A DNA stretch of 64,000 nucleotides. Source: Pseudomonadota bacterium. Lineage in GTDB: Bacteria > Desulfobacterota > Binatia > Binatales > Binataceae. The notes below the pieces were generated by a model, which was not told the origin of the DNA, searched no databases, and saw only the letters and a list, made by a program, of their open reading frames with translations. Below are positions 1-64,000 of the stretch, in pieces; position 1 is the stretch's first letter, and each line of letters starts with the position of its first letter. The stretch is taken from positions 62,001 through 126,000 of the forward strand of contig JAJPHI010000023.1 in assembly GCA_021325355.1 (NCBI GenBank), written 5' to 3'. A program made the position numbers and the translations under genes.

Positions 1-729
1 GGTCATGAAGTTGTAGGCGTAGACCGGCACCCGTTCGATCAGGTTCGGAATGAGGTCGCGGCCGAAATCGTGATGGCTGTCGCTCCGTTGCGCATCCTCG
101 ATGAGCGCCGAGCGGAGCGTTTGCGGATCAAACAGGTAGTTGCCCATCGAGGCCAGGCACCTGCCCGGCGCTCCCGGCATCGGCCGGGGTTCGGCCGGTT
201 TTTCCTCGAAGCCGACGATCCGCAGTCCGGAGTTGACCTCGAGCACCCCGAAACTCCTGGCCTCCTCGAGCGTTACCGGCAGCGACGCGACCGTCACCGC
301 GGCCTTGCGCTCGACGTGAAAGTCGATCATCTGCGCCACGTCCATCCGGTAGATGTGATCGGCACCGAAGACCGCCACCAGGTCGGGCTTAAAATCGTCA
401 ATCAGGTTGAGGTTTTGGAAGATGGCGTCGGCGGTGCCCTGATACCAGTTCTCGCCCATGCGCATCTGCGCCGGCACCGGCACGATAAAGTGATCGTGCA
501 TGATTCGCCCGAACTGCCAGCCGTCCTTGAGGTGCTCGATGAGCGACTGTGAGCGCCATTGCACCAGCACGTAAATCGAAAAGATTCCGGAATTGACCAT
601 GTTCGAGAGCACGAAATCCACGATGCGATATTTGCCGCCGAACGGCACCGCCGGTTTGGCGCGATCGCGCGTCAAGGGGTAAAGACGCGTGCCCTGTCCT
701 CCCGCCATGATCAAGGCGAGTGTTCTCAT
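1..729 (-). CDS. glgC: Glucose-1-phosphate adenylyltransferase, 3' end missing
   Basis: Makes ADP-glucose from glucose-1-phosphate and ATP, the first committed step of bacterial glycogen synthesis in the cytoplasm. The 243 visible residues begin MRTLALIMAGGQGTRLYPLT, the nucleotide-binding signature, followed by RAKPAVPFGGKYRIVDF. Further in are WYQGTADAIFQN and VFGADHIYRMD, both typical of GlgC. The reading frame runs open through base 1, so the C-terminal beta-helix domain lies outside the window. An AG-rich stretch (GGCGGAGC) sits about 8 bases before the ATG. The gene faces a tRNA-Met across a gene-free stretch. Family assignment is firm; allosteric type cannot be told from this part. Confidence 0.95.
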   Translation of the reverse strand, partial: MRTLALIMAGGQGTRLYPLTRDRAKPAVPFGGKYRIVDFVLSNMVNSGIFSIYVLVQWRSQSLIEHLKDGWQFGRIMHDHFIVPVPAQMRMGENWYQGTADAIFQNLNLIDDFKPDLVAVFGADHIYRMDVAQMIDFHVERKAAVTVASLPVTLEEARSFGVLEVNSGLRIVGFEEKPAEPRPMPGAPGRCLASMGNYLFDPQTLRSALIEDAQRSDSHHDFGRDLIPNLIERVPVYAYNFMT

Positions 730-1076
730 CGTCTCGCAGCTCCGCCTGTCCTGCCGACGCCGTCAAGCATAGCTTTTCGTTAACATCCGTAAAGGCCCCG
801 GAGTGATCGCCTGCCGCCGCGTCGTCGGCATGAACTCTTTTTCTTAACAGTTTCGTTTAAGTTTCCGATTCTGCCGCGCGCGAGTCCAACCCCGGTCGTG
901 ACTGGGCAGGCGCGCTGTCAAATCGAGTACGCAAGCGCGATCATCGGGGGCGCGCCGCCAGGTGTTCGCGCTGCCGACGTTCGAGTTCCTCGAAGGAGGG
1001 CAGGGGGCGCCGCTTGCGCAGGGAATCGCTCTTACCGCGATGCCCAACCCGTCCGAAAACCTGAAGGAGAAAGGAG
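730..1076. other. Gene-free stretch between glgC and tRNA-Met
   Basis: Apart from the possible glgC promoter I see nothing convincing here. Short open frames exist on both strands, but they lack start codons with ribosome-binding sites or overlap the tRNA. No terminator-like hairpin with a T tract was seen. Confidence 0.5.
766..793 (-). promoter_or_regulatory. Possible sigma-70 promoter for glgC
   Basis: On the minus strand TTTACG and TATGCT are separated by 16 bases, ending about 37 bases before the glgC start codon. This is a plausible -35/-10 pair, found by eye only. The surrounding 30 bases are AT-rich compared with the flanking coding DNA. Confidence 0.35.
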
Positions 1077-1150
1077 TGGCGGCGCGGAGACTCGAACTCC
1101 GGACACTGCGGATATGAGCCGCATGCTCTGACCAACTGAGCTACGCCGCC
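1077..1150 (-). tRNA. tRNA-Met (anticodon CAT)
   Basis: On the minus strand the molecule folds as a full cloverleaf. The acceptor GGCGGCG pairs with CGCCGCC, the D stem is GCTC/GAGC, and the anticodon stem TGCGG/CCGCA carries loop CTCATAT with anticodon CAT. The T arm is CGGAG-TTCGAGT-CTCCG. CCA is not encoded. The form resembles elongator tRNA-Met; a CAT anticodon can also be tRNA-Ile2 with lysidine, which sequence alone does not exclude. Confidence 0.93.
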
Positions 1151-1199
1151 AATGAACGCATCAGGATAGCGAGCGTGAAGCGATTGCGAAAGCCCGCCC

Positions 1200-1919
1200 T
1201 CAGCCTAAATCGACGGCAGTCTTTTTGACCGCATGGCTGCCGCGACTCACCTGGTACAGCACACCCTCGGTCAATTCAATACAGCTCAGCTTGCCGCCAT
1301 AGACCAGGCCGGTGTCGATCCCCAGCTTGAACGGCGGATCGACCATTACCGTACGCATCGGCGTATGTCCGAAGACCACCGTCAGCCCCAGTTGATGCTC
1401 GTTCAGGACAAACTCCTGGCGAATCCACAGCATATCCTCGACCGTCTGCTCCCCCAGCGGACGCCCCGGCTGGATGCCCGCATGGACGAACAGGAAGGGA
1501 TCGCTGCGATAGCTGTCGCGCAGGCCGCTGAAGAAACTCAGATGGGACTGTGGGAGCGCGCCCCGCAACTCCTCAGGTTCCGCCTCGGTGCAGCCGTAGC
1601 TCGCCAAGGTCTGGCTGCCGCCGTTGAAGATGAACGCGTCGCCGTAGCGACCCGGCAAGCCGAGGAAGTTCAGCAGCATGTCCTCATGGTTGCCCTTGAG
1701 GCAGATAATCTCCGCGGGACCGTTACGATAACCCAGCAGCAGCTCGACCACCTCGCAGGAAGCCGGGCCGCGGTCGATATAGTCACCGACAAAGACCACG
1801 CGATCCCCCGCGCCCGCCGCGATCGCCTTGAGCATCGTGCCGAGCTCGTCGACGCAGCCGTGGATATCGCCGATAGCGAATAACCGATGTTCCGCTGGTT
1901 TTCTTCGTCTGGACATCAC
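1200..1919 (-). CDS. PPP-family serine/threonine protein phosphatase
   Basis: A 239-residue metallophosphoesterase of the bacterial PPP type (PrpA/PrpB-like), expected to remove phosphate from Ser/Thr (or other) residues of cytoplasmic proteins using two metal ions. The diagnostic motifs occur in order: GDIHG (about residue 17), GDYIDRG (46), GNHED (75) and FGHTP (185). Near the C terminus, LGIDTGLVYGGKLSCIEL is the usual metal-ligand tail. Its start overlaps the meaB stop by four bases (ATGA), so the two are translationally coupled. Target proteins cannot be inferred. Confidence 0.9.
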   Translation of the reverse strand: MMSRRRKPAEHRLFAIGDIHGCVDELGTMLKAIAAGAGDRVVFVGDYIDRGPASCEVVELLLGYRNGPAEIICLKGNHEDMLLNFLGLPGRYGDAFIFNGGSQTLASYGCTEAEPEELRGALPQSHLSFFSGLRDSYRSDPFLFVHAGIQPGRPLGEQTVEDMLWIRQEFVLNEHQLGLTVVFGHTPMRTVMVDPPFKLGIDTGLVYGGKLSCIELTEGVLYQVSRGSHAVKKTAVDLG

Positions 1920-2914
1920 CGTTGTGGCTTCAGTTCGCGCGGCTCTGCCAGCAACTCCGCGATCGCCATACGGTTTTCCATTATACGCCGGCAGGCGCTA
2001 TATGGGTTAAGCTTACCTTCACGCACTTCGCGCACCACCTCGCGCGTGCCGTCGGCCCCCTCGCGCAGCGCTCGCGTCGCCCGTTCATCGATCGCGGCGG
2101 TCAGCACTTCGACGAATTCGCGGGCCCGTCGTTCGGCTTCGCGCGCCGGGTCGCGATGGCTCGCGAGGTATTCGCGATGACGTTGGATCGCCGCCACCAG
2201 CGCGTCAATCCCCACATCGGAAACGGCCTGGGTCAGGACCACCGGCGGTCGCCATCCTTCGGCAGGCCGCAGATGGACGCTCAGCTCGAGCTCGGCCTTG
2301 ATGCGATCGGCACCGTCACGATCGGCCTTGTTGACCACGAAGAGGTCGGCAATCTCGTTGAGCCCGGCCTTCATCACCTGCACGCCGTCGCCGCCTTCCG
2401 GCACGGTGACCACCACCGTGGTGTCCGCCAGATCCATCACGCTCAGCTCGGTCTGACCGACGCCGACGGTCTCGATAATGATGAAATCGTGGCCGAAGGC
2501 GTCGAGCAGCTTGACCACCTCGCGCGTGGCACGGCTGAGGCCGCCGTGGTGGCCACGCGAAGAGATGCTGCGAATATAGACCCCGGCGTCCCTGTAATGA
2601 TCCGTCATGCGCACGCGATCGCCCAGCACGGCTCCGCCTGAAAACGGACTCGAAGGATCGATTGCCAGCACGGCGACGAGCTTGTCCTGCCCCCGATACT
2701 TGGCGATCAGCCGATTAACCAGGGTGGACTTGCCGGCGCCGGGCGCTCCAGTCACGCCGATCACATAGGCATGACCCGTCCGCGCGTAGATATGCTCCAT
2801 GACGCTGTCAGCCTCGGGCGCGCGATTTTCCACCAGGGTCACTAATCGCGCCAGCGCGAGACGGTCGCCGCGCGCGAAGCGCTCGAGCAGGGAATTGATT
2901 CGATTATCGGCCAT
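1916..2914 (-). CDS. meaB: MeaB/ArgK G3E-family GTPase chaperone
   Basis: A 332-residue P-loop GTPase that, in characterised relatives, gates cobalamin loading and protects methylmalonyl-CoA mutase-type B12 enzymes. Visible motifs are the Walker A GAPGAGKST (about residue 56), the IDPSSPFSGGAVLGDRVRM switch region typical of MeaB, the ETVGVGQ switch II and the base-specificity NKAD. Length matches the family. No mutase gene lies in the window, so its partner enzyme (methylmalonyl-, ethylmalonyl- or isobutyryl-CoA mutase) is unknown. It is first in a two-gene operon with the phosphatase. Confidence 0.93.
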   Translation of the reverse strand: MADNRINSLLERFARGDRLALARLVTLVENRAPEADSVMEHIYARTGHAYVIGVTGAPGAGKSTLVNRLIAKYRGQDKLVAVLAIDPSSPFSGGAVLGDRVRMTDHYRDAGVYIRSISSRGHHGGLSRATREVVKLLDAFGHDFIIIETVGVGQTELSVMDLADTTVVVTVPEGGDGVQVMKAGLNEIADLFVVNKADRDGADRIKAELELSVHLRPAEGWRPPVVLTQAVSDVGIDALVAAIQRHREYLASHRDPAREAERRAREFVEVLTAAIDERATRALREGADGTREVVREVREGKLNPYSACRRIMENRMAIAELLAEPRELKPQR

Positions 2915-3070
2915 AGATCAGAAAGGCTCGGCTTAATCTATTAGTATCGGGCCGACGGTTAAAGTCTTTGGACCGGCGCGGGCGAAGGTGGGGCGGAGCC
3001 GCCGCTTTCGGTCGCCTCCCGCATACTTTGCAAGCGCAGAGGTTCGTGCCACGATCGGGCTGACTTACCC

Positions 3071-3676
3071 ATGCTTCGTAAGCTCTGCTTCCCGGGTCTC
3101 CTGCTCGCGTTCTGCGGCATCATCAGCGTCTCCGCCTATGGCGCCAGCGATATCGCGATCGCACCGTCCGGCGCGCCGAGTCCCGTCGGCGACGCCACTG
3201 CCTACAGCAATCAGGAGAAGGCGCGCCAGCTCGTCGATGCGGCGATTAACATGACCGACAGCAATCGCGCGGTCGGCCTGCTCTGGCAGGCTATCAGCCT
3301 CGATCCGAACCTGACCGAGGCCTATCAGTACCTCGCGCTCTTTTACAATTCGCGTTCGCAGTTTGATCAGGTCGTGCAAGTCTATCAGAAGCTCGTCAAA
3401 TACCGGCCGCAGGACGCGACGGCCTGGCTCAGTATCGGCGAAGCCTATCTCTCCGAAAGTCCGCCGCAATTCGATAAAGCCCTGCCGTACTTCCAGCGCG
3501 GCTATCAGCTTGATCCGAACTCGAGCCTGGCGGCGCTGCGACTGGGCCAGATCTATGCGGAGGAAATGAACCGCAACGAAGCACTGCGCTACCTGCGCAT
3601 CGCCAGCGCCGATCGCGATAAAGACCCCGACGTCGCGCGGGAGGCGGATAAGCTGATTCGCCAGCTCAATCAATAA
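3071..3676 (+). CDS. Secreted tetratricopeptide-repeat protein
   Basis: 201 residues. The N terminus (MLRKLCFPGLLLAFCGIISV) is a hydrophobic signal peptide, probably cut after AYGA, so the protein is periplasmic or envelope-bound. The rest consists of degenerate 34-residue TPR units: one around residues 75-105 (LTEAYQYLALFYNSRSQFDQ), one at 108-143 (ATAWLSIGEAYL) and one at 145-180 (LAALRLGQIYAEE). TPR proteins scaffold other proteins, and no enzymatic motif is seen. It converges tail-to-tail with the next gene with no gap. The precise role is unknown. Confidence 0.8.
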   Translation: MLRKLCFPGLLLAFCGIISVSAYGASDIAIAPSGAPSPVGDATAYSNQEKARQLVDAAINMTDSNRAVGLLWQAISLDPNLTEAYQYLALFYNSRSQFDQVVQVYQKLVKYRPQDATAWLSIGEAYLSESPPQFDKALPYFQRGYQLDPNSSLAALRLGQIYAEEMNRNEALRYLRIASADRDKDPDVAREADKLIRQLNQ

Positions 3677-4057
3677 CTATTGCGCGGGTGTTCCTGGCGC
3701 CGAGCTGTCGGACGCAGGTGCCACGGTCCCCGCATCCCTGACTTCGGCGAGCAGCTCGGGCGAGACAAAGTCGCGATCGAGGAGCGCCTGCTGCGCCGGA
3801 TCCAGATCCGAGCGAATCTGCCGATAGGCGTCGAGGATCATCTGGTGACGGCGCTGCTCGTAATCATGGCGCGCCTCCGCGATCCTCGCCCGGGTGCTTT
3901 TGAAGACCGCGCGCACCTGCACCTGCTGCGCAGGGGTCAGCCGTAACTCCCGCACCATCTGCCTGTAGACCTGATCGCTGCTCCGATGGAGCAGCGCCCG
4001 ATAGGTATACATACTGCCTGTAAAGCCAATCGCTGCTCCCGTGAGGAGCGCGATCAC
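3677..4057 (-). CDS. Membrane-anchored Spy/CnrX-like periplasmic sensor candidate
   Basis: About 126 residues. An N-terminal hydrophobic helix (IALLTGAAIGFTGSMY) is followed by a helical periplasmic domain with an LTPAQQ motif and a second-half LDPAQQALL. This resembles the Spy/CpxP and heavy-metal-resistance (CnrX) fold. The start is uncertain: GTG at 4057 cuts into the hydrophobic segment. The frame is open back to the anti-sigma stop at 4112-4114, where only rare codons such as CTG are available. Its place directly behind sigma and anti-sigma genes parallels CnrX in cnrYXH. Histidines and methionines around residues 45-70 could bind metal, but this is unproven. Confidence 0.7.
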   Translation of the reverse strand: MIALLTGAAIGFTGSMYTYRALLHRSSDQVYRQMVRELRLTPAQQVQVRAVFKSTRARIAEARHDYEQRRHQMILDAYRQIRSDLDPAQQALLDRDFVSPELLAEVRDAGTVAPASDSSAPGTPAQ

Positions 4058-4111
4058 GATTACAACAGTGCGATGCTTCGAGGCGATTTTTTGCAGCGCG
4101 GGGAGCGTCTT

Positions 4112-4549
4112 TCACTCTCCACTTTCGATCCAGGCAACGGGCGTGGGATGGTCATGGCCGACCGATTCGTCGGGTGCAGGGTAGGCGGTCAGCTCGAGGC
4201 CCGAATCTTCTGTAAAGGCATCCTCGAAGGTGGCGTGCAGCGGGCGGAAGAAGCAGAAGGCGATCGCCGCCGCGGCCGCTACCGCAAACGCGCCGCCCAT
4301 CGCTCCCCAGATTTTCCGGCGAAAACCCGAACGCTCGATACGCGGCTCGCCGCCGCCCTCGTTGAGCGCGTCGAGCGATAGTTCGCGCGGATCGTCATGA
4401 AGCACCGGCGCGGTAAGGGCAAAGTGGCGGAACGACCGATCACATCGCGCGCAGCTCGCCAGATGGTTCAGAAACTCGCTCCGCGCCTCGCGCGCGAGCG
4501 CTTGACGCCAGAATGCGGCATAGGAACGACGCGTCTCAAGGCAAGTCAT
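4112..4549 (-). CDS. Zinc-finger anti-sigma factor
   Basis: 145 residues. The N-terminal half carries NHLASCARC, the His-x3-Cys-x2-Cys signature of ZAS anti-sigma domains, with an upstream helix. One membrane span lies at roughly residues 85-103 (AMGGAFAVAAAAAIAFCFF), followed by a short acidic periplasmic tail. This layout allows an external signal to release a cytoplasmic sigma factor. The ATG overlaps the sigma gene stop as ATGA, the usual coupling that keeps the pair in fixed ratio. Partner assignment to the adjacent sigma gene is by context. Confidence 0.82.
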   Translation of the reverse strand: MTCLETRRSYAAFWRQALAREARSEFLNHLASCARCDRSFRHFALTAPVLHDDPRELSLDALNEGGGEPRIERSGFRRKIWGAMGGAFAVAAAAAIAFCFFRPLHATFEDAFTEDSGLELTAYPAPDESVGHDHPTPVAWIESGE

Positions 4550-5277
4550 CTTCGTACCCGGTTGCGGCCGAGCGCCAGAAGCTGCTCGGCGCGCCGCCTC
4601 ATCAGTTGTCGCGCGCGAAACACGCGAATCTTTACCTTCGCCTCGCTCCAGCCCATCACCTGCGCGATTTCGCTTACGCTCAGTTCCTCGCTCTCTTTCA
4701 ACGTCATCACGATACGATCTTCCGGGCGCAACGCTTCGAGCAGTCGATGCGCCAGACTCACCGCTTCGGCCCGCTCCTGCGAGGCTTTGACGAGAGCCTC
4801 GGGCGTAGCCTCGTTGACAAAGTGAATCCAGGTTTGCTCTGCCTGCCCGACATCCGGGACCAACTCCTCCGGCCGTCGCTGACGCCGCCGCAGCTCGTCG
4901 TAACAGACATTAACCACGATCGCGCGGATCCATCCACGAAACGGCAACTCCGGCCGATAGCTCGCCAGCCCGGCAAAAATCCTGATGAAGCTCTCCTGGG
5001 CCAGGTCCTGAACCGCTTCGCGATTCGCAAAGAAACGATGGCACCAGCGTTCGATCTGCTCGCGATGGCGTAAGGCGAGATCGGCAAAAGCAGCACGCTT
5101 ACCTGCAAGGACCTCGCTGACCAGGACCTCATCGGTCTTTTCGCCGGCAACTTCCGCCGACGATCGTTTCACCCCCAGTCTCGAGCCCACCTGCTGGTCA
5201 TTACGCTCGAAGTCGCTGGCGGTTTCATCGAATCCGCTTCCCTCGCGCGGACGATTTTTGGAGCCGTCACCTGGCAT
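4546..5277 (-). CDS. ECF-type RNA polymerase sigma factor
   Basis: About 243 residues from the ATG at 5277. An upstream ATG at 5310 is in frame, but it lies deeper inside the previous gene. After a roughly 45-residue variable leader come sigma region 2 (AVQDLAQESFIRIFAGLASY; ELPFRGWIRAIVVNVCYDEL, the -10 recognition part) and region 4 (LRPEDRIVMTLKESEELSVS then EIAQVMGWSEAKVKIRVFRA, the -35 helix-turn-helix). It directs polymerase to a small regulon and is probably held inactive by the downstream anti-sigma. It overlaps the 3' end of the mocA-like gene by 11 bases. Confidence 0.9.
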   Translation of the reverse strand: MPGDGSKNRPREGSGFDETASDFERNDQQVGSRLGVKRSSAEVAGEKTDEVLVSEVLAGKRAAFADLALRHREQIERWCHRFFANREAVQDLAQESFIRIFAGLASYRPELPFRGWIRAIVVNVCYDELRRRQRRPEELVPDVGQAEQTWIHFVNEATPEALVKASQERAEAVSLAHRLLEALRPEDRIVMTLKESEELSVSEIAQVMGWSEAKVKIRVFRARQLMRRRAEQLLALGRNRVRR

Positions 5278-5887
5278 GAGATACCGGTGGCGGCTCGAGA
5301 CCTGCCGCAATCAGGTCGGCCGGCGTATCGAGATCCAGACTGACGCCGGGATCCTCGACCTCACAATAAGTCACGCGGTCCGGGTCAGCGTTCACCACGA
5401 TCCGCGCTCCCTGGTTATCCGGTGCAGCCAGAAGCTCATCGAACAGCCTGCGCTCGAAGATTACCGGATGGCCGCGCCTGCCGCGATAACGCGCGATCAG
5501 GATAGGAGCGGGCGAGTTGCGCCAGGTCTCCACCATCTGTGAGAACGTCGTCGAGGTTACCGTCGGATGGTCGATCAGGTGGACCATAACTGCCGCGGCG
5601 TTTTCGGGTATCCGCCGGAGCGCGACCTTCAGCGAAGATAGCTGACCGTCAGGATAGTTGGGATTGGTGACGGTCGATATCCCGGGTCCGCGTGGGATCG
5701 CGCGGCTGATCATCTCGCGATGGGCCCCCAGAACGATGATCAAACCGTCTACCGCGGGCCGCATCGCCGCGACCAGCCGTTCGAGGTAGGTTTCCCCGTC
5801 GATTCTCAACAGCGGCTTGGGAAACCCCATCCGCCGCGATTCCCCTGCGGCGAGCAGGATCCCATAGACCGCCGCGGTTCGGCTCAA
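5267..5887 (-). CDS. MocA-like molybdenum-cofactor nucleotidyltransferase
   Basis: 206 residues of the NTP-transferase (MobA-like) fold. The N-terminal GILLAAGESRRMGFPKPLL is the nucleotide-binding loop; further on are NPNYPDGQLSSLKVAL, the HLIDHPTV metal-binding region and RGRRGHPVIF. MocA attaches CMP to molybdopterin for xanthine-dehydrogenase-type enzymes. The adjacent XdhC-like gene, six bases upstream, supports this reading over MobA (guanylyl). No molybdoenzyme structural gene lies in the window, so the client is unknown. Confidence 0.85.
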   Translation of the reverse strand: MSRTAAVYGILLAAGESRRMGFPKPLLRIDGETYLERLVAAMRPAVDGLIIVLGAHREMISRAIPRGPGISTVTNPNYPDGQLSSLKVALRRIPENAAAVMVHLIDHPTVTSTTFSQMVETWRNSPAPILIARYRGRRGHPVIFERRLFDELLAAPDNQGARIVVNADPDRVTYCEVEDPGVSLDLDTPADLIAAGLEPPPVSHAR

Positions 5888-5892
5888 GCGCC

Positions 5893-7041
5893 TCAGCCGC
5901 GCGCGCGCAGCCGTCCGCTGCGCACGCCGAGGGTGAAATCGTCCCGCTTGCCCGTCCGGCGCTCACGAATGATCTCGGCCATGATCGACAGCGCGATCTC
6001 TTCGGGCGTTTCCGCTCCGATATCCAGCCCGAGTGGGGCATGGATTTCGTCGAGCCGCGCCGGGTCATAGCCCTCTTCTTCAAGCCGTGCCAGCGTTGCT
6101 CGTACCCGCCGCCGCGATCCGATCATCCCGATAAAACCTGCCGGCTGCCGCAGTGCCGCGCGGATCGTTTCGTCGTCGAAGGCATGTCCGCGCGTCACCG
6201 ACACAAGGTAGCAGTGACGATCCAGCTTGAGACTATCGACGGCGGCGGCGAAAGGTTTGACAATTATCTGATCGGCCGTGGGAAAGCGCTCGCGATTCGC
6301 GAACGAAGCCCGATCATCGATAATGGTGACGCGAAAACCGAGCATCGAGCCGAGCGACGCCAGCGGCTGCGCAATATGACCCGCGCCGGCGATAATCAGG
6401 TGCTGGGTGGCGCCGACCGGGTCAAGAAAGACCCGGGTTGCGGTGCTCGGATCCAGACGTACGACCGGATGGACCCCGCCGGTTGTATCGAGTTCGAGCA
6501 GCGCCGGCGAGCCCACCTGCGCGAGCTGACGCAGTTGCGCAAGCGCCGCTTCATTGAGGAACAGCCCTTCACGGTCACCGCACTCGCGCGCCGGGTTGAT
6601 CAGCGTCTTGGTGCCACCGACGAGCGGTGCCGCGCCGCCCTCGATCACGGTTAATAACGCCGCCGGGAGATTGCGCGTGGTGGCTTCGGCGAGACCCCGC
6701 GCGATCGGCAGATCGGCCTCGGGCGTCCAGCGATCGATAAAAACGTCCATCAAGCCGCCGCAGGACCCAATTTCCGTCTGCTCGAGGTCGCCGGTTAGAT
6801 CCACTTCCGCCAGCCGACTGCGCTCCCCTTCCGTCAGCAGTATCCGGGCCTTGCGAAAGACCTCGGCTTCGCCGCAGCCGCCGCCGATCGTGCCGGTTTG
6901 GCCGGTCTCGTGGACCAGCATCTTGGCGCCCACTTCGCGAGGAGTCGAGCCGCGAACATTGATCACCGTGGCCAACGCAAACGGCCGCGACGCTTCGAGC
7001 ACGCGCACCGCTTCCGACCAGAGATGGTCTGCTTCCGCCAT
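5893..7041 (-). CDS. XdhC/CoxI-family molybdoenzyme maturation factor
   Basis: About 382 residues from the ATG at 7041; a TTG seven codons upstream is a poorer start. XdhC proteins bind the molybdenum cofactor, promote its sulfuration and hand it to xanthine or CO dehydrogenase-type enzymes. The N-terminal domain shows ATVINVRGSTPREVGAKMLV and TGTIGGGCGEAE. The C-terminal Rossmann-like domain shows HLIIAGAGHIAQPLA and GMIGSRRRVRAT. The closing DIGAETPEEIALSIMAEII is a family hallmark. It leads the run mocA-like, sigma, anti-sigma, Spy-like, with gaps or overlaps of a few bases. Confidence 0.92.
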   Translation of the reverse strand: MAEADHLWSEAVRVLEASRPFALATVINVRGSTPREVGAKMLVHETGQTGTIGGGCGEAEVFRKARILLTEGERSRLAEVDLTGDLEQTEIGSCGGLMDVFIDRWTPEADLPIARGLAEATTRNLPAALLTVIEGGAAPLVGGTKTLINPARECGDREGLFLNEAALAQLRQLAQVGSPALLELDTTGGVHPVVRLDPSTATRVFLDPVGATQHLIIAGAGHIAQPLASLGSMLGFRVTIIDDRASFANRERFPTADQIIVKPFAAAVDSLKLDRHCYLVSVTRGHAFDDETIRAALRQPAGFIGMIGSRRRVRATLARLEEEGYDPARLDEIHAPLGLDIGAETPEEIALSIMAEIIRERRTGKRDDFTLGVRSGRLRARG

Positions 7042-7194
7042 TGCAGATCCATCTTGTCGCAATCCGCCCGTCTATTCCAACACCGTCAGCGATCATGACG
7101 GACGATTACTGTGGCGGGCGCGAACGGAACTCCGGCGGCGGCCCCTGAGAATCATGAGATGCAATGATCTCGGGCGGCGCCGCCGGAAGATTAT

Positions 7195-8346
7195 CTATTG
7201 CGGCCGCACGCCGCGCCCCGTTTCCTCCTCCGCCAGGGAGTACCGGACCAGCATCCGGTAGAGCGTGGAGCGTGAGACCCCGAGCAGACTGGCCGCGCGC
7301 CGCCGATTACCTTCGGTCTCTTCGAGCGAACGGATCAGTGTGCGGCGTATGACCTCATCCAACTTGAGCGGTGTTCCGTCATGCTCCGCGGGAATGGTCG
7401 CCGGCGTCGGTGCCGCCGCGGCGCTGGCAGCCGGGGTCGCCGGCTCGGATGCGATCGTTTCATCGCTGCGGCGCGCCCCATCGTAGACCGAGCGCAGCAC
7501 CGCTTCCGGCAGCGTGTTGATATCGATGCCGTCACCCTCGGTGAGCATCACCGCCGCCTGCAGCGCATGGGAGAGCTCGCGCACGTTGCCCGGCCAATCA
7601 TGCCGTTTGAGGGCTTCGAGGGCCCGCCGCGAGATGCGGCGAATCGATTTGTTGAGTGTGCGGGTATGCTGGCTCAGGAGATACGCCGCGAGCGCCTCGA
7701 GGCCGTCGAGCCGCTCGCGCAGCGGCGGGATCGTGATCGCCGTCGCACTCAGCCGATAGTAGAGATCGTCGCGAAAGGTGCCCGCCTCGACCATTGCCTG
7801 CAGGTCGCGATTGGTCGCGGCAACCAGTCGAAAGTCAACTTTATAGCTTTGCGAAGAACCGACCGGTTGCACCTCGTGGAGCTCGACGGCGCGCAGCAGC
7901 TTGGGCTGCAGGCGCAGCGGCAACTCGCCGATTTCGTCGAGAAACAGCGTGCCACCGTTGGCCGAGCGAAAATATCCCAGCGAGTCCTCGCGGGCATCGG
8001 TAAAGGCGCCGCGAATATGGCCGAACAACTGCGACTCCGCCAGACTCTCCAGCAGATTCGAACAATTGAACGATACGAACGGTCCTTTGGGCGCTGGACC
8101 CAGGAGATGCAGGGCCCTCGCCACCAATTCCTTGCCGGTGCCTGATTCACCATGAATCAGCACCGTCGCCTTGTAAGGTCCCAGACGATTGATGCCGTTA
8201 ACCACCGGGCGCATCCGCTCGGAACCAACCACCATCCCGCCAAGCGTCTCGACCCGCCGCAGCAGGTCGTCGAGCTCGATCCATTCCACCACCGCCCCAT
8301 CCGCAGCGTACTTCGGCCCGGCTTCCGGCGCATAGCTGTGGTCCAT
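7195..8346 (-). CDS. Sigma-54-dependent activator, AAA+ plus Fis HTH, no receiver
   Basis: About 383 residues from the ATG at 8346, which has GGAGCAGGAA upstream; an in-frame start 20 codons earlier is less likely. The AAA+ domain starts almost at once (Walker A GESGTGKE at 66-73; Walker B GGTLFLDEIG near 131-140). The C terminus has a Fis-type HTH (RRRAASLLGVSRSTLYRMLV). There is no receiver or GAF domain, as in PspF. The sigma-54-contacting GAFTGA loop reads GAFTDA at 113-118, so Gly is replaced by Asp. It is a paralogue of the activator at 10813-11907. Confidence 0.9.
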   Translation of the reverse strand: MDHSYAPEAGPKYAADGAVVEWIELDDLLRRVETLGGMVVGSERMRPVVNGINRLGPYKATVLIHGESGTGKELVARALHLLGPAPKGPFVSFNCSNLLESLAESQLFGHIRGAFTDAREDSLGYFRSANGGTLFLDEIGELPLRLQPKLLRAVELHEVQPVGSSQSYKVDFRLVAATNRDLQAMVEAGTFRDDLYYRLSATAITIPPLRERLDGLEALAAYLLSQHTRTLNKSIRRISRRALEALKRHDWPGNVRELSHALQAAVMLTEGDGIDINTLPEAVLRSVYDGARRSDETIASEPATPAASAAAAPTPATIPAEHDGTPLKLDEVIRRTLIRSLEETEGNRRRAASLLGVSRSTLYRMLVRYSLAEEETGRGVRPQ

Positions 8347-8520
8347 TTCCTGCTCCTTCGCGTCTTGCGCTCGCCCGTAGCCGGTGGGCGTGCAGCGTCG
8401 GAGCAAAAGGTGGACCGCCGCTTGATGCGAATTGCTACACTCTTAAGCCTAAATGAAGCAGTTCCGTAACGACGAATTCTTGGCGGCTGACAAAAGCTTG
8501 CCGGCGATCCCGATGGCGCC

Positions 8521-8976
8521 TCAGCCTGTGCGGTCGATCAGCTCGGCGAGCACTTGCGCGGCGTGGTCGCGTGGATCAACACTGTCGTAAACTCGCGCAA
8601 TCCGGCCGCTTTCGTCGATCAGGATACTGATGCGTTTCGCGTAGCGCGCCTTCGGGTTGTCGCACGCGCCGTAGGCCATCCCGAGCGACCGCTCAGTATC
8701 GCACAGGAGGGGAAAGTTATAGCCATTCTTGGCTGCGAACGCCGCGTTTTGCTCGACTGAATTGAAGCTCGCACCGACCACCACGATATTTTCGGCGTCG
8801 AAGTATTCCTTCTGATCGCGGAACCCGCGACCCTCAACCGTTCAGCCCGGTGTATCAGCTTCCGGATAGAACCAGATGAGAACCTTGCGCCCCCGATGGG
8901 CAGCCAATGAAAAACTGCGACCGTCATGGGTCGGCAATTCGAAGTCCGGCGCCAGGTCACCAGCTTTAACCGCCAT
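8521..8976 (-). CDS. Selenocysteine peroxiredoxin (BCP/AhpC-TSA family), in-frame UGA
   Basis: 151 residues if the UGA at 8844-8842 is read through as Sec45. Upstream sequence reads MAVKAGDLAPDFELPTHDGR then VLIWFYPEADTPG; downstream reads TVEGRGFRDQKEYF then VVVGASFNSVEQNAAF, ending LAELIDRTG. The UGA sits exactly where the peroxidatic Cys of the PxxxTxxC motif belongs (P38, T42, U45). The frame is intact on both sides. The resolving Cys usual five residues on is Arg here. Expected job: reduce hydrogen or organic peroxides in the cytoplasm using thiols. A hairpin suited to a bacterial SECIS follows at once. A nonsense pseudogene is possible but unlikely. Confidence 0.88.
8814..8832 (-). promoter_or_regulatory. 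Putative bacterial SECIS hairpin
   Basis: Read on the minus strand, TCGCGG and CCGCGA form a perfect 6-bp stem around loop GTT. The stem extends by a U-G and a G-C pair at its base (GG with TC). It begins 9 bases after the UGA, and the loop begins 17 bases after it with G as first loop base. Known bacterial SECIS elements are stem-loops just downstream of UGA with a G at the start of the loop, bound by SelB. Function is inferred from position and shape. Confidence 0.72.
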
Positions 8977-9032
8977 CCCGTGCCCTCCCGCTTCTCCTCA
9001 GCATCCCGCGTCCGCAGCTCCGGCACAAGCCG

Positions 9033-10178
9033 TCAGGATGGTGACAGCGGATGGCTATCGGGGGTTACCACCTGGCTCGGCGCGGCTTCGTCGGTCCACT
9101 GACGGATAGCCGGCGCGATCACTTCCTCGACTAGCACCTTGCATCCAGCCGCAATCGGAATCGCCACCAGCGCGCCCAGCAAACCACCAACCACGCCGCC
9201 CGCGAAGAGGGCGATAATCACCAGCGACTGCGAGATATCGGTCTGCCGCCGCATGATATTCGGCGCTATCAGATGCCCTTCGATCTGCTCAATCACCAGA
9301 TAGAAAATCACCGTCCAGAGGGCGAGGACCGGCGATTGCAACCAGGCCGAAAGAACCCCGGGGACAGCCGCCACAATCGGTCCGACATAGGGGAAGAACT
9401 CGCCGAAGGCGGCGAGCACGCCGAGCGCCAGTGCGTCGCGCACACCGAGCAGATAGAGGCCGAACCACACTGACGCGCCGACGACGAGCCCGCCGAGAAA
9501 CACCCCGCGAATATAGCCGCCCATCGCGGTCAGCATCCGCTCGACCACCTCGCGGACGCGTTCCTGCTGCTTCAGCGGAAACAGCGAACCGACCGCCGCG
9601 CTGATCTCCGGGAGGGCGAGCAACAGGTAAAAGGACAGGAAGAACATCAGCATGAGGGTGAACAGTCCGCCGAACAGCATCAGCGGAATCGCCGCAAAAC
9701 TGTCCAGATGCGCGGTCACCACCTGACCCAGATGGGGACTGGCGCCGCTCAGCCGCAAAAATCCTTCGTCCAGGCGGAGCTTGATTGGCCGCAGCAGGGT
9801 CCCCGAGCGATGAACAAATTCACCCAGTTCGGCATCCAATTGCGGCACCACGAACCAGGCGGTGGAGATCAGAAAGGCGATCAAGATGAGATAGACGACC
9901 GCCACGGCGACCGCCCGCCCGACCAGCCGCGCGAGTTGCAACGCCGGCGGATCGAGCGCGCTCGCGATCGTCAGACTGAGGATCAGAACCGCCAGGGCGA
10001 ACGCGAACACGCGCAGCGCGAGCAGCAGGCCGAGACCGAGGAAAATCGCAATAGCAAAGGGGATCGCCAGCCGAAACCAACTATCCGGTCGCGTCACCGG
10101 CATCGTGCGCACGATTACCGGCTCGCCGCCGGGGCGATTGACGCCGGTCAGCAAATTTTCTTCTGGTCGCACCAGCAT
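9033..10178 (-). CDS. AI-2E-family (PerM/TqsA) transmembrane permease
   Basis: 381 residues with about seven to eight hydrophobic segments. Examples are FAIAIFLGLGLLLALRVFAF at about 36-55, VAVAVVYLILIAFLISTAWF near 90-110, and a long pair around residues 165-190. Family signature pieces are the middle GVFLGGLVVGASVWFGLYLL, the FGEFFPYVGPIVAAVPGVL stretch and the IEQIEGHLIAPNIM motif. Members export AI-2 or other small molecules, or act as cation antiporters; the substrate cannot be told here. The start follows an AGGTCAGGGGG ribosome-binding site. Inner membrane. Confidence 0.88.
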   Translation of the reverse strand: MLVRPEENLLTGVNRPGGEPVIVRTMPVTRPDSWFRLAIPFAIAIFLGLGLLLALRVFAFALAVLILSLTIASALDPPALQLARLVGRAVAVAVVYLILIAFLISTAWFVVPQLDAELGEFVHRSGTLLRPIKLRLDEGFLRLSGASPHLGQVVTAHLDSFAAIPLMLFGGLFTLMLMFFLSFYLLLALPEISAAVGSLFPLKQQERVREVVERMLTAMGGYIRGVFLGGLVVGASVWFGLYLLGVRDALALGVLAAFGEFFPYVGPIVAAVPGVLSAWLQSPVLALWTVIFYLVIEQIEGHLIAPNIMRRQTDISQSLVIIALFAGGVVGGLLGALVAIPIAAGCKVLVEEVIAPAIRQWTDEAAPSQVVTPDSHPLSPS

Positions 10179-10265
10179 CCCCCTGACCTCGAGCGGAAAA
10201 TTCCGCGAAAAAGGCTAAACAGTTGCCCGTCTCCCCGTCGATGCTTCATGATGGAGCCCGCAACG

Positions 10266-10358
<93 letters not shown>

Positions 10359-10468
10359 CGAGCTGCGTTTTCTGATGGGCATCGGGGTTCATCAGCAAGC
10401 ACGATGCCAAGCTCCGGATAAAACGCGACAAAACGCCTCCGCAGGGGAGAGTGGTGGATTGCACGCGA

Positions 10469-10543
10469 TGGTGATCCCAGCGGGAGTCGAACCCGCGTTC
10501 CCGACGTGAGAGGCCGGTGTCCTGACCACTAGACGATGGGACC
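10469..10543 (-). tRNA. tRNA-Glu (anticodon CTC)
   Basis: On the minus strand the acceptor GGTCCCA pairs with TGGGATC (one G-U). The anticodon stem CCGGC/GTCGG holds loop CTCTCAC with anticodon CTC, and the T arm GCGGG-TTCGACT-CCCGC is perfect. CCA is encoded. It sits 12 bases from the tRNA-Gln gene on the same strand, so both likely share a transcript. Confidence 0.95.
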
Positions 10544-10555
10544 AGCGGTGATAGC

Positions 10556-10631
10556 TGGCTGAGGAGGGAGGACTCGAACCTCCAATCGCCTGATCCAGAG
10601 TCAGGTGGCTTGCCAATTAGCCGACTCCTCA
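10556..10631 (-). tRNA. tRNA-Gln (anticodon CTG)
   Basis: On the minus strand the acceptor TGAGGAG pairs with CTCCTCA. The anticodon stem CCTGA/TCAGG holds loop CTCTGGA with anticodon CTG, and the T arm is GGAGG-TTCGAGT-CCTCC. Discriminator G and CCA are encoded. A 5' U-A pair is usual for tRNA-Gln. Confidence 0.95.
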
Positions 10632-10812
10632 GCGGACTTACTGTTATACCCAATCGTCCGCCGGCGTTCCAATAGCCGATCGCGTTTCGTTACGAAAGGC
10701 CGTTTCCTAATTCCCTCCTTAAACGGCGCCGAGCGGCCGTAGCCGCCATCTTAGCAAGCAGCGAACGAGCTCGACGGCGGCTGCCGGCGTGCGGCTCGCG
10801 CAAGGCGGAAAG

Positions 10813-11907
10813 ATGTCTCTCCCAGAACACGCATCGCAGTGGGTGCCTTTGGACGCAATCGCGATCGTCCCCGGTCCGGGTGGTATCGTCGGATGCGCCC
10901 GCGCGATGCAGGTGATGCTCGAGGCGATCCGGCGCGTCGCCCCGTATAAGGGCACGGTATTGGTAATCGGCGAATCGGGCAGCGGTAAGGAGCTGGTGAC
11001 GCGCGCGCTGCATCTTTTAGGGCCTAATCCCAATGGCCCCTTCGTCGCGGTCAACTGTTCGAACCTCGTCGATGGACTCGCCGAATCACAACTTTTCGGC
11101 CACGTCAAAGGGGCTTTCACCCATGCCCGCGAGGCCCATAACGGTTACTTTCGCGAGGCCAACGGCGGCACCCTGTTCCTCGATGAAATCGGCGAACTGC
11201 CGCTGGCGATGCAGGCCAAACTGTTGCGGGCGACGGAGTCACTCGAGGTGCAGCCCGTCGGCTCAAGCGAGACCTACCGAGTCGATGTGCGAGTGCTGGC
11301 CGCGACCAACCGTGACCTGCGCGCGATGGTTAAAGCGGGAGAGTTTCGCGCCGACCTCTATTACCGTCTCGACGTCGTTCAGATTCGCATTCCGCCGCTG
11401 CGCGAACGCCGCGAGGATATCGCGCTGCTCACCGCCCATCTGGCCAGAGTTCACGGCGCGCGTCTCGGCCGTACCATTCGCTGGATCTCGAGTGGCGCGC
11501 TCGCCGCACTCGAAGCCTATCGATGGCCGGGGAATGTTCGCGAACTTTCACACGTTATCGAGCGATCGATCATGTTCGCCGAGGGTGACCGGATCGACCT
11601 GACAGACCTTCCGGCAGAGCTGATCGCGTCGTCGGCGGATGACTCTCACGCAGCGGTGACCCGGCGCTTGCCGCCAAACGAGCTGCAGACGGCGCCATCG
11701 CGTTCCAATACGCTCGAAGCGGTGCTCAAGGAGACAGTCGAGCGTTCACTTCGCGTCGCCCGCGGTGACTGTGCCGAGGCCGCACGCCTGCTCGGCATCT
11801 CGCGCCCGGCGATTTATCGCAAGATGGCGCGATTGGGCATCAATAACGCCTCGCTGCGTCAGTTTTACGGCCGCCAGCGCGGACCGAGCCGCGGGTTGCT
11901 CAATTAG
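10813..11907 (+). CDS. Sigma-54-dependent activator, second paralogue
   Basis: 364 residues from the ATG at 10813, preceded by AAGGCGGAAAG; an in-frame start eight codons earlier has no good ribosome-binding site. The domain plan matches the 7195-8346 activator: AAA+ with Walker A GESGSGKE (53-60), Walker B GGTLFLDEIG (118-127) and the WPGNVRELSHVIERS segment. A Fis HTH follows (CAEAARLLGISRPAIYRKM). The GAFTGA loop reads GAFTHA at 100-105. It lacks a sensor domain, so control must come from a partner protein or from expression. It could serve the sigma-54-like promoters near 24.4 and 51.9 kb (inference). Confidence 0.9.
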   Translation: MSLPEHASQWVPLDAIAIVPGPGGIVGCARAMQVMLEAIRRVAPYKGTVLVIGESGSGKELVTRALHLLGPNPNGPFVAVNCSNLVDGLAESQLFGHVKGAFTHAREAHNGYFREANGGTLFLDEIGELPLAMQAKLLRATESLEVQPVGSSETYRVDVRVLAATNRDLRAMVKAGEFRADLYYRLDVVQIRIPPLRERREDIALLTAHLARVHGARLGRTIRWISSGALAALEAYRWPGNVRELSHVIERSIMFAEGDRIDLTDLPAELIASSADDSHAAVTRRLPPNELQTAPSRSNTLEAVLKETVERSLRVARGDCAEAARLLGISRPAIYRKMARLGINNASLRQFYGRQRGPSRGLLN

Positions 11908-12121
11908 CTGCTCGCGATCGTCTCGTTTCACATTACTTCCCCTGTGGTAGGCTCAAGCCTCCTCAGATATATCGAGTGCTGGCTTCTACTCGCTATTCTG
12001 AGCTATGCTCGCGTTATTGAAAGTGCTTGGATTGGCATCGCCCATTAGAATTGATCAAAAGAGCCGGGCGCCTAATTGACGCACCGTGTGCGAGTAGCCC
12101 AAAGGGGGCTTCCAGCGTCCT

Positions 12122-12370
12122 ATGCCCAAACGAGTCTCCCAGCCAGCGCAGTCGGAAAAATCCACTCCGGTCACCGCGGCAAGAGCGCCGGTGATAAGTC
12201 CGATGCTGACGGCAAACGAGTTGGCCAACTATCTCCGCGTCAATCGATCGACCGTCTATCGTTTGCTGAAGCGCGGCGAGCTTCCAGGGTTTCGCATCGG
12301 CAGCGAATGGCGCTTCCAGATCGAGGAGGTCAACCGCTGGCTGAAGTCGCGCGGCGCAACTCTCGAATAG
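12122..12370 (+). CDS. Excisionase-type helix-turn-helix DNA-binding protein
   Basis: 82 residues. After a 28-residue Pro/Ser-rich leader comes a MerR/excisionase HTH: MLTANELANYLRVNRSTVYR, then LLKRGELPGFRIGSEWRFQ and a final EVNRWLKSRG. Such single-domain proteins serve as phage excisionases, but many chromosomal copies are small regulators. No integrase or att-like repeat is nearby, so a regulatory role is more likely. GGGGG lies about 13 bases before the ATG. Its targets are unknown. Confidence 0.8.
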   Translation: MPKRVSQPAQSEKSTPVTAARAPVISPMLTANELANYLRVNRSTVYRLLKRGELPGFRIGSEWRFQIEEVNRWLKSRGATLE

Positions 12371-12416
12371 TCGCGCGCTCTTGTCCGGTGATCGGCTCTC
12401 GATGGTACGATGAGCC

Positions 12417-13406
12417 ATGCCGATCACTGAGGCGGTACCCGCGCTTCCGCGTTTCGATCAGGTCCTGCGCGCCTTGGGTCTGCCGCAACTGAGTCGCGGA
12501 CAACCCGAAACCCTGCAGGTAAACGTCGGCAAGCTTTGCAATCAGGCGTGTCATCATTGTCACGTCGACGCGGGTCCGGCGCGGCGCGAAATCATGAACG
12601 AGGCGACGGCGCGGCGCGTAATCGGCCTGCTGCAGGCGTCACGTTCGGTCCGCACGGTTGATTTAACCGGCGGCGCGCCCGAGCTGAATCCGTTCTTCCG
12701 CCTGCTGGTTGCGGCCTCGCGCGAGGCGGACCGGGAGGTTATCGTCCGCTGCAATCTTACGGTCCTGTTCGTGCCAGGCATGGAATGGCTGCCGGAGTTT
12801 TACCGCGATTACGGCGTTCGCCTGGTCTGCTCGCTGCCCTGCTACGGCCCCGACAATGTGACGAAACAGCGCGGTGCCGGGGTGTTCGAGAAGAGCATCG
12901 ACGCGCTGCGATTGCTGAATCGGATGGGTTTCGGCACCGGGCGGCTGCGGCTCGATCTTGCGTACAATCCGGTCGGCCCCTCGCTGCCGCCACCGCAAGC
13001 CGCGCTCGAAGCCGAATATCGTCAACATTTGTCGCACGATTTCGGCATCAGCTTCGACCGCCTGCTGACGATCACCAATATGCCGATCAGCCGCTTCGCC
13101 GCTCAGCTCCATCGCGAGGGTCGATACGATGAGTACATGGGGTTGCTGGTCAATCACTTCAATCCGGCGACGGTCGACGGCCTGATGTGCCGGACGCTCG
13201 TAAGCGTCGGATGGGATGGCGGCCTGTACGATTGCGATTTCAATCAGATGCTGAGCCTGCCACTACTTGGTCGGCAGGGGAGGGCGGTCACGCTGGACAC
13301 GCTCGAAAGCCTTGACGAGTTGAGCGGCGCCGCGATCGTCACCGGCGCGCATTGCTTTGGTTGCACGGCCGGGGCAGGATCGAGCTGCGGCGGTACGCTC
13401 ACGTGA
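12417..13406 (+). CDS. arsS: ArsS-like radical SAM protein
   Basis: 329 residues. The radical SAM cluster motif CNQACHHCH lies near residue 42, followed by VDLTGGAPELNPFFR. The C terminus has the Cys-rich signature of the ArsS family: LYDCDFNQML and HCFGCTAGAGSSCGG. ArsS homologues act in arsenosugar biosynthesis, probably adding a 5'-deoxyadenosyl group to methylated arsenic. No ArsM-type methyltransferase is adjacent, so an arsenic role rests on homology alone. All family cysteines are encoded as Cys. A GT-rich spacer of 12 bases separates it from nuoA. Confidence 0.85.
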   Translation: MPITEAVPALPRFDQVLRALGLPQLSRGQPETLQVNVGKLCNQACHHCHVDAGPARREIMNEATARRVIGLLQASRSVRTVDLTGGAPELNPFFRLLVAASREADREVIVRCNLTVLFVPGMEWLPEFYRDYGVRLVCSLPCYGPDNVTKQRGAGVFEKSIDALRLLNRMGFGTGRLRLDLAYNPVGPSLPPPQAALEAEYRQHLSHDFGISFDRLLTITNMPISRFAAQLHREGRYDEYMGLLVNHFNPATVDGLMCRTLVSVGWDGGLYDCDFNQMLSLPLLGRQGRAVTLDTLESLDELSGAAIVTGAHCFGCTAGAGSSCGGTLT

Positions 13407-13418
13407 GAAGACACTAAG

Positions 13419-13787
13419 ATGAGTTCCGGAGTCGCGGTCTGGTTTCCTATCGGCGTGATGATCGTCGGCAGCGCGGTGGTTGTCGGCACGATGGTTTCGA
13501 TCAATCGGCTCCTCGGCCCGCGCGGTCGTGACAGCGCGGTCAAGAGCGAGGCGTTCGAGTGCGGAAATCCACCGAGCGGTGGCGCCTGGGGCCGCTTTTC
13601 GGTGCGCTTTTATCTGACGGCAATTCTCTTCCTGCTCTTCGATGTCGAGCTGGTGTTTCTCTATCCGTGGGCAGTCGCGTTGCGCGACCTCGGGATGTTC
13701 GGCTTTGTCGAAGCGCTGGTCTTTATCGCGGTGCTGGCGGTCGGTCTGATCTACGCCTGGCGCCGCGGCGCGCTCGATTGGACGTGA
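13419..13787 (+). CDS. nuoA: NADH-quinone oxidoreductase subunit A (orphan copy)
   Basis: 122 residues with three membrane spans at about 8-28, 66-86 and 93-113. Signature residues of NuoA/ND3 are present: EAFECGNPPSG in the first loop, whose Cys is the one that flips in active/deactive mitochondrial complex I, and FYLTAILFLLFDVELVFLYP. NuoA is a membrane subunit at the quinone-site hinge of complex I. No nuoB or other nuo gene follows; a glycosyltransferase gene is next. The other subunits are presumably encoded elsewhere, or this is an extra copy. Confidence 0.93.
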   Translation: MSSGVAVWFPIGVMIVGSAVVVGTMVSINRLLGPRGRDSAVKSEAFECGNPPSGGAWGRFSVRFYLTAILFLLFDVELVFLYPWAVALRDLGMFGFVEALVFIAVLAVGLIYAWRRGALDWT

Positions 13788-13868
13788 GCCGCGAACGCAG
13801 GTAACCAACCGCTTGCAAGCGCTTAACCTCGCCGAAGGTGGCTCTTTTGCCGCTTCGCGGGGGTCGTT

Positions 13869-14993
13869 ATGATCCATTCCTCGATGGCGGATGAATCGAG
13901 CGGGGTTGCAGACGCACCGGCGCGCGTCCTGATCGTCCTGCTCGGCTCGATTGGCGACGTCGTTCGCGCCCTTCCGCTGCTCGGACGCCTGCGTCAGAAC
14001 TGGCCGCGCGCGTATATCGCATGGGCCGTCGAACCGAAATCCGAGCCGATCTTGCGCGGCCATCCGTGGCTCGACGAAACGATCATTTACGATCGCTCGC
14101 GGGCGCCGCGCTCTTTCCTGACGTTTTTGCGCCACATTCGCCGCGGCAGGTTCGACCTTGCGATCGATCTGCAGCGCCATCTGAAGAGTGGAATTGTCGC
14201 CCTGGCCTCGGGGGCGCCGCGGCGCCTCGGTTTCGCGCGGGCCAACGTCAAGGAATACAACCACTGGTTTTCGACCGAGCAGATTCCGCCGCAGCCCGCG
14301 ATGCGTCTGAAGCTGATGCAGTATCAGCAGTTTGGCGATTTGCTCGGATTGGCGTCGGGTCCGATCGCTTTCGGCTTGCGCGGTAGTCCGGATGCCGATG
14401 AGCGAATCGCCGAGCTTTTGCAGCAGGCACCGCGCCCAATCCTCGGTGTGATTCTCGGTTCATCGTGGGCGAGTCGCCTTTATTTTCCCGAGGCAATCGC
14501 CGAGGTGGTGCGCTCCTTGAGCGTCGCCGACGATCGCGCGCCGGCGTTTTTCCCAGTTCTGATCGGCGGTCCCGACGATCGCGCGCTTGCCGCTCAGGTA
14601 GAGCATCATCTCGAGACACTGCCGCGACTCAATCTGACCGGTAAAACCCGGCTCGACGAGCTGCCCGCGCTTTTCCGCGCCTGCGCGGCGGCCTTCGCGC
14701 CGGATTGCGGGCCGATGCATATCGCGGCGGCCGTCGGATGTCCGGTGGTCTCGCTATGGGGCGCGACAGCCGCGCAGCGGTCGGCGCCCTGGGGCTTCGC
14801 CGATTTCGCGATCACCGGCGCGATCGGCTGCTCGCCGTGTTATTTGCGCCGCTGTCCAGTCGGACGCGAATGCATGCGACGGATCGATCCGGCAAGCGTG
14901 GCCGCAGCCGTCAGACGGGCCCATATGAGCCGGATCGCGCGAACCGAGGAAGATGCGAACGCTCGCCTGTCGGCGGTCGGAGGCGGGCGGTGA
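13869..14993 (+). CDS. Glycosyltransferase family 9 (heptosyltransferase-like)
   Basis: 374 residues. The N-terminal GT-B half shows VLIVLLGSIGDVVRALPLLG, the acceptor-side loop of WaaC/WaaF enzymes. The C-terminal half shows GVILGSSWASRLYF, FFPVLIGGPDDRALA and CAAAFAPDCGPMHIAAAVG, the donor-binding motif. CSPCYLRRCPVGRECMRRID is a Cys-rich tail common in heptosyltransferases. It probably adds a heptose (or similar sugar) to the LPS core at the inner face of the inner membrane. Stop and next start overlap (GTGA), coupling it to the kinase gene. Confidence 0.88.
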   Translation: MIHSSMADESSGVADAPARVLIVLLGSIGDVVRALPLLGRLRQNWPRAYIAWAVEPKSEPILRGHPWLDETIIYDRSRAPRSFLTFLRHIRRGRFDLAIDLQRHLKSGIVALASGAPRRLGFARANVKEYNHWFSTEQIPPQPAMRLKLMQYQQFGDLLGLASGPIAFGLRGSPDADERIAELLQQAPRPILGVILGSSWASRLYFPEAIAEVVRSLSVADDRAPAFFPVLIGGPDDRALAAQVEHHLETLPRLNLTGKTRLDELPALFRACAAAFAPDCGPMHIAAAVGCPVVSLWGATAAQRSAPWGFADFAITGAIGCSPCYLRRCPVGRECMRRIDPASVAAAVRRAHMSRIARTEEDANARLSAVGGGR

Positions 14994-15820
14994 TCCTCGC
15001 TCAATCCCGCCTCCATGATGGTTGGCTGCTGCGGCTCACGCTGCCGCCTGAGGTTGAGGGTTTGCGCGACGAACTGCTGCATCTGGTAGTACGTGCGGCG
15101 CGCGGACATGAGGTGGCGCCGCTACGAAGATCACGTCACGCGACCACCTTCAATGTGCGCTTCTCCGCGCGCGGATCGCGCTTCAGCCTGTACGTCAAAG
15201 CGATCGACGCCCCGGCCGGCTTCAGGCGCATCCGGAGAATCTTCCGAAGCGGACCCGCGATGCATGCGGCGCGGATCGCGCAGCGGCTGCAGGAGGTGGG
15301 TCTCGGCGCGCCATCGGCCTGGATCTGCGGACGCGAGCTCGCGACGCGGCGCGAGTTGATCGTGACTCCGCGCGCTCCCGGCAACGGGCCGCTGCGGACT
15401 TTGGCCGAAGCCGCTCGCTCGCCGCAGCAGAAATGGGCGCTGATGCGCGCCCTTGGTCGCGAGGTCAGCCGGCTCCATCGCGCCGGTTTTGTTCACGGCG
15501 ACCTGACGCCATTCAATATCTTTGTCGTCGCCGGAGAACCGCCGCGCTTCATCTTTCTTGACCACGAGCGCACTCGCCATCGCTTCTTCGGCGCCGGCCG
15601 CCGGCCGCAATTGCGTAATCTGGTGCAGTTGGGCCGATTCAAATTGCCGTATCTCAATGCGCGCGATCGCTTGCGCTTTCTCGCCGCGTACTGCGCCGAT
15701 ATGGGTTACGCGCATCCGCGCGAACACGTCCGCAGAGTTAATGCGATGCTACAGAAACGGCTGGAGCGTGACGGTGGCTTTCAGACGATCCCGCCTGTGA
15801 CGGGGTTTGGCCGGCAATGA
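14990..15820 (+). CDS. LPS-core kinase-like protein (WaaP/KdkA family)
   Basis: 276 residues from a GTG at 14990 that overlaps the GT9 stop. The protein-kinase-like fold shows the catalytic loop RAGFVHGDLTPFNIFV (HGDLTxxN) and the metal-binding FLDHERTR in place of DFxxR. This is how LPS kinases such as WaaP, InaA and KdkA look. It likely phosphorylates heptose or Kdo of the lipid-linked core in the cytoplasm. Context between GT9 and an acyltransferase supports an envelope-glycolipid role; the exact acceptor is not known. Confidence 0.78.
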   Translation: MILAQSRLHDGWLLRLTLPPEVEGLRDELLHLVVRAARGHEVAPLRRSRHATTFNVRFSARGSRFSLYVKAIDAPAGFRRIRRIFRSGPAMHAARIAQRLQEVGLGAPSAWICGRELATRRELIVTPRAPGNGPLRTLAEAARSPQQKWALMRALGREVSRLHRAGFVHGDLTPFNIFVVAGEPPRFIFLDHERTRHRFFGAGRRPQLRNLVQLGRFKLPYLNARDRLRFLAAYCADMGYAHPREHVRRVNAMLQKRLERDGGFQTIPPVTGFGRQ

Positions 15821-16629
15821 TGCCAGTCGATCCGAGTTCCCGTGCGCCGGCGGGCCTGCTTGCCCGAGCGTGGGGCGTTGCCGCGACGCTGCTTTCGGTT
15901 CTCTACACGATAATTCTGGTGATACCGGCGGCGGCGTTTGCGCGCTTCAACGACGGTCACCTGGTGACGCCGATTATGCGCCTGTGGTGCCGGTTGATCT
16001 TTCTAACCTGCGGCATTACGGCCGAGATCGAAGGGTTGGAGCATCTCGCCGGCCTCGACACCTTCATCCTGGTCTCCAACCACAAGAGTCTGCTCGATAT
16101 CCTCGCGGTGCTGCGATGGATACCGCGCGAGACCCGCTTCCTGGCCAAGCGCGAAATCATGAAGGCGCCGGTGTTCGGCTATGCGATGGCGCGGTCGGGC
16201 AATATCGTGATTGATCGCCAGAGCGGCGGACGCGCCGTGCGCCATGCGATCGCGACAATGCGCGCCGGCTACTGCCTCTGCGTCTTCGCCGAGGGCCACC
16301 GCTACAATGACGACCTGGTGCACGAATTCAATGAAGGAGCGGCGTGGCTCGCGCTGGCGACCCGGAGTCCGTGCGTGCCGATGGCGATAATCGGGAGCGG
16401 CGCGCTGATGCCGCGCGGCGCCAGATTTGTCGTCCCGGGGCGCCGTATCCGGATCGTGCTCGGCGCGCCGATCGGCGTCGAAGGTCTGCGCGGCAGCGAT
16501 CGCGCGGAGCTGACCCAGCGTCTGGAGAGCGCGGTGCGCGAATTGTACGCCAGTGCGTCGCATCGCGCCGCCGACGCTTCGTCGGCGCCCGCTAGGGAAG
16601 CGGCTCAGCCGCGACGATCGAAAATATAG
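15817..16629 (+). CDS. 1-acylglycerol-3-phosphate acyltransferase-like (PlsC family)
   Basis: 270 residues. A hydrophobic N-terminal segment (LSVLYTIILVIPAAAFA, about 28-45) anchors it to the membrane. The catalytic motif NHKSLLDIL supplies His-x4-Asp near residue 85, and FAEGHR near residue 152 replaces the common FPEGTR phosphate-binding motif. PlsC enzymes acylate lysophosphatidate; the GT9/kinase context also allows acylation of an LPS-type lipid. The ATG overlaps the kinase stop (ATGA). The last 25 bases overlap the convergent VOC gene. Confidence 0.87.
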   Translation: MMPVDPSSRAPAGLLARAWGVAATLLSVLYTIILVIPAAAFARFNDGHLVTPIMRLWCRLIFLTCGITAEIEGLEHLAGLDTFILVSNHKSLLDILAVLRWIPRETRFLAKREIMKAPVFGYAMARSGNIVIDRQSGGRAVRHAIATMRAGYCLCVFAEGHRYNDDLVHEFNEGAAWLALATRSPCVPMAIIGSGALMPRGARFVVPGRRIRIVLGAPIGVEGLRGSDRAELTQRLESAVRELYASASHRAADASSAPAREAAQPRRSKI

Positions 16630-16967
16630 AGCGGCACGCAGTTGGCTGATTGCGGATCGACGGCCACGACGCGGCGGCCGTTTTCAATCCGGATCGGCGC
16701 AACTTTCGCGCCCGCCTGACGCAGTGCCGCGCTCGCCGCTTCGACATCTTCCGCTTCGAGCCATACCGCGGCCAGGCCTTCGCCGCTCGCTGCGATCAGA
16801 TCGCTAACGGCCGCGCCCGAGCGCAGCCGAATCAAACCGTCGCCGATCGCGATCGTCGCCTCGTCGCCCTCTGTACGAATGCTTAGACCGAAGTTCTGCC
16901 GATAGATTCGGCTCGCGTCGGCGAGGTCCGCCGTTGCCACATCGACACTATCGAAGCGCTTGATCAT
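16605..16967 (-). CDS. VOC-family (glyoxalase/bleomycin-resistance fold) protein
   Basis: 120 residues forming a paired beta-alpha-beta-beta-beta unit: MIKRFDSVDVATADLADASR with YRQNFGL in the first half, LAAVWLEAEDVEAASAALRQ with a VVAVDPQSANCVPLYIF ending in the second. The family covers glyoxalase I, methylmalonyl-CoA epimerase and many dioxygenases. The usual metal-ligand His near the N terminus is Asp here (FDSVDV), so a standard glyoxalase is doubtful. It lies 10 bases downstream of the cupredoxin-like gene. Substrate unknown. Confidence 0.72.
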   Translation of the reverse strand: MIKRFDSVDVATADLADASRIYRQNFGLSIRTEGDEATIAIGDGLIRLRSGAAVSDLIAASGEGLAAVWLEAEDVEAASAALRQAGAKVAPIRIENGRRVVAVDPQSANCVPLYIFDRRG

Positions 16968-16977
16968 CAGAGCAATC

Positions 16978-17733
16978 CTACCTGGACGCGGGCGCCATCG
17001 TGAAATCCACCGTGACGGTCTGGCCGGGCGCGACGGTTACGCGGCGCGTCCGTGTGCCGAGCTTTTCCTGCCATACTTCGATCTGATAGGTGCCGGGCGG
17101 CACGTCGCTGACCTCATAATGGCCGTCGGCGCCCGAGACCGCATAATAAGGATTCGCGGTGACGTACCACCATCCTTCCATCCAGTTGTGCGCGTCGCAG
17201 CCGATTTTGATCACTTCGGGTTTTTCAACCTTGAGCTTGATCACTTTCTTGAAGCCGGGCTGCGCCACATCGATCACTGGATTGAGGGTCGATTCGCTAT
17301 GGATATTGTGCAGGATATTGTCCGAATTGATGACATCGACCTCGTCGCCGGCGGGAAAGGCGGCTACGTGCGGAATGTATTCGCATCCTTTTTGATCGAA
17401 CGTGACCGGCTTAAGCGCGAGCGGTTTGCCCTTCGCGATATCCGGCAGGCTGACTACGGCATTGGCGATACCGCCGTTTTTGCCAACGATCAACGACTGG
17501 TCAAAAAGCGGATGGGCGCCGCAGACGTCGCGATCCTTGCTCACTTCGAGCGGTAGCGGCTTGGGCGGGGTGCCGGCGTAGGTGATCGTGCCGACGATTT
17601 TTCCGGGATTCGCAACGGTCGTGGCCTGATAGGCGTTGGCAACTGATGAGCGGCAGAGCGCTGTCGCGCCTAAAGCGCTCAGCGTGAGGGCGAGAAGCAC
17701 TCGCGGCGGGCGGCTAACGGAAGCGGCGAACAT
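16978..17733 (-). CDS. Secreted cupredoxin-like protein with carboxypeptidase-regulatory domain
   Basis: 251 residues from the ATG at 17733. Residues 1-35 are a signal peptide ending SVANAYQA. A central cupredoxin-like domain shows INSDNILHNIHS (H142, H145) and IGCDAHNWMEGWW with C179, H182 and M185, the Cys-x2-His-x2-Met spacing of type 1 copper sites. A C-terminal beta sandwich (DGHYEVSDVPPGTYQIEVWQ) resembles the carboxypeptidase regulatory fold. Likely a periplasmic electron-transfer or copper protein. Copper binding is inferred from ligands, not shown. Confidence 0.72.
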   Translation of the reverse strand: MFAASVSRPPRVLLALTLSALGATALCRSSVANAYQATTVANPGKIVGTITYAGTPPKPLPLEVSKDRDVCGAHPLFDQSLIVGKNGGIANAVVSLPDIAKGKPLALKPVTFDQKGCEYIPHVAAFPAGDEVDVINSDNILHNIHSESTLNPVIDVAQPGFKKVIKLKVEKPEVIKIGCDAHNWMEGWWYVTANPYYAVSGADGHYEVSDVPPGTYQIEVWQEKLGTRTRRVTVAPGQTVTVDFTMAPASR

Positions 17734-17780
17734 TCTGAGTGGTCGGCAAGCGGGACGGCAATTTTGGCATCGGCGACCTT

Positions 17781-18398
17781 TCAGGACTCCTTGCGGGCCA
17801 CCACCACGAAATGGACCGACCATGGCGAGAAGCGTTCGAAACGTTCGACCTTGATCCGCTGGCCGTTGAGGACATCTTTCCAGCGAAGACTGGTCGTCCA
17901 GCCGAGGCGCTTGGTCAGCGGCGTCACCGCCCTGCCGAGGACATAGAGCCAGGGCTTTTCACTGGCGAAATGGCTGATCAGCGCGACGCCGCCGCCCGGC
18001 TTACATACGCGCACCATCTCGTCCATCATGCGGACCGGGTCCGGCACCACCGTCATAACGTGAAAGCTGGTGACCCAGTCGAAGCTCGAATCGGGGAAAT
18101 CGAGCTTGAGCGCGTCCCCGCTTCTGACCTCGACATGCTTCCAGTCGTTTTCGAGCACTTTCTCCCGCGCCTGCGCGAGCATATCGGCTGAAGGATCGAT
18201 CCCCACGACGTGGACGTACGGCGGATAGGCATCGAGCGAGATACCGGTGCCGACGCCAACCTCAAGGACCCGCTGACCCGGTCGAAACGACAGGCTTTCG
18301 ATAACCTCGTGCTCGTGGTCGACGAACGCGCGCCCGAAGACCGAATCATAAAGGTGGGCGAAATCGGAATAGACCCGACTTTCGTGCGGTTCAGCCAT
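17781..18398 (-). CDS. PmtA-like phospholipid N-methyltransferase
   Basis: 205 residues from the ATG at 18398, preceded by CAGGAGCAAGTG. It is a class I SAM methyltransferase: YDSVFGRAFVDHEHEVIESL, then motif I VLEVGVGTGISLDAYP, GIDPSADML, and post-motif FPDSSFDWVTSFHVMTVVPD. The YDxxFG start and VGVGTG-S-x2-YP pattern match Rhodobacter-type PmtA, which methylates phosphatidylethanolamine to phosphatidylcholine. Another small-molecule methyltransferase is possible. It is followed by the cupredoxin gene on the same strand. Confidence 0.75.
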   Translation of the reverse strand: MAEPHESRVYSDFAHLYDSVFGRAFVDHEHEVIESLSFRPGQRVLEVGVGTGISLDAYPPYVHVVGIDPSADMLAQAREKVLENDWKHVEVRSGDALKLDFPDSSFDWVTSFHVMTVVPDPVRMMDEMVRVCKPGGGVALISHFASEKPWLYVLGRAVTPLTKRLGWTTSLRWKDVLNGQRIKVERFERFSPWSVHFVVVARKES

Positions 18399-18478
18399 CA
18401 CTTGCTCCTGGAGGTCGATAGGCCGTAAGTGACGGCCGAATTCAGTTTGTCGAGCAATTACCCCGCCACCTCTACCAC

Positions 18479-18775
18479 TCAGGCTGCCGCATTGACGCCG
18501 CGAAGATGGCGCTTGAACGAGGCGATATCGCGCTTGCGAAAACGCCACTGCCGTCCCTTTTTGAAAGCCGGCAAAAGATTGCGTCTTGCCAGCTCATTAA
18601 CCGTATCCGGGCTGAGGTCCAGCAGAAACGCGACCTCACGGGAATTCAGAAAGATATCGTCCTTGTCAGGCATAGCGGTCGCGACGCCGTCGAAGTACTG
18701 ATAACGGTCGCTTCGCCGATGCATTCTGGCAAATCCATAAGGCGACCGCCACGCCTCTTCAGCAATTTCGTGCAT
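18479..18775 (-). CDS. Excisionase/MerR-type helix-turn-helix protein
   Basis: About 98 residues from the ATG at 18775; in-frame starts further up would overlap secD, and a downstream ATG at 18673 is also possible. The HTH reads LNSREVAFLLDLSPDTVNEL, then ARRNLLPAFKKGRQWRFRKR and DIASFKRHLRG. It resembles the 12122-12370 protein in the same single-domain style (turn plus WRF beta-hairpin), but differs in sequence. It sits immediately behind secD, where secF is usually found. Targets unknown. Confidence 0.78.
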   Translation of the reverse strand: MHEIAEEAWRSPYGFARMHRRSDRYQYFDGVATAMPDKDDIFLNSREVAFLLDLSPDTVNELARRNLLPAFKKGRQWRFRKRDIASFKRHLRGVNAAA

Positions 18776-18812
18776 CAGGAGCAGCTCGATACGGTTTGAT
18801 TGGCAGAGATTG

Positions 18813-20477
18813 CTAAACGCTAACTGCGGTGAGCTTACGCATCCCAATCTTCCAGTCGTACCACGCACGCGTGACGACGAAACAGGAGAACACGCCGGTC
18901 AGCACACCGACGCACAGGGTGACCGCAAAACCCTTCACCGGACCGGTGCCGAACTGGAACAGGATAAGGCCGGCGACAAAGGTCGAGATGTTGGAATCGC
19001 GAATCGCCGACCAGGCGCGCTCGTAGGCGGTGCGCACCGCTTCGCGAGCCGATTTGCCGGCGCGGAGTTCCTCGCGCATCCGTTCATTGACCAGCACGTT
19101 CGCATCGACCGACATGCCGAGTGTCAGCACGATGCCGGCGATACCGGGCAGGGTCAGCGTCGCCTGCATCGCCGCCATCACGCAGAGCAGCAGCAGGATG
19201 TTGAGGGCGAGTCCGAAATCCGCAAGCAGGCCCGCGCCGCTGTAGTAGATCGCCATAAACCCGAGCACCGCCACTGCGCCGACAACGAACGATAGCTCGC
19301 CCTGGCGAATCGAGTCGCGGCCGAGCGAAGGTCCGACGGTGCGCTCTTCGATTATTTTGACCGGGGCCGGCAGAGCGCCCGAACGCAAAACGATCGCGAG
19401 TTGATGGGCTTCGTCGAAGGTGAAGTTGCCAGTGATTTGGACGTCGCCGCCGGGGATCGGCTCCTTGATCACCGGATCGGAATAGACCGTATTGTCGAGA
19501 ATGATCGCCAGGCGGCGTCCGACATTGGCTGCCGTGATTTCGCCGAAGATGCGCGCGCCGGTGCTGTTCAGGGTTACCAGGACGTAAGGTCCGAGGCCTT
19601 GCGCGCCCGGTCGCACCTCGGCATCGACCACGACGTCGCCGGTCATCAGCACCGGCGACTCGACCAGATAGCGCGGCGCCCCGCCTGGCTGGGGCTGTCC
19701 GTCGAGCAGCTCGTCACCCGGCGGCGCGCCGTTGGTCTCGGCATCGCTGAGACTGTGTTTGTCATCAATCAGCTTGAACTCGAGGACGGCGGTTTTCCCG
19801 ATCAGCTCCTTGGCCTGTTCGGGGTCCTGAATGCCGGGCAACTGGACCAGGATATCATTGTCGCCCTCGCGTTCGACCGTGGTCTCGCGGACGCCGAGCT
19901 GGTCGATACGGTTGCGGATCGTCTCGAGCGCCTGATCCATCGCGAGCGCGCGGGTCTGAATCAGCACGGGATCCTTGAATGCCGCGGTGTAAACCACGCC
20001 GCCGCCATTGTCGGCAGGGGTGAAAGTGAGGTCAGGCGCCGCCTTTGCCATCAGGTCCATGAAGGCTTCGCGTTCGTCGGGGTTCGGCAACTGGATCCGC
20101 AGGGCGTCGTTATCGGTGGTTGTGATCGTCGGGACGCCGAGCTTGTTATTCTGCATCTCGCGCTTGATATCGTCGCCGTGCCGCCGCAGGGCCGCTTTGA
20201 CCGCCTCGTCGAGTTCGACTTCGAGCAGGAGATGGGTGCCGCCCTGAAGATCGAGACCGAGCTGGATTTTGGGCAGCGTGTCGAGCGGGTTCAGCCAGTC
20301 AGGTAGTGCCGGTCGAAAGGTCGGCAGCAGCAGCACGATACTGGCCACGACCAGGAGCGCGGCCAGACCGAGGCGCAGGCGTCCGCTGCCGTTGGTGAAG
20401 TGCAGCCACAGGAAGGCGACCGCAATCGCCAGCAGAATGACAATGGTTATGGGATTCTGAGTCGCCGTGTCTTGCAT
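18813..20477 (-). CDS. secD: Protein translocase subunit SecD
   Basis: 554 residues. The first membrane span is at about 10-26, and a large periplasmic P1 domain begins near KIQLGLDLQGGTHLLLEVEL (the conserved D1 region). It ends at VKIIEERTVGPSLGRDSI, the SecD signature, followed by five spans. GIVLTLGMSVDANVLVNERM is the D5-type motif. SecDF uses the proton gradient to pull exported proteins across the inner membrane. It follows yajC by 21 bases. No secF gene follows and the protein is not a SecDF fusion by length, so SecF must be elsewhere. Confidence 0.96.
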   Translation of the reverse strand: MQDTATQNPITIVILLAIAVAFLWLHFTNGSGRLRLGLAALLVVASIVLLLPTFRPALPDWLNPLDTLPKIQLGLDLQGGTHLLLEVELDEAVKAALRRHGDDIKREMQNNKLGVPTITTTDNDALRIQLPNPDEREAFMDLMAKAAPDLTFTPADNGGGVVYTAAFKDPVLIQTRALAMDQALETIRNRIDQLGVRETTVEREGDNDILVQLPGIQDPEQAKELIGKTAVLEFKLIDDKHSLSDAETNGAPPGDELLDGQPQPGGAPRYLVESPVLMTGDVVVDAEVRPGAQGLGPYVLVTLNSTGARIFGEITAANVGRRLAIILDNTVYSDPVIKEPIPGGDVQITGNFTFDEAHQLAIVLRSGALPAPVKIIEERTVGPSLGRDSIRQGELSFVVGAVAVLGFMAIYYSGAGLLADFGLALNILLLLCVMAAMQATLTLPGIAGIVLTLGMSVDANVLVNERMREELRAGKSAREAVRTAYERAWSAIRDSNISTFVAGLILFQFGTGPVKGFAVTLCVGVLTGVFSCFVVTRAWYDWKIGMRKLTAVSV

Positions 20478-20498
20478 TGCCAGATGGGTATTAAGGGA

Positions 20499-20849
20499 TT
20501 AACTGCTCTGTTTGGAGGGCTTGCCGTAGCCGGACAGCGAGGCTATCTGCGAGCGCTCGACGCGCACGCGCACGTTCGGCGCAATTTCCAGCGTGACCAG
20601 CTTGTCGCCGAGCTCGTGGATCCGGCCGATCAGACCGCCGGTCGTTACCACTTCATCGTTGCGCTTGAGCGCCGCGAGCATCTTCTGATGCTCGTTGGCT
20701 TTCTTGGTCTGCGGCCGCAGCAGCAGGAAATACATCACGACGAAGATGAAGGCGATCGGCAGGACCGGGCTCGTGATGATCTGATCGAACAGTCCCTGGG
20801 GCGAGCCGGCGGCCGCCGCAGCTTGTGCATATGCGATCCCTTCAAACAT
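20499..20849 (-). CDS. yajC: Sec translocon accessory protein YajC
   Basis: 116 residues with a single membrane span at about 25-45 (PVLPIAFIFVVMYFLLLRPQ). The LLRPQTKKANEHQKML junction and NDEVVTTGGLIGRIHELGDK in the cytoplasmic domain are YajC hallmarks. It associates with SecDF and YidC. An Ala/Gly-rich leader precedes the span. Its start overlaps the tgt stop by eight bases, in the conserved queA-tgt-yajC-secD order. Confidence 0.95.
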   Translation of the reverse strand: MFEGIAYAQAAAAAGSPQGLFDQIITSPVLPIAFIFVVMYFLLLRPQTKKANEHQKMLAALKRNDEVVTTGGLIGRIHELGDKLVTLEIAPNVRVRVERSQIASLSGYGKPSKQSS

Positions 20850-21975
20850 GGTCCCCTTGCTCTTCGCGACCGCTCGCCATCAGCTCCAGGGCATGCGCGG
20901 CGAAGGCCCGATAGGTTCGAGATGCGATAGCAGCCCGCGCCTCGCGCATCAAGCGGCTGTAGTAATAGAGATTATGCTCAGTCAGCGCGCGCGCCGCCAG
21001 AATCTCACCCGCATGGTAAAGATGGCGGAGATAGGCGCGCGAAAAACTCGTGCACGGACGGCAGTCGCAGCGCTCGTCGAGCGGCCGTTCATCACGCGCA
21101 TGGACGGCCTGCTTGATCGACACGCGCCCGGCGCTGGTAAAGGCCGTGCCGTTGCGCGCGTTGCGCGTCGGCAGCACGCAATCGAACATGTCGTAGCCCA
21201 TCCCGATCGCCGCGATCAGATCCGCCGGAGTGCCCACGCCCATCAGGTAGCGCGGTTTCGAAGCGGGCAGCATCGAGACGGTAAGCGCGGCCATTTCGCG
21301 CATCGCCGCTTTGGGTTCACCGACCGAAAGTCCGCCGGTGGCGAAGCCGTCAAAGTCGAGTCCGGTTATCTGGCTGGCGCTCAGTCGGCGCAAGTCCGCA
21401 TAAACGCTGCCCTGAACGATGCCGAACAACGCCTGATCAGTGTTCTGACGGGCGCGCAGGCAGCGCTCGGCCCATCGTGCGGTCAATTCGAGCGAGGCGC
21501 GAGCGCGCCCGTGATCCGCCGGATACGGCGTGCAATCGTCGAGCGCCATCATGACGTCGGAGCCAAGCTGCTGTTGAATCTCGACGGCGCCTTCCGGCGT
21601 CAGCATCAGCGGCGAGCCGTCAAGATGGGAACGAAAGCGGATGCCGTCGTCGGTGATGGAGTTGAGCCGGGCGAGGCTCATCGCCTGGAAGCCGCCGGAG
21701 TCGGTCAGGACCGCGCCGTCAAACCCCATAAACCGGGCGAGCCCGCCGAGCTCTTCGATCAGCCGGGCGCCTGGCCGCAGCGCCAGATGATAGGCGTTCG
21801 CCAGCACCATCCGATAACCCATCCCCGACAATTCATCGGGCGCCATCGCCTTGACCGCGCCATACGTGCCGACCGGCATAAACAGCGGCGTCGGCACCAC
21901 GCCGTGGGGCGTGAGCAGACGGCCGACGCGGGCGTCACCGTCGGTCGCCTCGATCCGGATGCTTACGGGCGGCAC
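20842..21975 (-). CDS. tgt: tRNA-guanine transglycosylase (queuine tRNA-ribosyltransferase)
   Basis: 377 residues. Swaps guanine-34 of tRNAs with GUN anticodons for preQ1. Visible are LTDSGGFQAMSL (catalytic Asp near 90), MALDDCTPYPAD, GFATGGLSVGEPKAAM and the second catalytic Asp in GYDMFDCVLPTRNARNG. The zinc site is CDCRPCTSFSRAYLRHL plus a following His. Length is normal. It follows queA by 22 bases and overlaps yajC. Regulation not visible. Confidence 0.97.
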   Translation of the reverse strand: MPPVSIRIEATDGDARVGRLLTPHGVVPTPLFMPVGTYGAVKAMAPDELSGMGYRMVLANAYHLALRPGARLIEELGGLARFMGFDGAVLTDSGGFQAMSLARLNSITDDGIRFRSHLDGSPLMLTPEGAVEIQQQLGSDVMMALDDCTPYPADHGRARASLELTARWAERCLRARQNTDQALFGIVQGSVYADLRRLSASQITGLDFDGFATGGLSVGEPKAAMREMAALTVSMLPASKPRYLMGVGTPADLIAAIGMGYDMFDCVLPTRNARNGTAFTSAGRVSIKQAVHARDERPLDERCDCRPCTSFSRAYLRHLYHAGEILAARALTEHNLYYYSRLMREARAAIASRTYRAFAAHALELMASGREEQGDHV

Positions 21976-21997
21976 GGATGCTCTCGAAAAAACCGCG

Positions 21998-23014
21998 TCA
22001 TATTACCAGCATCGCGTCGCCGTAGCTGAGGAAGCGGTAACGATGGCGGACGGCGGCGGCATACGCCGCGAGCAGATTTTCGCGTCCCGCCAACGCCATC
22101 ACCATCGCCAGCACGGTGCTGCGCGGCATGTGAAAGTTGGTGATCATGCCGTGGATCAGCTTGAAGCGGAAACCGGGAACGATGAAGAGACCGGTATAGC
22201 CTTGCGGGTCGCCGGTGATGGCCCAGGATTCGAGCGCGCGTGTGGTGCTGGTGCCGACGGCGATGACCCGGCCGCCGACGCGTTGCGCCAGCTCGATTTC
22301 AGCAATTGCGGCCGGCGGTATGGTGAACCATTCGGCCTCCATCGTGTGGCCCTCGATCTCGGGCGTGCGCACGGGCGCAAAAGTGTCCGGTCCGATGTGC
22401 AGGGTCAGGAAGGTGCGATGGATGCCGGCCTCGGCCAGCGTCTGGAATAATTGCTCGGTGAAGTGCAGTCCGGCCGTCGGAGCGGCAACGGCACCCTCCG
22501 GTTCGGCATAGATCGTCTGGTAATCGGCGCTGTCGTCGGCGCTTACCGGCCGATGAATATAATGCGGCAGGGCGAGCGTTCCGCATTCGCGAATAACCTG
22601 CTCGAGCGGCGAGCCGTCAGCGGCAATCAGCAGGGGACGGCCGTTGCGCTCGTGACCGGCCACGCGCAGCACGCGGCCGTCCTTGAGGGTCAGACACGCG
22701 CCCTCGCGCAGGGGACCCCGGCGAACCATCGCCTGCCAGGCCCCTGGCGGTGATTCCGCCGGACGAACCATCAGCAGCTCGACCTCGCCGCCCGATTCCT
22801 TGCGCGCGGTAAGCCGCGCGGGAATCACCCGGGTGTTGTTCATGACCAGCAAATCCCCGGCGCGCAGGACCCGCGGCAGTTTGTAAAACCGCGAATGCTC
22901 GATGGCGCCGGTGGCGCGGTCGAGCACCATCATCCGCGCCTGATCGCGCGGCGCGATCGGCGCGTCCGCGATCAGTTTCGGCGGCAGTTCATAGTCGAGT
23001 TCACTCAGGCGCAT
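21998..23014 (-). CDS. queA: S-adenosylmethionine:tRNA ribosyltransferase-isomerase
   Basis: 338 residues from the ATG at 23014. A longer frame reaches upstream but overlaps the divergent PLP-enzyme gene and does not match the family start. Motifs: MRLSELDYELPPKLIADAPI at the N terminus, DQARMMVLDR, NNTRVIPARL, AAPTAGLHFTEQLF, TLHIGPDTFAPV and HGMITNFHMPRST. It transfers the ribosyl part of SAM to preQ1 in tRNA, making epoxyqueuosine. First gene of the queA-tgt-yajC-secD run. Confidence 0.96.
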   Translation of the reverse strand: MRLSELDYELPPKLIADAPIAPRDQARMMVLDRATGAIEHSRFYKLPRVLRAGDLLVMNNTRVIPARLTARKESGGEVELLMVRPAESPPGAWQAMVRRGPLREGACLTLKDGRVLRVAGHERNGRPLLIAADGSPLEQVIRECGTLALPHYIHRPVSADDSADYQTIYAEPEGAVAAPTAGLHFTEQLFQTLAEAGIHRTFLTLHIGPDTFAPVRTPEIEGHTMEAEWFTIPPAAIAEIELAQRVGGRVIAVGTSTTRALESWAITGDPQGYTGLFIVPGFRFKLIHGMITNFHMPRSTVLAMVMALAGRENLLAAYAAAVRHRYRFLSYGDAMLVI

Positions 23015-23111
23015 CGGCGGTAACCGGCTATGCAGGGACAATTTATCAGCCTCATCGGGAAGCGGCGATACACCCGCATCGCGCTGTGTTATCGTGAGGG
23101 AGAGGCGCCTG

Positions 23112-24272
23112 ATGGACGATTCGAAAATGCGCATCGATACCCGGTTGATTCATGCGGGCGAGCCGACGCCGCGGATCGAGGGCGCCGTCTCGATGCCGAT
23201 TTTTCAATCGTCGACCTACGAGTACCGGGGCGAGAGCGATTACCACGCGCTGCGCTACATCCGGCTCAACAACACCCCGAACCACGTCGCGCTGCATCGA
23301 AAGCTGGCGGCGGTCGAGGCCGCCGAGGATGCGCTCGTGACCGCCAGCGGGATGGCGGCGGTGTCGGCGACGCTGCTGACGCTTCTCGGCAGTGGCGATC
23401 ATCTGATTTTGCAGGATTGCCTCTATGGCGGCACGCACGATCTGCTGACGACCGAATTTCCGCGGCTGGGTATCGAGTACACGCTGGTTGACGGCAACGC
23501 GCCGGCGAGCTGGCCGGCGGCACTGCGGTCGACCACGCGCGCCGTCTATTTTGAATCGATCTCCAATCCGCTGAACCGCGTCGCCGACCTCAAGGCCGGC
23601 ATCCGCTTCGCCCGGGCGCACGGATTGTCGGCGATTATCGACAATACCTTCACGAGCCCGATCAATTTCCGTCCGGCGACACTTGGGTTTGATCTGTCGA
23701 TTCACAGCGGCACGAAGTATCTGAATGGACATTCGGATATCGTCGCCGGAGCCGTGATCGGGCGGCGCGAGCTTATCAGCCGGATCAATCGCACGATGGC
23801 TCATCTCGGCGGGTCGCTCGACCCACACGCCTGTTTCCTACTGCATCGCGGGCTTAAAACCCTGGCGCTGAGAGTACGGCATCAGAATGAGAGCGCGCTC
23901 AGGATTGCCCGCTTTCTCGCTGCCCATCCGAAAATCGCCGCGGTCAACTACCCGGGACTCGAAACCCATCCTGACTATGCGCGCGCGCGTGAATTGTTCG
24001 ACGGTTGCGGTGGGGTTCTGAGTTTCGAGCTGAAGGGCGGCGTGGCGGCGGCCGACACTCTGATCCGCACCATGCGGCTGCCCATCTCGGCACCGAGCCT
24101 CGGCGGCGTCGAGAGCCTGATCACGCGGCCGGCGACGACGTCGCATTCCGGGATGAGCGCGGCTGCCCGCGCGCGCGCCGGGATTGCCGACGGCCTCGTG
24201 CGGCTGGCGGTGGGACTCGAAGCGCCGGAGGATTTGGTGGACGATCTGGGCGCGGCACTGGCGCAAGTCTGA
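23112..24272 (+). CDS. Cys/Met-metabolism PLP enzyme (cystathionine gamma-lyase/beta-lyase type)
   Basis: 386 residues from the ATG at 23112, which has AGGGAGAGG upstream; a GTG six codons earlier is less likely. A fold-type I PLP enzyme: DTRLIHAGEP, IFQSSTYEY, the SGMAAVSATLL phosphate loop, YFESISNPLNRVADL and the PLP-lysine motif DLSIHSGTKYLNGHSDIVAG. The C-terminal LGGVESLITRPATTSHSGMS is the substrate-carboxylate region. Reaction could be cystathionine synthesis or cleavage, or methionine gamma-lyase; sequence alone does not decide. It is divergent from queA. Confidence 0.9.
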   Translation: MDDSKMRIDTRLIHAGEPTPRIEGAVSMPIFQSSTYEYRGESDYHALRYIRLNNTPNHVALHRKLAAVEAAEDALVTASGMAAVSATLLTLLGSGDHLILQDCLYGGTHDLLTTEFPRLGIEYTLVDGNAPASWPAALRSTTRAVYFESISNPLNRVADLKAGIRFARAHGLSAIIDNTFTSPINFRPATLGFDLSIHSGTKYLNGHSDIVAGAVIGRRELISRINRTMAHLGGSLDPHACFLLHRGLKTLALRVRHQNESALRIARFLAAHPKIAAVNYPGLETHPDYARARELFDGCGGVLSFELKGGVAAADTLIRTMRLPISAPSLGGVESLITRPATTSHSGMSAAARARAGIADGLVRLAVGLEAPEDLVDDLGAALAQV

Positions 24273-24387
24273 ATCGTTGATACGCCGGAGGTGCCTCAAA
24301 ATGGGTCACTGTCGCCTGCGCATCAAGCAAAAGATATGTTCTGGTGATTCATGATACGCAGCGTTAAACTTTAACTCCGCGTTGTCG

Positions 24388-24403
24388 TGGAATTGTTTTT
24401 GCT
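24388..24403 (+). promoter_or_regulatory. Possible sigma-54 promoter upstream of HPt gene
   Basis: TGGAATTGTTTTTGCT has TGG at -24 and TTGCT at -12 with exact sigma-54 spacing (GG to GC 12 bases), although the bases between TGG and the spacer depart from CACG. Predicted transcription would begin about 38 bases before the HPt start. Visual match only. Confidence 0.45.
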
Positions 24404-24451
24404 CCCTTGCCGGAGTGATTGGTTCCGAGACTCAGTTAGGGAGAGACGCGA

Positions 24452-24748
24452 CTGCCGATTCAAGTTCATATCGATCCGGATCTGGCGGATCTGATTCCGG
24501 GTTTTCTGGCGAACAAGCGCGACGACCTGGCGATGCTGATTGAGGCCGCGAAGTGCGGCGATTTCGGCACGCTACGCGAAATCGGCCATCGCCTGAAAGG
24601 CGAGGGCAGCGGCTACGGGTTCGAGCGGATTACCCAGTTGGGCGGGGCCCTCGAGCAGGCGGCCATGCGCGCCGATCGCGGCGAAGTCAGCGAGCTTATC
24701 GCGGCGTTGCGCGAATACCTGGAATCAATCGAGCTGCATTTCGACTAG
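24452..24748 (+). CDS. Stand-alone HPt phosphotransfer protein
   Basis: 98 residues if started at CTG 24452. A TAG lies in frame just upstream, and GGGAGAG is placed 6-7 bases before the CTG. The first ATG, at 24533, would remove the first helix. The phosphate-accepting motif is REIGHRLKGEGSGYGFERI, with His in the HxLKG pattern. A second helix pair ends LREYLESIELHFD. It should relay phosphoryl groups between a hybrid histidine kinase and a response regulator. No kinase or receiver gene is in the window. The rare start and a sigma-54-like promoter upstream are notable. Confidence 0.78.
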   Translation: MPIQVHIDPDLADLIPGFLANKRDDLAMLIEAAKCGDFGTLREIGHRLKGEGSGYGFERITQLGGALEQAAMRADRGEVSELIAALREYLESIELHFD

Positions 24749-24866
24749 GCTCCCACCGGACGCGCGTCGACGCCGCGGGCGACTGCGATGGGGACGCGGT
24801 TCCCTTGCCCATACAAATGTGCTTGACTTCGTTCGGGGCCGGGCGGTTGAGCAGGGAGGCACGCGG

Positions 24867-25514
24867 ATGGATTCGGGGAACCCGCGAGACAAACGATCAT
24901 GCGACGCCGTGGTGAATCGCCGCCGCTTTATTAAAGTCGCGGTCGGCGCGGCGGCGTGCGCGACCTTGCCGATGAGCGTCTTCGCCGCCGACTGGCTTCG
25001 GACAGACGGCGACCGCGGATTCGGCGAAGACACCCCGTTCCTTCCCGCGGCTTACGTTATCCGTCATCCCCGCTTTCGCGAGTTAGCGTTTTACAACATC
25101 CATACCGACGAGCGTCTGCGCACGGTCTATTTTGACGATGGCCGTTACCTGCCGGATGCGCTGAACGAAATCAACTATTTCTTCCGCGACTACCGCGCGA
25201 ACGAGGTCAAAGCGATCGATCCTCGCCTGCTCGACGCGCTCTATCACGTGCGGCGGATGGTCGGCTCGGCGCGGCCGATCGATCTCATTTCGGGCTATCG
25301 CACCTGGCAGACCAATCTATGGCTGGCGGCGCGCACCGAAGGGGTGGCGCGGCACAGCATGCATATCGAAGGCAAGGCTGCCGATATTCATATTCCCGGG
25401 GTGGAGCTGCGCCATCTGCAATTGGCCGCGCTCGCGCTCGGCGCCGGCGGTGTCGGCTACTATCCGCGTTCGCAATTCGTCCACATGGATACCGGACGGG
25501 TGCGGCGCTGGTAA
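24867..25514 (+). CDS. Tat-exported DUF882 / YcbK-like peptidase M15 fold protein
   Basis: 215 residues from the ATG at 24867, with AGGGAGG eight bases before; a GTG further up is poorer. The twin-arginine signal NRRRFIKVAVGAAACATLPM leads export of a folded protein to the periplasm. The catalytic domain shows DLISGYRTWQTNLWLA, HSMHIEGKAADIHIPG (zinc-binding His/Asp) and SQFVHMDTGRVRRW. Family members (YcbK, MepK) cut peptidoglycan cross-links. Expected job: murein remodelling. Confidence 0.87.
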   Translation: MDSGNPRDKRSCDAVVNRRRFIKVAVGAAACATLPMSVFAADWLRTDGDRGFGEDTPFLPAAYVIRHPRFRELAFYNIHTDERLRTVYFDDGRYLPDALNEINYFFRDYRANEVKAIDPRLLDALYHVRRMVGSARPIDLISGYRTWQTNLWLAARTEGVARHSMHIEGKAADIHIPGVELRHLQLAALALGAGGVGYYPRSQFVHMDTGRVRRW

Positions 25515-25546
25515 AAGCGATCCGGGATACCCCGAGCTCTGCGGGC

Positions 25547-26380
25547 TTGATTGTTCACCTGATCGACGGCACCTACGAGCTGTTTCGGCACTACTACGGT
25601 TTGCGACGTTTCGCCGCCGGTAGACCCTTCGGTGCGGTGGCGGGTGTGCTCGGCACGCTGCTCGAGATGATCGAGCATGGCGCGACCCATCTGGGCGTTG
25701 CCACCGACCATGTAGTCGAATCTTTTCGCAACGATCTCTGGCCCGGCTACAAGACCGGTGACGGGATCGAGCCGGAGCTCCGCGCGCAGTTCGAACCGCT
25801 GGAAGAGGCTTTGGCAGCGATGGGAGTGACGGTCTGGCCGATGGTCGAGCTCGAGGCCGACGACGCGCTGGCGGCGGCTGCGGCGCTCGCCGCAGCCGAC
25901 CCTCGGGTCGAGCAGGTCTGCATCTGGACGCCGGACAAGGACCTCGCGCAATGTGTGCGCGGCGACCGCGTCGTGCAGGTTGACCGGCGTACCAATGCGA
26001 TTCGCAACGCGGACGCGGTCCGCGCGAAGTTCGGGGTTGGACCGGAGTTGATTCCCGATTTTCTCGCGCTGGCGGGTGACAAGGCTGACGGCTATCCCGG
26101 TATTCGCGGGATCGGTGCGAAGGGCGCGGCGCGGATGCTTGCGCGGTATGGCCCGCTCGAGCGTTTTCCGCCGGAAGTTCTCGGCGAGCATCGCCGGCTG
26201 GCGCTCTTGTTCAAGCGCCTCGCGACACTGCGCGCTGAGGTGCCGTTGTTCGATGATATCGCGAGCCTCAGATGGCGCGGCCCGACATCAGCCTTCGCCG
26301 ATACCTGCGATCGCCTCGCCGCGCCGCAGCTTCGCACCCGCGCAGAGAAGGCGGCACGGACGCTGGGTGACGCCGGCTGA
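25547..26380 (+). CDS. 5'-3' exonuclease (FEN/Pol I N-terminal type)
   Basis: 277 residues from TTG at 25547, chosen because the conserved N terminus (IVHLIDGTYELFRHYYG) begins there and no ATG is in place. The frame is open further up into the DUF882 gene. Motifs: GVATDHVVESFRNDLWPGYK, MVELEADDALAAAAAL (acidic metal site), CIWTPDKDLAQCV, and the helix-hairpin-helix LALAGDKADGYPGIRGIGAK. It is a stand-alone version of the DNA polymerase I 5'-nuclease domain, expected to process flaps or RNA primers. Confidence 0.88.
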   Translation: MIVHLIDGTYELFRHYYGLRRFAAGRPFGAVAGVLGTLLEMIEHGATHLGVATDHVVESFRNDLWPGYKTGDGIEPELRAQFEPLEEALAAMGVTVWPMVELEADDALAAAAALAAADPRVEQVCIWTPDKDLAQCVRGDRVVQVDRRTNAIRNADAVRAKFGVGPELIPDFLALAGDKADGYPGIRGIGAKGAARMLARYGPLERFPPEVLGEHRRLALLFKRLATLRAEVPLFDDIASLRWRGPTSAFADTCDRLAAPQLRTRAEKAARTLGDAG

Positions 26381-26461
26381 CGCGCGCGGTGGCGATTCGC
26401 TTGCGTTGGACCGGTGACGGCGCAATCTTGCACTTCATCCGCAAACTGCCCGGAGCCCGTA

Positions 26462-27625
26462 ATGAACAAGGAATCCTTCACGATCGCTGTTCCCGACCGC
26501 GTGCTGGACGATCTGCGCGAACGTCTCGGCCGCGTCCGTTATCCGCTCGACTTCGCCAACGACGACTGGGCGTACGGCACCAATCGCCGGTACCTCGAGG
26601 AAGTGGTCAACTACTGGCGCGACGGGTATGACTGGCGGCGCCACGAAGCCGAGATAAATCGCTTTGCCCACTATCGCACGACCATCGCCGGCGTGCCGAT
26701 CCACTTCATCCATGAGCCCGGCAAGGGGCCGCGGCCGATCCCTTTGATCCTGTCGCACGGATGGCCGTGGACGTTCTGGGATTTGGCGAAGGTTATTCGT
26801 CCGCTGGCTGATCCGGCGGCCTTCGGCGGCGATCCTGCCGACGCGTTCGACGTCGTGGTTCCCTCGCTGCCGGGGTTCTGTTTTTCGACGCCGCTGACGA
26901 CGCCCGGGATCAACTGGTGGCGGACCGCGGACCTATGGGTTGCGCTGATGCGCGACGTTCTCGGCTACTCGCGCTTCGCCGCCGAAGGCGGCGATTGGGG
27001 CGCGTTCATCACCCAGCAACTCGGCCACAAGTATCCGCAGCACCTGATCGGCATCTATCTTACTCTTGCGATTCCGATGGATTTTTTCAGCGGCGGCGGC
27101 CTCAAGGAAGCCGATTACGGCGCGGATGAGCAGGCGGCCTTGGCGCGAACGCGCGCGGCACGGCCGGGGATTATCAGTCACGTCGCCGTGCAGACGCGCG
27201 ATCCGCAGACGCTCGCCTACGGCATGCACGATTCGCCGGTTGCGCTGCTGGCCTGGATCCTCGAGCGGCGCCGCGCCTGGAGCGATTGCGACGGCGATAT
27301 TGAGCGGCGCTACAGCAAGGACGATCTACTGACGCACATCATGCTGTATTGGGTCAGCGAATGCTTCGTGACGTCGGTCCGCTACTATTACGAAGCTCGC
27401 AAGCATCCCTGGCAGCCGTCACACGCGCGGACTCCGGTGGTCGAAGCGCCGACGGCGATCGGCGTCTTTCCGCGCGAGCTTTTGATTCCGCCGCGCCGCT
27501 GGGCCGAGCGCTACTTCAACCTGCAGCATTGGACGCCGATGAGCGCCGGTGGCCATTTCGCGCCGAGCGAAGAGCCGCAACAGTTGGTCGACGACCTGCG
27601 GCGATTCTTCCGCCGCTACCGCTAG
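26462..27625 (+). CDS. Epoxide hydrolase (microsomal EH-like, alpha/beta fold)
   Basis: 387 residues from the ATG at 26462. The N-terminal EHN domain (FTIAVPDRVLDDLRERLGRV) occupies about residues 6-110. The alpha/beta hydrolase core shows the oxyanion motif LSHGWPWTFWD, the nucleophile elbow AAEGGDWGAFI (Asp) and the C-terminal catalytic-His region MSAGGHFAPSEEP. It opens epoxides to diols in the cytoplasm. Context with GST and LLM oxidoreductases suggests xenobiotic or lipid catabolism. A natural substrate cannot be assigned. Confidence 0.92.
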   Translation: MNKESFTIAVPDRVLDDLRERLGRVRYPLDFANDDWAYGTNRRYLEEVVNYWRDGYDWRRHEAEINRFAHYRTTIAGVPIHFIHEPGKGPRPIPLILSHGWPWTFWDLAKVIRPLADPAAFGGDPADAFDVVVPSLPGFCFSTPLTTPGINWWRTADLWVALMRDVLGYSRFAAEGGDWGAFITQQLGHKYPQHLIGIYLTLAIPMDFFSGGGLKEADYGADEQAALARTRAARPGIISHVAVQTRDPQTLAYGMHDSPVALLAWILERRRAWSDCDGDIERRYSKDDLLTHIMLYWVSECFVTSVRYYYEARKHPWQPSHARTPVVEAPTAIGVFPRELLIPPRRWAERYFNLQHWTPMSAGGHFAPSEEPQQLVDDLRRFFRRYR

Positions 27626-27633
27626 ACCAGGGC

Positions 27634-27648
27634 AGGGCGCAAAGCCCT
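27634..27648. other. Small hairpin between convergent genes
   Basis: AGGGC and GCCCT flank GCAAA in the 60-base gap between the epoxide hydrolase and the converging LLM gene. It lacks a T tract, so intrinsic termination is doubtful. Confidence 0.3.
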
Positions 27649-27685
27649 ACCGCAGTCTAGCGGGTGAGCGAATTGGCGGAGGTGC

Positions 27686-28546
27686 TCAGCCCTTGCGCAG
27701 CTTCTCCGCCAGCGCGGCGTAGGTATCGAGCATCGGCAGGACCTTATCGGCCTTCGCCGGCGGCAGGCCGAAAATCAGATGGGAAAAGCCCATCTCCTGG
27801 AACCGCCGGGCGGCGTCTTCCTTGGGCGGCACGCCGAAGATGCCCAGGTGAAAATCTTCGAAGCGGCGCCCCGCTTGCTTGGCCTTCTCGCGCAGTTGAT
27901 CGATTCCGGCCTTGAGCTTGGCCCCGTCGCCGCCGCGATTGATGGGCATCCAGCCGTCGCAGTACTCAACCACCCGGTCGATCGCCTTGCTCGCCTCGGA
28001 GCCCAGCAGGATCTTCGGACCGCCGGGCTGCACCGGCTTCGGCCAGCTCCAGATCGGATCGAAGTTGACGAACTCACCGTGGAACTCGGCCTTTTCGCCC
28101 TTCCAGATGGCTTTCATCGCAAGGACGCGCTCGCGCAACAGCGCCCATCGACGCTTGAAGTTGGTGCCGTGATTTTCCATCTCCTCGGCGTTCCAGCCGC
28201 CGCCGATGCCGAAAATCAGGCGCCCTCCCGAGACTACGTCGAGCGAGGCGACTTCCTTCGCCAGCACGATCGGGTCGCGCTCGATGACGAGGCAGATGCC
28301 CGAGCCGATTTTGATTCGTTTCGTCGCCACCGCCGCCGCCGTCATGGCGACGAACAGATCGTGGGTATGCGAATATTCCATCGGCAGCTCACCGCCGCCG
28401 GGCCACGGTGAACGCCGACTGGTCGGGATATGCGTATGCTCCGGGAAGAACAACGAGTCGAGCCCGCGTTCTTCCACCGCTTTCGCCAGTTCGACCGGCT
28501 GGATGGCATAGTCGGTCGGAAACATCATCGCGCCGTACAGGTTCAT
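27686..28546 (-). CDS. LLM-class (luciferase-like) F420/flavin oxidoreductase 1
   Basis: 286 residues from the ATG at 28546, which has GGGAGGATC upstream; the frame runs on upstream but without family sequence. TIM-barrel luciferase-like protein: ELAKAVEERGLDSLFFPEHT, KRIKIGSGICLVIERDP, LAKEVASLDVVSGGRLIFGI, GGWNAEEMENHG and KPVQPGGPKILLGSEAS. This pattern is common in F420-dependent LLM subfamilies. Cofactor (F420 or FMN) and substrate are not determined. It is 53 bases downstream of the GST gene, same strand. Confidence 0.86.
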   Translation of the reverse strand: MNLYGAMMFPTDYAIQPVELAKAVEERGLDSLFFPEHTHIPTSRRSPWPGGGELPMEYSHTHDLFVAMTAAAVATKRIKIGSGICLVIERDPIVLAKEVASLDVVSGGRLIFGIGGGWNAEEMENHGTNFKRRWALLRERVLAMKAIWKGEKAEFHGEFVNFDPIWSWPKPVQPGGPKILLGSEASKAIDRVVEYCDGWMPINRGGDGAKLKAGIDQLREKAKQAGRRFEDFHLGIFGVPPKEDAARRFQEMGFSHLIFGLPPAKADKVLPMLDTYAALAEKLRKG

Positions 28547-28599
28547 AGAGATCCTCCCATCAAATCCGCAGGTACCGGCCGGGCAAGAGGCCTCGTCGC

Positions 28600-29208
28600 T
28601 CAGGCCTTGGCGCTCGGTCGCGCCGCGACCTCCGCATGCCAGCGCGCAAGGTGCTTCTGCTCGGGCTGAATGCCAATTTTCGAGATACGACCGAAGTCGA
28701 TTGCGATCAGCGCCGTTATGTCGGCGATCGTGAAACGGTCGCCCGCGATATATGGCCGATTGGCCAGTTCGCGGTCGAGCCAAGCGAGCGAATCGAGTGC
28801 GTTGAGCTTCTGCACTTCGGCGTAATCCGGACACTGCCGAATGCGTCCCTTGAAGAAATCGTGGCGCTGGCGAAAGGAATCGGCAATCGGCAGCAGCAGC
28901 GCCAGTTCCATCCGCCGATTCCACATTTCGACAATCGCGCAGTCCCTGGCGTCGATCCCCATCAGGGGCGGCTCCGGCTGGAGCATCTCGAAGTAGCGGC
29001 AAATTGCGACGCTTTCGGCGATACAGGTGCCGTCGTCGAGTTCGAGCACCGGCACGCCCGCGAGCGGGTTCTTCTTCAGGAACTCCGCCTGCCGATTAAC
29101 CGCCTTGCCGATATCGACGTCTTCGTAGGGCACCTGAAGGCCCTTTTCGGCGAGAAAAACGCGCACGCGCCGCGGATTCGGCGCCATCGGCGAATTGTAG
29201 ATCTTCAT
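28600..29208 (-). CDS. Glutathione S-transferase family protein
   Basis: 202 residues. The N-terminal thioredoxin-like domain reads MKIYNSPMAPNPRRVRVFLA, and the glutathione-binding GVPVLELDDGTCIAESVAI places ES at the gamma-glutamyl site (about residues 65-66). The all-alpha C-terminal domain includes YIAGDRFTIADITALIAIDF, the N-capping box. The usual Ser/Cys catalytic residue is replaced around SPMAPNP, so activity type is uncertain. Cytoplasmic; conjugation or isomerisation with glutathione is expected. Confidence 0.9.
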   Translation of the reverse strand: MKIYNSPMAPNPRRVRVFLAEKGLQVPYEDVDIGKAVNRQAEFLKKNPLAGVPVLELDDGTCIAESVAICRYFEMLQPEPPLMGIDARDCAIVEMWNRRMELALLLPIADSFRQRHDFFKGRIRQCPDYAEVQKLNALDSLAWLDRELANRPYIAGDRFTIADITALIAIDFGRISKIGIQPEQKHLARWHAEVAARPSAKA

Positions 29209-29359
29209 GCCTGCTCCTCGGGTTTCAAGCCGCGATGGCCGCGGGCCATCTCGACCACTCCTTATACAGCGCGATCGCTTAGGGAGCCAGCCGCGCCGAT
29301 TTCAACGCGCCGTCTCGATATGCTACATCGCCTGCAAGTTCAGGTCGGAGGTGAGCGTG

Positions 29360-30274
29360 ATGGCAGCAGTTGAGTTCGGCGTCGCGATGCCGTCGGTGAA
29401 AGGGATTCCGGAGTTCGCGCAGAAGGCCGAAGCCCTCGGCTTTGATTATCTGGGGTCGGGCGAACATATGATGTTTCATGGCGCGGTGCCGAATTCGTTG
29501 ATCAATCTGTCGGTCGCGGCCGGCGCCACGAAAAAGATCAAATTGATGAGCACCGTCGTTCTGCTGCCGCTCTATACGCCGATGGTGCTGGCGAAAATGA
29601 CCGCGGTGCTCGACGTTGCGTCTGACGGCCGCTATCACATGGGCATCGGCGTCGGCGGCGAGTTTCCCAAGGAGTTCGAAGCCTGCGGAGTGCCGGTCAA
29701 GCAGCGCGGTTCGCGCTCGAACGAGGCGCTCGAAGTGATCACGAAGCTCTGGACCGGCAAGAACGTCGCTTTCGACGGACGTTACACGAAATTTTCCGGC
29801 GTGACCCTGGATCCGAGTCCGGTGCAGAAACCCCATCCGCCGATCTGGGTCGCGGGACGCAAGGAGTCGGCGATGCGGCGGGCGGCGCTCTACGCTCAGG
29901 GCTGGCTGCCGTATATGTACACGCCTGAGATGCTGCACGAGAGCGTCGAGAAGATCATGCAGTTCGGCAAGGAAGCGGGCCGCGACATGAGCTCGTTCCG
30001 CCCCGGACTGTTCATCTTCGCCGTGGTCCATCCCGATCGCGATAAGGCGCGCGAGCAGGCCGCCAAGGCGCTTGGAGGCACCTACGCGCAGGACTTTTCG
30101 AAGATCGCCGGCCGCTACACGCTCTATGGCAATCCCGACGATTGTCGCAAACGCCTCAGGGAATACGTCGATGCGGGTGCGCGGACGGTCATGGTAAGCC
30201 TCGTTTGCCGCCAGGAAGAGTACGACGCGAATCTGCGGATGCTGGCGCAGGAGATCGCTCCCGCATTCCGCTAA
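29360..30274 (+). CDS. LLM-class (luciferase-like) F420/flavin oxidoreductase 2
   Basis: 304 residues from the ATG at 29360, preceded by CGGAGGTGAGCG. Motifs: AVEFGVAMPSVKGIPEFAQK, LGFDYLGSGEHMMFHG, TKKIKLMSTVVLLPLYTPMV, LAKMTAVLDVASDGRYHMGI and QKPHPPIWVAGRKES. It is divergent from the GST-LLM1 pair and is about as related to LLM1 as family members usually are, so not a recent duplicate. Substrate unknown. It converges on coaE with a four-base gap. Confidence 0.87.
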   Translation: MAAVEFGVAMPSVKGIPEFAQKAEALGFDYLGSGEHMMFHGAVPNSLINLSVAAGATKKIKLMSTVVLLPLYTPMVLAKMTAVLDVASDGRYHMGIGVGGEFPKEFEACGVPVKQRGSRSNEALEVITKLWTGKNVAFDGRYTKFSGVTLDPSPVQKPHPPIWVAGRKESAMRRAALYAQGWLPYMYTPEMLHESVEKIMQFGKEAGRDMSSFRPGLFIFAVVHPDRDKAREQAAKALGGTYAQDFSKIAGRYTLYGNPDDCRKRLREYVDAGARTVMVSLVCRQEEYDANLRMLAQEIAPAFR

Positions 30275-30278
30275 GCGC

Positions 30279-30884
30279 TCAGGCGGCGCGGCTGAGCGCC
30301 GCTTCCCATAGGCGCGTGACTTTGCCGCGCAGCTCGGCGATGGTGCCGTCGTTGACGATTACTTCGGTAGCGTGCTTGCGGCGCTCGTCATCTGAGAGCT
30401 GCGCGCGGATGCGCGCTTCGGTCTGTTCGGGTTTGAGACCGCGTTCGAGTTCGACGCGCTCGATCACGCGATCCTTCGGCGCGACGACCAGCCAGATTTC
30501 GTCGAACAGCGGCTGCCAGTTGGCCTCGATCAGGATGGCCGCTTCGATCACGATCGGTTTGCGTTCGCCGGCGGCGCGCAGGTCGGCGACCATCTGTTGC
30601 ATCCGCTCGAACATCTTCGGATGCACGATCGCGTTAAGCCGTTTCAGCGCCGCCGGATCGCCGAAGACGATCGGCCCCAGTTTCTTGCGATCGATCGTCC
30701 CGTCCTCGGCGAGAATGCCCTTGCCGAAGGCGGCGATCATTTCCGGATACGCCGGCCCATCGGGCAGGTAGATGGCGTGGCCGACCTTGTCGGCGTCGAT
30801 AATCGGCGCGCCGAGCTCGGCGAGGATTTTCGTGACGGTGGTTTTGCCCGAACCGATTCCGCCGATCACGCCGATCGTCAGCAT
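30279..30884 (-). CDS. coaE: Dephospho-CoA kinase
   Basis: 201 residues from the ATG at 30884; an in-frame start 13 codons upstream lacks support. Walker A IGVIGGIGSGKTTVTKIL (residues 3-20), the IIDADKVGHAIY CoA-binding region, the IVHPKMFERMQQ motif and the VVAPKDRVIERVELERG lid are all standard CoaE. It phosphorylates dephospho-CoA at the ribose 3'-OH, the last step of coenzyme A synthesis. Stand-alone gene between unrelated neighbours. Confidence 0.95.
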   Translation of the reverse strand: MLTIGVIGGIGSGKTTVTKILAELGAPIIDADKVGHAIYLPDGPAYPEMIAAFGKGILAEDGTIDRKKLGPIVFGDPAALKRLNAIVHPKMFERMQQMVADLRAAGERKPIVIEAAILIEANWQPLFDEIWLVVAPKDRVIERVELERGLKPEQTEARIRAQLSDDERRKHATEVIVNDGTIAELRGKVTRLWEAALSRAA

Positions 30885-31041
30885 CCAATGCCCCTTGGAA
30901 AAAAATGCGTCCGCGCGTCTCATTGTTTACCCTTTAACGGCCATCAGCTCAGCTTGCCAAAGCCCCCGCGCTCTGCTCGCGACAGGTTGCGCGCATTTCC
31001 GGCACGCCCTCCCGCCGCATCGGGCCCGACCGTCAAGCGGT

Positions 31042-32823
31042 TCATCCGCCGACGGCCTCCCGGTTCCAAGCCTGCAGGTTGTAGAGGTAACTGAAGAAGC
31101 CGCGACACGAAAGCAGTTCGTTGAAGGTGCCCTGCTCGACAATCAGCCCGTCGCGCAGGACCAAAATAAGATCGGCGCTCTGGATCGTCGAGAGGCGATG
31201 GGCGATGACGAGCGTCGTGCGGTCGCGCATGACCTCGCGCACAGCCGCCATCACGAGGCTTTCAGTCTCGGCGTCGAGCGCGCTGGTCGGCTCGTCCATG
31301 ATCAGGATCGGTGCATCCTTGAGCAGCGCGCGCGCAATCGTCACGCGCTGCGCTTCGCCCTCGGAGAGACTATGGCCGCCGGCGCCGATCATTTCGTCGA
31401 GACCGTTGGGCAGTTTTGCGAGCAGCGCTTCGAGGCGTGCAGCCTGCGCCGCATGCTGCAACTCGCGTTCAGTCGCGTTGGGTCGCCCGAGCGCGAGATT
31501 GGCGCGGACCGTGGTGGCCAGCACCATCGGCGGCTGCAGCACCATCGCGATATTGCTGCGCAGCGAGCGCAAGGTGACTTCGCGCGTGTCGCGGCCGTCG
31601 ATGCGGATCACGCCGCTCTGCGGCTCGTAAAAGCGCATCAGCAGACTCGCCATGGTGGTCTTGCCGGCGCCGCTCGGCCCCACGATAGCAATCGATTGTC
31701 CCGCGCTGGCGGTAAAGCTGATGCCCTTCAACACCGGATTGGCCGGATCGTAGCCGAAGACCACGTCCTCGAAGACGACTTCGCCGCGCACGCGGCCGAT
31801 GGCCGTCGCGCCGGGACGATCTTTAATCTCCGGCTCGAGCTCGAGCAGTTCGAGGCAGCGGCGTAGTCCGGCCTGCGCGGTCTGCACCAGGCTGTAGGTT
31901 TGAAAAATCTGATTGACCGGCAGGTAGAGCGAGGCGAGATAGGTCGTGAAGACCACCAGCGCGCCGATGGTTAGTGTCCCGTTGATGACGTGCCGGGCGC
32001 CGATAAACACCACGACGGCGGTGCCCACCGCGATCAAAGCATTGACGCCGCCCGCATAGACGGTCTGATAAGTGTAAAGCTTCAGCGACTCGCCGAGGCT
32101 CGCGCTGCTCGACTCGATAAACTCCTGGAAGGATTCACTCTCGCGCGTAAAGGCCTGCACGACGTGAATCGCGGCGAGCGTCTGATGGGCGACGGTGTAA
32201 AGTCGGCTTTCGAGGGCTCGCGCGCCGGTCGCTAAACGATCGATCCGGTGGCTCACCGAAGCGATCAGCAGCAACAGCAGGGGAACGACACTGAGGGCGA
32301 CGACCGTCAGCACCCAGTCCACCTGCACCATCACGACGAACATCGCGACCAGCATCACGCCCGCCGACAAAATCGGAAAAAGCCCGTTCATCGCGATCGT
32401 CTGCAGCGACATGCTGTCGTAAGCGATCCGCACCATCAGATCGCCGACCTCGCGCCGGCGATGGAAGGAGAGGGAGAGGCGCTGCAGTTTGTCGAACATC
32501 TGCGCGCGCAGCTCGTTGACCATCCGCTGACCGATCGCGATCGAAACGTAGTTGCTGATCACGTTGAGGATGCCGAGCAGCAGATACACCACGACGAGCG
32601 CGATGCAGGCGCCGAGCAGGAGCTCGGCACGTGAGAGCCCGGCGGCCCACGGCCAGTCAAGCGGCGCGCCCCGCAGCACGTTATCGATGACGATCTTGAG
32701 CGGCCATGGCTTGGCGACTTCAAGCAGGCTCGAGAGCCCGACTCCCAGGATGACTACCGAGAGCACCCCCAGATGCGGTCGCATCCGATGGAGCACTTCG
32801 CGATAGAGCGACCGGAACCGCAT
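31042..32823 (-). CDS. ABC exporter, fused permease and ATPase (MsbA-like)
   Basis: 593 residues. An N-terminal six-span permease covers about residues 20-310. The nucleotide-binding domain has Walker A VGPSGAGKTTMASLL, the Q loop NIAMVLQPP, signature LSEGEAQRVTIA (a variant of LSGGQ), Walker B PILIMDEPTSALDAE and an H-loop IAHRLST. Half-transporters of this kind act as homodimers exporting lipids or glycans. Its ATG shares a base with the stop of the GH/GT2 fusion (TGATG), suggesting it moves that enzyme's product. Confidence 0.91.
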   Translation of the reverse strand: MRFRSLYREVLHRMRPHLGVLSVVILGVGLSSLLEVAKPWPLKIVIDNVLRGAPLDWPWAAGLSRAELLLGACIALVVVYLLLGILNVISNYVSIAIGQRMVNELRAQMFDKLQRLSLSFHRRREVGDLMVRIAYDSMSLQTIAMNGLFPILSAGVMLVAMFVVMVQVDWVLTVVALSVVPLLLLLIASVSHRIDRLATGARALESRLYTVAHQTLAAIHVVQAFTRESESFQEFIESSSASLGESLKLYTYQTVYAGGVNALIAVGTAVVVFIGARHVINGTLTIGALVVFTTYLASLYLPVNQIFQTYSLVQTAQAGLRRCLELLELEPEIKDRPGATAIGRVRGEVVFEDVVFGYDPANPVLKGISFTASAGQSIAIVGPSGAGKTTMASLLMRFYEPQSGVIRIDGRDTREVTLRSLRSNIAMVLQPPMVLATTVRANLALGRPNATERELQHAAQAARLEALLAKLPNGLDEMIGAGGHSLSEGEAQRVTIARALLKDAPILIMDEPTSALDAETESLVMAAVREVMRDRTTLVIAHRLSTIQSADLILVLRDGLIVEQGTFNELLSCRGFFSYLYNLQAWNREAVGG

Positions 32824-35300
32824 CAGGCGGCGCCTCGGGTCGTCGAGGGAGTTGCCGGCGCCGCGAGTGTGCCGGCGGCATCGGCCACCGCGAGCTCTAC
32901 GAGCGCGGGCAGGCTTCGGGCCACACGCAAGGCCGCGATCGTCATACCCAGAAGAAGACCGACGCTTGCCGCGGGGAAGACCAAATAGAGCAGAAGGAGC
33001 ACCACGAAGCTCGAAGCGAGCGCCGAGGGGCTGCCCGGAACAATCCGCCAGCCAACCACAACGCTGCCCTCGCGTCTGAGCAGGTTCAGATTCGCATTGA
33101 CCGGAGAAAACGTGCGAATCTGAAGATCATACGCCTGGTAGCCGTCGGTTACGGCGACGGTCGCACGGCGTTTGAGCAGCGCGGAACGCAGCGCCGCGCA
33201 CACCTCTTCGACGCTCAAACCCGGGGAGCCCTCGATGACGTTCTCTCCCGCCCTTTGCCATCGGCGTTTGCGGCCCGACGCCGGATCGGCGAAACGCCAC
33301 CAGCCGGACGCGTCGGCATGAAACCCATACCCGCGCGCCCACGGACCGAGCAAAGCGACGAGGCAGAGCAGAACGCGCGCCGGCAATGTGGATTTCCGGA
33401 TCGGACGACCACGCGCGGTCCAGATTGCGCTCGCGATAGTCAGGAGCACGCCCAACGCGCCGATCACCATCAGCAGCGGACTTTGATGCCATCCGAGAAA
33501 CCCCGGCGACGCCAGCACTTTGGGAACCGGCAGCGCTCCGAGCAGCACCAACGAAATGGCGCCTGCGATCCATCCGGGAGTGAGGGCCAGCTCGCTGGCG
33601 GAAGGGGTGTCCGCGTTACGGTACAGACTCTGAAACAAACCGCGGCCGAACGCCCCGTAATAGATTCGCGGACGGCTGCCGAACCATCGTGCCCACCCGC
33701 GAGCGCCATAGACGCGATCGCCGCGGCGCATCCGATCCGGATACTTGCGCAGCAGGAGCCTCTCGCCGCGCCCATAACCCGCCTGCTGGCGGAGGTAGGC
33801 GCCGATTGTTGCGCGACGCCGATGAATCACCACCGCGCCGGGCGCATAGGCGAGCTTGAGGCCCCGTTCGTGCATCGACCAGGAGAAATCAACGTCGTCG
33901 CCGGCCGTGGTAAAAAGCTCATCGAACGGTGCCGGATCCGGCAGCCGTGATTTGTCCACCGCCATGCTGCAGCCACAGACCTGGTCGAGCGTATCGTCGC
34001 CGGCAGGCACTTCGCGCGGCTCGCCCGGAGCGGCGGCAATCACTGCCTCAACAGTGGACGATGGTTCGGGCGGAAAGTTACGCCCGCCGACGGCCACCGC
34101 GCCACTCCGTTCGAGCGTTTCCACCAGATGATAGAGCCAGTCGCGATCGGCTTCGGCGTCAGCATCGATGAAGGCGACGATCCGGCCGCGGGCCTCGGCG
34201 AGGCCGCGATTGCGCGCCGCGGCGAGTCCGCGATGGGTCGTCTTCACCACCCGCACCGCGGCGTTCTCGGCGATTAGCGCGGTGTCATCGGTCGATCCGT
34301 CGTCAACCACGATCACTTCGTAATCGCGGTAGTTGAGATGCTTCAGTGACTCGAGGCAGCGGCCGAGCGTCGCCGCCGCATTGTAGGCGCAGACCACCAC
34401 CGTGGCCTTCGGCGATTCCGTCAGGGACGGCGGAAGTTGACCGCGGAAGACCTCGGCGACGCGATGGAAGGCGAGTTTGGGCTGGCGATCGCGGGTGACC
34501 AGGCCGAAGGCCCAGTCCGTAATCTCGGCCCCGCCGGTATGCCATTCGTCGGTGAAGGCGAAGACGATGAATCCGGAGAGGCCGAGTTCGAACGTGGCGC
34601 GCGCCTGCCATCCCAGCAGGTCGGCCTGATGCTCCTCGCCCTCGCGAATCGTATCCATCCCGGTCTCGCTGAGCACCAGCGGCCGGTCGTCCGTGGTCGC
34701 CAGCAGATGGGTGAGATAGCGGCGAAAGTCCACTTCCCGATGCAGATACACATTGAAACTGACTACATCGAGAAAGTTCAGATCGAGATATTCCGCCGAA
34801 GGATAGTTTGAATAGGTAAAGAGCCCCTGCGGGTCAAGTTCCTTGCCGATCTCATACAACTCGCGGAGAAATCTGCTGACCGCGCGCGCACCATGCCAGC
34901 GCACGATATCCGACCGGATTTCATTGCCGAGGCTGTAGGCGAAAATCACGTCGGCAAACTCGCGCATCGCGGTCACGCCGTCGCGGATGGTCCGGCGAAT
35001 GTCGCGGGTCATCTCAGCGGAATCGAGGAAGGCCATGTGGAAGGGCCACGGCATGCCGACCATCATCCGCAGTTGATGTTTGCGCGCCAGCTCGAACATC
35101 CAGGCGGGCGGCGGCACGTAAACGCGCAGCAGGTTGGCGCCGAGCTGGCGCATCAGGGCAAAATCCGCGTCGGCGCGCTCCGGCTCCGGATAGCGTTCGC
35201 CGCGCGAGTTGGTCGGGAAAGGGCCGTAGGAGACGCCGCGCGCGAGGAATTTGTCCTCGCCGTCGTAGAGAAATTTGCCGCGCACGGTCAGGCGGTTCAT
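32823..35300 (-). CDS. Fusion of glycoside-hydrolase TIM barrel and membrane GT2
   Basis: 825 residues in three parts. Residues 1-290 are a GH-A-type (GH2/GH5-like) barrel with candidate catalytic Glu residues in SLGNEIRSD (E127) and LVLSETGMD (E212). Residues 298-530 are a GT2 domain with VVVCAYNAAATLGRCLESLK, VVDDGSTDD and IDADAE. The C-terminal third has about four to five membrane spans (near 568-590, 605-625, 640-655, 765-800) around a soluble 670-750 insert. It may make and trim a surface glycan at the inner membrane. Neither substrate is known. Confidence 0.82.
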   Translation of the reverse strand: MNRLTVRGKFLYDGEDKFLARGVSYGPFPTNSRGERYPEPERADADFALMRQLGANLLRVYVPPPAWMFELARKHQLRMMVGMPWPFHMAFLDSAEMTRDIRRTIRDGVTAMREFADVIFAYSLGNEIRSDIVRWHGARAVSRFLRELYEIGKELDPQGLFTYSNYPSAEYLDLNFLDVVSFNVYLHREVDFRRYLTHLLATTDDRPLVLSETGMDTIREGEEHQADLLGWQARATFELGLSGFIVFAFTDEWHTGGAEITDWAFGLVTRDRQPKLAFHRVAEVFRGQLPPSLTESPKATVVVCAYNAAATLGRCLESLKHLNYRDYEVIVVDDGSTDDTALIAENAAVRVVKTTHRGLAAARNRGLAEARGRIVAFIDADAEADRDWLYHLVETLERSGAVAVGGRNFPPEPSSTVEAVIAAAPGEPREVPAGDDTLDQVCGCSMAVDKSRLPDPAPFDELFTTAGDDVDFSWSMHERGLKLAYAPGAVVIHRRRATIGAYLRQQAGYGRGERLLLRKYPDRMRRGDRVYGARGWARWFGSRPRIYYGAFGRGLFQSLYRNADTPSASELALTPGWIAGAISLVLLGALPVPKVLASPGFLGWHQSPLLMVIGALGVLLTIASAIWTARGRPIRKSTLPARVLLCLVALLGPWARGYGFHADASGWWRFADPASGRKRRWQRAGENVIEGSPGLSVEEVCAALRSALLKRRATVAVTDGYQAYDLQIRTFSPVNANLNLLRREGSVVVGWRIVPGSPSALASSFVVLLLLYLVFPAASVGLLLGMTIAALRVARSLPALVELAVADAAGTLAAPATPSTTRGAA

Positions 35301-35390
35301 GTCCGAAGAGCTAAGCCGAATCGTTCAAGGGGCGCAATGCAGCCCGACCCGAACTGTCTCCGCCGCCGCCATCCGGTATCTTAATGCTCC

Positions 35391-36251
35391 ATGTCGCAGG
35401 AGAATCGTCCGCCGGAACCGTTGGCCGGCTTTGTTACCGTCAACGGACTCAGCTTGCGTTACCTCGATTGGGGCGGCGCGGGCGCCCCTATCGTGATCGT
35501 TCACGCCACCGGCTTTCTCGGCTATGTCTATCGCCCGATCGCCGGCGCCTTGCGCTCGCTTGGCCACGTCTTCAGCTACGATCAGCGCGGCCATGGCGAG
35601 AGTGCCCAGCCGCCGCTCGATGAGATCGATTGGTACCGCTCGGCGGATGACCTGGAGGGTTTTATCACGGCGATGGGTTTCGAACGGGTTCGCGCCTTCG
35701 GACACTCGGCCGGCGGTACCGCTATCGCCGCGGTCGCCGCGCGGCGTCCGGAACTGATCGAGCGCGCGGTGCTGGTCGAGCCGGTGCTGATCGACGCAAA
35801 TGATCCGCGCGAGCGGCCGTCGGAACTTTTTGAGCGCACCCTCAAGCGCAAGCGCGTCTTCGAGAGCCTCGACGCGATGTACGACAACTTCGCCGACAAG
35901 CCGCCGTTCGCGACCTGGAAGCGCGAGGTTCTGCGCGACTTCTGTCTTCACGGCACGCAGGAGGACGCGGACGGCCGCCGCCTTCTGCGCTGCCCGCCTG
36001 AAATCGAGGCGCGGATCTATCAGACCGCGCGCGATTTCGACGGCCTTGGCCGGCTGCTCAGCTCAACGGTGCCGATACTGGTCGTGTTCGGCGAGCGGAG
36101 CGATAGTCCGGGGATCGGCTTCGCCAGCCGAATCGCCGACGGCGCGCCCCATCGGCAGGTCAGGATATTGCCCGGGGCGAGTCATTTTGCGCCGATGGAG
36201 TATCCGGAGGAGGTGGCGCAAATCGCGGCCGCCTTCTTCCAGGCAGGTTGA
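35391..36251 (+). CDS. Alpha/beta hydrolase
   Basis: 286 residues. Canonical fold with an oxyanion loop VIVHATGFLGYVY (HATG instead of the usual HGxP), YDQRGHGESAQP, the nucleophile elbow AFGHSAGGTAIAA (Ser near 107) and the C-terminal LPGASHFAPMEYPEEV catalytic His. Related proteins include esterases, lactonases and C-C hydrolases; none can be singled out. Divergent from the GH/GT2 gene, 90 bases away. Confidence 0.88.
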   Translation: MSQENRPPEPLAGFVTVNGLSLRYLDWGGAGAPIVIVHATGFLGYVYRPIAGALRSLGHVFSYDQRGHGESAQPPLDEIDWYRSADDLEGFITAMGFERVRAFGHSAGGTAIAAVAARRPELIERAVLVEPVLIDANDPRERPSELFERTLKRKRVFESLDAMYDNFADKPPFATWKREVLRDFCLHGTQEDADGRRLLRCPPEIEARIYQTARDFDGLGRLLSSTVPILVVFGERSDSPGIGFASRIADGAPHRQVRILPGASHFAPMEYPEEVAQIAAAFFQAG

Positions 36252-36320
36252 TCGTGGAGCGGCGCCGGCGACCGTTTGCCCAGGCCCGGCCCGCCCTGAG
36301 CCTTGACCGCGGTGGCTGAC

Positions 36321-36341
36321 GGATGATAATTAGTATCATCC
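36321..36341. promoter_or_regulatory. PerR/Fur-type palindromic operator
   Basis: GGATGATA and TATCATCC are perfect inverted repeats around ATTAG. The core TGATAAT-T-AGTATCA is a 7-1-7 match to Per/Fur boxes with one mismatch. It lies immediately before the Fur-family gene, so autoregulation and control of the adjoining rubrerythrin gene are likely (inference). Confidence 0.75.
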
Positions 36342-36356
36342 GATATGGAAGCGCGG

Positions 36357-36881
36357 ATGATAGCCGAAGGCGAGCGTCAGAAGTACGCGCGCGAGCGGCT
36401 GGCGGCTTTTGCCGCGCGCTGCCGCGCCGCCGGATTGCCGGTGACGCCGCAGCGCCTGTCGATTATCGAAGCGCTGCTGGCCTCGAGCGCCCATCCGCGA
36501 GCCGAAGAAATTTACGGACAGGTTCGCCTGATCCATCCGCATATCTCCGCGGCAACCGTCCATCGCACGCTTGAGACGCTGTGCCGGATCGGCGAGGCGC
36601 GCAAGGTGACGGTGCTGCACGACAGCGCCCGCTACGACGCCAATCTGACGCCGCATCAGCATGTCGTCTGCGTCGAATGCCGGCGGATCCGCGACATCGA
36701 GATTGCGGAGATTGATCGGGTGCTGGAGCGCAAGGTGGCGCTCAGCGGATTCCGTCCGCTCGGCTGGACGTTCGAGCTCCAGGCGCTCTGCGAGGATTGT
36801 CAACGGCGCTGCGAATCCGGGCCGGCGCGTCGCAAAGCAGCTCTGAGAGCCCGCGCCGAACCAACCCATCGGAAGAATTGA
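36357..36881 (+). CDS. Fur-family regulator, PerR-like
   Basis: 174 residues from the ATG at 36357 (GGAAG five bases upstream); an ATG at 36345 would lie almost inside the operator. The winged helix shows GLPVTPQRLSIIEALLASSA and HISAATVHRTLETLCRIG. The dimerisation domain shows DANLTPHQHVVCVECRRIRD, with ligand His residues and CxxC, and a second CEDCQRRC zinc pair. PerR uses Fe/Mn-bound His oxidation to sense peroxide. Placement before rubrerythrin supports PerR over Fur or Zur, though the metal sensed is not proven. Confidence 0.85.
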   Translation: MIAEGERQKYARERLAAFAARCRAAGLPVTPQRLSIIEALLASSAHPRAEEIYGQVRLIHPHISAATVHRTLETLCRIGEARKVTVLHDSARYDANLTPHQHVVCVECRRIRDIEIAEIDRVLERKVALSGFRPLGWTFELQALCEDCQRRCESGPARRKAALRARAEPTHRKN

Positions 36882-36903
36882 TCACCGCAAGGAGGGAGTA
36901 AAC

Positions 36904-37323
36904 ATGGCAGCTAATCTAAAAGGAACCAAGACTCATCAGAATTTGAAAGACGCCTTCGCGGGCGAGAGCCAGGCAAATCGCCGCTACCTTTATTTCGCGA
37001 AGATTGCCGACGTCGAAGGGCATCCGGATGTCGCCGGGCTGTTCCGCGACACCGCGGAGGGCGAGACCGGGCACGCGCATGGTCATCTGGACTACCTCAA
37101 GGCGGTCGGCGATCCGGCGACCGATCAGCCAATCGGCGACACCCTGAAAAACCTTCAGTCGGCGGTCCATGGCGAGACCCACGAGTACACCAACATGTAT
37201 CCGGGGATGGCCAAGACGGCGCGCGAGGAAGGTTTCACTGAAATCGCGGATTGGTTTGAAACTTTGGCCAAGGCCGAAAAGTCGCACGCCGGGCGTTTCA
37301 GCAAGGCCGCTGAGACCGTCTGA
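36904..37323 (+). CDS. Rubrerythrin, diiron domain only
   Basis: 139 residues. A ferritin-like four-helix bundle with the diiron ligands LKDAFAGESQANRRYLYFA (Glu) and ETGHAHGHLDYL, plus VHGETHEYTNMYPGMAKTAR and AKAEKSHAGRF in the second half. There is no C-terminal rubredoxin Cys4 domain, so electrons must come from a separate donor. It reduces hydrogen peroxide in anaerobes and microaerobes. A GGAGGGAGTAAAC ribosome-binding site lies just before the ATG, 22 bases behind the Fur-family gene. Confidence 0.95.
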   Translation: MAANLKGTKTHQNLKDAFAGESQANRRYLYFAKIADVEGHPDVAGLFRDTAEGETGHAHGHLDYLKAVGDPATDQPIGDTLKNLQSAVHGETHEYTNMYPGMAKTAREEGFTEIADWFETLAKAEKSHAGRFSKAAETV

Positions 37324-37347
37324 GGCCGCTTACCGCTCTGCGTGATT

Positions 37348-37382
37348 CCGGCCCGCCGCTAGCGCGGGCCGGCTTCTTTTTT
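37348..37382 (+). terminator. Rho-independent terminator after rubrerythrin
   Basis: CCGGCCCGC and GCGGGCCGG form a 9-bp GC stem with a 7-base loop, followed by CTTCTTTTTT. It should end or attenuate transcription from the Fur/rubrerythrin genes before the Fe-S gene. Confidence 0.85.
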
Positions 37383-37438
37383 GTCCCCGGTTTTCCCACG
37401 AAGCGCGCGGACGCTGCCGCCGCAGCCTGAGGTTTCCG

Positions 37439-38788
37439 ATGGCGAGAATTCAGTCGCGACCGACTGAGGCACTGTCCTACAATCCCAACGAACCCCGTTA
37501 CTGGGAGCGCCCAAAACTCGACGCCGAGCTCGATCGTGCCTTCGACATCTGTCATGGCTGCCGGCTCTGCTTCAACCTCTGCCCCTCGTTTCCGGCGCTG
37601 TTCAAACACATCGATGAGCATGGCGACGAAGATGTGCGGAGCCTGACTGCCGCCGAAAAACGCGAAGTCATCGATCTGTGTTACGAGTGCAAACTGTGCG
37701 AAGTGCGATGCCCCTACACGCCGCGCGCCGGTCATGAGTTCCAACTGGACTTTCCGAAGCTCATCCTGCGCGCCCGCGCCGTGCAGGCGCGCGAGGAGGG
37801 CGTGCGGCTCCGCGAAAAGATGCTCGGTAATCCGGATCGGATGGGCCGTCTCGGGTCGCGCCTTCCCGCCCTGGCCAATTGGTCGTGCCGGAACCGCTTT
37901 CAGCGCCTCATGATGGAGAAGCTGCTCGGTATCCATCGCGACAAACGGCTGCCCGACTTCGCCGGCGAGACCTTTGCGCAGTGGCTGGAGCGCGGCGGCC
38001 TGCCGGCCGCGCCGCCGGATCCCGCCGCCAGAGTTCTGCTCTTCCATACCTGCTTCGTCAACTACTACAACCCGGCACCGGGCAAGGCGCTGGTGCAGGT
38101 GTACGCGAAGAACAACTGCGAGGTCGCAACCGCGCCGCAAAACTGCTGTGGGATGCCCGCGCTCGACGGCGGTGACGTCGAGTTCGCGCGGCAGGAGGCG
38201 GCGCGCAACGTCGCGAACCTTCTTCCCTACGCACGCAAGGGTTATCGGATTGCCGCGATCAATCCGACCTGTTCAATGACGATGCGGATGGAGTATCCGG
38301 AGCTCCTCGGCACCGCGGAAGCCGCCGAACTGGCCCGCGCCGTCTGCGATCCGCACGAGGTTCTGTACGAGCTTTTCCGCGCCGGGAAGTTCAATCGCGA
38401 TTTCAAATCCACGCCTGGAAAAATCGCCTATCATGTGCCCTGTCATCTGAAGGCCCAGAATATCGGACTGCGCTCGCGCGACCTGATGCGCCGCATTCCA
38501 GGCGTCGAAATCGACACCGTCGACGCCTGCACCGCGCATGACGGTACCTGGGCGATGAAGACGGAGTACTTCCCGCTTTCGATGCAATGGGGCGAAAAGG
38601 CCTTTCGAGGGATGCGCGAGGCGGAGGCACAGGTGATGGCGAGCGATTGTCCCCTGGCGGCGATTCAGATCGAGCAGGGCTGCGGCACGCGTCCGTTGAA
38701 TCCGGCGGAAATCCTGGCGCGCGCCTACGATCCTGACGGTTTCGAAACCAAAATAGCTCCGCCCGGCCAGGAGGGCGACCAGCCATGA
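37439..38788 (+). CDS. Fe-S/CCG-domain oxidoreductase (GlpC/HdrB-like)
   Basis: 449 residues. Two [4Fe-4S] motifs lie near the N terminus: CHGCRLCFNLCPS (about 38-50) and CYECKLCEVRCPYTP (about 82-96). Two CCG-type Cys-rich units follow (APQNCCGMPALDGGD near 236; HVPCHLKAQNIGLRS, then AHDGTWAMK). It resembles heterodisulfide reductase subunit B and glycerol-3-phosphate dehydrogenase GlpC. Homologues co-occur with rubrerythrin and DUF3501. A role as electron donor to rubrerythrin is inference. The stop overlaps the DUF3501 start. Confidence 0.85.
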   Translation: MARIQSRPTEALSYNPNEPRYWERPKLDAELDRAFDICHGCRLCFNLCPSFPALFKHIDEHGDEDVRSLTAAEKREVIDLCYECKLCEVRCPYTPRAGHEFQLDFPKLILRARAVQAREEGVRLREKMLGNPDRMGRLGSRLPALANWSCRNRFQRLMMEKLLGIHRDKRLPDFAGETFAQWLERGGLPAAPPDPAARVLLFHTCFVNYYNPAPGKALVQVYAKNNCEVATAPQNCCGMPALDGGDVEFARQEAARNVANLLPYARKGYRIAAINPTCSMTMRMEYPELLGTAEAAELARAVCDPHEVLYELFRAGKFNRDFKSTPGKIAYHVPCHLKAQNIGLRSRDLMRRIPGVEIDTVDACTAHDGTWAMKTEYFPLSMQWGEKAFRGMREAEAQVMASDCPLAAIQIEQGCGTRPLNPAEILARAYDPDGFETKIAPPGQEGDQP

Positions 38789-39369
38789 AACCGGTTACGC
38801 TCAAGGAGATCCTGCCTCTCGATCAGTATGAAATCATGCGGCCGCTGCTGCGCCCGCTCTTTATCGCGGAGAAGAATCGCCGCCGCCTCGGCGTCGGCGA
38901 CCATGTGACGCTCCTGTTCGAGAACGCTCAGACCGTGTGGTACCAGATTCAGGAGATGGTGCGCACCGAGCGGATCAGCGCCGAGAACGCGATCCGCCAC
39001 GAGATCGATACCTATAATGAATTGTTACCGCGGCCGGGCGAGCTGTCCGCCACGATGCTGATCGAGTACGACGACGCCACCGAGCGCGCCGCCGCGCTGC
39101 GCGCGCTGGTCGGGATTGAGCGCCACGTCTGGATCTGCCTGGGTGATCGGCGCGAGCCGGCGCGTTTCGATCTGCGCCAGATGGCGACCGATCAGGTGAG
39201 TTCCGTGCAGTTCGTGCGCTTTCCGCTCGGCGGCCTCGAGGCCGGAGAGTTAGTCGCTCTCGCCAGGGCCGGTCGCGTCGCGATAGAAATCGATCACCCG
39301 CGACTCTCGGCGCGCGCCGCGGTCAGCGCGAGCCTCGCCAGTACCCTGGCCGACGACCTCGCCGCCTGA
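38785..39369 (+). CDS. DUF3501 family protein
   Basis: 194 residues. Conserved DUF3501 features are MKPVTLKEILPLDQYEIMRP, RLGVGDHVTLLFENAQTVWY and a LIEYDDATERAAAL strand. No metal or nucleotide motif is visible, and it has no signal peptide. The start overlaps the Fe-S gene stop (ATGA), so the two products are coupled. The function of DUF3501 is not established. Its steady company with rubrerythrin and the CCG protein suggests a structural or redox role in peroxide defence. Confidence 0.88.
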   Translation: MKPVTLKEILPLDQYEIMRPLLRPLFIAEKNRRRLGVGDHVTLLFENAQTVWYQIQEMVRTERISAENAIRHEIDTYNELLPRPGELSATMLIEYDDATERAAALRALVGIERHVWICLGDRREPARFDLRQMATDQVSSVQFVRFPLGGLEAGELVALARAGRVAIEIDHPRLSARAAVSASLASTLADDLAA

Positions 39370-39579
39370 AGCTGCTTCGCCGAATTTCGAGATCTAATCT
39401 CCCGCTCGGCTGACTGCCCTCGATCGGGCGCTCCCGACCGCCGCGCGCCATTGTTGCCTCGCGTCCGCCGGACTAGGATTTGCCGGCAGAGCGGCGGCTT
39501 CGCGGCACGCCCGCCCTGAATCGAGGTCTTCCGTGAGACGACCTTTGCCAAGGTCCGCAATGACGCCGGGGGGCGCATC

Positions 39580-40647
39580 ATGAAATTCGGTATCCTCTAC
39601 AACATCGATTATCAACCCGCCGTGCACGGCTCCGGCAGCGCGTACTACGAGGAGATTCTCGAGCAGGTGGAGTTGCTCGAGGAGCTGGGGTTCGATGCGG
39701 CCTGGTTCGGCGAGCATCATTACTCCGGCTACTCGTTCGGCAACCCGGCGATGATCGCGCTGGCGGCAGCCGGGCGGACGAAGCGGCTGCGCCTTGGCAC
39801 CGGAGTCTCGTTGATCCCGCTCCATCATCCGCTGCGCCTCGCCGAAGAGTACGCAATGCTCGACGTGCTCAGCGCTGGCCGCCTCGATTATGGAGTCGGG
39901 CGCGGTTTCCTCAGCTACGCCTATGACCTCTTCAATATCGACATGTCCGAGAGCCACGAGCGCTACCATGAAGGTATCGAGCTGATCATCAAGGCGTGGA
40001 CGGCACCCGGACCGTTCTCCTTCGCGGGGCGGTTCTGGAAGCTGCACGATTATGAGTTCTTTCCCAAACCGCTGCAGCAGCCCCATCCGCCGATTTTTGC
40101 GGCCGGCGCGGCGACACCTGGCAGCTTTAGCTGGGCTGGCGAAATGGGATTGGATCTGTGCACCGCGCTATTTGGCCCGGATCAGAATCTGCTGAGGAGC
40201 GGCATCGAGAGCTACCGCCAGACGCTTGCCGCCCACCATCACGATTCGCGCGCCGGCGTCGTCGCCAGCGTCACGCAGATGTACTGCGCGGAAAGCAAGG
40301 CGGAAGCGCTGCGCCACGGCGGTGAGTACACCCTCAACTATTACAAGTTCTTTTCGGATCTTGATCGGCGTGGTTCGCGGCCGAGCGTCGCGCGCGGTTT
40401 CGGCAAAATTCGCATCGAGGATTTGGACAACGCGGGTCTGGTCCTCTTCGGCGACCCTGACGATCTCGTCAAGCGCATCGCGGCAGTCCGCGACAGCTTC
40501 GGCATCGACCTGCTGCTGTTTGAAGTCGCGCAGGGTGGTGCTTCCCCCGCCGAGGTGCGTCAATCGCTGCGCCTGTTCGCCGCTGAAGTGATGCCGCATT
40601 TCAAGCAGCAGGGCGTGGTCGGCAGCCGCACGCCGGCTCAATCATGA
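39580..40647 (+). CDS. LLM-class (luciferase-like) monooxygenase 3
   Basis: 355 residues. Closer to bacterial flavin-dependent luciferase-like monooxygenases than the other two: MKFGILYNIDYQPAVHGSG, LGFDAAWFGEHHYSGYSFGN, RLGTGVSLIPLHHPLRLAEE and AGRLDYGVGRGFLSYAYDL. The FGEHH and GVGRG motifs fit a reduced-flavin enzyme that oxidises a hydrophobic substrate. The acyl-CoA-dehydrogenase-fold gene 83 bases on may belong to the same pathway. Substrate unknown. A 210-base gap upstream held no visible gene. Confidence 0.87.
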   Translation: MKFGILYNIDYQPAVHGSGSAYYEEILEQVELLEELGFDAAWFGEHHYSGYSFGNPAMIALAAAGRTKRLRLGTGVSLIPLHHPLRLAEEYAMLDVLSAGRLDYGVGRGFLSYAYDLFNIDMSESHERYHEGIELIIKAWTAPGPFSFAGRFWKLHDYEFFPKPLQQPHPPIFAAGAATPGSFSWAGEMGLDLCTALFGPDQNLLRSGIESYRQTLAAHHHDSRAGVVASVTQMYCAESKAEALRHGGEYTLNYYKFFSDLDRRGSRPSVARGFGKIRIEDLDNAGLVLFGDPDDLVKRIAAVRDSFGIDLLLFEVAQGGASPAEVRQSLRLFAAEVMPHFKQQGVVGSRTPAQS

Positions 40648-40730
40648 TAGGTAAGGCGGTCGCCGCTGGCTGACTCTTGAAGCCGCCGCCGATTGGCATC
40701 AAGCTCAAGTCAAGTCGAGGGAAACCGCGC

Positions 40731-41897
40731 ATGCGACCGGAAGAGATTACTCCAGCAACTCGCGAGATCCTCGAGGCGGTTCGAACGCTCGAACCCGAGA
40801 TTCGTGCAGCCTCGGCGCTAATCGAAGCCGAGCGGAAATTGCCGCCGGCGCTGGCTCATAAGCTCATGGAAGCCGGCGTCTTCCGCATGGGGGTGCCGCG
40901 TATCTACAACGGCTGGGAGATCGATCCCCTTGGCCAGGTGCGCGTGGTCGAGGAGCTCTCGCGTATCGAGGGCTCGGTCGGCTGGCTCTCGATGATCTCC
41001 TCGGCCGGCAGCTTTATCGCCGCGTTTCTTGATGCCGAAACGGCGAACCGGCTTTTCGGCAACGTCGACAGCGTGCTCGCCGGTCAGATCCGTCCGCCGC
41101 AACGCGCCGATATCGTCGACGGCGGTTATCGCCTGAGCGGTACCTTTCACTTCGCCAGCGGTTCCCATCACGCCAGCGTGTTCACCTGTGGCGTCGTGCT
41201 TTACGAAAACGGCGCTCCGCGTCAGTACGGGCGCCGTCCGGAGTTTCGGGTGCTTCTGGTGCCGCGGGCGGACGTCACCCTGGTCGACGTCTGGGATACC
41301 ACCGGGATGCGCGGCACTGGCAGCAATGACTTCGTGGTGGAAAACGTGTTCGTGCCGAGCGCGCACAGCACCACGATGAGCCGCCAGGTCGTCGCGGGCC
41401 CGCTCTATGCATTTCCGCCGCTGTTTCTCGTTTCGCACGCCGGCGTGCCGCTCGGGATTGCGCGCAGCGCCCTCGATTTCGTCGAGGAGCTGTGTCTCAA
41501 GAAGGCCTCTTCGATGCCCGGGGTGAAACTCCTGCGCGACGACCCGGCGATTCAGGAAACGATAGCCTCGTGCGAGGCGCAACTCGGCGCGGCGCGCGCT
41601 TACGTTTATGCGACCCTCGAAGACCTATGGGCGACCCTGTGCGACGGCGGCAAACCCTCGCCCCTCCAGCGCGCGCAATATCGCATGATGATCACCTACT
41701 CTCACGAGGCGGCAAAGCGGATCGTCCAGACCCTCTACGATCTCGCCGCGACCAGTTCGATCTTCCGCTCCGGCCGCCTCGACCGCGATCTGCGTGATAT
41801 CATGACCGCGTGTCAGCATCGGGTGGTGCATCTGCGGATGTATCGTCCGGCCGGTCGCCTGCTGCTCGGGCTCGAGTCGGAAGAGATGATGTTCTGA
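40731..41897 (+). CDS. Acyl-CoA-dehydrogenase-fold flavoprotein (HsaA/DszC-like)
   Basis: 388 residues from the ATG at 40731, preceded by GAGGGAAACCG. Shows AGVFRMGVPRIYNGWEIDPL, the RIEGSVGWLSMISSAGSF segment, GTFHFASGSHHASVFTCGVV and GMRGTGSNDFVVENVFVPS. These belong to group D flavin monooxygenases and related acyl-CoA dehydrogenase-like hydroxylases rather than classical dehydrogenases, since the catalytic Glu motif is not evident. It needs a separate flavin reductase, absent here. Cytoplasmic; probably aromatic or steroid-like catabolism (inference). Confidence 0.8.
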   Translation: MRPEEITPATREILEAVRTLEPEIRAASALIEAERKLPPALAHKLMEAGVFRMGVPRIYNGWEIDPLGQVRVVEELSRIEGSVGWLSMISSAGSFIAAFLDAETANRLFGNVDSVLAGQIRPPQRADIVDGGYRLSGTFHFASGSHHASVFTCGVVLYENGAPRQYGRRPEFRVLLVPRADVTLVDVWDTTGMRGTGSNDFVVENVFVPSAHSTTMSRQVVAGPLYAFPPLFLVSHAGVPLGIARSALDFVEELCLKKASSMPGVKLLRDDPAIQETIASCEAQLGAARAYVYATLEDLWATLCDGGKPSPLQRAQYRMMITYSHEAAKRIVQTLYDLAATSSIFRSGRLDRDLRDIMTACQHRVVHLRMYRPAGRLLLGLESEEMMF

Positions 41898-41974
41898 GCG
41901 CGCGGCCACTTCATTTGTATCGGGGTCCGACGACTGAGCGCGGTAGCTGGGATCTGATTATCTGACCACTTTCG

Positions 41975-42187
41975 ATGAAGCAGCGAGTCATCGGCTTCCA
42001 TCAGGACGAAGAACAGCATTGGGTGGCGGAGCTGGCCTGCGGCCACAATCAGCACGTGCGTCATCAGCCGCCGTTTCAATTGCGTCCATGGGCCATGACC
42101 GAGGAAGGCCGCAAGAGCCGCCTCGGCATCGAATTGGAGTGCAGGAAATGCGAGGAGGGCGCGCCGCCCGATAATCCCGTGGTCTGA
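41975..42187 (+). CDS. DUF3565 small protein
   Basis: 70 residues. The conserved MKQRVIGFHQDEEQHWVAEL, CGHNQHVRHQPPFQLRPW and LECRKCEEG are characteristic. One Cys-Gly-His and a CxxC could hold zinc or another metal, but this is not shown. Function of the family is unknown. A second gene with a strong ribosome-binding site follows 45 bases on. Confidence 0.87.
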   Translation: MKQRVIGFHQDEEQHWVAELACGHNQHVRHQPPFQLRPWAMTEEGRKSRLGIELECRKCEEGAPPDNPVV

Positions 42188-42232
42188 ACCCGCCGGCCTT
42201 CCGGATGGTTATATTTTTAGAAGGAGGGCCAG

Positions 42233-42406
42233 ATGCCGACACTTCAATTGACCACGGAAGAGGCGAGCGAACTTCACTGGATCCTCAGCAATTACTTTTC
42301 GGAGCTGCGGATGGAGATCGAGCGCACGGAAAACGGCGATTTCCGCGCGCGGCTCAAGAATCGCGAGCAGATCGTGAGGAGGCTCGTCGAAGCCCTCAAA
42401 CAGTGA
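42233..42406 (+). CDS. 57-residue helical protein of unknown function
   Basis: Starts at an ATG with an excellent AAGGAGGGCC site. The sequence starts MPTLQLTTEEASELHWILSN and continues as one or two amphipathic helices rich in Glu, Arg and Leu, ending LVEALKQ. No recognised motif. An initial TTEEASEL cap and charged pattern resemble small regulatory or toxin-antitoxin-type helical proteins, but no partner is visible. It is convergent with the RelA/SpoT gene (8-base gap). Confidence 0.7.
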   Translation: MPTLQLTTEEASELHWILSNYFSELRMEIERTENGDFRARLKNREQIVRRLVEALKQ

Positions 42407-42414
42407 TCGGGAAG

Positions 42415-44655
42415 CTACTGGTTGGCGAGCTCGGAACGGCTGCGCTGCAGGCCGTTGGGCAGACCGACGCGCGAGACCTGCATCACCCCGTCAATCGCCG
42501 CAATCGAGTGCATCAGGTTCTTGAGTTGCGTTGAGTTACTGACTTTCAGTTCGAACAGCGACCGCGAGCGCCCGTCCTGACCGCTGGTTTTGACCTGGGC
42601 CGTCGAGATATTGACGCCGGCCGCGGCAATCGCGCGCGACATCTCGGCCAGCAAACCGGGCTGATCAATGCAGAGAACTTCGAGTTGAATCGGCCGCAGC
42701 GTGTCCTCGCCGGCCTTCCAGACGACCGTGACGCGGCGCTGCGGATCGGTTTCCATCGCATGCGGACAGCCCGCCAGATGCACCGTCACGCCCCGTCCGC
42801 GCGTGATAAATCCGGTGATCGCCTCTCCGGGTAAGGGATTGCAGCAGCGGGCGAACCGCACCAGCATATCGCCGATGCCGGAGACGACCACGGCGTCGCG
42901 CGTACTCGGTGGGCGCTCGCGCGCCGCGCCATCGCCATCAAGCGGAATCGCCGCAGCAGGCTTCTCACCGCGATAGGCCTTCAGCTCATCGGGCGCCAGA
43001 ACCCTGGACAGAAACTGATTGACGGTGACGATCCCGTAGCCGATGGCCGCGAGCAGACCGTCTTCGTCACCGTGGGAAAGCTCCTTGACCGCCGCCGCGA
43101 ACCGCTCGCGGGTGCGGATTTGCGCCAGCGTCAGACCCAACGGCTCAAGCTCATGATCGAGGAACTGGATCCCCAGCTCGCGCGAGCGTTCCGCCTGCTG
43201 CTGTCGCAGCCACTGGCGAATGCGGCTCTTGGCCCGCGCCGTGACGACATGATTCGCCCAGTCCTTGCCGGGGGTCTGTCGTTCGGCGGTGATCACTTCG
43301 ACGGTATCGCCGGATTGCAGCCGATAGCGCAACGGCACCATCCGCCCGTTGACCCGGGCACCCGCCAGATGATGGCCCACCTGCGAGTGAATCCGATAGG
43401 CAAAATCGATTACCGTCGAGCCCACCGGGAAATCGAGCACATCGCCCTTCGGTGTAAATACGAACACCTCTTCGGCAAAGAGGTCGTCCTTGACGGTCGA
43501 AAGGAACTCCTGCGGATCCTTGACGTCCTGTTGCGATTCGACCAGCCGACGCAACCAGGCGAATCGCTGCGCATCGCGCAGTTCGGCGCCGTTACCCTCC
43601 TTGTAGCTCCAGTGCGCGGCGATCCCATGCTCGGCCACCTGATGCATCTCGGTCGTGCGGATCTGCACTTCGATTCGCTGGCCCCGCGGTCCAATCACGG
43701 TGGTGTGCAGCGACTGATACATGTTGACCTTGGGCAGCGCGATATAATCCTTGAAACGCCCGGGCACCGGTTTCCAACTTGCATGAACGACGCCCAGCGC
43801 TTCGTAACACTCGCGCACCGTACCGACGATAATTCGGAAGGCGACCAGGTCGTAAATCTGGTCGAAGCTGAGCCCCTCCTCCTGCATCTTGTTGTAGATC
43901 GAAAAAAAGTGCTTGGGACGACCCGTCACTTCCGCCTTGACGCCCGCGGCCTCCAGCCGGTCGGCCAGGATACGGATAACCGATTCGATATATTTTTCGC
44001 GCTCGGCGCGTTTCTCCGCGACCTGCGCCTTGAGTTGCGCGTACGCCGTCGGATTGAGCCATCGAAAGGCGCAGTCCTCGAGTTCTGATTTGAGCCAGTA
44101 GATGCCCAGTCGATGGGCCAGCGGTGCGTAGATTTCGAGTGTCTCGCGCGAGATCTCCTCGCGCTGATGCGGCTGCAGATGGCTCAACGTGCGCATGTTG
44201 TGCAGGCGGTCGGCGAGCTTGATCATGACGACCCGAATATCGTGGGCCATCGCAATGACCATCTTGCGGAAATTCTCCGCCTGCTTCTCGGCCCGGCTCT
44301 GGAAGGTGATCTTCGAAACCTTCGTCATGCCGTCGACCAACCGGGCGACCTCGGCGCCGAACAGTCCCTGGACCTCTTCCAATGAGGCGCCGGTGTCCTC
44401 GACCACGTCGTGCAGCAGCCCGGTGATGACGGAAGGCTGATCCAGCTTGAGTTGTGTGATGATGACCGCGACGTTCAGCGGATGCATCACGTAGGGCTCG
44501 CCGGACATCCGCGTCTGCCCCCCATGCATCCGCGCCGAATAGTCGTATGCCCGCCGGATTAACGCGGCGTCGGTTTGCGGATTATATTCCCGACATCGGC
44601 TGATCAGGTCCTCGAGTTGGTCGGGATAGTCGCTCTCGCTGGTTACGGCTTCCAT
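42415..44655 (-). CDS. Bifunctional (p)ppGpp synthetase/hydrolase (RelA/SpoT family)
   Basis: 746 residues in the order HD hydrolase, synthetase, TGS, helical and ACT. The hydrolase site is intact (ARMHGGQTRMSGEPYVMHPL; HDVVEDTG with H82-D83 and E86-D87). The synthetase shows RPKHFFSIYNKMQEEG, DLVAFRIIV and VQIRTTEMHQVAEHGIAAHW. TGS starts near VFVFTPKGDVLDFPVG. The C-terminal ACT domain ends near SKVGLPNG-like sequence. Length and active HD indicate a single Rel/SpoT-type enzyme setting alarmone levels. Its start overlaps the gmk 3' end by 13 bases; no rpoZ is between them. Confidence 0.95.
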   Translation of the reverse strand: MEAVTSESDYPDQLEDLISRCREYNPQTDAALIRRAYDYSARMHGGQTRMSGEPYVMHPLNVAVIITQLKLDQPSVITGLLHDVVEDTGASLEEVQGLFGAEVARLVDGMTKVSKITFQSRAEKQAENFRKMVIAMAHDIRVVMIKLADRLHNMRTLSHLQPHQREEISRETLEIYAPLAHRLGIYWLKSELEDCAFRWLNPTAYAQLKAQVAEKRAEREKYIESVIRILADRLEAAGVKAEVTGRPKHFFSIYNKMQEEGLSFDQIYDLVAFRIIVGTVRECYEALGVVHASWKPVPGRFKDYIALPKVNMYQSLHTTVIGPRGQRIEVQIRTTEMHQVAEHGIAAHWSYKEGNGAELRDAQRFAWLRRLVESQQDVKDPQEFLSTVKDDLFAEEVFVFTPKGDVLDFPVGSTVIDFAYRIHSQVGHHLAGARVNGRMVPLRYRLQSGDTVEVITAERQTPGKDWANHVVTARAKSRIRQWLRQQQAERSRELGIQFLDHELEPLGLTLAQIRTRERFAAAVKELSHGDEDGLLAAIGYGIVTVNQFLSRVLAPDELKAYRGEKPAAAIPLDGDGAARERPPSTRDAVVVSGIGDMLVRFARCCNPLPGEAITGFITRGRGVTVHLAGCPHAMETDPQRRVTVVWKAGEDTLRPIQLEVLCIDQPGLLAEMSRAIAAAGVNISTAQVKTSGQDGRSRSLFELKVSNSTQLKNLMHSIAAIDGVMQVSRVGLPNGLQRSRSELANQ

Positions 44656-45263
44656 GGGACGAAGTCCTTTGTCAGCCTTGCTACCTTAAGTCTTTCGGCT
44701 TCGACGATCGCGCGCAGTTGATCGAGTGACTGCATGATATCTGCGTTAATTATAAGATAATCATACTCCGGATACGCAATCGCTTCATCGTGTGCGCGTC
44801 GCAGCCGGCGGGCGATTTCACCCTCCTCCTCGGTTCCGCGCCGACGCAGGCGCTCCTCGAGTTCGGCGAAACTTGGCGGCAGCACGAAAATCATGACGGC
44901 ATCGGCTCGGTAGCGCGGCCGCAATTGTCGCGCGCCCTGTATATCTATATCTAGCAGTATATCGCGACCCTGTTCGATCGCGCGCTCGACCGGCTCGCGC
45001 AGGGTGCCATAGCGCGCATTGAAGACCACCGCGCTTTCAGCAAACTGATCGGCTGCGAGCAGCCGCGTAAACTCGGCGTCGCTGACAAAATGATAATCCA
45101 CCCCGTCGATCTCGCCTTCGCGCGGCACGCGCGTGGTGACTGAAACGGACGGCTCCAAACCTTCGATACGCTCGAGGGCGGCACGCGAGATGGTCGTCTT
45201 GCCGGCGCCGGAAGGCGCCGAAAGAATAAAGATGATGCCTCTTCGCTGACGTCGGAGATCCAT
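44643..45263 (-). CDS. gmk: Guanylate kinase
   Basis: 206 residues. P-loop FILSAPSGAGKTTISRAALE, GMP-binding SVSVTTRVPREGEIDGVDYH and GTLREPVERAIEQG, then DILLDIDIQGARQLR (Walker B) and the lid RRGTEEEGEIARRL. It converts GMP to GDP, which links directly to the alarmone gene it overlaps. The upstream yicC gene is 29 bases away on the same strand, matching the common yicC-gmk pairing. Confidence 0.96.
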   Translation of the reverse strand: MDLRRQRRGIIFILSAPSGAGKTTISRAALERIEGLEPSVSVTTRVPREGEIDGVDYHFVSDAEFTRLLAADQFAESAVVFNARYGTLREPVERAIEQGRDILLDIDIQGARQLRPRYRADAVMIFVLPPSFAELEERLRRRGTEEEGEIARRLRRAHDEAIAYPEYDYLIINADIMQSLDQLRAIVEAERLKVARLTKDFVPWKP

Positions 45264-45292
45264 TACCGGCTATTGCACCCGCCGCCAGACGC

Positions 45293-46171
45293 CTATTCGA
45301 CGTTCTGCACCTGCTCGCGCATCTTTTCGACCTCGCCTTTCATCTCGACCGTGATTTGCGACATCCGCGCGTCCTGCGACTTGGCGCCGATAGTATTTAT
45401 TTCGCGATTGATTTCCTGCAGCAGGAATTCGATCGACTTGCCCACCGCACCGCGCCGCCGCAACAGCGGCCCCATCGCCTTCAGATGGATCCGCAAACGG
45501 GTCATCTCTTCGCTGATATCGCCATGATGGGCCGCGCCGAGCGCTTCCTCGAAGAGCCTTTTCTCATTGATCGGCGCCTCTCCCAGGAGCTCCCGCATCC
45601 GCGCTTCAAAATTCGCCCGAATCTCCTCGCGCGCCTGTTGCGCGAGCTTTTCGATCTCGGGCAGGGCAGCGACCAAACGCTCGACGCGTTGTTCGAAATC
45701 GCCGCGCAGGGCGCGGCCTTCACGCACTCGTTCGCGTTCGAGCTCCTTCAGCGCCTGACGCAGCGTGCTCAGGGCGAGATCGGCGCCAAGTGTCGGATCG
45801 CTTTCCTCTTCGACCACGCGGAAAATCTCGGGTCGCTGCAGCACCGCTTCGAGTCCGATACGGCCGTTGTCGAGTCCGAGTTTTCGTCCAAGGCGCTTCA
45901 GCTCAGCCACGTAGTTGCGCGCCAGCTCCTCGTTGACCCGCAGCATCGCGCGCGCCGGCACGAGCGCCGTGGCGCGAACGAAGATCTCGACACGCCCGCG
46001 CTCGACGACTTCCTGCACCAGCTTGCGCATCTCGGCTTCCTGTTCGCCCCAGCCGCGCGGCAGGTTCAGCCGTAATTCGAAAAAGCGCTGATTGAGGGCG
46101 CGCACTTCGACCGCCACCTGCACCCGGCGATTACTGAGCTCGGCCCGGCCGAACCCGGTCATGCTCCGCAT
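45293..46171 (-). CDS. yicC: YicC-family endoribonuclease
   Basis: 292 residues from the ATG at 46171 (MRSMTGFGRAEL), the conserved family start; the longer open frame upstream overlaps the GT4 gene. MTGFGRAELSNRRVQVAVEV, the RALNQRFFELRLNLPR segment and the C-terminal SIEFLLQEINREINTIGAKS are hallmarks. E. coli YicC has been described as an RNase involved in small-RNA turnover. Placed before gmk. It overlaps the GT4 stop by 13 bases. Confidence 0.93.
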   Translation of the reverse strand: MRSMTGFGRAELSNRRVQVAVEVRALNQRFFELRLNLPRGWGEQEAEMRKLVQEVVERGRVEIFVRATALVPARAMLRVNEELARNYVAELKRLGRKLGLDNGRIGLEAVLQRPEIFRVVEEESDPTLGADLALSTLRQALKELERERVREGRALRGDFEQRVERLVAALPEIEKLAQQAREEIRANFEARMRELLGEAPINEKRLFEEALGAAHHGDISEEMTRLRIHLKAMGPLLRRRGAVGKSIEFLLQEINREINTIGAKSQDARMSQITVEMKGEVEKMREQVQNVE

Positions 46172-47373
46172 CTTTGATCTCGGTGGTCGTCCCTGAACCG
46201 ACGGCGACTTGCCATCAACTCCTTGTAGAATTCCAGCGTTTTCGTGGTCATCGCTTCCATGCTGAAGTTCAAGAGGATTCTGGTGCGGGCTTGGCGGCCC
46301 ATCGCGGCACGCGTGTCGGGCGATGCGGCCAGGCGGTCGAGAGTGGCCGCCCACGCCGCCGCATCGTCGGGCGGCAGGTAAACCCCGCTGACGCCGTCCT
46401 CAGCCACTTCGCGCAATCCACCCACCGCGCTCAACACGGCCGGCAACCCGCAGGCCATCGCTTCAAGAGCGGCGACACCAAGCCCTTCGTTCGCCGAGGG
46501 CATCGCGAAGAGGTCAGCGGCGTAAAGCACCTGGCGCGGATCGTCAACGCGGCCGAGGAGACGCACGGCGGAATCGAGGCCGCGGTCATGGGCGTATTGG
46601 CGGAGTGGTTCGGCGAGGGGTCCGTCGCCGGCGACGAGGAGGACGCGGCGGGCGCCTTTGGCGCCCGCCGCGTCCTCCTCCTCCCGCGCAAGGGCCATCG
46701 CGTCGAGCAGCACGCGATGGCCCTTGCGCGGGACCAGCGCGCCGACCGCGACAATTACGGTCTGGTCGGCGCGCAAGTCGAGCGCGGCGCGGGCCGCGGC
46801 CCGCGCCGCGCTCGACGGCGGAGCGAAGCGCGCACAGTCCACCCCGCTATGGATAATGCGGAGGCGCTGCGGGGCGGCACCGCCGCCCCGCAGCGCCTCC
46901 GCTACACCCTGTGAAATCGCTACCACTCCCTCCACCGCCCGATTGTAAAGATAGGGCGCGAATCGCCCCCGCGGCGGATAATCCATCCGCCGCGTCACCA
47001 CGCGCAGCGGTCCTGCGGGCACACAGGGGGCAAGTGCATGAGCGCGCGCCGTATGAAAATGCACGATATCGCAGGCGGTCCGCATCAGCGAGGCGCGCAA
47101 CTTGAGTCCCGCCCGCAGATCGAGTGAGTTACGGATCGGCAGCGGATGGCAGCGGATGCCTTCGGCTTCGGCGCGAAGCCAGAGTGCGCCGCGCGGATCG
47201 CAGAAGAGCTCGGCGCGATGGCCCATCGCGAGCAGGCCGAGCGTCAGACCGAGCACCTGCACTTCGCCGCCGCCGAACTGGAGTTCCGGATCGACGCCGG
47301 CAATATGGAGGGTCTCTCCTCGTGGGGGAGAAGCTTTTTGCAGTTCGCGCGCGTGTGTGCCCGTCGTCGCCAT
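46159..47373 (-). CDS. Glycosyltransferase family 4
   Basis: 404 residues from the ATG at 47373; an upstream ATG is inside the GT2 gene. The GT-B fold shows DPELQFGGGEVQVLGLTLGL at the acceptor end and VAVGALVPRKGHRVLLDAMA, LLVAGDGPLAEPLRQYA, MPSANEGLGVAALEAMACGL (ExxGxxxLEAMACG) at the donor end. It probably transfers a sugar to an envelope glycan. A 267-base part of the gene, coding for about residues 158-246, contains four long perfect inverted repeats, listed separately. ATGA overlap with the upstream GT2. Confidence 0.9.
   Translation of the reverse strand: MATTGTHARELQKASPPRGETLHIAGVDPELQFGGGEVQVLGLTLGLLAMGHRAELFCDPRGALWLRAEAEGIRCHPLPIRNSLDLRAGLKLRASLMRTACDIVHFHTARAHALAPCVPAGPLRVVTRRMDYPPRGRFAPYLYNRAVEGVVAISQGVAEALRGGGAAPQRLRIIHSGVDCARFAPPSSAARAAARAALDLRADQTVIVAVGALVPRKGHRVLLDAMALAREEEDAAGAKGARRVLLVAGDGPLAEPLRQYAHDRGLDSAVRLLGRVDDPRQVLYAADLFAMPSANEGLGVAALEAMACGLPAVLSAVGGLREVAEDGVSGVYLPPDDAAAWAATLDRLAASPDTRAAMGRQARTRILLNFSMEAMTTKTLEFYKELMASRRRFRDDHRDQRCGA
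46636..46680. repeat. Perfect inverted repeat 1 inside GT4 gene
   Basis: 21-base arms (46636-46656 and 46660-46680) with loop TTT. The encoded segment EEDAAGA-K-GARRVLL mirrors itself around the Lys. No mismatch. Confidence 0.95.
46682..46733. repeat. Perfect inverted repeat 2 inside GT4 gene
   Basis: 22-base arms (46682-46703 and 46712-46733) with an 8-base spacer, no mismatch. One arm encodes the conserved PRKGHRV; the other encodes AMALARE. Confidence 0.95.
46777..46816. repeat. Perfect 40-base palindrome inside GT4 gene
   Basis: A spacer-free palindrome of 20-base arms centred on GGCCGCGGCC, coding for the Ala/Arg-rich SSAARAAARAALDL. Confidence 0.95.
46858..46902. repeat. Perfect inverted repeat 4 inside GT4 gene
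   Basis: 21-base arms (46858-46878 and 46882-46902) with loop ACC. One arm codes for APQRLR, the other for AEALRGG. No mismatch. Confidence 0.95.
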
Positions 47374-48107
47374 CAGTCGGCCAATCGATAATAGATAATC
47401 GCGCCGATTGCGGCTATTGCATCGCGCCAGCCGATCTTTTTCCCCTGGTCGTATGTCCGTCCGGAGTAGGAGATCGGCGCCTCGTAGATCCGCCACGACG
47501 CCCGCGCCGCTTTGACGGTTATTTCAGGCTCGAAGGTAAAGCGGTTGGCGTTAAGGCGCAGGGCCAGCAGCTTTTCGCGCCGAAAGGCTTTCATCCCCGT
47601 TTCCATGTCGCTCAGGTTGAGGTCGCTCACCGCGTTGGATAGTAGCGTCAACAGCCGATTCCCGACGTAATGCCAGAAAAAGAGCACCCGATGGGGACCG
47701 CCGAGAAAGCGCGATCCGTACACCATGTCGGCGCGTCCATCGATAAGCGGTTCGAGCACGTGGTGGTAGTCGCGCGGATCATATTCGAGGTCGGCGTCCT
47801 GCACGATGATAAACGGTTTGCGCGCCGCGGCGAAACCGAGGCGGAGCGCCGCGCCCTTGCCGCGATTACGAGCGTGACGGAAGCAGCGTAGCCGCGCGTC
47901 ACTCAGACGCGCCAGCTCGGCCGAGGTACCATCGCTCGAGCCGTCATCGATCACGATCACCTCAACGTCGTAGTCGCTGCTGAGGACCCGACGGATAACT
48001 TCGGCGATCGTCGACCGTTCGTTGTAAGCCGGAATCACGACCGAGATGCCGACGGCTTGCGGCCTGGGGTCGGCGATGGGTCCTGCGTCACTCAAAGCAG
48101 CTACCAT
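47373..48107 (-). CDS. Glycosyltransferase family 2 (dolichyl-phosphate-mannose-synthase-like)
   Basis: 244 residues from the ATG at 48107; a longer frame starts at 48176 without family sequence. GT-A fold: VGISVVIPAYNERSTIAEVI, VIVIDDGSSDGTSAEL, RNRGKGAALRLGFAAA, VQDADLEYDPRDY (DxD-like) and the METGMKAFRREKLL segment. Such enzymes make polyprenyl-phosphate sugars used by envelope glycosyltransferases. The stop and GT4 start overlap, so both likely act in one glycan pathway. Confidence 0.92.
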   Translation of the reverse strand: MVAALSDAGPIADPRPQAVGISVVIPAYNERSTIAEVIRRVLSSDYDVEVIVIDDGSSDGTSAELARLSDARLRCFRHARNRGKGAALRLGFAAARKPFIIVQDADLEYDPRDYHHVLEPLIDGRADMVYGSRFLGGPHRVLFFWHYVGNRLLTLLSNAVSDLNLSDMETGMKAFRREKLLALRLNANRFTFEPEITVKAARASWRIYEAPISYSGRTYDQGKKIGWRDAIAAIGAIIYYRLAD

Positions 48108-48373
48108 CGGTACCCGTTCGGATGGTTGTCCGCAAGCGGCGGATCGGTGCCCCGGCGCGGCTTGGCCTCGGGGCATGACGGAAAGCGCAATCGACGGTGC
48201 GGAATATGCGGCAGTCTGCAGAAATTTCCTGTCCCGTCACTGCATCGACGCCCTTTTAGGCGTGTTCACCGGCTCGGTGATGCGTGGTGCGAAGGAGCGA
48301 TTCTTGCGAAAATAGATGGCTAGGGTTCACACGTCTTTGCATCAATCGCGAACCATCGTGAGAGTAAACGCCG

Positions 48374-48544
48374 ATGATGTTTTTGATCGGCCTCGTAGTT
48401 GGGATCGTTATCGGCGCCGCGAGTTGGCTCGTTCTCGCGGCCTACCTGCAGGCCCGCCGCGATAACCTGGATCGTCGTCTCGCCCGGGCCCATGACCCGA
48501 GTCCCACGGGCACGCGCGCGGAATGGTGCGAGCGGCGCATTTGA
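48374..48544 (+). CDS. 56-residue single-span membrane protein
   Basis: MMFLIGLVVGIVIGAASWLV then LAAYLQARRDNLDRRLARAH and a Thr/Arg-rich tail. A Gly-zipper-like hydrophobic span (residues 3-24) with a positive C-terminal side suggests N-out topology. The ribosome-binding site is weak (GAGAGTAAACGCCG). No family recognised. It is convergent with otsA, 12 bases apart. Coding status rests on the clean span and start alone. Confidence 0.55.
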   Translation: MMFLIGLVVGIVIGAASWLVLAAYLQARRDNLDRRLARAHDPSPTGTRAEWCERRI

Positions 48545-48556
48545 GGGCGAGAGCTG

Positions 48557-50050
48557 TCAGCTCACGTAACGGGCGGGCGCGGGCATGGTGATTGACTTGT
48601 CCGGAAGGCTCGCGAGGAAGCTCGCCGACCAGAGATCGAGGTCGCTCGCTTCAACCTTCTGCCGCAGCCGCGCGAGCCGCGTGCAGCGCTCGGCGGTCGG
48701 CATCTCGACGGCCTCCTTCAAGCGCGCGGCGATTTGATCGATACTGTACGGATTGACCAGCAGGGCATCCTTAAGCTCTTCGGCGGCGCCGGCAAATTCA
48801 CTGAGTATCAGGACGGCAGTGTCTTTCAACTGCGACGCGACAAACTCCTTCGCCACCAGATTCATACCATCGCGCAATGGCGTCAGCAGCGCGATATCCG
48901 CCGCCTGGTAATATGCCACCAGTTCCTCGGTACTGAACTGGGTATAAAGATAACGAATCGGGGCATGGCCTTCGGACGAGAAACGTCCCACTACGCGGCC
49001 CACGGTTTCGTCGAGTTCGCGCTTCAGCGCGGCGTACTCTGCCACCTTGGTGCGTGACGGCACGGCGATTAGCACCAGGGTAATTTTTCCGCGGTAGTGC
49101 GGGTTGCGTTCGAGAAAACGCTCGAAACCGAGGAGTCGTTCGATCACTCCTTTGGTGTAGTCGAGGCGATCGACACCCAGCACGACCGTCGGCGTCCTCA
49201 GTACCTGGCGAATTTTTCGCCCGTGTGCCTGCACCTCGTCTGACGCTGCCAGCCGGCGAAAATGGTCAACCGGGACACCCAGCGGGAATGCGCCAACCCG
49301 CGTGATGCGATCGCCGTGATGGACGAGGCCCGCCTTGCGATCCACTTCGGCGCCGCAGATCCGCTCGCAGCCGTCGAGAAAATGCCGCATGTACATCGGC
49401 GTATGAAAGCCAATCAGATCGCTCCCGAGCATCCCTTCGAGCAGCTCGCGTCGCCATGGAAAGACGCGGAAGATCTGCTCGGGCGGCCACGGTACGTGCC
49501 AGAAAAGCCCGATTCGCTTGTGCGCGCAGCGTTCACGCAGCAGGGCGGGCACCAGCGCCAGGTGGAAATCCTGCACCCAGGCGACGTCGTAGAGATCGCT
49601 TTCGGCCTCGGCGGCTGCCGCAAACACGCGATTGACATGGCAGTAGGAACGCCAGTTCGCCGCCTCGAAATGGCAATTAGGTGTCATGAAGTGCATCAGC
49701 GGCCACAATCCGCGATTACACATTCCCCAATAGTAACTGGCGATATCGCGCTCAGTTAAGTGTGGAAAAACGATCGCAAAGCGCGGTTTGTCCGTTGGCA
49801 GCATCAGGCGCGCCGGATTGTTCTTGGCGCCTGACCAGGCGATCCAGAGTCCGCCGGAGCGTTCGAGCAGGCGCAAAAAGGTCACGCCGACGCCGCCAAC
49901 CGTTGGCACCGCGCGTTGCCGACCGCCTTCTTCGACAAAACGAATCGGCGCGCGGTTCGACAGGACCAGCAGGCGTTGATTTCCCAGCGGATCGAGGCGC
50001 GCCGCCTCGCCTGCGCCAGTGCCTGCAACATTTGACGCTCGACTTTGCAT
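48557..50050 (-). CDS. otsA: Trehalose-6-phosphate synthase-like GT20
   Basis: 497 residues. Family motifs: [74 protein letters not shown] and [15 protein letters not shown]. It joins UDP- or GDP-glucose to glucose-6-phosphate. No phosphatase domain (OtsB) is fused or adjacent. The N-terminal VGGVGVTF differs from the usual GG-L-x-A-L loop, so a related product such as glucosylglycerol-phosphate remains possible. It could share glucose-phosphate supply with glgC. Confidence 0.88.
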
Positions 50051-50193
50051 CTATAGGGACCGGGACCAACCAATACGCGCCATCCACCAGGCGCGGTGAG
50101 CGAACCCTAATGCTAGGAGCGTGCCTGACTCAGGAGTGGCCTGGATCGTTCCATCTGCTCCAACCACTTACGGATTTACCGGGTGCGCACCAA

Positions 50194-51657
50194 TCATAGC
50201 TCCGCCGAGAGCGGCGCGGCAATCTCTTCAAGGCTGCGTCTTTCCGCGTCCACCCCGAGGAAAAACTCGAGCAGCGCCGCGCCGAACATCAGAGCGGCCG
50301 CGAGAGCGTAGCCGAACGCCAGCATCGCACGCGAATGCGCGTCGATCAGAAAACCGAAGAACCACGGACCGGCGATCCCGCCGATCGCCGTGCCGGCGGC
50401 GTAAAAGATCGCGATCGCGAGGGCGCGCAGTTCGAGCGGAAATACCTCACTGACCGTCAGATAAGCAGAGCTCGCGGCAGCCGACGCGAAGAAGAACATC
50501 GCCGACCACATGGCGATCTGGATGCTAAGATCCAGTCGGCCGGAGGCGAATAAGATTCCGGTTGACAACAGCAGCGTCGCGGCGGCCGCAAAACTCGCGG
50601 CAATCATAACTCTTCGTCCAATCGCATCGAACCAGTGGCCGAGCGCGAGGGGGCCGCAGAAATTAGCCACTGCGAGCACGATCAGATAAATTCCAGTATC
50701 CTGCGGGCGCACTGCGTAGTAGTGATTGAGTACTAGTGCGTAAGTAAAGAAGATCGCATTGTACATGAAGGCTTGGGCCGCCATGAGGCCGAGGCCGAGC
50801 AGAGCGCGACGGCGATAGCGCCTGGCGATGGTCCCGACGGCGACGCTCAGACCGAAGCGCCGTCGCGCACGGATTCGCAGTATCGGCCGCGCAACTGACG
50901 GCTTGCGATCGTGATGCGGAGCGGCGGCCTCGATTTCCTTTACGGCGGCTTCGGCTTCCGCAAAGCGTCCATGAGTCAGCAGCCAGCGCGGACTTTCCGG
51001 GATAAAGGTCCGCAGTCCGAGGATGACCAGACCGAGCAGCGGACCGAGCGCAAAGCCGATCCGCCAGCCGACGTTTGGCGCGAAGAACCTGGGATTCAGC
51101 AGCACGAGAGTCGCAAGGGCGCCCGCCGCTGCTCCGAGCCAGAAGCTGCCGTTGATGGTCAGGGCGACACGGCCGCGCAAGCGGGCCGGCGTCAGTTCAT
51201 CGATCGCCGAGTTTACCGCCGAGTATTCTCCGCCAATGCCGGCGCCAGTTATAAAGCGAAAAGTCGCAAAAGAAACCAGATTCCACGAGCAGGCGCTCAG
51301 TCCCACGCCGAGCAGGTAGGTCGCGAGCGTGAGAAAGAAAAATTTGCGACGGCCAAACACGTCGGTCAGATGACCGAACACCAGAGCTCCGATCACCGCT
51401 CCGGCGAGATAGCACGAGCTTATAAATCCGATCTGCGTACTGTTCAACGCGAGTACGTCGCGTTGCTGCAGAACGGCGGCGACAGCTCCCATCAGCGTGA
51501 CTTCGAGGCCGTCAAGCACCCACGTCACGCCGAGGCCCAAAATCAGCAGCCAGTGAAAACTCGTCCAGGGCAGGCTATCGAGGCGCGCAGGAATATCAGT
51601 CGCGTACGGCTGCAGCGAAGGATACTCAGACGTGACGGGGAAAATTTTTTGTGGCAA
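50194..51657 (-). CDS. MFS transporter (sugar/metabolite-H+ symporter type)
   Basis: 487 residues, 12 predicted spans in two halves split by a loop near residues 225-265. Starts at TTG; the first residues MPQKIFPVTSEYPSLQPYAT lead into SFHWLLILGLGVTWVLDGLE. Conserved MFS motifs: GHLTDVFGRRKFFFLTL (loop 2-3), GAGIGGEYSAVNSAIDELTP, PESPRWLLTHGRFAEAE and GHWFDAIGRRVMIA. The E-Y-S-A signature suggests the NiaP/metabolite group. Substrate is unknown. Inner membrane. Confidence 0.9.
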   Translation of the reverse strand: MPQKIFPVTSEYPSLQPYATDIPARLDSLPWTSFHWLLILGLGVTWVLDGLEVTLMGAVAAVLQQRDVLALNSTQIGFISSCYLAGAVIGALVFGHLTDVFGRRKFFFLTLATYLLGVGLSACSWNLVSFATFRFITGAGIGGEYSAVNSAIDELTPARLRGRVALTINGSFWLGAAAGALATLVLLNPRFFAPNVGWRIGFALGPLLGLVILGLRTFIPESPRWLLTHGRFAEAEAAVKEIEAAAPHHDRKPSVARPILRIRARRRFGLSVAVGTIARRYRRRALLGLGLMAAQAFMYNAIFFTYALVLNHYYAVRPQDTGIYLIVLAVANFCGPLALGHWFDAIGRRVMIAASFAAAATLLLSTGILFASGRLDLSIQIAMWSAMFFFASAAASSAYLTVSEVFPLELRALAIAIFYAAGTAIGGIAGPWFFGFLIDAHSRAMLAFGYALAAALMFGAALLEFFLGVDAERRSLEEIAAPLSAEL

Positions 51658-52019
51658 CGCTCGCGGCCCTCGCCTTAACGCAAATTCTGCACCCTGCCGC
51701 CGGCCTGAACACCGTCTGGACGCCGGCGCTGTTCGGAGAAAATAGGCATGGATGCCGATTCATGTGTAGGCAGTAAATTTTCCAGACCGCGAGCGATCGG
51801 CGGCATGCGATGCGACTTCATCATAGGCGCAACAAAAGACCAATGATGAGTATTCGCAAGCTCAACCGTTGATGGCATGTGACTTGCCACCTGCACACGC
51901 GACCGATGGACGTCGCCAAAGTCGAATTGAACAAACTTATTGAAGAACGCATCAAGCAACATTGACTGACGCGTCTCGGCGCTGCGCGTCGAGCGCGAAA
52001 ATGTTCAAGCCAGGGTTTT
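51658..52019. other. Regulatory gap before the exopolysaccharide operon
   Basis: 362 bases with no convincing gene. An open minus-strand frame (51675-51962) has no family resemblance or ribosome-binding site. The stretch is less GC-rich than its neighbours and holds a near-consensus sigma-54 promoter at 51873-51888. About 120 bases of predicted leader precede the Wza start. Confidence 0.6.
51873..51888 (+). promoter_or_regulatory. Sigma-54 promoter for the exopolysaccharide operon
   Basis: TGGCATGTGACTTGCC fits TGGCACG-N4-TTGC with one substitution (C to T) and exact -24/-12 spacing. It points at the wza-like gene 132 bases on. It would need an AAA+ activator such as those at 7.2 and 10.8 kb. 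Confidence 0.75.
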
Positions 52020-52817
52020 ATGAATACGTTTGTTTTCGATTCGGCGCGCTATGTGCCTGGTTCCCGATGGCGCTGGATGATGGCCGGGCTTCTCCTTGCG
52101 GCGGTCGCGGCGGCGGGATGCTCGCAGCGCAGCGCCGCGGAAAGCGATCAACCCGCCGCCGGTCAGACCAGCGCGCGGATGTCGCCAGAGCAGTGCATGG
52201 CGGGAGCCGAGATTGATGAGGCGGCGGCAACCAGCACCGCTTCTGAGAGCCAATACCTGATTCAACCCGGCGACGTTCTCGGCGTTGATTTCTATCTGAG
52301 CCCCGAGTTTGACCAGCAGGTGACCGTGCGGCCCGACGGGATGATTACGATGCGCGAAGTCGGCGACGTGAAAGCCTGGGGGCTTACGCCCGATCAACTC
52401 GCCAAGGAACTTGATCACGCCTATCTGAGTGAACTGCGGAACCCCGGTGTCGTCGTCCGCGTCAAGAATACTCCGAGTCGCCTGGTGTACGTCGAAGGTC
52501 AGGTCAACAAGCCGGGTTCCTTCCCGCTCGAGCCCGGAATGACGGCGGTCGAAGCTATCAGCGAAGCCGGCGGGCCGACGGACCAGGCCGGCGGCAAAGC
52601 CGTCGTGATCCGCCGCGATTTGTGCGGCCAGCCCACCGGTATCCGCTTCGATCTCGACAAGGCGACGAAAAATCCCGAAAAGGGCGGCGACATCGCGCTG
52701 CTGTCGCGCGACGTCGTGGTAGTGCCGCGCAGCGGAATCGCCAACGTCGACCTGTTCGTCAAACAGTATATTCAGGGACTTATCCCGATTCCGCCTTACG
52801 CAACAATCCCGTTCTGA
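52020..52817 (+). CDS. Wza-type polysaccharide export lipoprotein
   Basis: 265 residues. A lipoprotein signal ends in LLLAAVAAAGC with acylated C34. After an Ala/Ser-rich linker come the polysaccharide export domain (YLIQPGDVLGVDFYLSPEFD) and a SLBB-type repeat (VYVEGQVNKPGSFPLEPGMT). Family proteins form the outer-membrane pore through which capsule or exopolysaccharide leaves. Shorter than E. coli Wza (about 380), so closer to EpsE/Gum-type partners. First gene of the operon. Confidence 0.92.
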   Translation: MNTFVFDSARYVPGSRWRWMMAGLLLAAVAAAGCSQRSAAESDQPAAGQTSARMSPEQCMAGAEIDEAAATSTASESQYLIQPGDVLGVDFYLSPEFDQQVTVRPDGMITMREVGDVKAWGLTPDQLAKELDHAYLSELRNPGVVVRVKNTPSRLVYVEGQVNKPGSFPLEPGMTAVEAISEAGGPTDQAGGKAVVIRRDLCGQPTGIRFDLDKATKNPEKGGDIALLSRDVVVVPRSGIANVDLFVKQYIQGLIPIPPYATIPF

Positions 52818-52830
52818 CAAGGGCGTAGCT

Positions 52831-54345
52831 ATGGAAGAAACCCTGGCGTACTGGTACGACCTGATCCTTCGGCGGCGACATATCGCACTGCAAACCGCGG
52901 TCGCGGTATTCGCGGTGATCGCCATCGTCACCCTGATGTGGCCGCCGACCTATACGTCGACCGCCAAAATCCTGGTTCAGGATAAACGCGCCCAATACCT
53001 CGTTTCGTCAGACTTGCAGGAAGACGCGATGTCCAAGCAGGCGGTTGTCGCGCGTCCGGTGACCCAGGAAGACCTCAATTCGGAGATCGAACTGTTGACG
53101 AGTGAATATCTCATCAAACAGGTAATCGCCGACCTGCCGCCGCCCGCGAACGACCGCGGCATCAGCGGTACTCTGAGCGACGCCGCCGGCGTGATGCTCG
53201 ATCTGCCGGCGCTCGGTTACGACGCTTTGCATAGCGCGCCTGAGTTAACCACCAGAGACGCCTGGGCCATCAAGCTCGCCCGCCATCTCCATCCTGACGT
53301 GGTCAAACTGTCCGACGTCATCGAGGTGAGTTTTGACTCACACGATCCGCGATGGTCGCATGATTTCCTTGCCCGCCTGATTAGCCAGTATCTCGAATAT
53401 CATGCAGGTCTCTCCGCCGATCCCGAAGCGGAAAAATTCTTCAACCAGCAGGCACAACTGCTGCAGACCAAGCTCGATGCCTCCGAGGATCAGTTGCGTC
53501 AATTCGAAGTGCAGAACGGCATCACCGATATTCGCGCGCAGAAGCAGGCGCTGGTGACCCGTCTCTCGGATCTCCAGATCCAGAGCAATCGCGTCGCTGC
53601 GCGCGCCGCCGCCGCTCAGGAGGAGGTTGCAAGCCTGAACACTGAGCTCCAGCAAACGCCGCAGCGTGTCGATAAGGAAGTCAAATCGGTGCAGGATCAG
53701 GCGCTTGCCCAACTGAAGCCGCAGGTGATGCAGCTAAAGGCGGAACGCGCGGAACTGCTTTCGCGCTACCAGCCCACGAGTCAGCGCATCCAGGAGATCG
53801 ACGCCAAGCTCGCCGCCGCTCAGCGCATCCTCGATGCCGAGAATCACCTCGAGGTGCAGGAGAAGAGCAGCGATATCAACCCGATCTGGCAAGCCTTGTC
53901 GACCGAACTGGATCGCGCCAAAACCAACGTCGTCGCCGACCAGGCGACACAGCAGGCGCTTCAGGCTGAGATCGCGAAGACCGAGGCCGACCTGACCACG
54001 ATGACCAACAACGGGGTGCAGTTGGCGCGCCTCGAGCGCCAGGTTGCGGCGGACAAGGAGGCCTACATGTCGTATGTGCGCAAGAGTGAGGAGGCTCGCA
54101 CCGCGCAGGCGCTTAACCTGAGCAAGATTCTCAATGTCAGCGTGGCGCAACCGGCTTCGCGACCCCTCCGTCCCTCCTTCCCGATCGTCTGGCTGAATCT
54201 GCTGGCCGGTTTCGTGCTGGCGATCATCGGCGGAGTCGGCGCGGCGTACTGGGAAGAGGAGCGTGACGACGTCATCTACTCGCCAGCCGCGATCGATCTG
54301 GCGAGCGGGCTCAAGACGGTCGCGATCTTCCGCGAGGAGACCTGA
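52831..54345 (+). CDS. Wzz/GumC-type chain-length and co-polymerase protein
   Basis: 504 residues. Spans at about 17-37 and 468-488 flank a long periplasmic region with coiled coils (residues about 210-430; LDASEDQLRQFEVQNGITDI, LKAERAELLSRYQPTSQRIQ). The Wzz motif PTYTSTAKILVQ follows the first span, and the C-terminal Pro-rich ASRPLRPSFPIVWLNL precedes the second. It sets polymer length and couples to a Wza pore. No ATPase domain is fused; a separate ATPase-like gene follows. Confidence 0.9.
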   Translation: MEETLAYWYDLILRRRHIALQTAVAVFAVIAIVTLMWPPTYTSTAKILVQDKRAQYLVSSDLQEDAMSKQAVVARPVTQEDLNSEIELLTSEYLIKQVIADLPPPANDRGISGTLSDAAGVMLDLPALGYDALHSAPELTTRDAWAIKLARHLHPDVVKLSDVIEVSFDSHDPRWSHDFLARLISQYLEYHAGLSADPEAEKFFNQQAQLLQTKLDASEDQLRQFEVQNGITDIRAQKQALVTRLSDLQIQSNRVAARAAAAQEEVASLNTELQQTPQRVDKEVKSVQDQALAQLKPQVMQLKAERAELLSRYQPTSQRIQEIDAKLAAAQRILDAENHLEVQEKSSDINPIWQALSTELDRAKTNVVADQATQQALQAEIAKTEADLTTMTNNGVQLARLERQVAADKEAYMSYVRKSEEARTAQALNLSKILNVSVAQPASRPLRPSFPIVWLNLLAGFVLAIIGGVGAAYWEEERDDVIYSPAAIDLASGLKTVAIFREET

Positions 54346-54431
54346 ATCGCCGGCGCCCCGACGACGTAGTAACGATCAGCGGCTCGAGCGCCGAACGCAT
54401 CCAACTCCGCAGTAATTTTCCGGAGATACAG

Positions 54432-55208
54432 GTGAGCAGGTATTCCCAGGCATCGCGAAAGGCGCGTCTCGACGAGATGCGCAGAACGCCGTCCGACTCG
54501 GCCGGCCATGAGCCACCGGCGGACGCCGCGCAAACGTCGAGCGGTTCGGCATTGGTGCGGCTGCCGGTGCCGCATCCGACGCCGGCGATCGTCGCGCAGT
54601 CGGCGCCGCTGCAGCGGCTCTGTGAGCAGCTCTCGCCGCTCGCCGCGCTCAGCCACGATCTCCGCCTGCTGGTGACGGGATGCCGTCCGGGCGACGGCGC
54701 TTCGACCGTCGCGGCGGCGCTCGCCCTCGATTTAAGTCAACGGTTGTCTTTGCGGACGCTGCTGATCGACGCGAACATGCGGCGCCCCACGCTCCATCGA
54801 TCGTTTGCGCGCGCGATTCCGCGGGCGACGGAACTCGTGCTTGACGGCCCGATCCAGATTCGCTCGACGGGATGGCCCTGGCTGGATCTGGCGACCTGCT
54901 GGCTGGGCTTTACCGAAAACGATCGCGCCGAAGCGTTGAAGCGATGCGACGAAGTCTCGCGCCATTATGCGGCCGTCGTCGTCGATCTCGGCGTGGTGCG
55001 GCTCGACGCGCGGATGCTGCCCTTGGCGCGCGACAACGATCCGATTTTGTTGGTCGCGCGCTACGGGCATACGCGGCGTCAGGAACTCGCGACCACAGCC
55101 GCCGCCTTGCGGGCGGCCAAACGCGCCCTTGCCGGCGCAATCCTTAATGGCGTCACCAGCGACGCTAATCCCCGGAGCAAAGGAAGTCAGGTCAGCAATG
55201 AGCAATGA
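54432..55208 (+). CDS. Degenerate bacterial tyrosine-kinase-like ATPase (CpsD/Wzc domain)
   Basis: 258 residues. The fold follows CpsD/Wzc, but Walker A reads VTGCRPGDGASTVAAAL with Ala90 where the essential Lys should be. Walker A' reads LLIDANMRRPTLH, Asn for Asp. No Tyr-rich C-terminal cluster is present. It likely cannot hydrolyse ATP in the normal way and may act as a regulator or scaffold for the Wzz-like protein. Position right after wzz matches active kinases in related clusters. The stop overlaps the next start. Confidence 0.78.
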   Translation: MSRYSQASRKARLDEMRRTPSDSAGHEPPADAAQTSSGSALVRLPVPHPTPAIVAQSAPLQRLCEQLSPLAALSHDLRLLVTGCRPGDGASTVAAALALDLSQRLSLRTLLIDANMRRPTLHRSFARAIPRATELVLDGPIQIRSTGWPWLDLATCWLGFTENDRAEALKRCDEVSRHYAAVVVDLGVVRLDARMLPLARDNDPILLVARYGHTRRQELATTAAALRAAKRALAGAILNGVTSDANPRSKGSQVSNEQ

Positions 55209-56316
55209 AACGGCGGTAGTGCGGAACGAAGGGGAGCTCGGCCATGTCAACGGACATGCCAACGGGGTGGTTGAACGCGCTTCGGCGGCGTCCGACCTGC
55301 GCGGCATCGCGGTCGTCGGACTCGGCTACTGGGGCCCGAACTGGGTGCGCAACCTCTACAGTGCGCGCCGCGCGCGGCGCATCGTCGCCTGCGACCTCGA
55401 TTCCAGGCGCCGTGAGCACATTCAGCACATCTACCCTGGCGTCGAGACCACCGCCGATTTCGACCGTCTGCTCGACGATCCCGACATCGAAGGGATGGTC
55501 ATCGCGACGCCGGTCGGCACTCACTACCGGCTTGCGCGCAAGGCGCTCGAAAGCCACAAGTCGGTGCTGGTCGAAAAACCCCTGGCGATGTCGCTCGCCG
55601 AGGCCTCCCAGCTCGTGCGCGTCGGGCGCGAGGTCGGTCGTGTCCTGATGGTCGGACATACCTTCCTTTACAGTTCGCCGGTGCGCAAAATCCGCGAGAT
55701 TGTCGATTCGGGCGAGCTCGGCGACATTCTTTATATCAGTTCGACGCGCGCCAACCTGGGACTCTTTCAGCACGACGTTAACGTCACCTGGGATCTCGCC
55801 ACCCACGACATCTCGATCGTCCTCGCGATCATGCAGCGGATGCCGGAGGCGGTAAGCTGCCAGGGCCAGAGCCACTACAACAGCCGGATCGAGGACGTCG
55901 CGCTGATGACGCTGCACTTCCCGCGCAACGTCATCGCGTTCGTGCATGTGAGCTGGCTCGATCCCAACAAGATCCGCCGCACGACGGTCGTCGGCTCGCG
56001 CAAAATGCTCGTCTATGACGATACCGCGCCGCAGGAAAAGATCCGCATCTACGACCGTGGCGTCAACGTCCAGCGCTACTATGATACCTACGGCGAATTT
56101 CACTTCTCCTATCGCTACGGCGATATCTGCATTCCCCGACTCGAAGAGTCCGAACCGCTGCAGACCGAGTGTCAGCATTTCGTCGACTGCATCTGCAACC
56201 GTGCAACACCGCTGACGGACGGTCTTAACGGCCTGCAGGTGGTGGCGGTTCTCGAAGCCGCCAATGCTTCGATGCGGCGCGGGCAGACGGTCGCGCTCGA
56301 AGAGATCCGGGTCTGA
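55198..56316 (+). CDS. Gfo/Idh/MocA-family sugar oxidoreductase (WbpB-like)
   Basis: 372 residues from the ATG at 55198, with AAAGGAAG upstream. Rossmann motif RGIAVVGLGYWGPNWVRNLY, the catalytic VLVEKPLAMSLAEA and a WDLATHDISIVLAIM region. In the Wbp pathway such enzymes oxidise the 3-position of a UDP-N-acetyl sugar acid, which the neighbouring aminotransferase and acetyltransferase then use. Those neighbours are in place, so a role in UDP-2,3-diacetamido sugar synthesis is the best reading (inference). The upstream dehydrogenase WbpA is not in the window. Confidence 0.85.
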   Translation: MSNETAVVRNEGELGHVNGHANGVVERASAASDLRGIAVVGLGYWGPNWVRNLYSARRARRIVACDLDSRRREHIQHIYPGVETTADFDRLLDDPDIEGMVIATPVGTHYRLARKALESHKSVLVEKPLAMSLAEASQLVRVGREVGRVLMVGHTFLYSSPVRKIREIVDSGELGDILYISSTRANLGLFQHDVNVTWDLATHDISIVLAIMQRMPEAVSCQGQSHYNSRIEDVALMTLHFPRNVIAFVHVSWLDPNKIRRTTVVGSRKMLVYDDTAPQEKIRIYDRGVNVQRYYDTYGEFHFSYRYGDICIPRLEESEPLQTECQHFVDCICNRATPLTDGLNGLQVVAVLEAANASMRRGQTVALEEIRV

Positions 56317-56321
56317 CGCTC

Positions 56322-56843
56322 ATGAACAATGCGATTTCCGACAAGGCGTGCATCGCGCCCGACGTGCGGCTGGGTCGCGGCGTGCGGATCGCCCCCTTCG
56401 TGAATCTTTACGGATGCGAAGTCGGCAGCGACACGCGCATCGGGGCTTTCGTCGAAGTGCAGGCGGACGCGCGCATCGGCGAGCGCTGCAAGATCTCGAG
56501 CCACACCTTCATCTGTTCCGGCGTGGCTATCGAGGATGAGGTCTTTATTGGCCACGGCGTCGTCTTTATCAACGACCGCCATCCGCGCGCGACCAACGCC
56601 GACGGCTTACCGCAGACCGCCGAGGACTGGACGCTTGAACGCACGACGGTCCGGCGGCGCGCCGCAATCGGCAGTGGCGCAATCATCATGTGCGGCGTCG
56701 AAATCGGCGAAGGCGCGATGGTCGGGGCCGGCGCCCTGGTGACGCGCGACGTGCCGCCCTACGCGGTGGTCGCCGGCCATCCCGCTCAGCTCATCCGAAG
56801 GTTGCCCCAGTCCGCCGAAACCATGGAACCACAGGACAAATGA
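56322..56843 (+). CDS. Left-handed beta-helix acyltransferase (WbpD-like)
   Basis: 173 residues of hexapeptide repeats: IAPDVRLGRGVRIAPFVNLY, GSDTRIGAFVEVQADARIG, the loop HTFICSGVAIEDEVFIGHG and AIGSGAIIMCGVEIGEGAMV, closing GAGALVTRDVPPYAVVAGHP. Typical of trimeric acetyltransferases that N-acetylate the 3-amino group of UDP-sugars. The stop overlaps the next ATG (ATGA). Confidence 0.9.
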   Translation: MNNAISDKACIAPDVRLGRGVRIAPFVNLYGCEVGSDTRIGAFVEVQADARIGERCKISSHTFICSGVAIEDEVFIGHGVVFINDRHPRATNADGLPQTAEDWTLERTTVRRRAAIGSGAIIMCGVEIGEGAMVGAGALVTRDVPPYAVVAGHPAQLIRRLPQSAETMEPQDK

Positions 56844-58039
56844 AAAAAATTAAAATGATCGATCTGGCGGCCCAGAATCTAGAAATCCGTGCCGAGGTCG
56901 AGGCCGCACTCGCTGAAATCCATCAGAACACCGCCTATGTCGGCGGACCACAGGTCGAAGCCTTCGAGCGGGAATTCGCCGACTATCTCGGGGTCCGCCA
57001 CGTTATCGGCGTGAGCAGCGGAACCGATGCGCTGCACCTCTCGTTGCGCGCGCTCAGTATCGGAGCCGGCGATGAAGTTATCACCACGCCGATGACTTTC
57101 ATTGCGACGACCGAGGCCATCCTGCACGCGGGAGCGACCCCTGTTCTGGTCGACGTCGATCCGCTGACCTGCAACATCAGTCCTGCCGCTATCAGGAAAT
57201 ATCTGGAAAATGGCCGGTTTCGCACGGCCAATGGCCCCAAGGCGATTCTGCCCGTGCATCTTTATGGCGCACCGGCGGCGATGCGGGAAATCAATGCGAT
57301 CGCGGCGCAATATCGCCTGAGCGTGGTTGAAGACGCCTGCCAGGCTCACGGCGCACGCGTGGCTACCGACCGTGGATGGGTCAGGGCCGGGACCGCCGGG
57401 ACGCTCGGCTGCTTCAGCTTCTATCCGGGCAAGAACCTGGGCGCCTGGGGCGAAGCCGGTGCGGTCGCGACCAACGATGCTGAACTGGCGGCGCAAATCG
57501 CGCGTCTGCGCGATCACGGGCGCATTTCTCACTACGCGCACGCTGACATCGGCTACAACGCGCGGCTCGACGCGCTGCAGGCCGCCGTCCTCCGCGCGAA
57601 GCTCAAACGGCTCGACCGCTGGAATGAGCGACGGCGCGCGATCGCCACCAGATATTGCGAATTGCTCGCCGATCTCGATCTCGTTCTCCCTCGCGACCCG
57701 GCGGACGCCGAGTCCTGTTACCACCTCTTCGTGATTCGCAATGCGCATCGCGACGCCTTCCGCACCGCGCTGCTCACGGCGCAGATCGAATGCGGGATCC
57801 ATTATCCGATTCCGCTGCACCTGCAGTCCGCGCTGAAAGACTGCGGTTATCGGCACGGCGATTTCCCCCATAGCGAAGCCGTGGCCGACACCGTGCTGTC
57901 GCTGCCGATGCATCCGCATCTGACCGACGGTGAGGTCGATCGCGTCGTCGAGGTTCTCGACCAGGTCGCCCGGCAGGCCGCGCCAGGCCTCGATACCGCC
58001 GAGGCCGAGGTGTCGCCAGCGGTGGGGCGCGAGGTCTGA
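56840..58039 (+). CDS. DegT/DnrJ/EryC1-type sugar aminotransferase (WbpE-like)
   Basis: 399 residues from the ATG at 56840. PLP enzyme with IGVSSGTDALHLSLRALSIG, the VEDACQAHGARV Asp motif and the lysine motif CFSFYPGKNLGAWGEAGAV. Uses Glu to place an amino group on a keto-sugar. Between the oxidase and the acetyltransferase in function, it completes a WbpB/E/D set. The C-terminal 25 residues are Ala/Glu-rich. Confidence 0.92.
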   Translation: MKKIKMIDLAAQNLEIRAEVEAALAEIHQNTAYVGGPQVEAFEREFADYLGVRHVIGVSSGTDALHLSLRALSIGAGDEVITTPMTFIATTEAILHAGATPVLVDVDPLTCNISPAAIRKYLENGRFRTANGPKAILPVHLYGAPAAMREINAIAAQYRLSVVEDACQAHGARVATDRGWVRAGTAGTLGCFSFYPGKNLGAWGEAGAVATNDAELAAQIARLRDHGRISHYAHADIGYNARLDALQAAVLRAKLKRLDRWNERRRAIATRYCELLADLDLVLPRDPADAESCYHLFVIRNAHRDAFRTALLTAQIECGIHYPIPLHLQSALKDCGYRHGDFPHSEAVADTVLSLPMHPHLTDGEVDRVVEVLDQVARQAAPGLDTAEAEVSPAVGREV

Positions 58040-58044
58040 CGGTC

Positions 58045-59496
58045 ATGTACGGGGGCGATCTGCAGCGCCAAAAGATGTTGTTCGCGCTGGCGGATACCGT
58101 AGCTCTGCTTGCCGCAGGCGTTCTCGCACTCCGCCTGCATGATCCGCGGCAGCTCGCGGTCCAGGAGCTCGGCGCGCTCAACCCGCTCGCGCTCGCTCTC
58201 GGCATCATCGGCATCGGCGTGCTGTGGGTCGGCGTCTTTCACGCCTGCGATCTCTATCGGATGCGCAACGGCGGCGCGCGCGAGCAGGTGGCGATTATCA
58301 AGGGCTGCAGTATCGCGATGGTTTTGACCCTGCTCGTGCTCTTTCTGGTGCATCAGCAGAATCTGCCGCGCCTCACTCTGGCCGCCGCCTTCGCCCTGAG
58401 CATCGTCCTGGTGACGATCGCGCGCGCTGCCACTCGTGCCTGCCTCAGACGATGGTATGCCAACCCGCATATCGCGGTGCCGCTGGTTGTGATGGGCTTC
58501 AATAACGTGGGCCATTACCTGATGGACCAGGTGCTGGACGGCCCGAGTCATTATGAACCGGTCGGCTTTCTCGATCCGGCGCCGGCGGCCGGCCGTGAGT
58601 ACCGGGGCCTTCCGCTCCTCGGGGCGCCCGAGCGTTTGCCGGAGCTCTGTAAGACCTGGGAGACGCTCGAAGTTGCGATCGCGATGCCCGGAGCGTCGCA
58701 CGAATTGCAGGAGCGCATTATCCATCTGTGCGACGCGGCGCGCGTCCATTGGTGGATCGTCCCCTGGATGCTGCATTCGCTCGCCACCGGCCTGAAGGTC
58801 GATCTCTTCGGCGCGATACCGCTGATCGGCCCCCGCCGTTCAAATATTGCCGGACTGAACTACGTACTGAAGCGCGCGTTCGACGTGATCGTCGCCTCGG
58901 TGTTGCTGCTTTTAACCGGCCCCGTCATGGCGCTGGCGGCCCTGCTGATCCGCCTGACCGACGGCAGTCCGGTGTTGTTTCGACAGACCCGGATCGGTCG
59001 GCACGGCAAGCCCTTCGAACTGCTGAAGCTGCGCACCATGCATCGTGATTGCAGCGACAATCCGCATCGCGATTACGTCCGGCAGTGGATTCGCAACGGC
59101 GCGGCGGCGGCCACCAGCACCCGCAATGACGACGCCGGCGGCACGCTCTACAAGCTCGCGCAGGATAACCGCATCACCCCGATCGGGCGCATCTTGCGGC
59201 GCTTCAGTCTCGACGAACTGCCGCAGTTGTTTAACGTCTGGCGCGGTGAAATGAGCCTCATCGGCCCGCGGCCGGCCTTGCCCTACGAGATCGATCACTA
59301 CACCGATGACCAGCGGCGCCGGCTCGAAGCGGTGCCGGGAATCACCGGACTCTGGCAGGTCAGCGGCCGCAATCGTCTGTCCTTCGCCGAGATGGTCCGG
59401 CTCGATCTCGAATATCTCGAGGACTGGTCGCTGACCGGCGATCTCAAAATCCTTCTGCGCACGGTGCCGACCTTGCTGCGGGGCAGCGGTATATGA
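58045..59496 (+). CDS. Polyprenyl glycosylphosphotransferase (WbaP-like)
   Basis: 483 residues with four N-terminal spans (about 12-30, 50-70, 88-105, 115-135), a Rossmann-like middle, a fifth span at about 276-300 (FDVIVASVLLLLTGPVMALA) and the catalytic domain. Motifs: LFRQTRIGRHGKPFELLKLR, SLDELPQLFNVWRGEMSLIG (Asp-Glu pair), GPRPALPYE and GITGLWQVSGRNRLSFAEMV. It loads the first sugar-phosphate onto undecaprenyl phosphate, starting repeat-unit assembly. It overlaps the flippase start. Confidence 0.94.
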   Translation: MYGGDLQRQKMLFALADTVALLAAGVLALRLHDPRQLAVQELGALNPLALALGIIGIGVLWVGVFHACDLYRMRNGGAREQVAIIKGCSIAMVLTLLVLFLVHQQNLPRLTLAAAFALSIVLVTIARAATRACLRRWYANPHIAVPLVVMGFNNVGHYLMDQVLDGPSHYEPVGFLDPAPAAGREYRGLPLLGAPERLPELCKTWETLEVAIAMPGASHELQERIIHLCDAARVHWWIVPWMLHSLATGLKVDLFGAIPLIGPRRSNIAGLNYVLKRAFDVIVASVLLLLTGPVMALAALLIRLTDGSPVLFRQTRIGRHGKPFELLKLRTMHRDCSDNPHRDYVRQWIRNGAAAATSTRNDDAGGTLYKLAQDNRITPIGRILRRFSLDELPQLFNVWRGEMSLIGPRPALPYEIDHYTDDQRRRLEAVPGITGLWQVSGRNRLSFAEMVRLDLEYLEDWSLTGDLKILLRTVPTLLRGSGI

Positions 59497-60998
59497 GCGA
59501 CGGTGCTGAACAGGATCGTCCGATCCCGCAGGGCGCCTCGGCGCTGTGGCGATCGGTCGCCCGCGGCGCGCGCGATACCCTGGTCGGCGAGGTCTCGGCC
59601 CAGGGGCTGCGCGTCGGCGGGACGATCGTGCTGGCACACAAGCTCGCGCCCGCCAATTTCGGCCTCCTTCGCGAGCTGGTGGTCGTCGCGATGTTCACCA
59701 CGATGTTCAGTGAGTCCGGCATTCCCGACGCGGTGATCCAACGGCGCGACCTCACGCCCGAGCATGAAAGCACCGCGTGGTGGCTGAGCCTCGGAACCGT
59801 TTCCCTGGCGGTCGGATCGCTTTATTGCGCAGCTCCGCTCATCGCCCGCCTGATGGCGTTGCCGGTGCTGGCCCCCGCGACGCGCCTGCTGTGCCTGCCG
59901 CTCTTCCTCGAGGGAACGGCGATCATTCCGGTGGCGCGGCTTGCCCGTAATCTGCATTTTCGCGCGCTTGCAGCCGCAGACGTGCTGGCCGAGCTCGCTT
60001 TCCTGACGGCCGCTTTCGCGCTCCTCTGGCGCGGGCAGGGGGAGTGGAGTCTGCCGGCCGGAGTGGCGGCCCGCCTCGCCACTCACGCGACCGTCGTTTG
60101 GATAGCCGACCACCGTATCCCGCTCGGCCGACCGCGATGGCGCGCCGCTCGCGATATCGGTCGCTTTGCCCTGACCGTCCTCAGCGGCCGAATAGTGACC
60201 GTCGCCTCGGCCAATGCCGATTTTATTCTGGTTGGACGGCTCCTTGGCGCCACGATGCTGGGTTATTACTCGATCGCCCGCGACCTCTTACGCTTCGTTC
60301 CCGACCGCATTCATCGAATCGTCGGGCGCGTGGCCCTTCCGGCCTTTTGCCGGATGCGCGAGGACGATCGCGAACTCGGTGAAGCCTACTGCAATTTCCT
60401 GCAATACCTCGCCCGTATTGTGCTGCCGGTTGCGGCCGTGGTCGCGATCGCGGCGCCGCGGGTTTTGACCACCCTCTATGGCAACAAATGGCTGCCGGCA
60501 GCCGTCCCGATGCGTCTGCTGGCTTGCGGTCTCGCGCTGATGGCCCTGCGCATGGCAACCACCTCCGTCTACTACGCGAAGAATTATCCATCGATGGACC
60601 TGCTGCTGAACGGCACCCGCCTCATCCTGGTCGTTGCCGGTATTGCGGCGACTGCCCGCTTCGGTCTCGTCGGAGTCAGCGCATCGGTCGGCGCCGTGGA
60701 AGGGATCATCAGCCTCGCCGGTCAATACGCCGTCTGTCTGATCACCGGCCTGCACTTCAGCAAGGCGCTGTCAGCAATCGTGCCGAGCCTCAATGTAACC
60801 GCCGCGTGCGGCCTCGCCGCCCTCCTCGGCGACGCGATCGCAGTAATTGCCGGCCTCCACGGCCTCCCCGCGATGGCCTGTCTGGCACTCGCCACCGGTA
60901 TCGCATTCCTGTGGCTGGAAGGAGCTCAGCTCAAGGAGATGTTCGCGAATACCTTTGCTCCGGTTGGAGTGCATTCCTTGGAGACTCCAATCGATTGA
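59493..60998 (+). CDS. Wzx-type oligosaccharide flippase
   Basis: 501 residues with 12-14 spans. MOP-family features: GLRVGGTIVLAHKLAPANFG near the N terminus, TMFSESGIPDAVIQR, DFILVGRLLGATMLGYYSIA and a WLPAAVPMRLLACGLALMAL segment. It should move undecaprenyl-linked repeat units across the inner membrane. No Wzy-like polymerase has appeared yet; it may lie beyond the window. ATGA overlap with the glycosylphosphotransferase. Confidence 0.9.
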   Translation: MSDGAEQDRPIPQGASALWRSVARGARDTLVGEVSAQGLRVGGTIVLAHKLAPANFGLLRELVVVAMFTTMFSESGIPDAVIQRRDLTPEHESTAWWLSLGTVSLAVGSLYCAAPLIARLMALPVLAPATRLLCLPLFLEGTAIIPVARLARNLHFRALAAADVLAELAFLTAAFALLWRGQGEWSLPAGVAARLATHATVVWIADHRIPLGRPRWRAARDIGRFALTVLSGRIVTVASANADFILVGRLLGATMLGYYSIARDLLRFVPDRIHRIVGRVALPAFCRMREDDRELGEAYCNFLQYLARIVLPVAAVVAIAAPRVLTTLYGNKWLPAAVPMRLLACGLALMALRMATTSVYYAKNYPSMDLLLNGTRLILVVAGIAATARFGLVGVSASVGAVEGIISLAGQYAVCLITGLHFSKALSAIVPSLNVTAACGLAALLGDAIAVIAGLHGLPAMACLALATGIAFLWLEGAQLKEMFANTFAPVGVHSLETPID

Positions 60999-61029
60999 CG
61001 GGACGCAGCCCATTGTTGCGAAAGAGTTT

Positions 61030-61884
61030 ATGAATTATCTGGCGATTACTCCGGCGCGCGACGAGGAAAACTTTCTCCCTGCCCTCATCGATTCGATGTG
61101 CCGTCAGACCCGTCTGCCCGCCCGCTGGATCATCGTCAATGACGGCTCTCGCGATGCCACCGCGCGAATTATCGACGAAGCCGCGCGAGCATACCCATGG
61201 ATTGAACCCCGCCACTTTCCCGCCGACCGTCCGCGGCTCGAGGGCGGCGAATCGATACTTAAACAGTTTATGACGCCGTCTCTGGCTGACGGCTTCGACT
61301 ATATTTTGCGCGTTGACGCCGATCTCTCATTCGCGCCCACGATGGTCGAATGTCTATTGCGTGAATTTGCCGCCGATCCCCGGCTCGGCATCGGCGGCGC
61401 TACGCTGTATGAGCCATCGGGCGACACCTGGCGCGAGGTCAGAACCCCCGCATTCCATACCCGCGGTGCAGTAAAACTATACTCCGCACCGTGCTTTCGC
61501 GCGATCGGCGGAATCGATGCCGGCCTGGGCTGGGACACCCTCGACGAAGCTGCGGCGATGCTTCACGGATTCCGGACCCGCAGTTTTCCTCATATCCAGG
61601 CCCGCCATCATCGCCCGCAGGGAGCCGCCGGCGGACTATGGCGCGGACGCCTGGCGGCCGGTCGCGCCGCTTATCGCGTCGGCTATTCACCGCTCTTTAT
61701 GATTGTTCGCGCGCTCGCCCGTATAACCGAGCCACCCTATGTGCTCGGCAGCTTCCTGATGGCCGCCGGCTTCCTCGAGGGTTATTTGCGCGGCCTACCG
61801 CGCGCTGCCTCAGCCGAGGTGATGAAGTTTATCCGTACCCAGCAGCGCCGCCGTCTCCTCATGATGGACACGGTATGGCGGTAA
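61030..61884 (+). CDS. Glycosyltransferase family 2
   Basis: 284 residues from the ATG at 61030. GT-A motifs: MNYLAITPARDEENFLPALI, WIIVNDGSRDATARIID, DYILRVDADLSFAPTMVE (DxD) and GGIDAGLGWDTLDEAAAM. A C-terminal hydrophobic segment (PPYVLGSFLMAAGFLEGYLR) suggests membrane association. Adds a sugar to the lipid-linked repeat unit. Acceptor and donor unknown. Follows wzx by 31 bases. Confidence 0.89.
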   Translation: MNYLAITPARDEENFLPALIDSMCRQTRLPARWIIVNDGSRDATARIIDEAARAYPWIEPRHFPADRPRLEGGESILKQFMTPSLADGFDYILRVDADLSFAPTMVECLLREFAADPRLGIGGATLYEPSGDTWREVRTPAFHTRGAVKLYSAPCFRAIGGIDAGLGWDTLDEAAAMLHGFRTRSFPHIQARHHRPQGAAGGLWRGRLAAGRAAYRVGYSPLFMIVRALARITEPPYVLGSFLMAAGFLEGYLRGLPRAASAEVMKFIRTQQRRRLLMMDTVWR

Positions 61885-61888
61885 TCAA

Positions 61889-63181
61889 ATGAGTACTAGC
61901 GCGTTCAGCCATCTGATGCGGTCGGTTCCGGCCGCTCCCAAGATCGAGCTTCGATCATTTGACGGTGTTGCCCGCAGTGAATCTAGAGCAACTGACCCAA
62001 CGCTCACGTGCCAAGCCCGCAACGCCGTTGCTGCCAATGACGCCTTTTCTTTCTGGAAGCTGGCCGAAGAATGGCAGCCCGCACTGAATGAGATCATCCT
62101 CGAATCGGCCCGAATTGCGGAACATTACCTCTTTGAAAACTACCTGGCCGCGTGTCGGCGGCGACCCCCTTCTGGACTCGACACCTATTACCTTGTCAAG
62201 AACTTGATACCGGACAAAATACGTTTCTCGATAAACTCGTTGGCGATTCGAGTGCGCCGCCGGCAAACCTTTCCCAATTGGCCTTGCGAAGGGACGCTCC
62301 TGCGCCTTTGGCGACAATGGTTGCAACGCGCATTGCGGCAGGTCGGCGCCACTGACGGCTGGCACATCGGCTTTTGGCCGCGCGGCTTTCGCAGTTGCAT
62401 CGTCATCACGCACGATGTCGAAAGCTCGCTTGGGCTCGATGCGATGAATGCGGTTGCCGACCTCGAAGAGAGATACGGTTTTCGTTCGGCATGGAATTTG
62501 CCCCTCCAGCAGTACGCCATCGACTGGAAACAAGTAGACAATCTGCGTGAGCGCGGCTTCGAGTTCGGTGCTCACGGCCTGCGGCACGACGGCAAGCTCT
62601 TTCGCAGCGCGGCAGACTTTGCCGCACTCAAGCCGAAACTCGAAAAGCTTGCGCGTGAGCATGGCTTGCACGGGTTTCGCGCACCCTCGACTCTGCGCCG
62701 CGCGGAATGGATAGCGTCGATGACCTTCGACTTTGATTCGAGCTTCGCCGATACTGATCCCTGGGAACCACAGCCGGGAGGCACCTGCAGTATATTTCCA
62801 TTTTTTCTCAGTTCGCAGATGGTCGAGCTTCCCTACACGCTCCCGCAGGATCATACCCTCATTCACCTGCTTCATCGCGATCCGTTGCAGGTGTGGATGC
62901 TTAAGGCGGACTGGATTGCTTCCGTGGGCGGTCTCATCCTCACGCTAACCCATCCCGACTACAGCGGATCGGGGCGGTATCTGCAGAAGTACGAAGATCT
63001 CCTGAAGCATCTCGCGGCGATCGAAGGTGCCTGGCGTGCGCTGCCGTCGGAAGTCGCGCGATGGTGGCGGAACCGCGCCGCACTCACTCTTCGTGTAGGG
63101 GATTCCGGCATACGTATTGAAGGCGCTCAGGCAGGCGAAGCGGTGGCAGTCGCGCTCAGCAAGGAGCCGCTCGCCAATTGA
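61889..63181 (+). CDS. Polysaccharide deacetylase-like protein (NodB fold)
   Basis: 430 residues. A 160-residue N-terminal part without recognised motif precedes the NodB-type domain: IVITHDVESSLGLDAMN (HD at 175-176), AWNLPLQQYAIDW, FEFGAHGLRHDGKLF (H229 and H233) and GFRAPSTLRRAEWI. The metal-binding Asp and two His of the family are present. It may N-deacetylate the exported polymer. No signal peptide is obvious, so action on lipid-linked units in the cytoplasm is also possible. Confidence 0.8.
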   Translation: MSTSAFSHLMRSVPAAPKIELRSFDGVARSESRATDPTLTCQARNAVAANDAFSFWKLAEEWQPALNEIILESARIAEHYLFENYLAACRRRPPSGLDTYYLVKNLIPDKIRFSINSLAIRVRRRQTFPNWPCEGTLLRLWRQWLQRALRQVGATDGWHIGFWPRGFRSCIVITHDVESSLGLDAMNAVADLEERYGFRSAWNLPLQQYAIDWKQVDNLRERGFEFGAHGLRHDGKLFRSAADFAALKPKLEKLAREHGLHGFRAPSTLRRAEWIASMTFDFDSSFADTDPWEPQPGGTCSIFPFFLSSQMVELPYTLPQDHTLIHLLHRDPLQVWMLKADWIASVGGLILTLTHPDYSGSGRYLQKYEDLLKHLAAIEGAWRALPSEVARWWRNRAALTLRVGDSGIRIEGAQAGEAVAVALSKEPLAN

Positions 63182-63258
63182 TTGTCGGGTCCTGAGCGGA
63201 GAGGCCGACGAATCAAGGAAATAGGCAAAAACTGGCTAGCCGGATCGCAGGTGAGAGA

Positions 63259-64000
63259 TTGATCAAGACCAGACGCCGATTTGCGGGGATTCTTTCCTAC
63301 GTCACCGCATTCTTTCCCTCTTTGGTTGAGGCAGAGCGCCTGCGTGCCTCCATCAACGCTTTTTCCCTCGCCCGCCTATTCTGGCTCGACCGGCAGCTTC
63401 CGCCTGCGAATCGACTAGTCAGATGTGACGAATCGGCGACGGTATGCCTCAATTTGCAGCAACCGGCCGAAAAGCTATGGGAGGATATCAGCAAGAACGG
63501 CCGCCATGAGATCCGCTCGATGATGCGTGCGGGCGAGCGCGTGCGCATCGTGGCTAACACTCCCGAGGTGCGCCGCGATTTTCTTGTCTTGTACAACGCC
63601 TTCGCCCGCGCCAAAGCTGACATACGCCCGATTTCGCGGCATGTCCTGGCACGCTATGGCGCTTATGCCGACGTCACCGTTGCCTACCTCGACGATCTCC
63701 CGATGTGTACCCATGTTCATCTGCGCGATGCGTCTATCGGCCGGGCGAGACTCATTTACTCCGCCGGCCGTCGTCTCGAAGAACCCAAACTCGCGCAGCT
63801 CTGCGGTAAGCTTAACCGGATGCTCCACTGGCACTCGATCATGGCTTATCGCGATCGGGGGTTCAGCATTTATGATTTCGGCGGCATCAGCCGCGATCCC
63901 AACAATGGAATCGCGCGTTTTAAACAATCGTTTGGCGGCGACGTCGTGCGCGAGTTTACCTACTGGTGCGCTGGCTCCAGTCTGACAAAAGCCGCGCTTA
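63259..64000 (+). CDS. FemAB/GNAT-like acyltransferase, 3' end beyond window
   Basis: 247 codons from a TTG at 63259, which follows GGTGAGAGA; no ATG is available nearby. The frame is open to the edge. Visible are ISKNGRHEIRSMMRAGERVR, VLYNAFARAKADI, LIYSAGRRLEEPKLAQLCGK and YDFGGISRDPNNGIARFKQS, a pattern of FemAB/CelD-type aminoacyl or acyltransferases common in exopolysaccharide clusters. Its exact substrate is unknown; probably modifies a glycan amine exposed by the preceding deacetylase (inference). Confidence 0.75.
   Translation, partial: MIKTRRRFAGILSYVTAFFPSLVEAERLRASINAFSLARLFWLDRQLPPANRLVRCDESATVCLNLQQPAEKLWEDISKNGRHEIRSMMRAGERVRIVANTPEVRRDFLVLYNAFARAKADIRPISRHVLARYGAYADVTVAYLDDLPMCTHVHLRDASIGRARLIYSAGRRLEEPKLAQLCGKLNRMLHWHSIMAYRDRGFSIYDFGGISRDPNNGIARFKQSFGGDVVREFTYWCAGSSLTKAAL

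Follow-up and report, generated by a model that had tools for sequence, protein, structure and literature searches.

Selenocysteine (Sec) peroxiredoxins with a TxxU motif, assigned to COG1225 (Bcp), are treated as an established prokaryotic selenoprotein family in the available portions of three papers (PMC9312934, PMC1088965 and PMC13188914), and the accessible part of a 2006 survey has them on record for several Deltaproteobacteria (PMC1794560). The gene described here, found in the window (the whole stretch of 64,000 nucleotides that was analysed), is for this reason regarded as a new member and not as a new kind. As far as the descriptions in these excerpts reach, no decisive difference separates the COG1225 Sec peroxiredoxin from the window protein, and both belong to one Pfam family, have a TxxU/PxxxTxxU site and carry within the coding sequence a hairpin of the SECIS-like type. 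The AhpC-TSA/BCP fold and the TxxU active site occur together in the window protein. The Deltaproteobacteria label applied in the consulted part of PMC1794560 is also borne by named relatives of the window gene. In a scan of contigs with the single protein, four close loci come from MAGs labelled ‘Deltaproteobacteria bacterium’; the fifth of the five loci so obtained (L055) was dropped as a spurious alignment.

Among the other described peroxiredoxins, the Cys form of BCP/PrxQ shares the fold and the active site with the window protein but differs in that the peroxidatic residue of the latter would be Sec and no Cys stands five residues further on, and against the NCBIfam BCP equivalog model PRK09437 the window protein scores 113.8 bits, below the cut-off of 140. 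AhpE (a 1-Cys peroxiredoxin by the titles of its PDB entries, and one which we take to be a Cys enzyme) has a similar fold, with a TM-score of about 0.85, and a weaker sequence match of 43 bits. PrxU (NCBIfam NF040737), whose type is presumably the Sec peroxiredoxin from Eubacterium acidaminophilum, is also a peroxiredoxin model, however the window protein reaches only 30.6 bits where 270 are required and thus falls into a different subfamily. A literature search combining Binatota and selenoprotein found no paper. What is added here is a well-supported selenoprotein, truncated by stop-bound ORF calling, in a group with selA in 50 of 57 genomes; for specialists, the points of note are the repeated exchange of Sec and Cys and the Sec forms devoid of the +5 Cys.

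Reading frame and predicted protein

The peroxiredoxin gene occupies positions 8521-8976 on the minus strand and comprises 151 residues, running from an ATG at 8976-8974 to a terminal TGA at 8523-8521, with a Shine-Dalgarno-like GGGAGG of presumed function in the upstream sequence, 7 nt 5' of the ATG (8984-8989, minus strand). One further TGA (8844-8842) stands in the frame as codon 45, at the place of the peroxidatic (seleno)cysteine and at the same codon as in close matches from the class, and the frame is open and conserved on either side of it. The initial annotation had described an intact frame around a single UGA at the peroxidatic Cys and gave no strand for it; this is confirmed for the minus strand, where P38, T42 and codon 45 of the read-through translation match PxxxTxxC exactly as had been proposed (P38/T42/U45). 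The truncation to 87 residues predicted there can be seen in the mechanical ORF list, in which a single 87-aa piece (8521-8784) is all that appears in the peroxiredoxin frame. The Pfam AhpC-TSA model matches the read-through protein at 9.8e-30 over residues 6-127, a range which spans the UGA. A plus-strand reading of 8521-8976 was rejected, as it contains two TGAs and by eye does not resemble a peroxiredoxin. An Rfam scan of 8000-9500 returned a single chance-level match, far under its gathering score, and a sigma-70-like promoter was looked for and not found.

The AlphaFold2 model of the read-through protein, computed with 16 sequences from the window and the loci, has a pLDDT of 94.3 and a pTM of 0.89, codon 45 opens a helix (residues 45-54) in it, and BCP, PrxQ and AhpE are among the folds nearest to it; by sequence, the solved structures that match best are BCP-type peroxiredoxins. 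According to the proposed mechanism, SelB, guided by a hairpin just past the UGA, would deliver Sec-tRNA(Sec) to codon 45, and decoding of the UGA would give a full-length BCP/PrxQ-like peroxiredoxin with selenocysteine as its peroxidatic residue. In the P38/T42/U45 pocket, where helix 45-54 begins, the selenolate would reduce peroxides and be oxidised to a selenenic acid; C105, an external thiol or thioredoxin may then resolve the latter.

Concerning resolution, the earlier statement that the usual resolving Cys is absent holds for the +5 position and fails beyond it. Five residues past the peroxidatic residue, which we take to be the position of the resolving Cys in the E. coli type of BCP, the window protein has an arginine (codon 50, 8827-8829, minus strand), so that it is not a 2-Cys BCP of that type; further on, it has cysteines at positions 92 and 105. 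Residue counts over the relatives, from which the partial L065 and L070 were left out and L068 was set aside, found Cys at position 50 in none of 38 Sec-form rows (0/24 in the earlier and 0/14 in the later-fetched set) and in 6 of 26 Cys-form rows (6/20 and 0/6), one record being counted twice among the latter because L093 lies wholly inside L054. Cys 105 (codon at 8662-8664, minus strand), the candidate resolving thiol, is mostly conserved in Sec forms (21/24 and 13/14) and is also retained in Cys forms (15/20 and 5/6), therefore it characterises the clade and not Sec. We favour a course in which the oxidised Sec residue would be resolved either by C105 or with the help of an external thiol.

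Codon 45 in relatives and the Sec machinery

A search of 57 genomes, including the window's own, gave a peroxiredoxin match at E<=1e-10 in all 57. Readings of codon 45 were obtained for 55 loci, and after removal of the spurious L055 and of three duplicates (L051-L053, which repeat L028, L030 and L047 and were left out of the hairpin, shuffle and loop counts) it is TGA in 26 genes from 26 genomes, own included, and TGC or TGT in 25 genes, four of which (in G000 and G001) are remoter paralogues. In the window's class, 61 matches at E<=1e-40 were obtained in 58 of 148 genomes; 38 are flagged with a TGA and 23 are without a stop, own included in the total. The TGA lies exactly at codon 45 in 38/38 flagged matches (24 read earlier and 14/14 fetched later, the window's own among them), which bears out the earlier argument that its position at the catalytic codon is more than chance, and Cys is found there in 21 of the 23 unflagged matches, the two unread ones being from G312 and G332. 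Only TGA, TGC and TGT occur at this codon in the homologue rows that were read; the column check suggested in the initial annotation thus gives Cys as the residue exchanged for Sec in all rows read. A TGA flag in G052 was rejected, its codon 45 being TGC and the flagged TGA being the terminal stop of the gene; an extra stop flag in G038 is likewise the natural gene end, and G306 is also flagged.

Among 247 genomes of the phylum, the close clade (E<=1e-38) was met in four, all of the window's class, and in none outside that class. Cys homologues of the close clade are 52-66% identical to the window protein, and a tblastn search of plasmids with the peroxiredoxin returned 165 records, each under 60% identity. 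Three genomes (G004, G018 and G028) carry a Sec copy and a Cys copy of the close clade side by side.

The Sec machinery, whose absence the initial annotation had named as a ground for abandoning the Sec reading, was found in full in the window's genome, and that reading stands: selA (563 bits), selB (375 bits), selD (377 bits) and a tRNA-Sec (70.5 bits; ARAGORN likewise finds it, with TCA as the anticodon) were all detected in this draft of 35 contigs and 95% completeness. The selD gene (L010:1501-2427; G000:C29:60086-61012) has an in-frame TGA of its own, in GUAGK. It is thus the second gene of this genome with such a codon, and the selenophosphate synthetase is on this ground likely to be a selenoprotein itself. 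Over the 57 genomes, selA exceeds the cut-off in 50, among them 26/26 genomes with the TGA gene, and a tRNA-Sec of at least 66 bits is present in 23 of these 26, G011 and G036 having weak matches and G054 lacking any at the threshold applied.

The coincidence of TGA genes with detected machinery has an exception in G035, a genome of the window's class. No selA, selB or selD over the cut-off was found in it and its tRNA-Sec match has just 45.8 bits, yet four of its five peroxiredoxin-family matches have TGA at the catalytic site; the sites concerned are TPGU (L096), TGGU (L097), WUPYC (L098) and WUPKC (L099). In G048, which is placed in one family with G035, a single contig carries selD, selB and selA inside 4.6 kb, and so the absence of all three from G035 could come from one gap in the assembly; such a gap, a recent disappearance of the machinery or another cause may account for G035. 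For G010, which has no selA over the cut-off, the presence of selB, of a TGA-bearing selD and of a tRNA-Sec of 74.2 bits makes it probable that just selA fell into an assembly gap. A selD gene over the cut-off and with no internal stop is seen in two genomes that have no selA over its cut-off (G026:C4:113763-114689 and G032:C46:22678-23610), where it perhaps serves another use of selenophosphate. Absence of the TGA form from the seven genomes without selA over the cut-off (Fisher p 0.012) was rejected as evidence, as it is true for the close clade only; in these seven, a reading of codon 45 is available for the best match of G010, G042 and G052 and also for G035, and the best match in G026, G032 and G046 was judged by the absence of an internal stop. 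Detected machinery is consequently an imperfect guide in draft genomes, and the window's genome is not affected by this.

The hairpin downstream of the UGA

Just past the UGA lies a SECIS-like hairpin (8814-8832, minus strand), GGTCGCGG-GTT-CCGCGATC, in which an 8-bp stem carries a 3-nt apical loop GUU (8824-8822) that begins 17 nt past the UGA and has G as its first base. The rule for bacterial SECIS elements, as stated in the available part of PMC13188914, asks for a loop of 3-9 nt, an upper stem of 4-16 bp and G within the first two loop positions, with a distance of 16-37 nt after the UGA and an MFE at or below -7.5 as further terms, and the window hairpin agrees with it in stem (8 bp), loop (GUU) and distance (17 nt); the fold energy of -19.5 kcal/mol belongs to the whole 66-nt stretch and not to the hairpin by itself. 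Taken singly the hairpin is not unusual in the DNA of the window: against dinucleotide shuffles its z is -0.30, and among 204 TGA sites of the window with open flanks, that of the peroxiredoxin included, four others score as high as or higher than the peroxiredoxin site. The convincing part is the comparison across genes.

When synonymous codons are shuffled with the protein kept, the window hairpin obtains p 0.003, and p<=0.05 is reached in 14 of 26 TGA genes against none of 25 Cys genes, p being above 0.05 in the other 12 TGA genes; one of the TGA genes, L068 (G055), has a poor hairpin with a shuffle p of 0.28. With L068 set aside, the GTT loop is present in 20 of 25 in-clade TGA genes vs 1 of 21 Cys genes. 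The later-fetched set, which includes members of genera met before, has it in 13/14 TGA genes vs 1/6 Cys genes, one of these six (L093) having been counted earlier as L054. The GTT loop fixes a glycine codon as GGG, a codon which makes up 66 of the 467 Gly codons elsewhere in the same genes. By these comparisons, TGA genes keep the hairpin beyond the needs of the protein, and most Cys genes have lost it.

Another hairpin, CGGATTC/GAATCCG, is common to L061, L062, L064 and L070, and L046 keeps its shape as GGGCTC/GAGCCC with two pairs altered on both sides in a compensatory manner; this alternative SECIS-like form, with its loop 21 nt after the UGA, occurs in other families of the class. The two hairpin classes (20 genes of type 1 and five of type 2) were assigned by hand once the hairpin and shuffle results were known, for which reason figures of pairing within a class hold partly by construction, and the loop counts and the later set are fairer.

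Alternative readings, Sec/Cys exchange and gene neighbourhood

Past codon 45, dN/dS is 0.07-0.27 in eight gene pairs, and the seven pairs with computable values before it gave 0.06-0.26, dS being close to saturation in some of the pairs; to judge from these ratios, the part 3' of the UGA is kept as protein under purifying selection. Such low values past the TGA speak against a pseudogene or an error, in which a Cys codon would have been misread or a nonsense mutation would be recent. One changed base would suffice for either, many copies having TGC or TGT at codon 45, and the window's genome is a draft of 35 contigs, nevertheless 38 genomes (own included) agree in having TGA at this codon, G001 of the same genus and the single-contig assemblies G050 and G298 being part of this number, and an explanation of this kind is very improbable. 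To an equally small degree it may be thought that the UGA is read as another residue (for example Trp or Cys) or is passed by leaky read-through free of Sec. The frame is indeed open under any sense reading of TGA, and the G035 genes show that codon where no Sec machinery was detected, but TGA is also the terminal stop of the peroxiredoxin gene, the Sec machinery of the window's genome is intact, and the exchanged residue is Cys in all rows read.

The most improbable reading is that the UGA is a true stop, with a peptide of 44 residues made before it and the 87-aa ORF behind it giving a product of its own. The mechanical ORF list, with the 87-aa ORF alone in the frame, is in its favour; against it, the active site is complete in neither piece, the two sides match a single family, and the downstream part is under purifying selection. 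It is, with high confidence, preferred to see the window gene as a functional selenoprotein gene, in which Sec would be placed at codon 45 of a BCP/PrxQ-like peroxiredoxin by a SelB guided by the hairpin. Its basis is formed by features of the sequence, namely frame, machinery, conservation, hairpin and selection, which agree with the initial description as a likely selenoprotein (the machinery, the column of Cys and TGA only and the SECIS-like hairpin after the UGA in particular), and from which we infer the insertion of Sec itself, the peroxidase activity and the resolution of the selenenic acid.

The clade further offers a natural series on the timing of bacterial Sec/Cys swaps within one enzyme. 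On a tree of 49 rows, from which L065 and L070 were omitted, the Sec and Cys labels change 12 times, vs 16.6 times for shuffled labels, at least seven changes being forced by well-supported branches and 10 changes remaining when the four outgroup paralogues are taken away; in this tree the outgroup does not form one side of a branch, being joined by L068, and 14 of the 46 inner branches are open. A Cys gene, L032 (from G029, with TGT), is sister to the TGA gene L029 (from G020) at 100/99, and retains at L032:1633-1677 the 5-bp stem and GTT loop of that sister. The best reading of L032 is a recent change from Sec to Cys which has left a putative fossil SECIS, a base error being possible as G029 has 88% completeness and 8% contamination. 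The portion consulted of the 2006 survey counts five Cys-to-Sec events and no Sec-to-Cys event for peroxiredoxin (PMC1794560), so that L032 looks like a case of the type absent for this enzyme from that part of the survey. It is tentatively proposed, with rather more doubt than confidence, that the clade may be a hot spot of two-way exchange between Sec and Cys, as the reversal and fossil SECIS of L032 suggest, and that its Sec forms may use the clade-specific resolving Cys105 and not a +5 Cys.

As regards the neighbourhood, a gene for an AI-2E-type transporter lies upstream and was seen beside the peroxiredoxin in the window's genome only, within the short flanks. The next gene downstream (7195-8406, minus strand) encodes a sigma-54 activator/Fis-type regulator, and among the loci fetched 12 other genomes have a similar gene adjacent to that of the peroxiredoxin, a count in which many loci have short flanks and L043 contributes just a 51-residue match; a functional link between activator and peroxiredoxin is possible. 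The activator adjoins peroxiredoxin genes of both the Sec and the Cys form.
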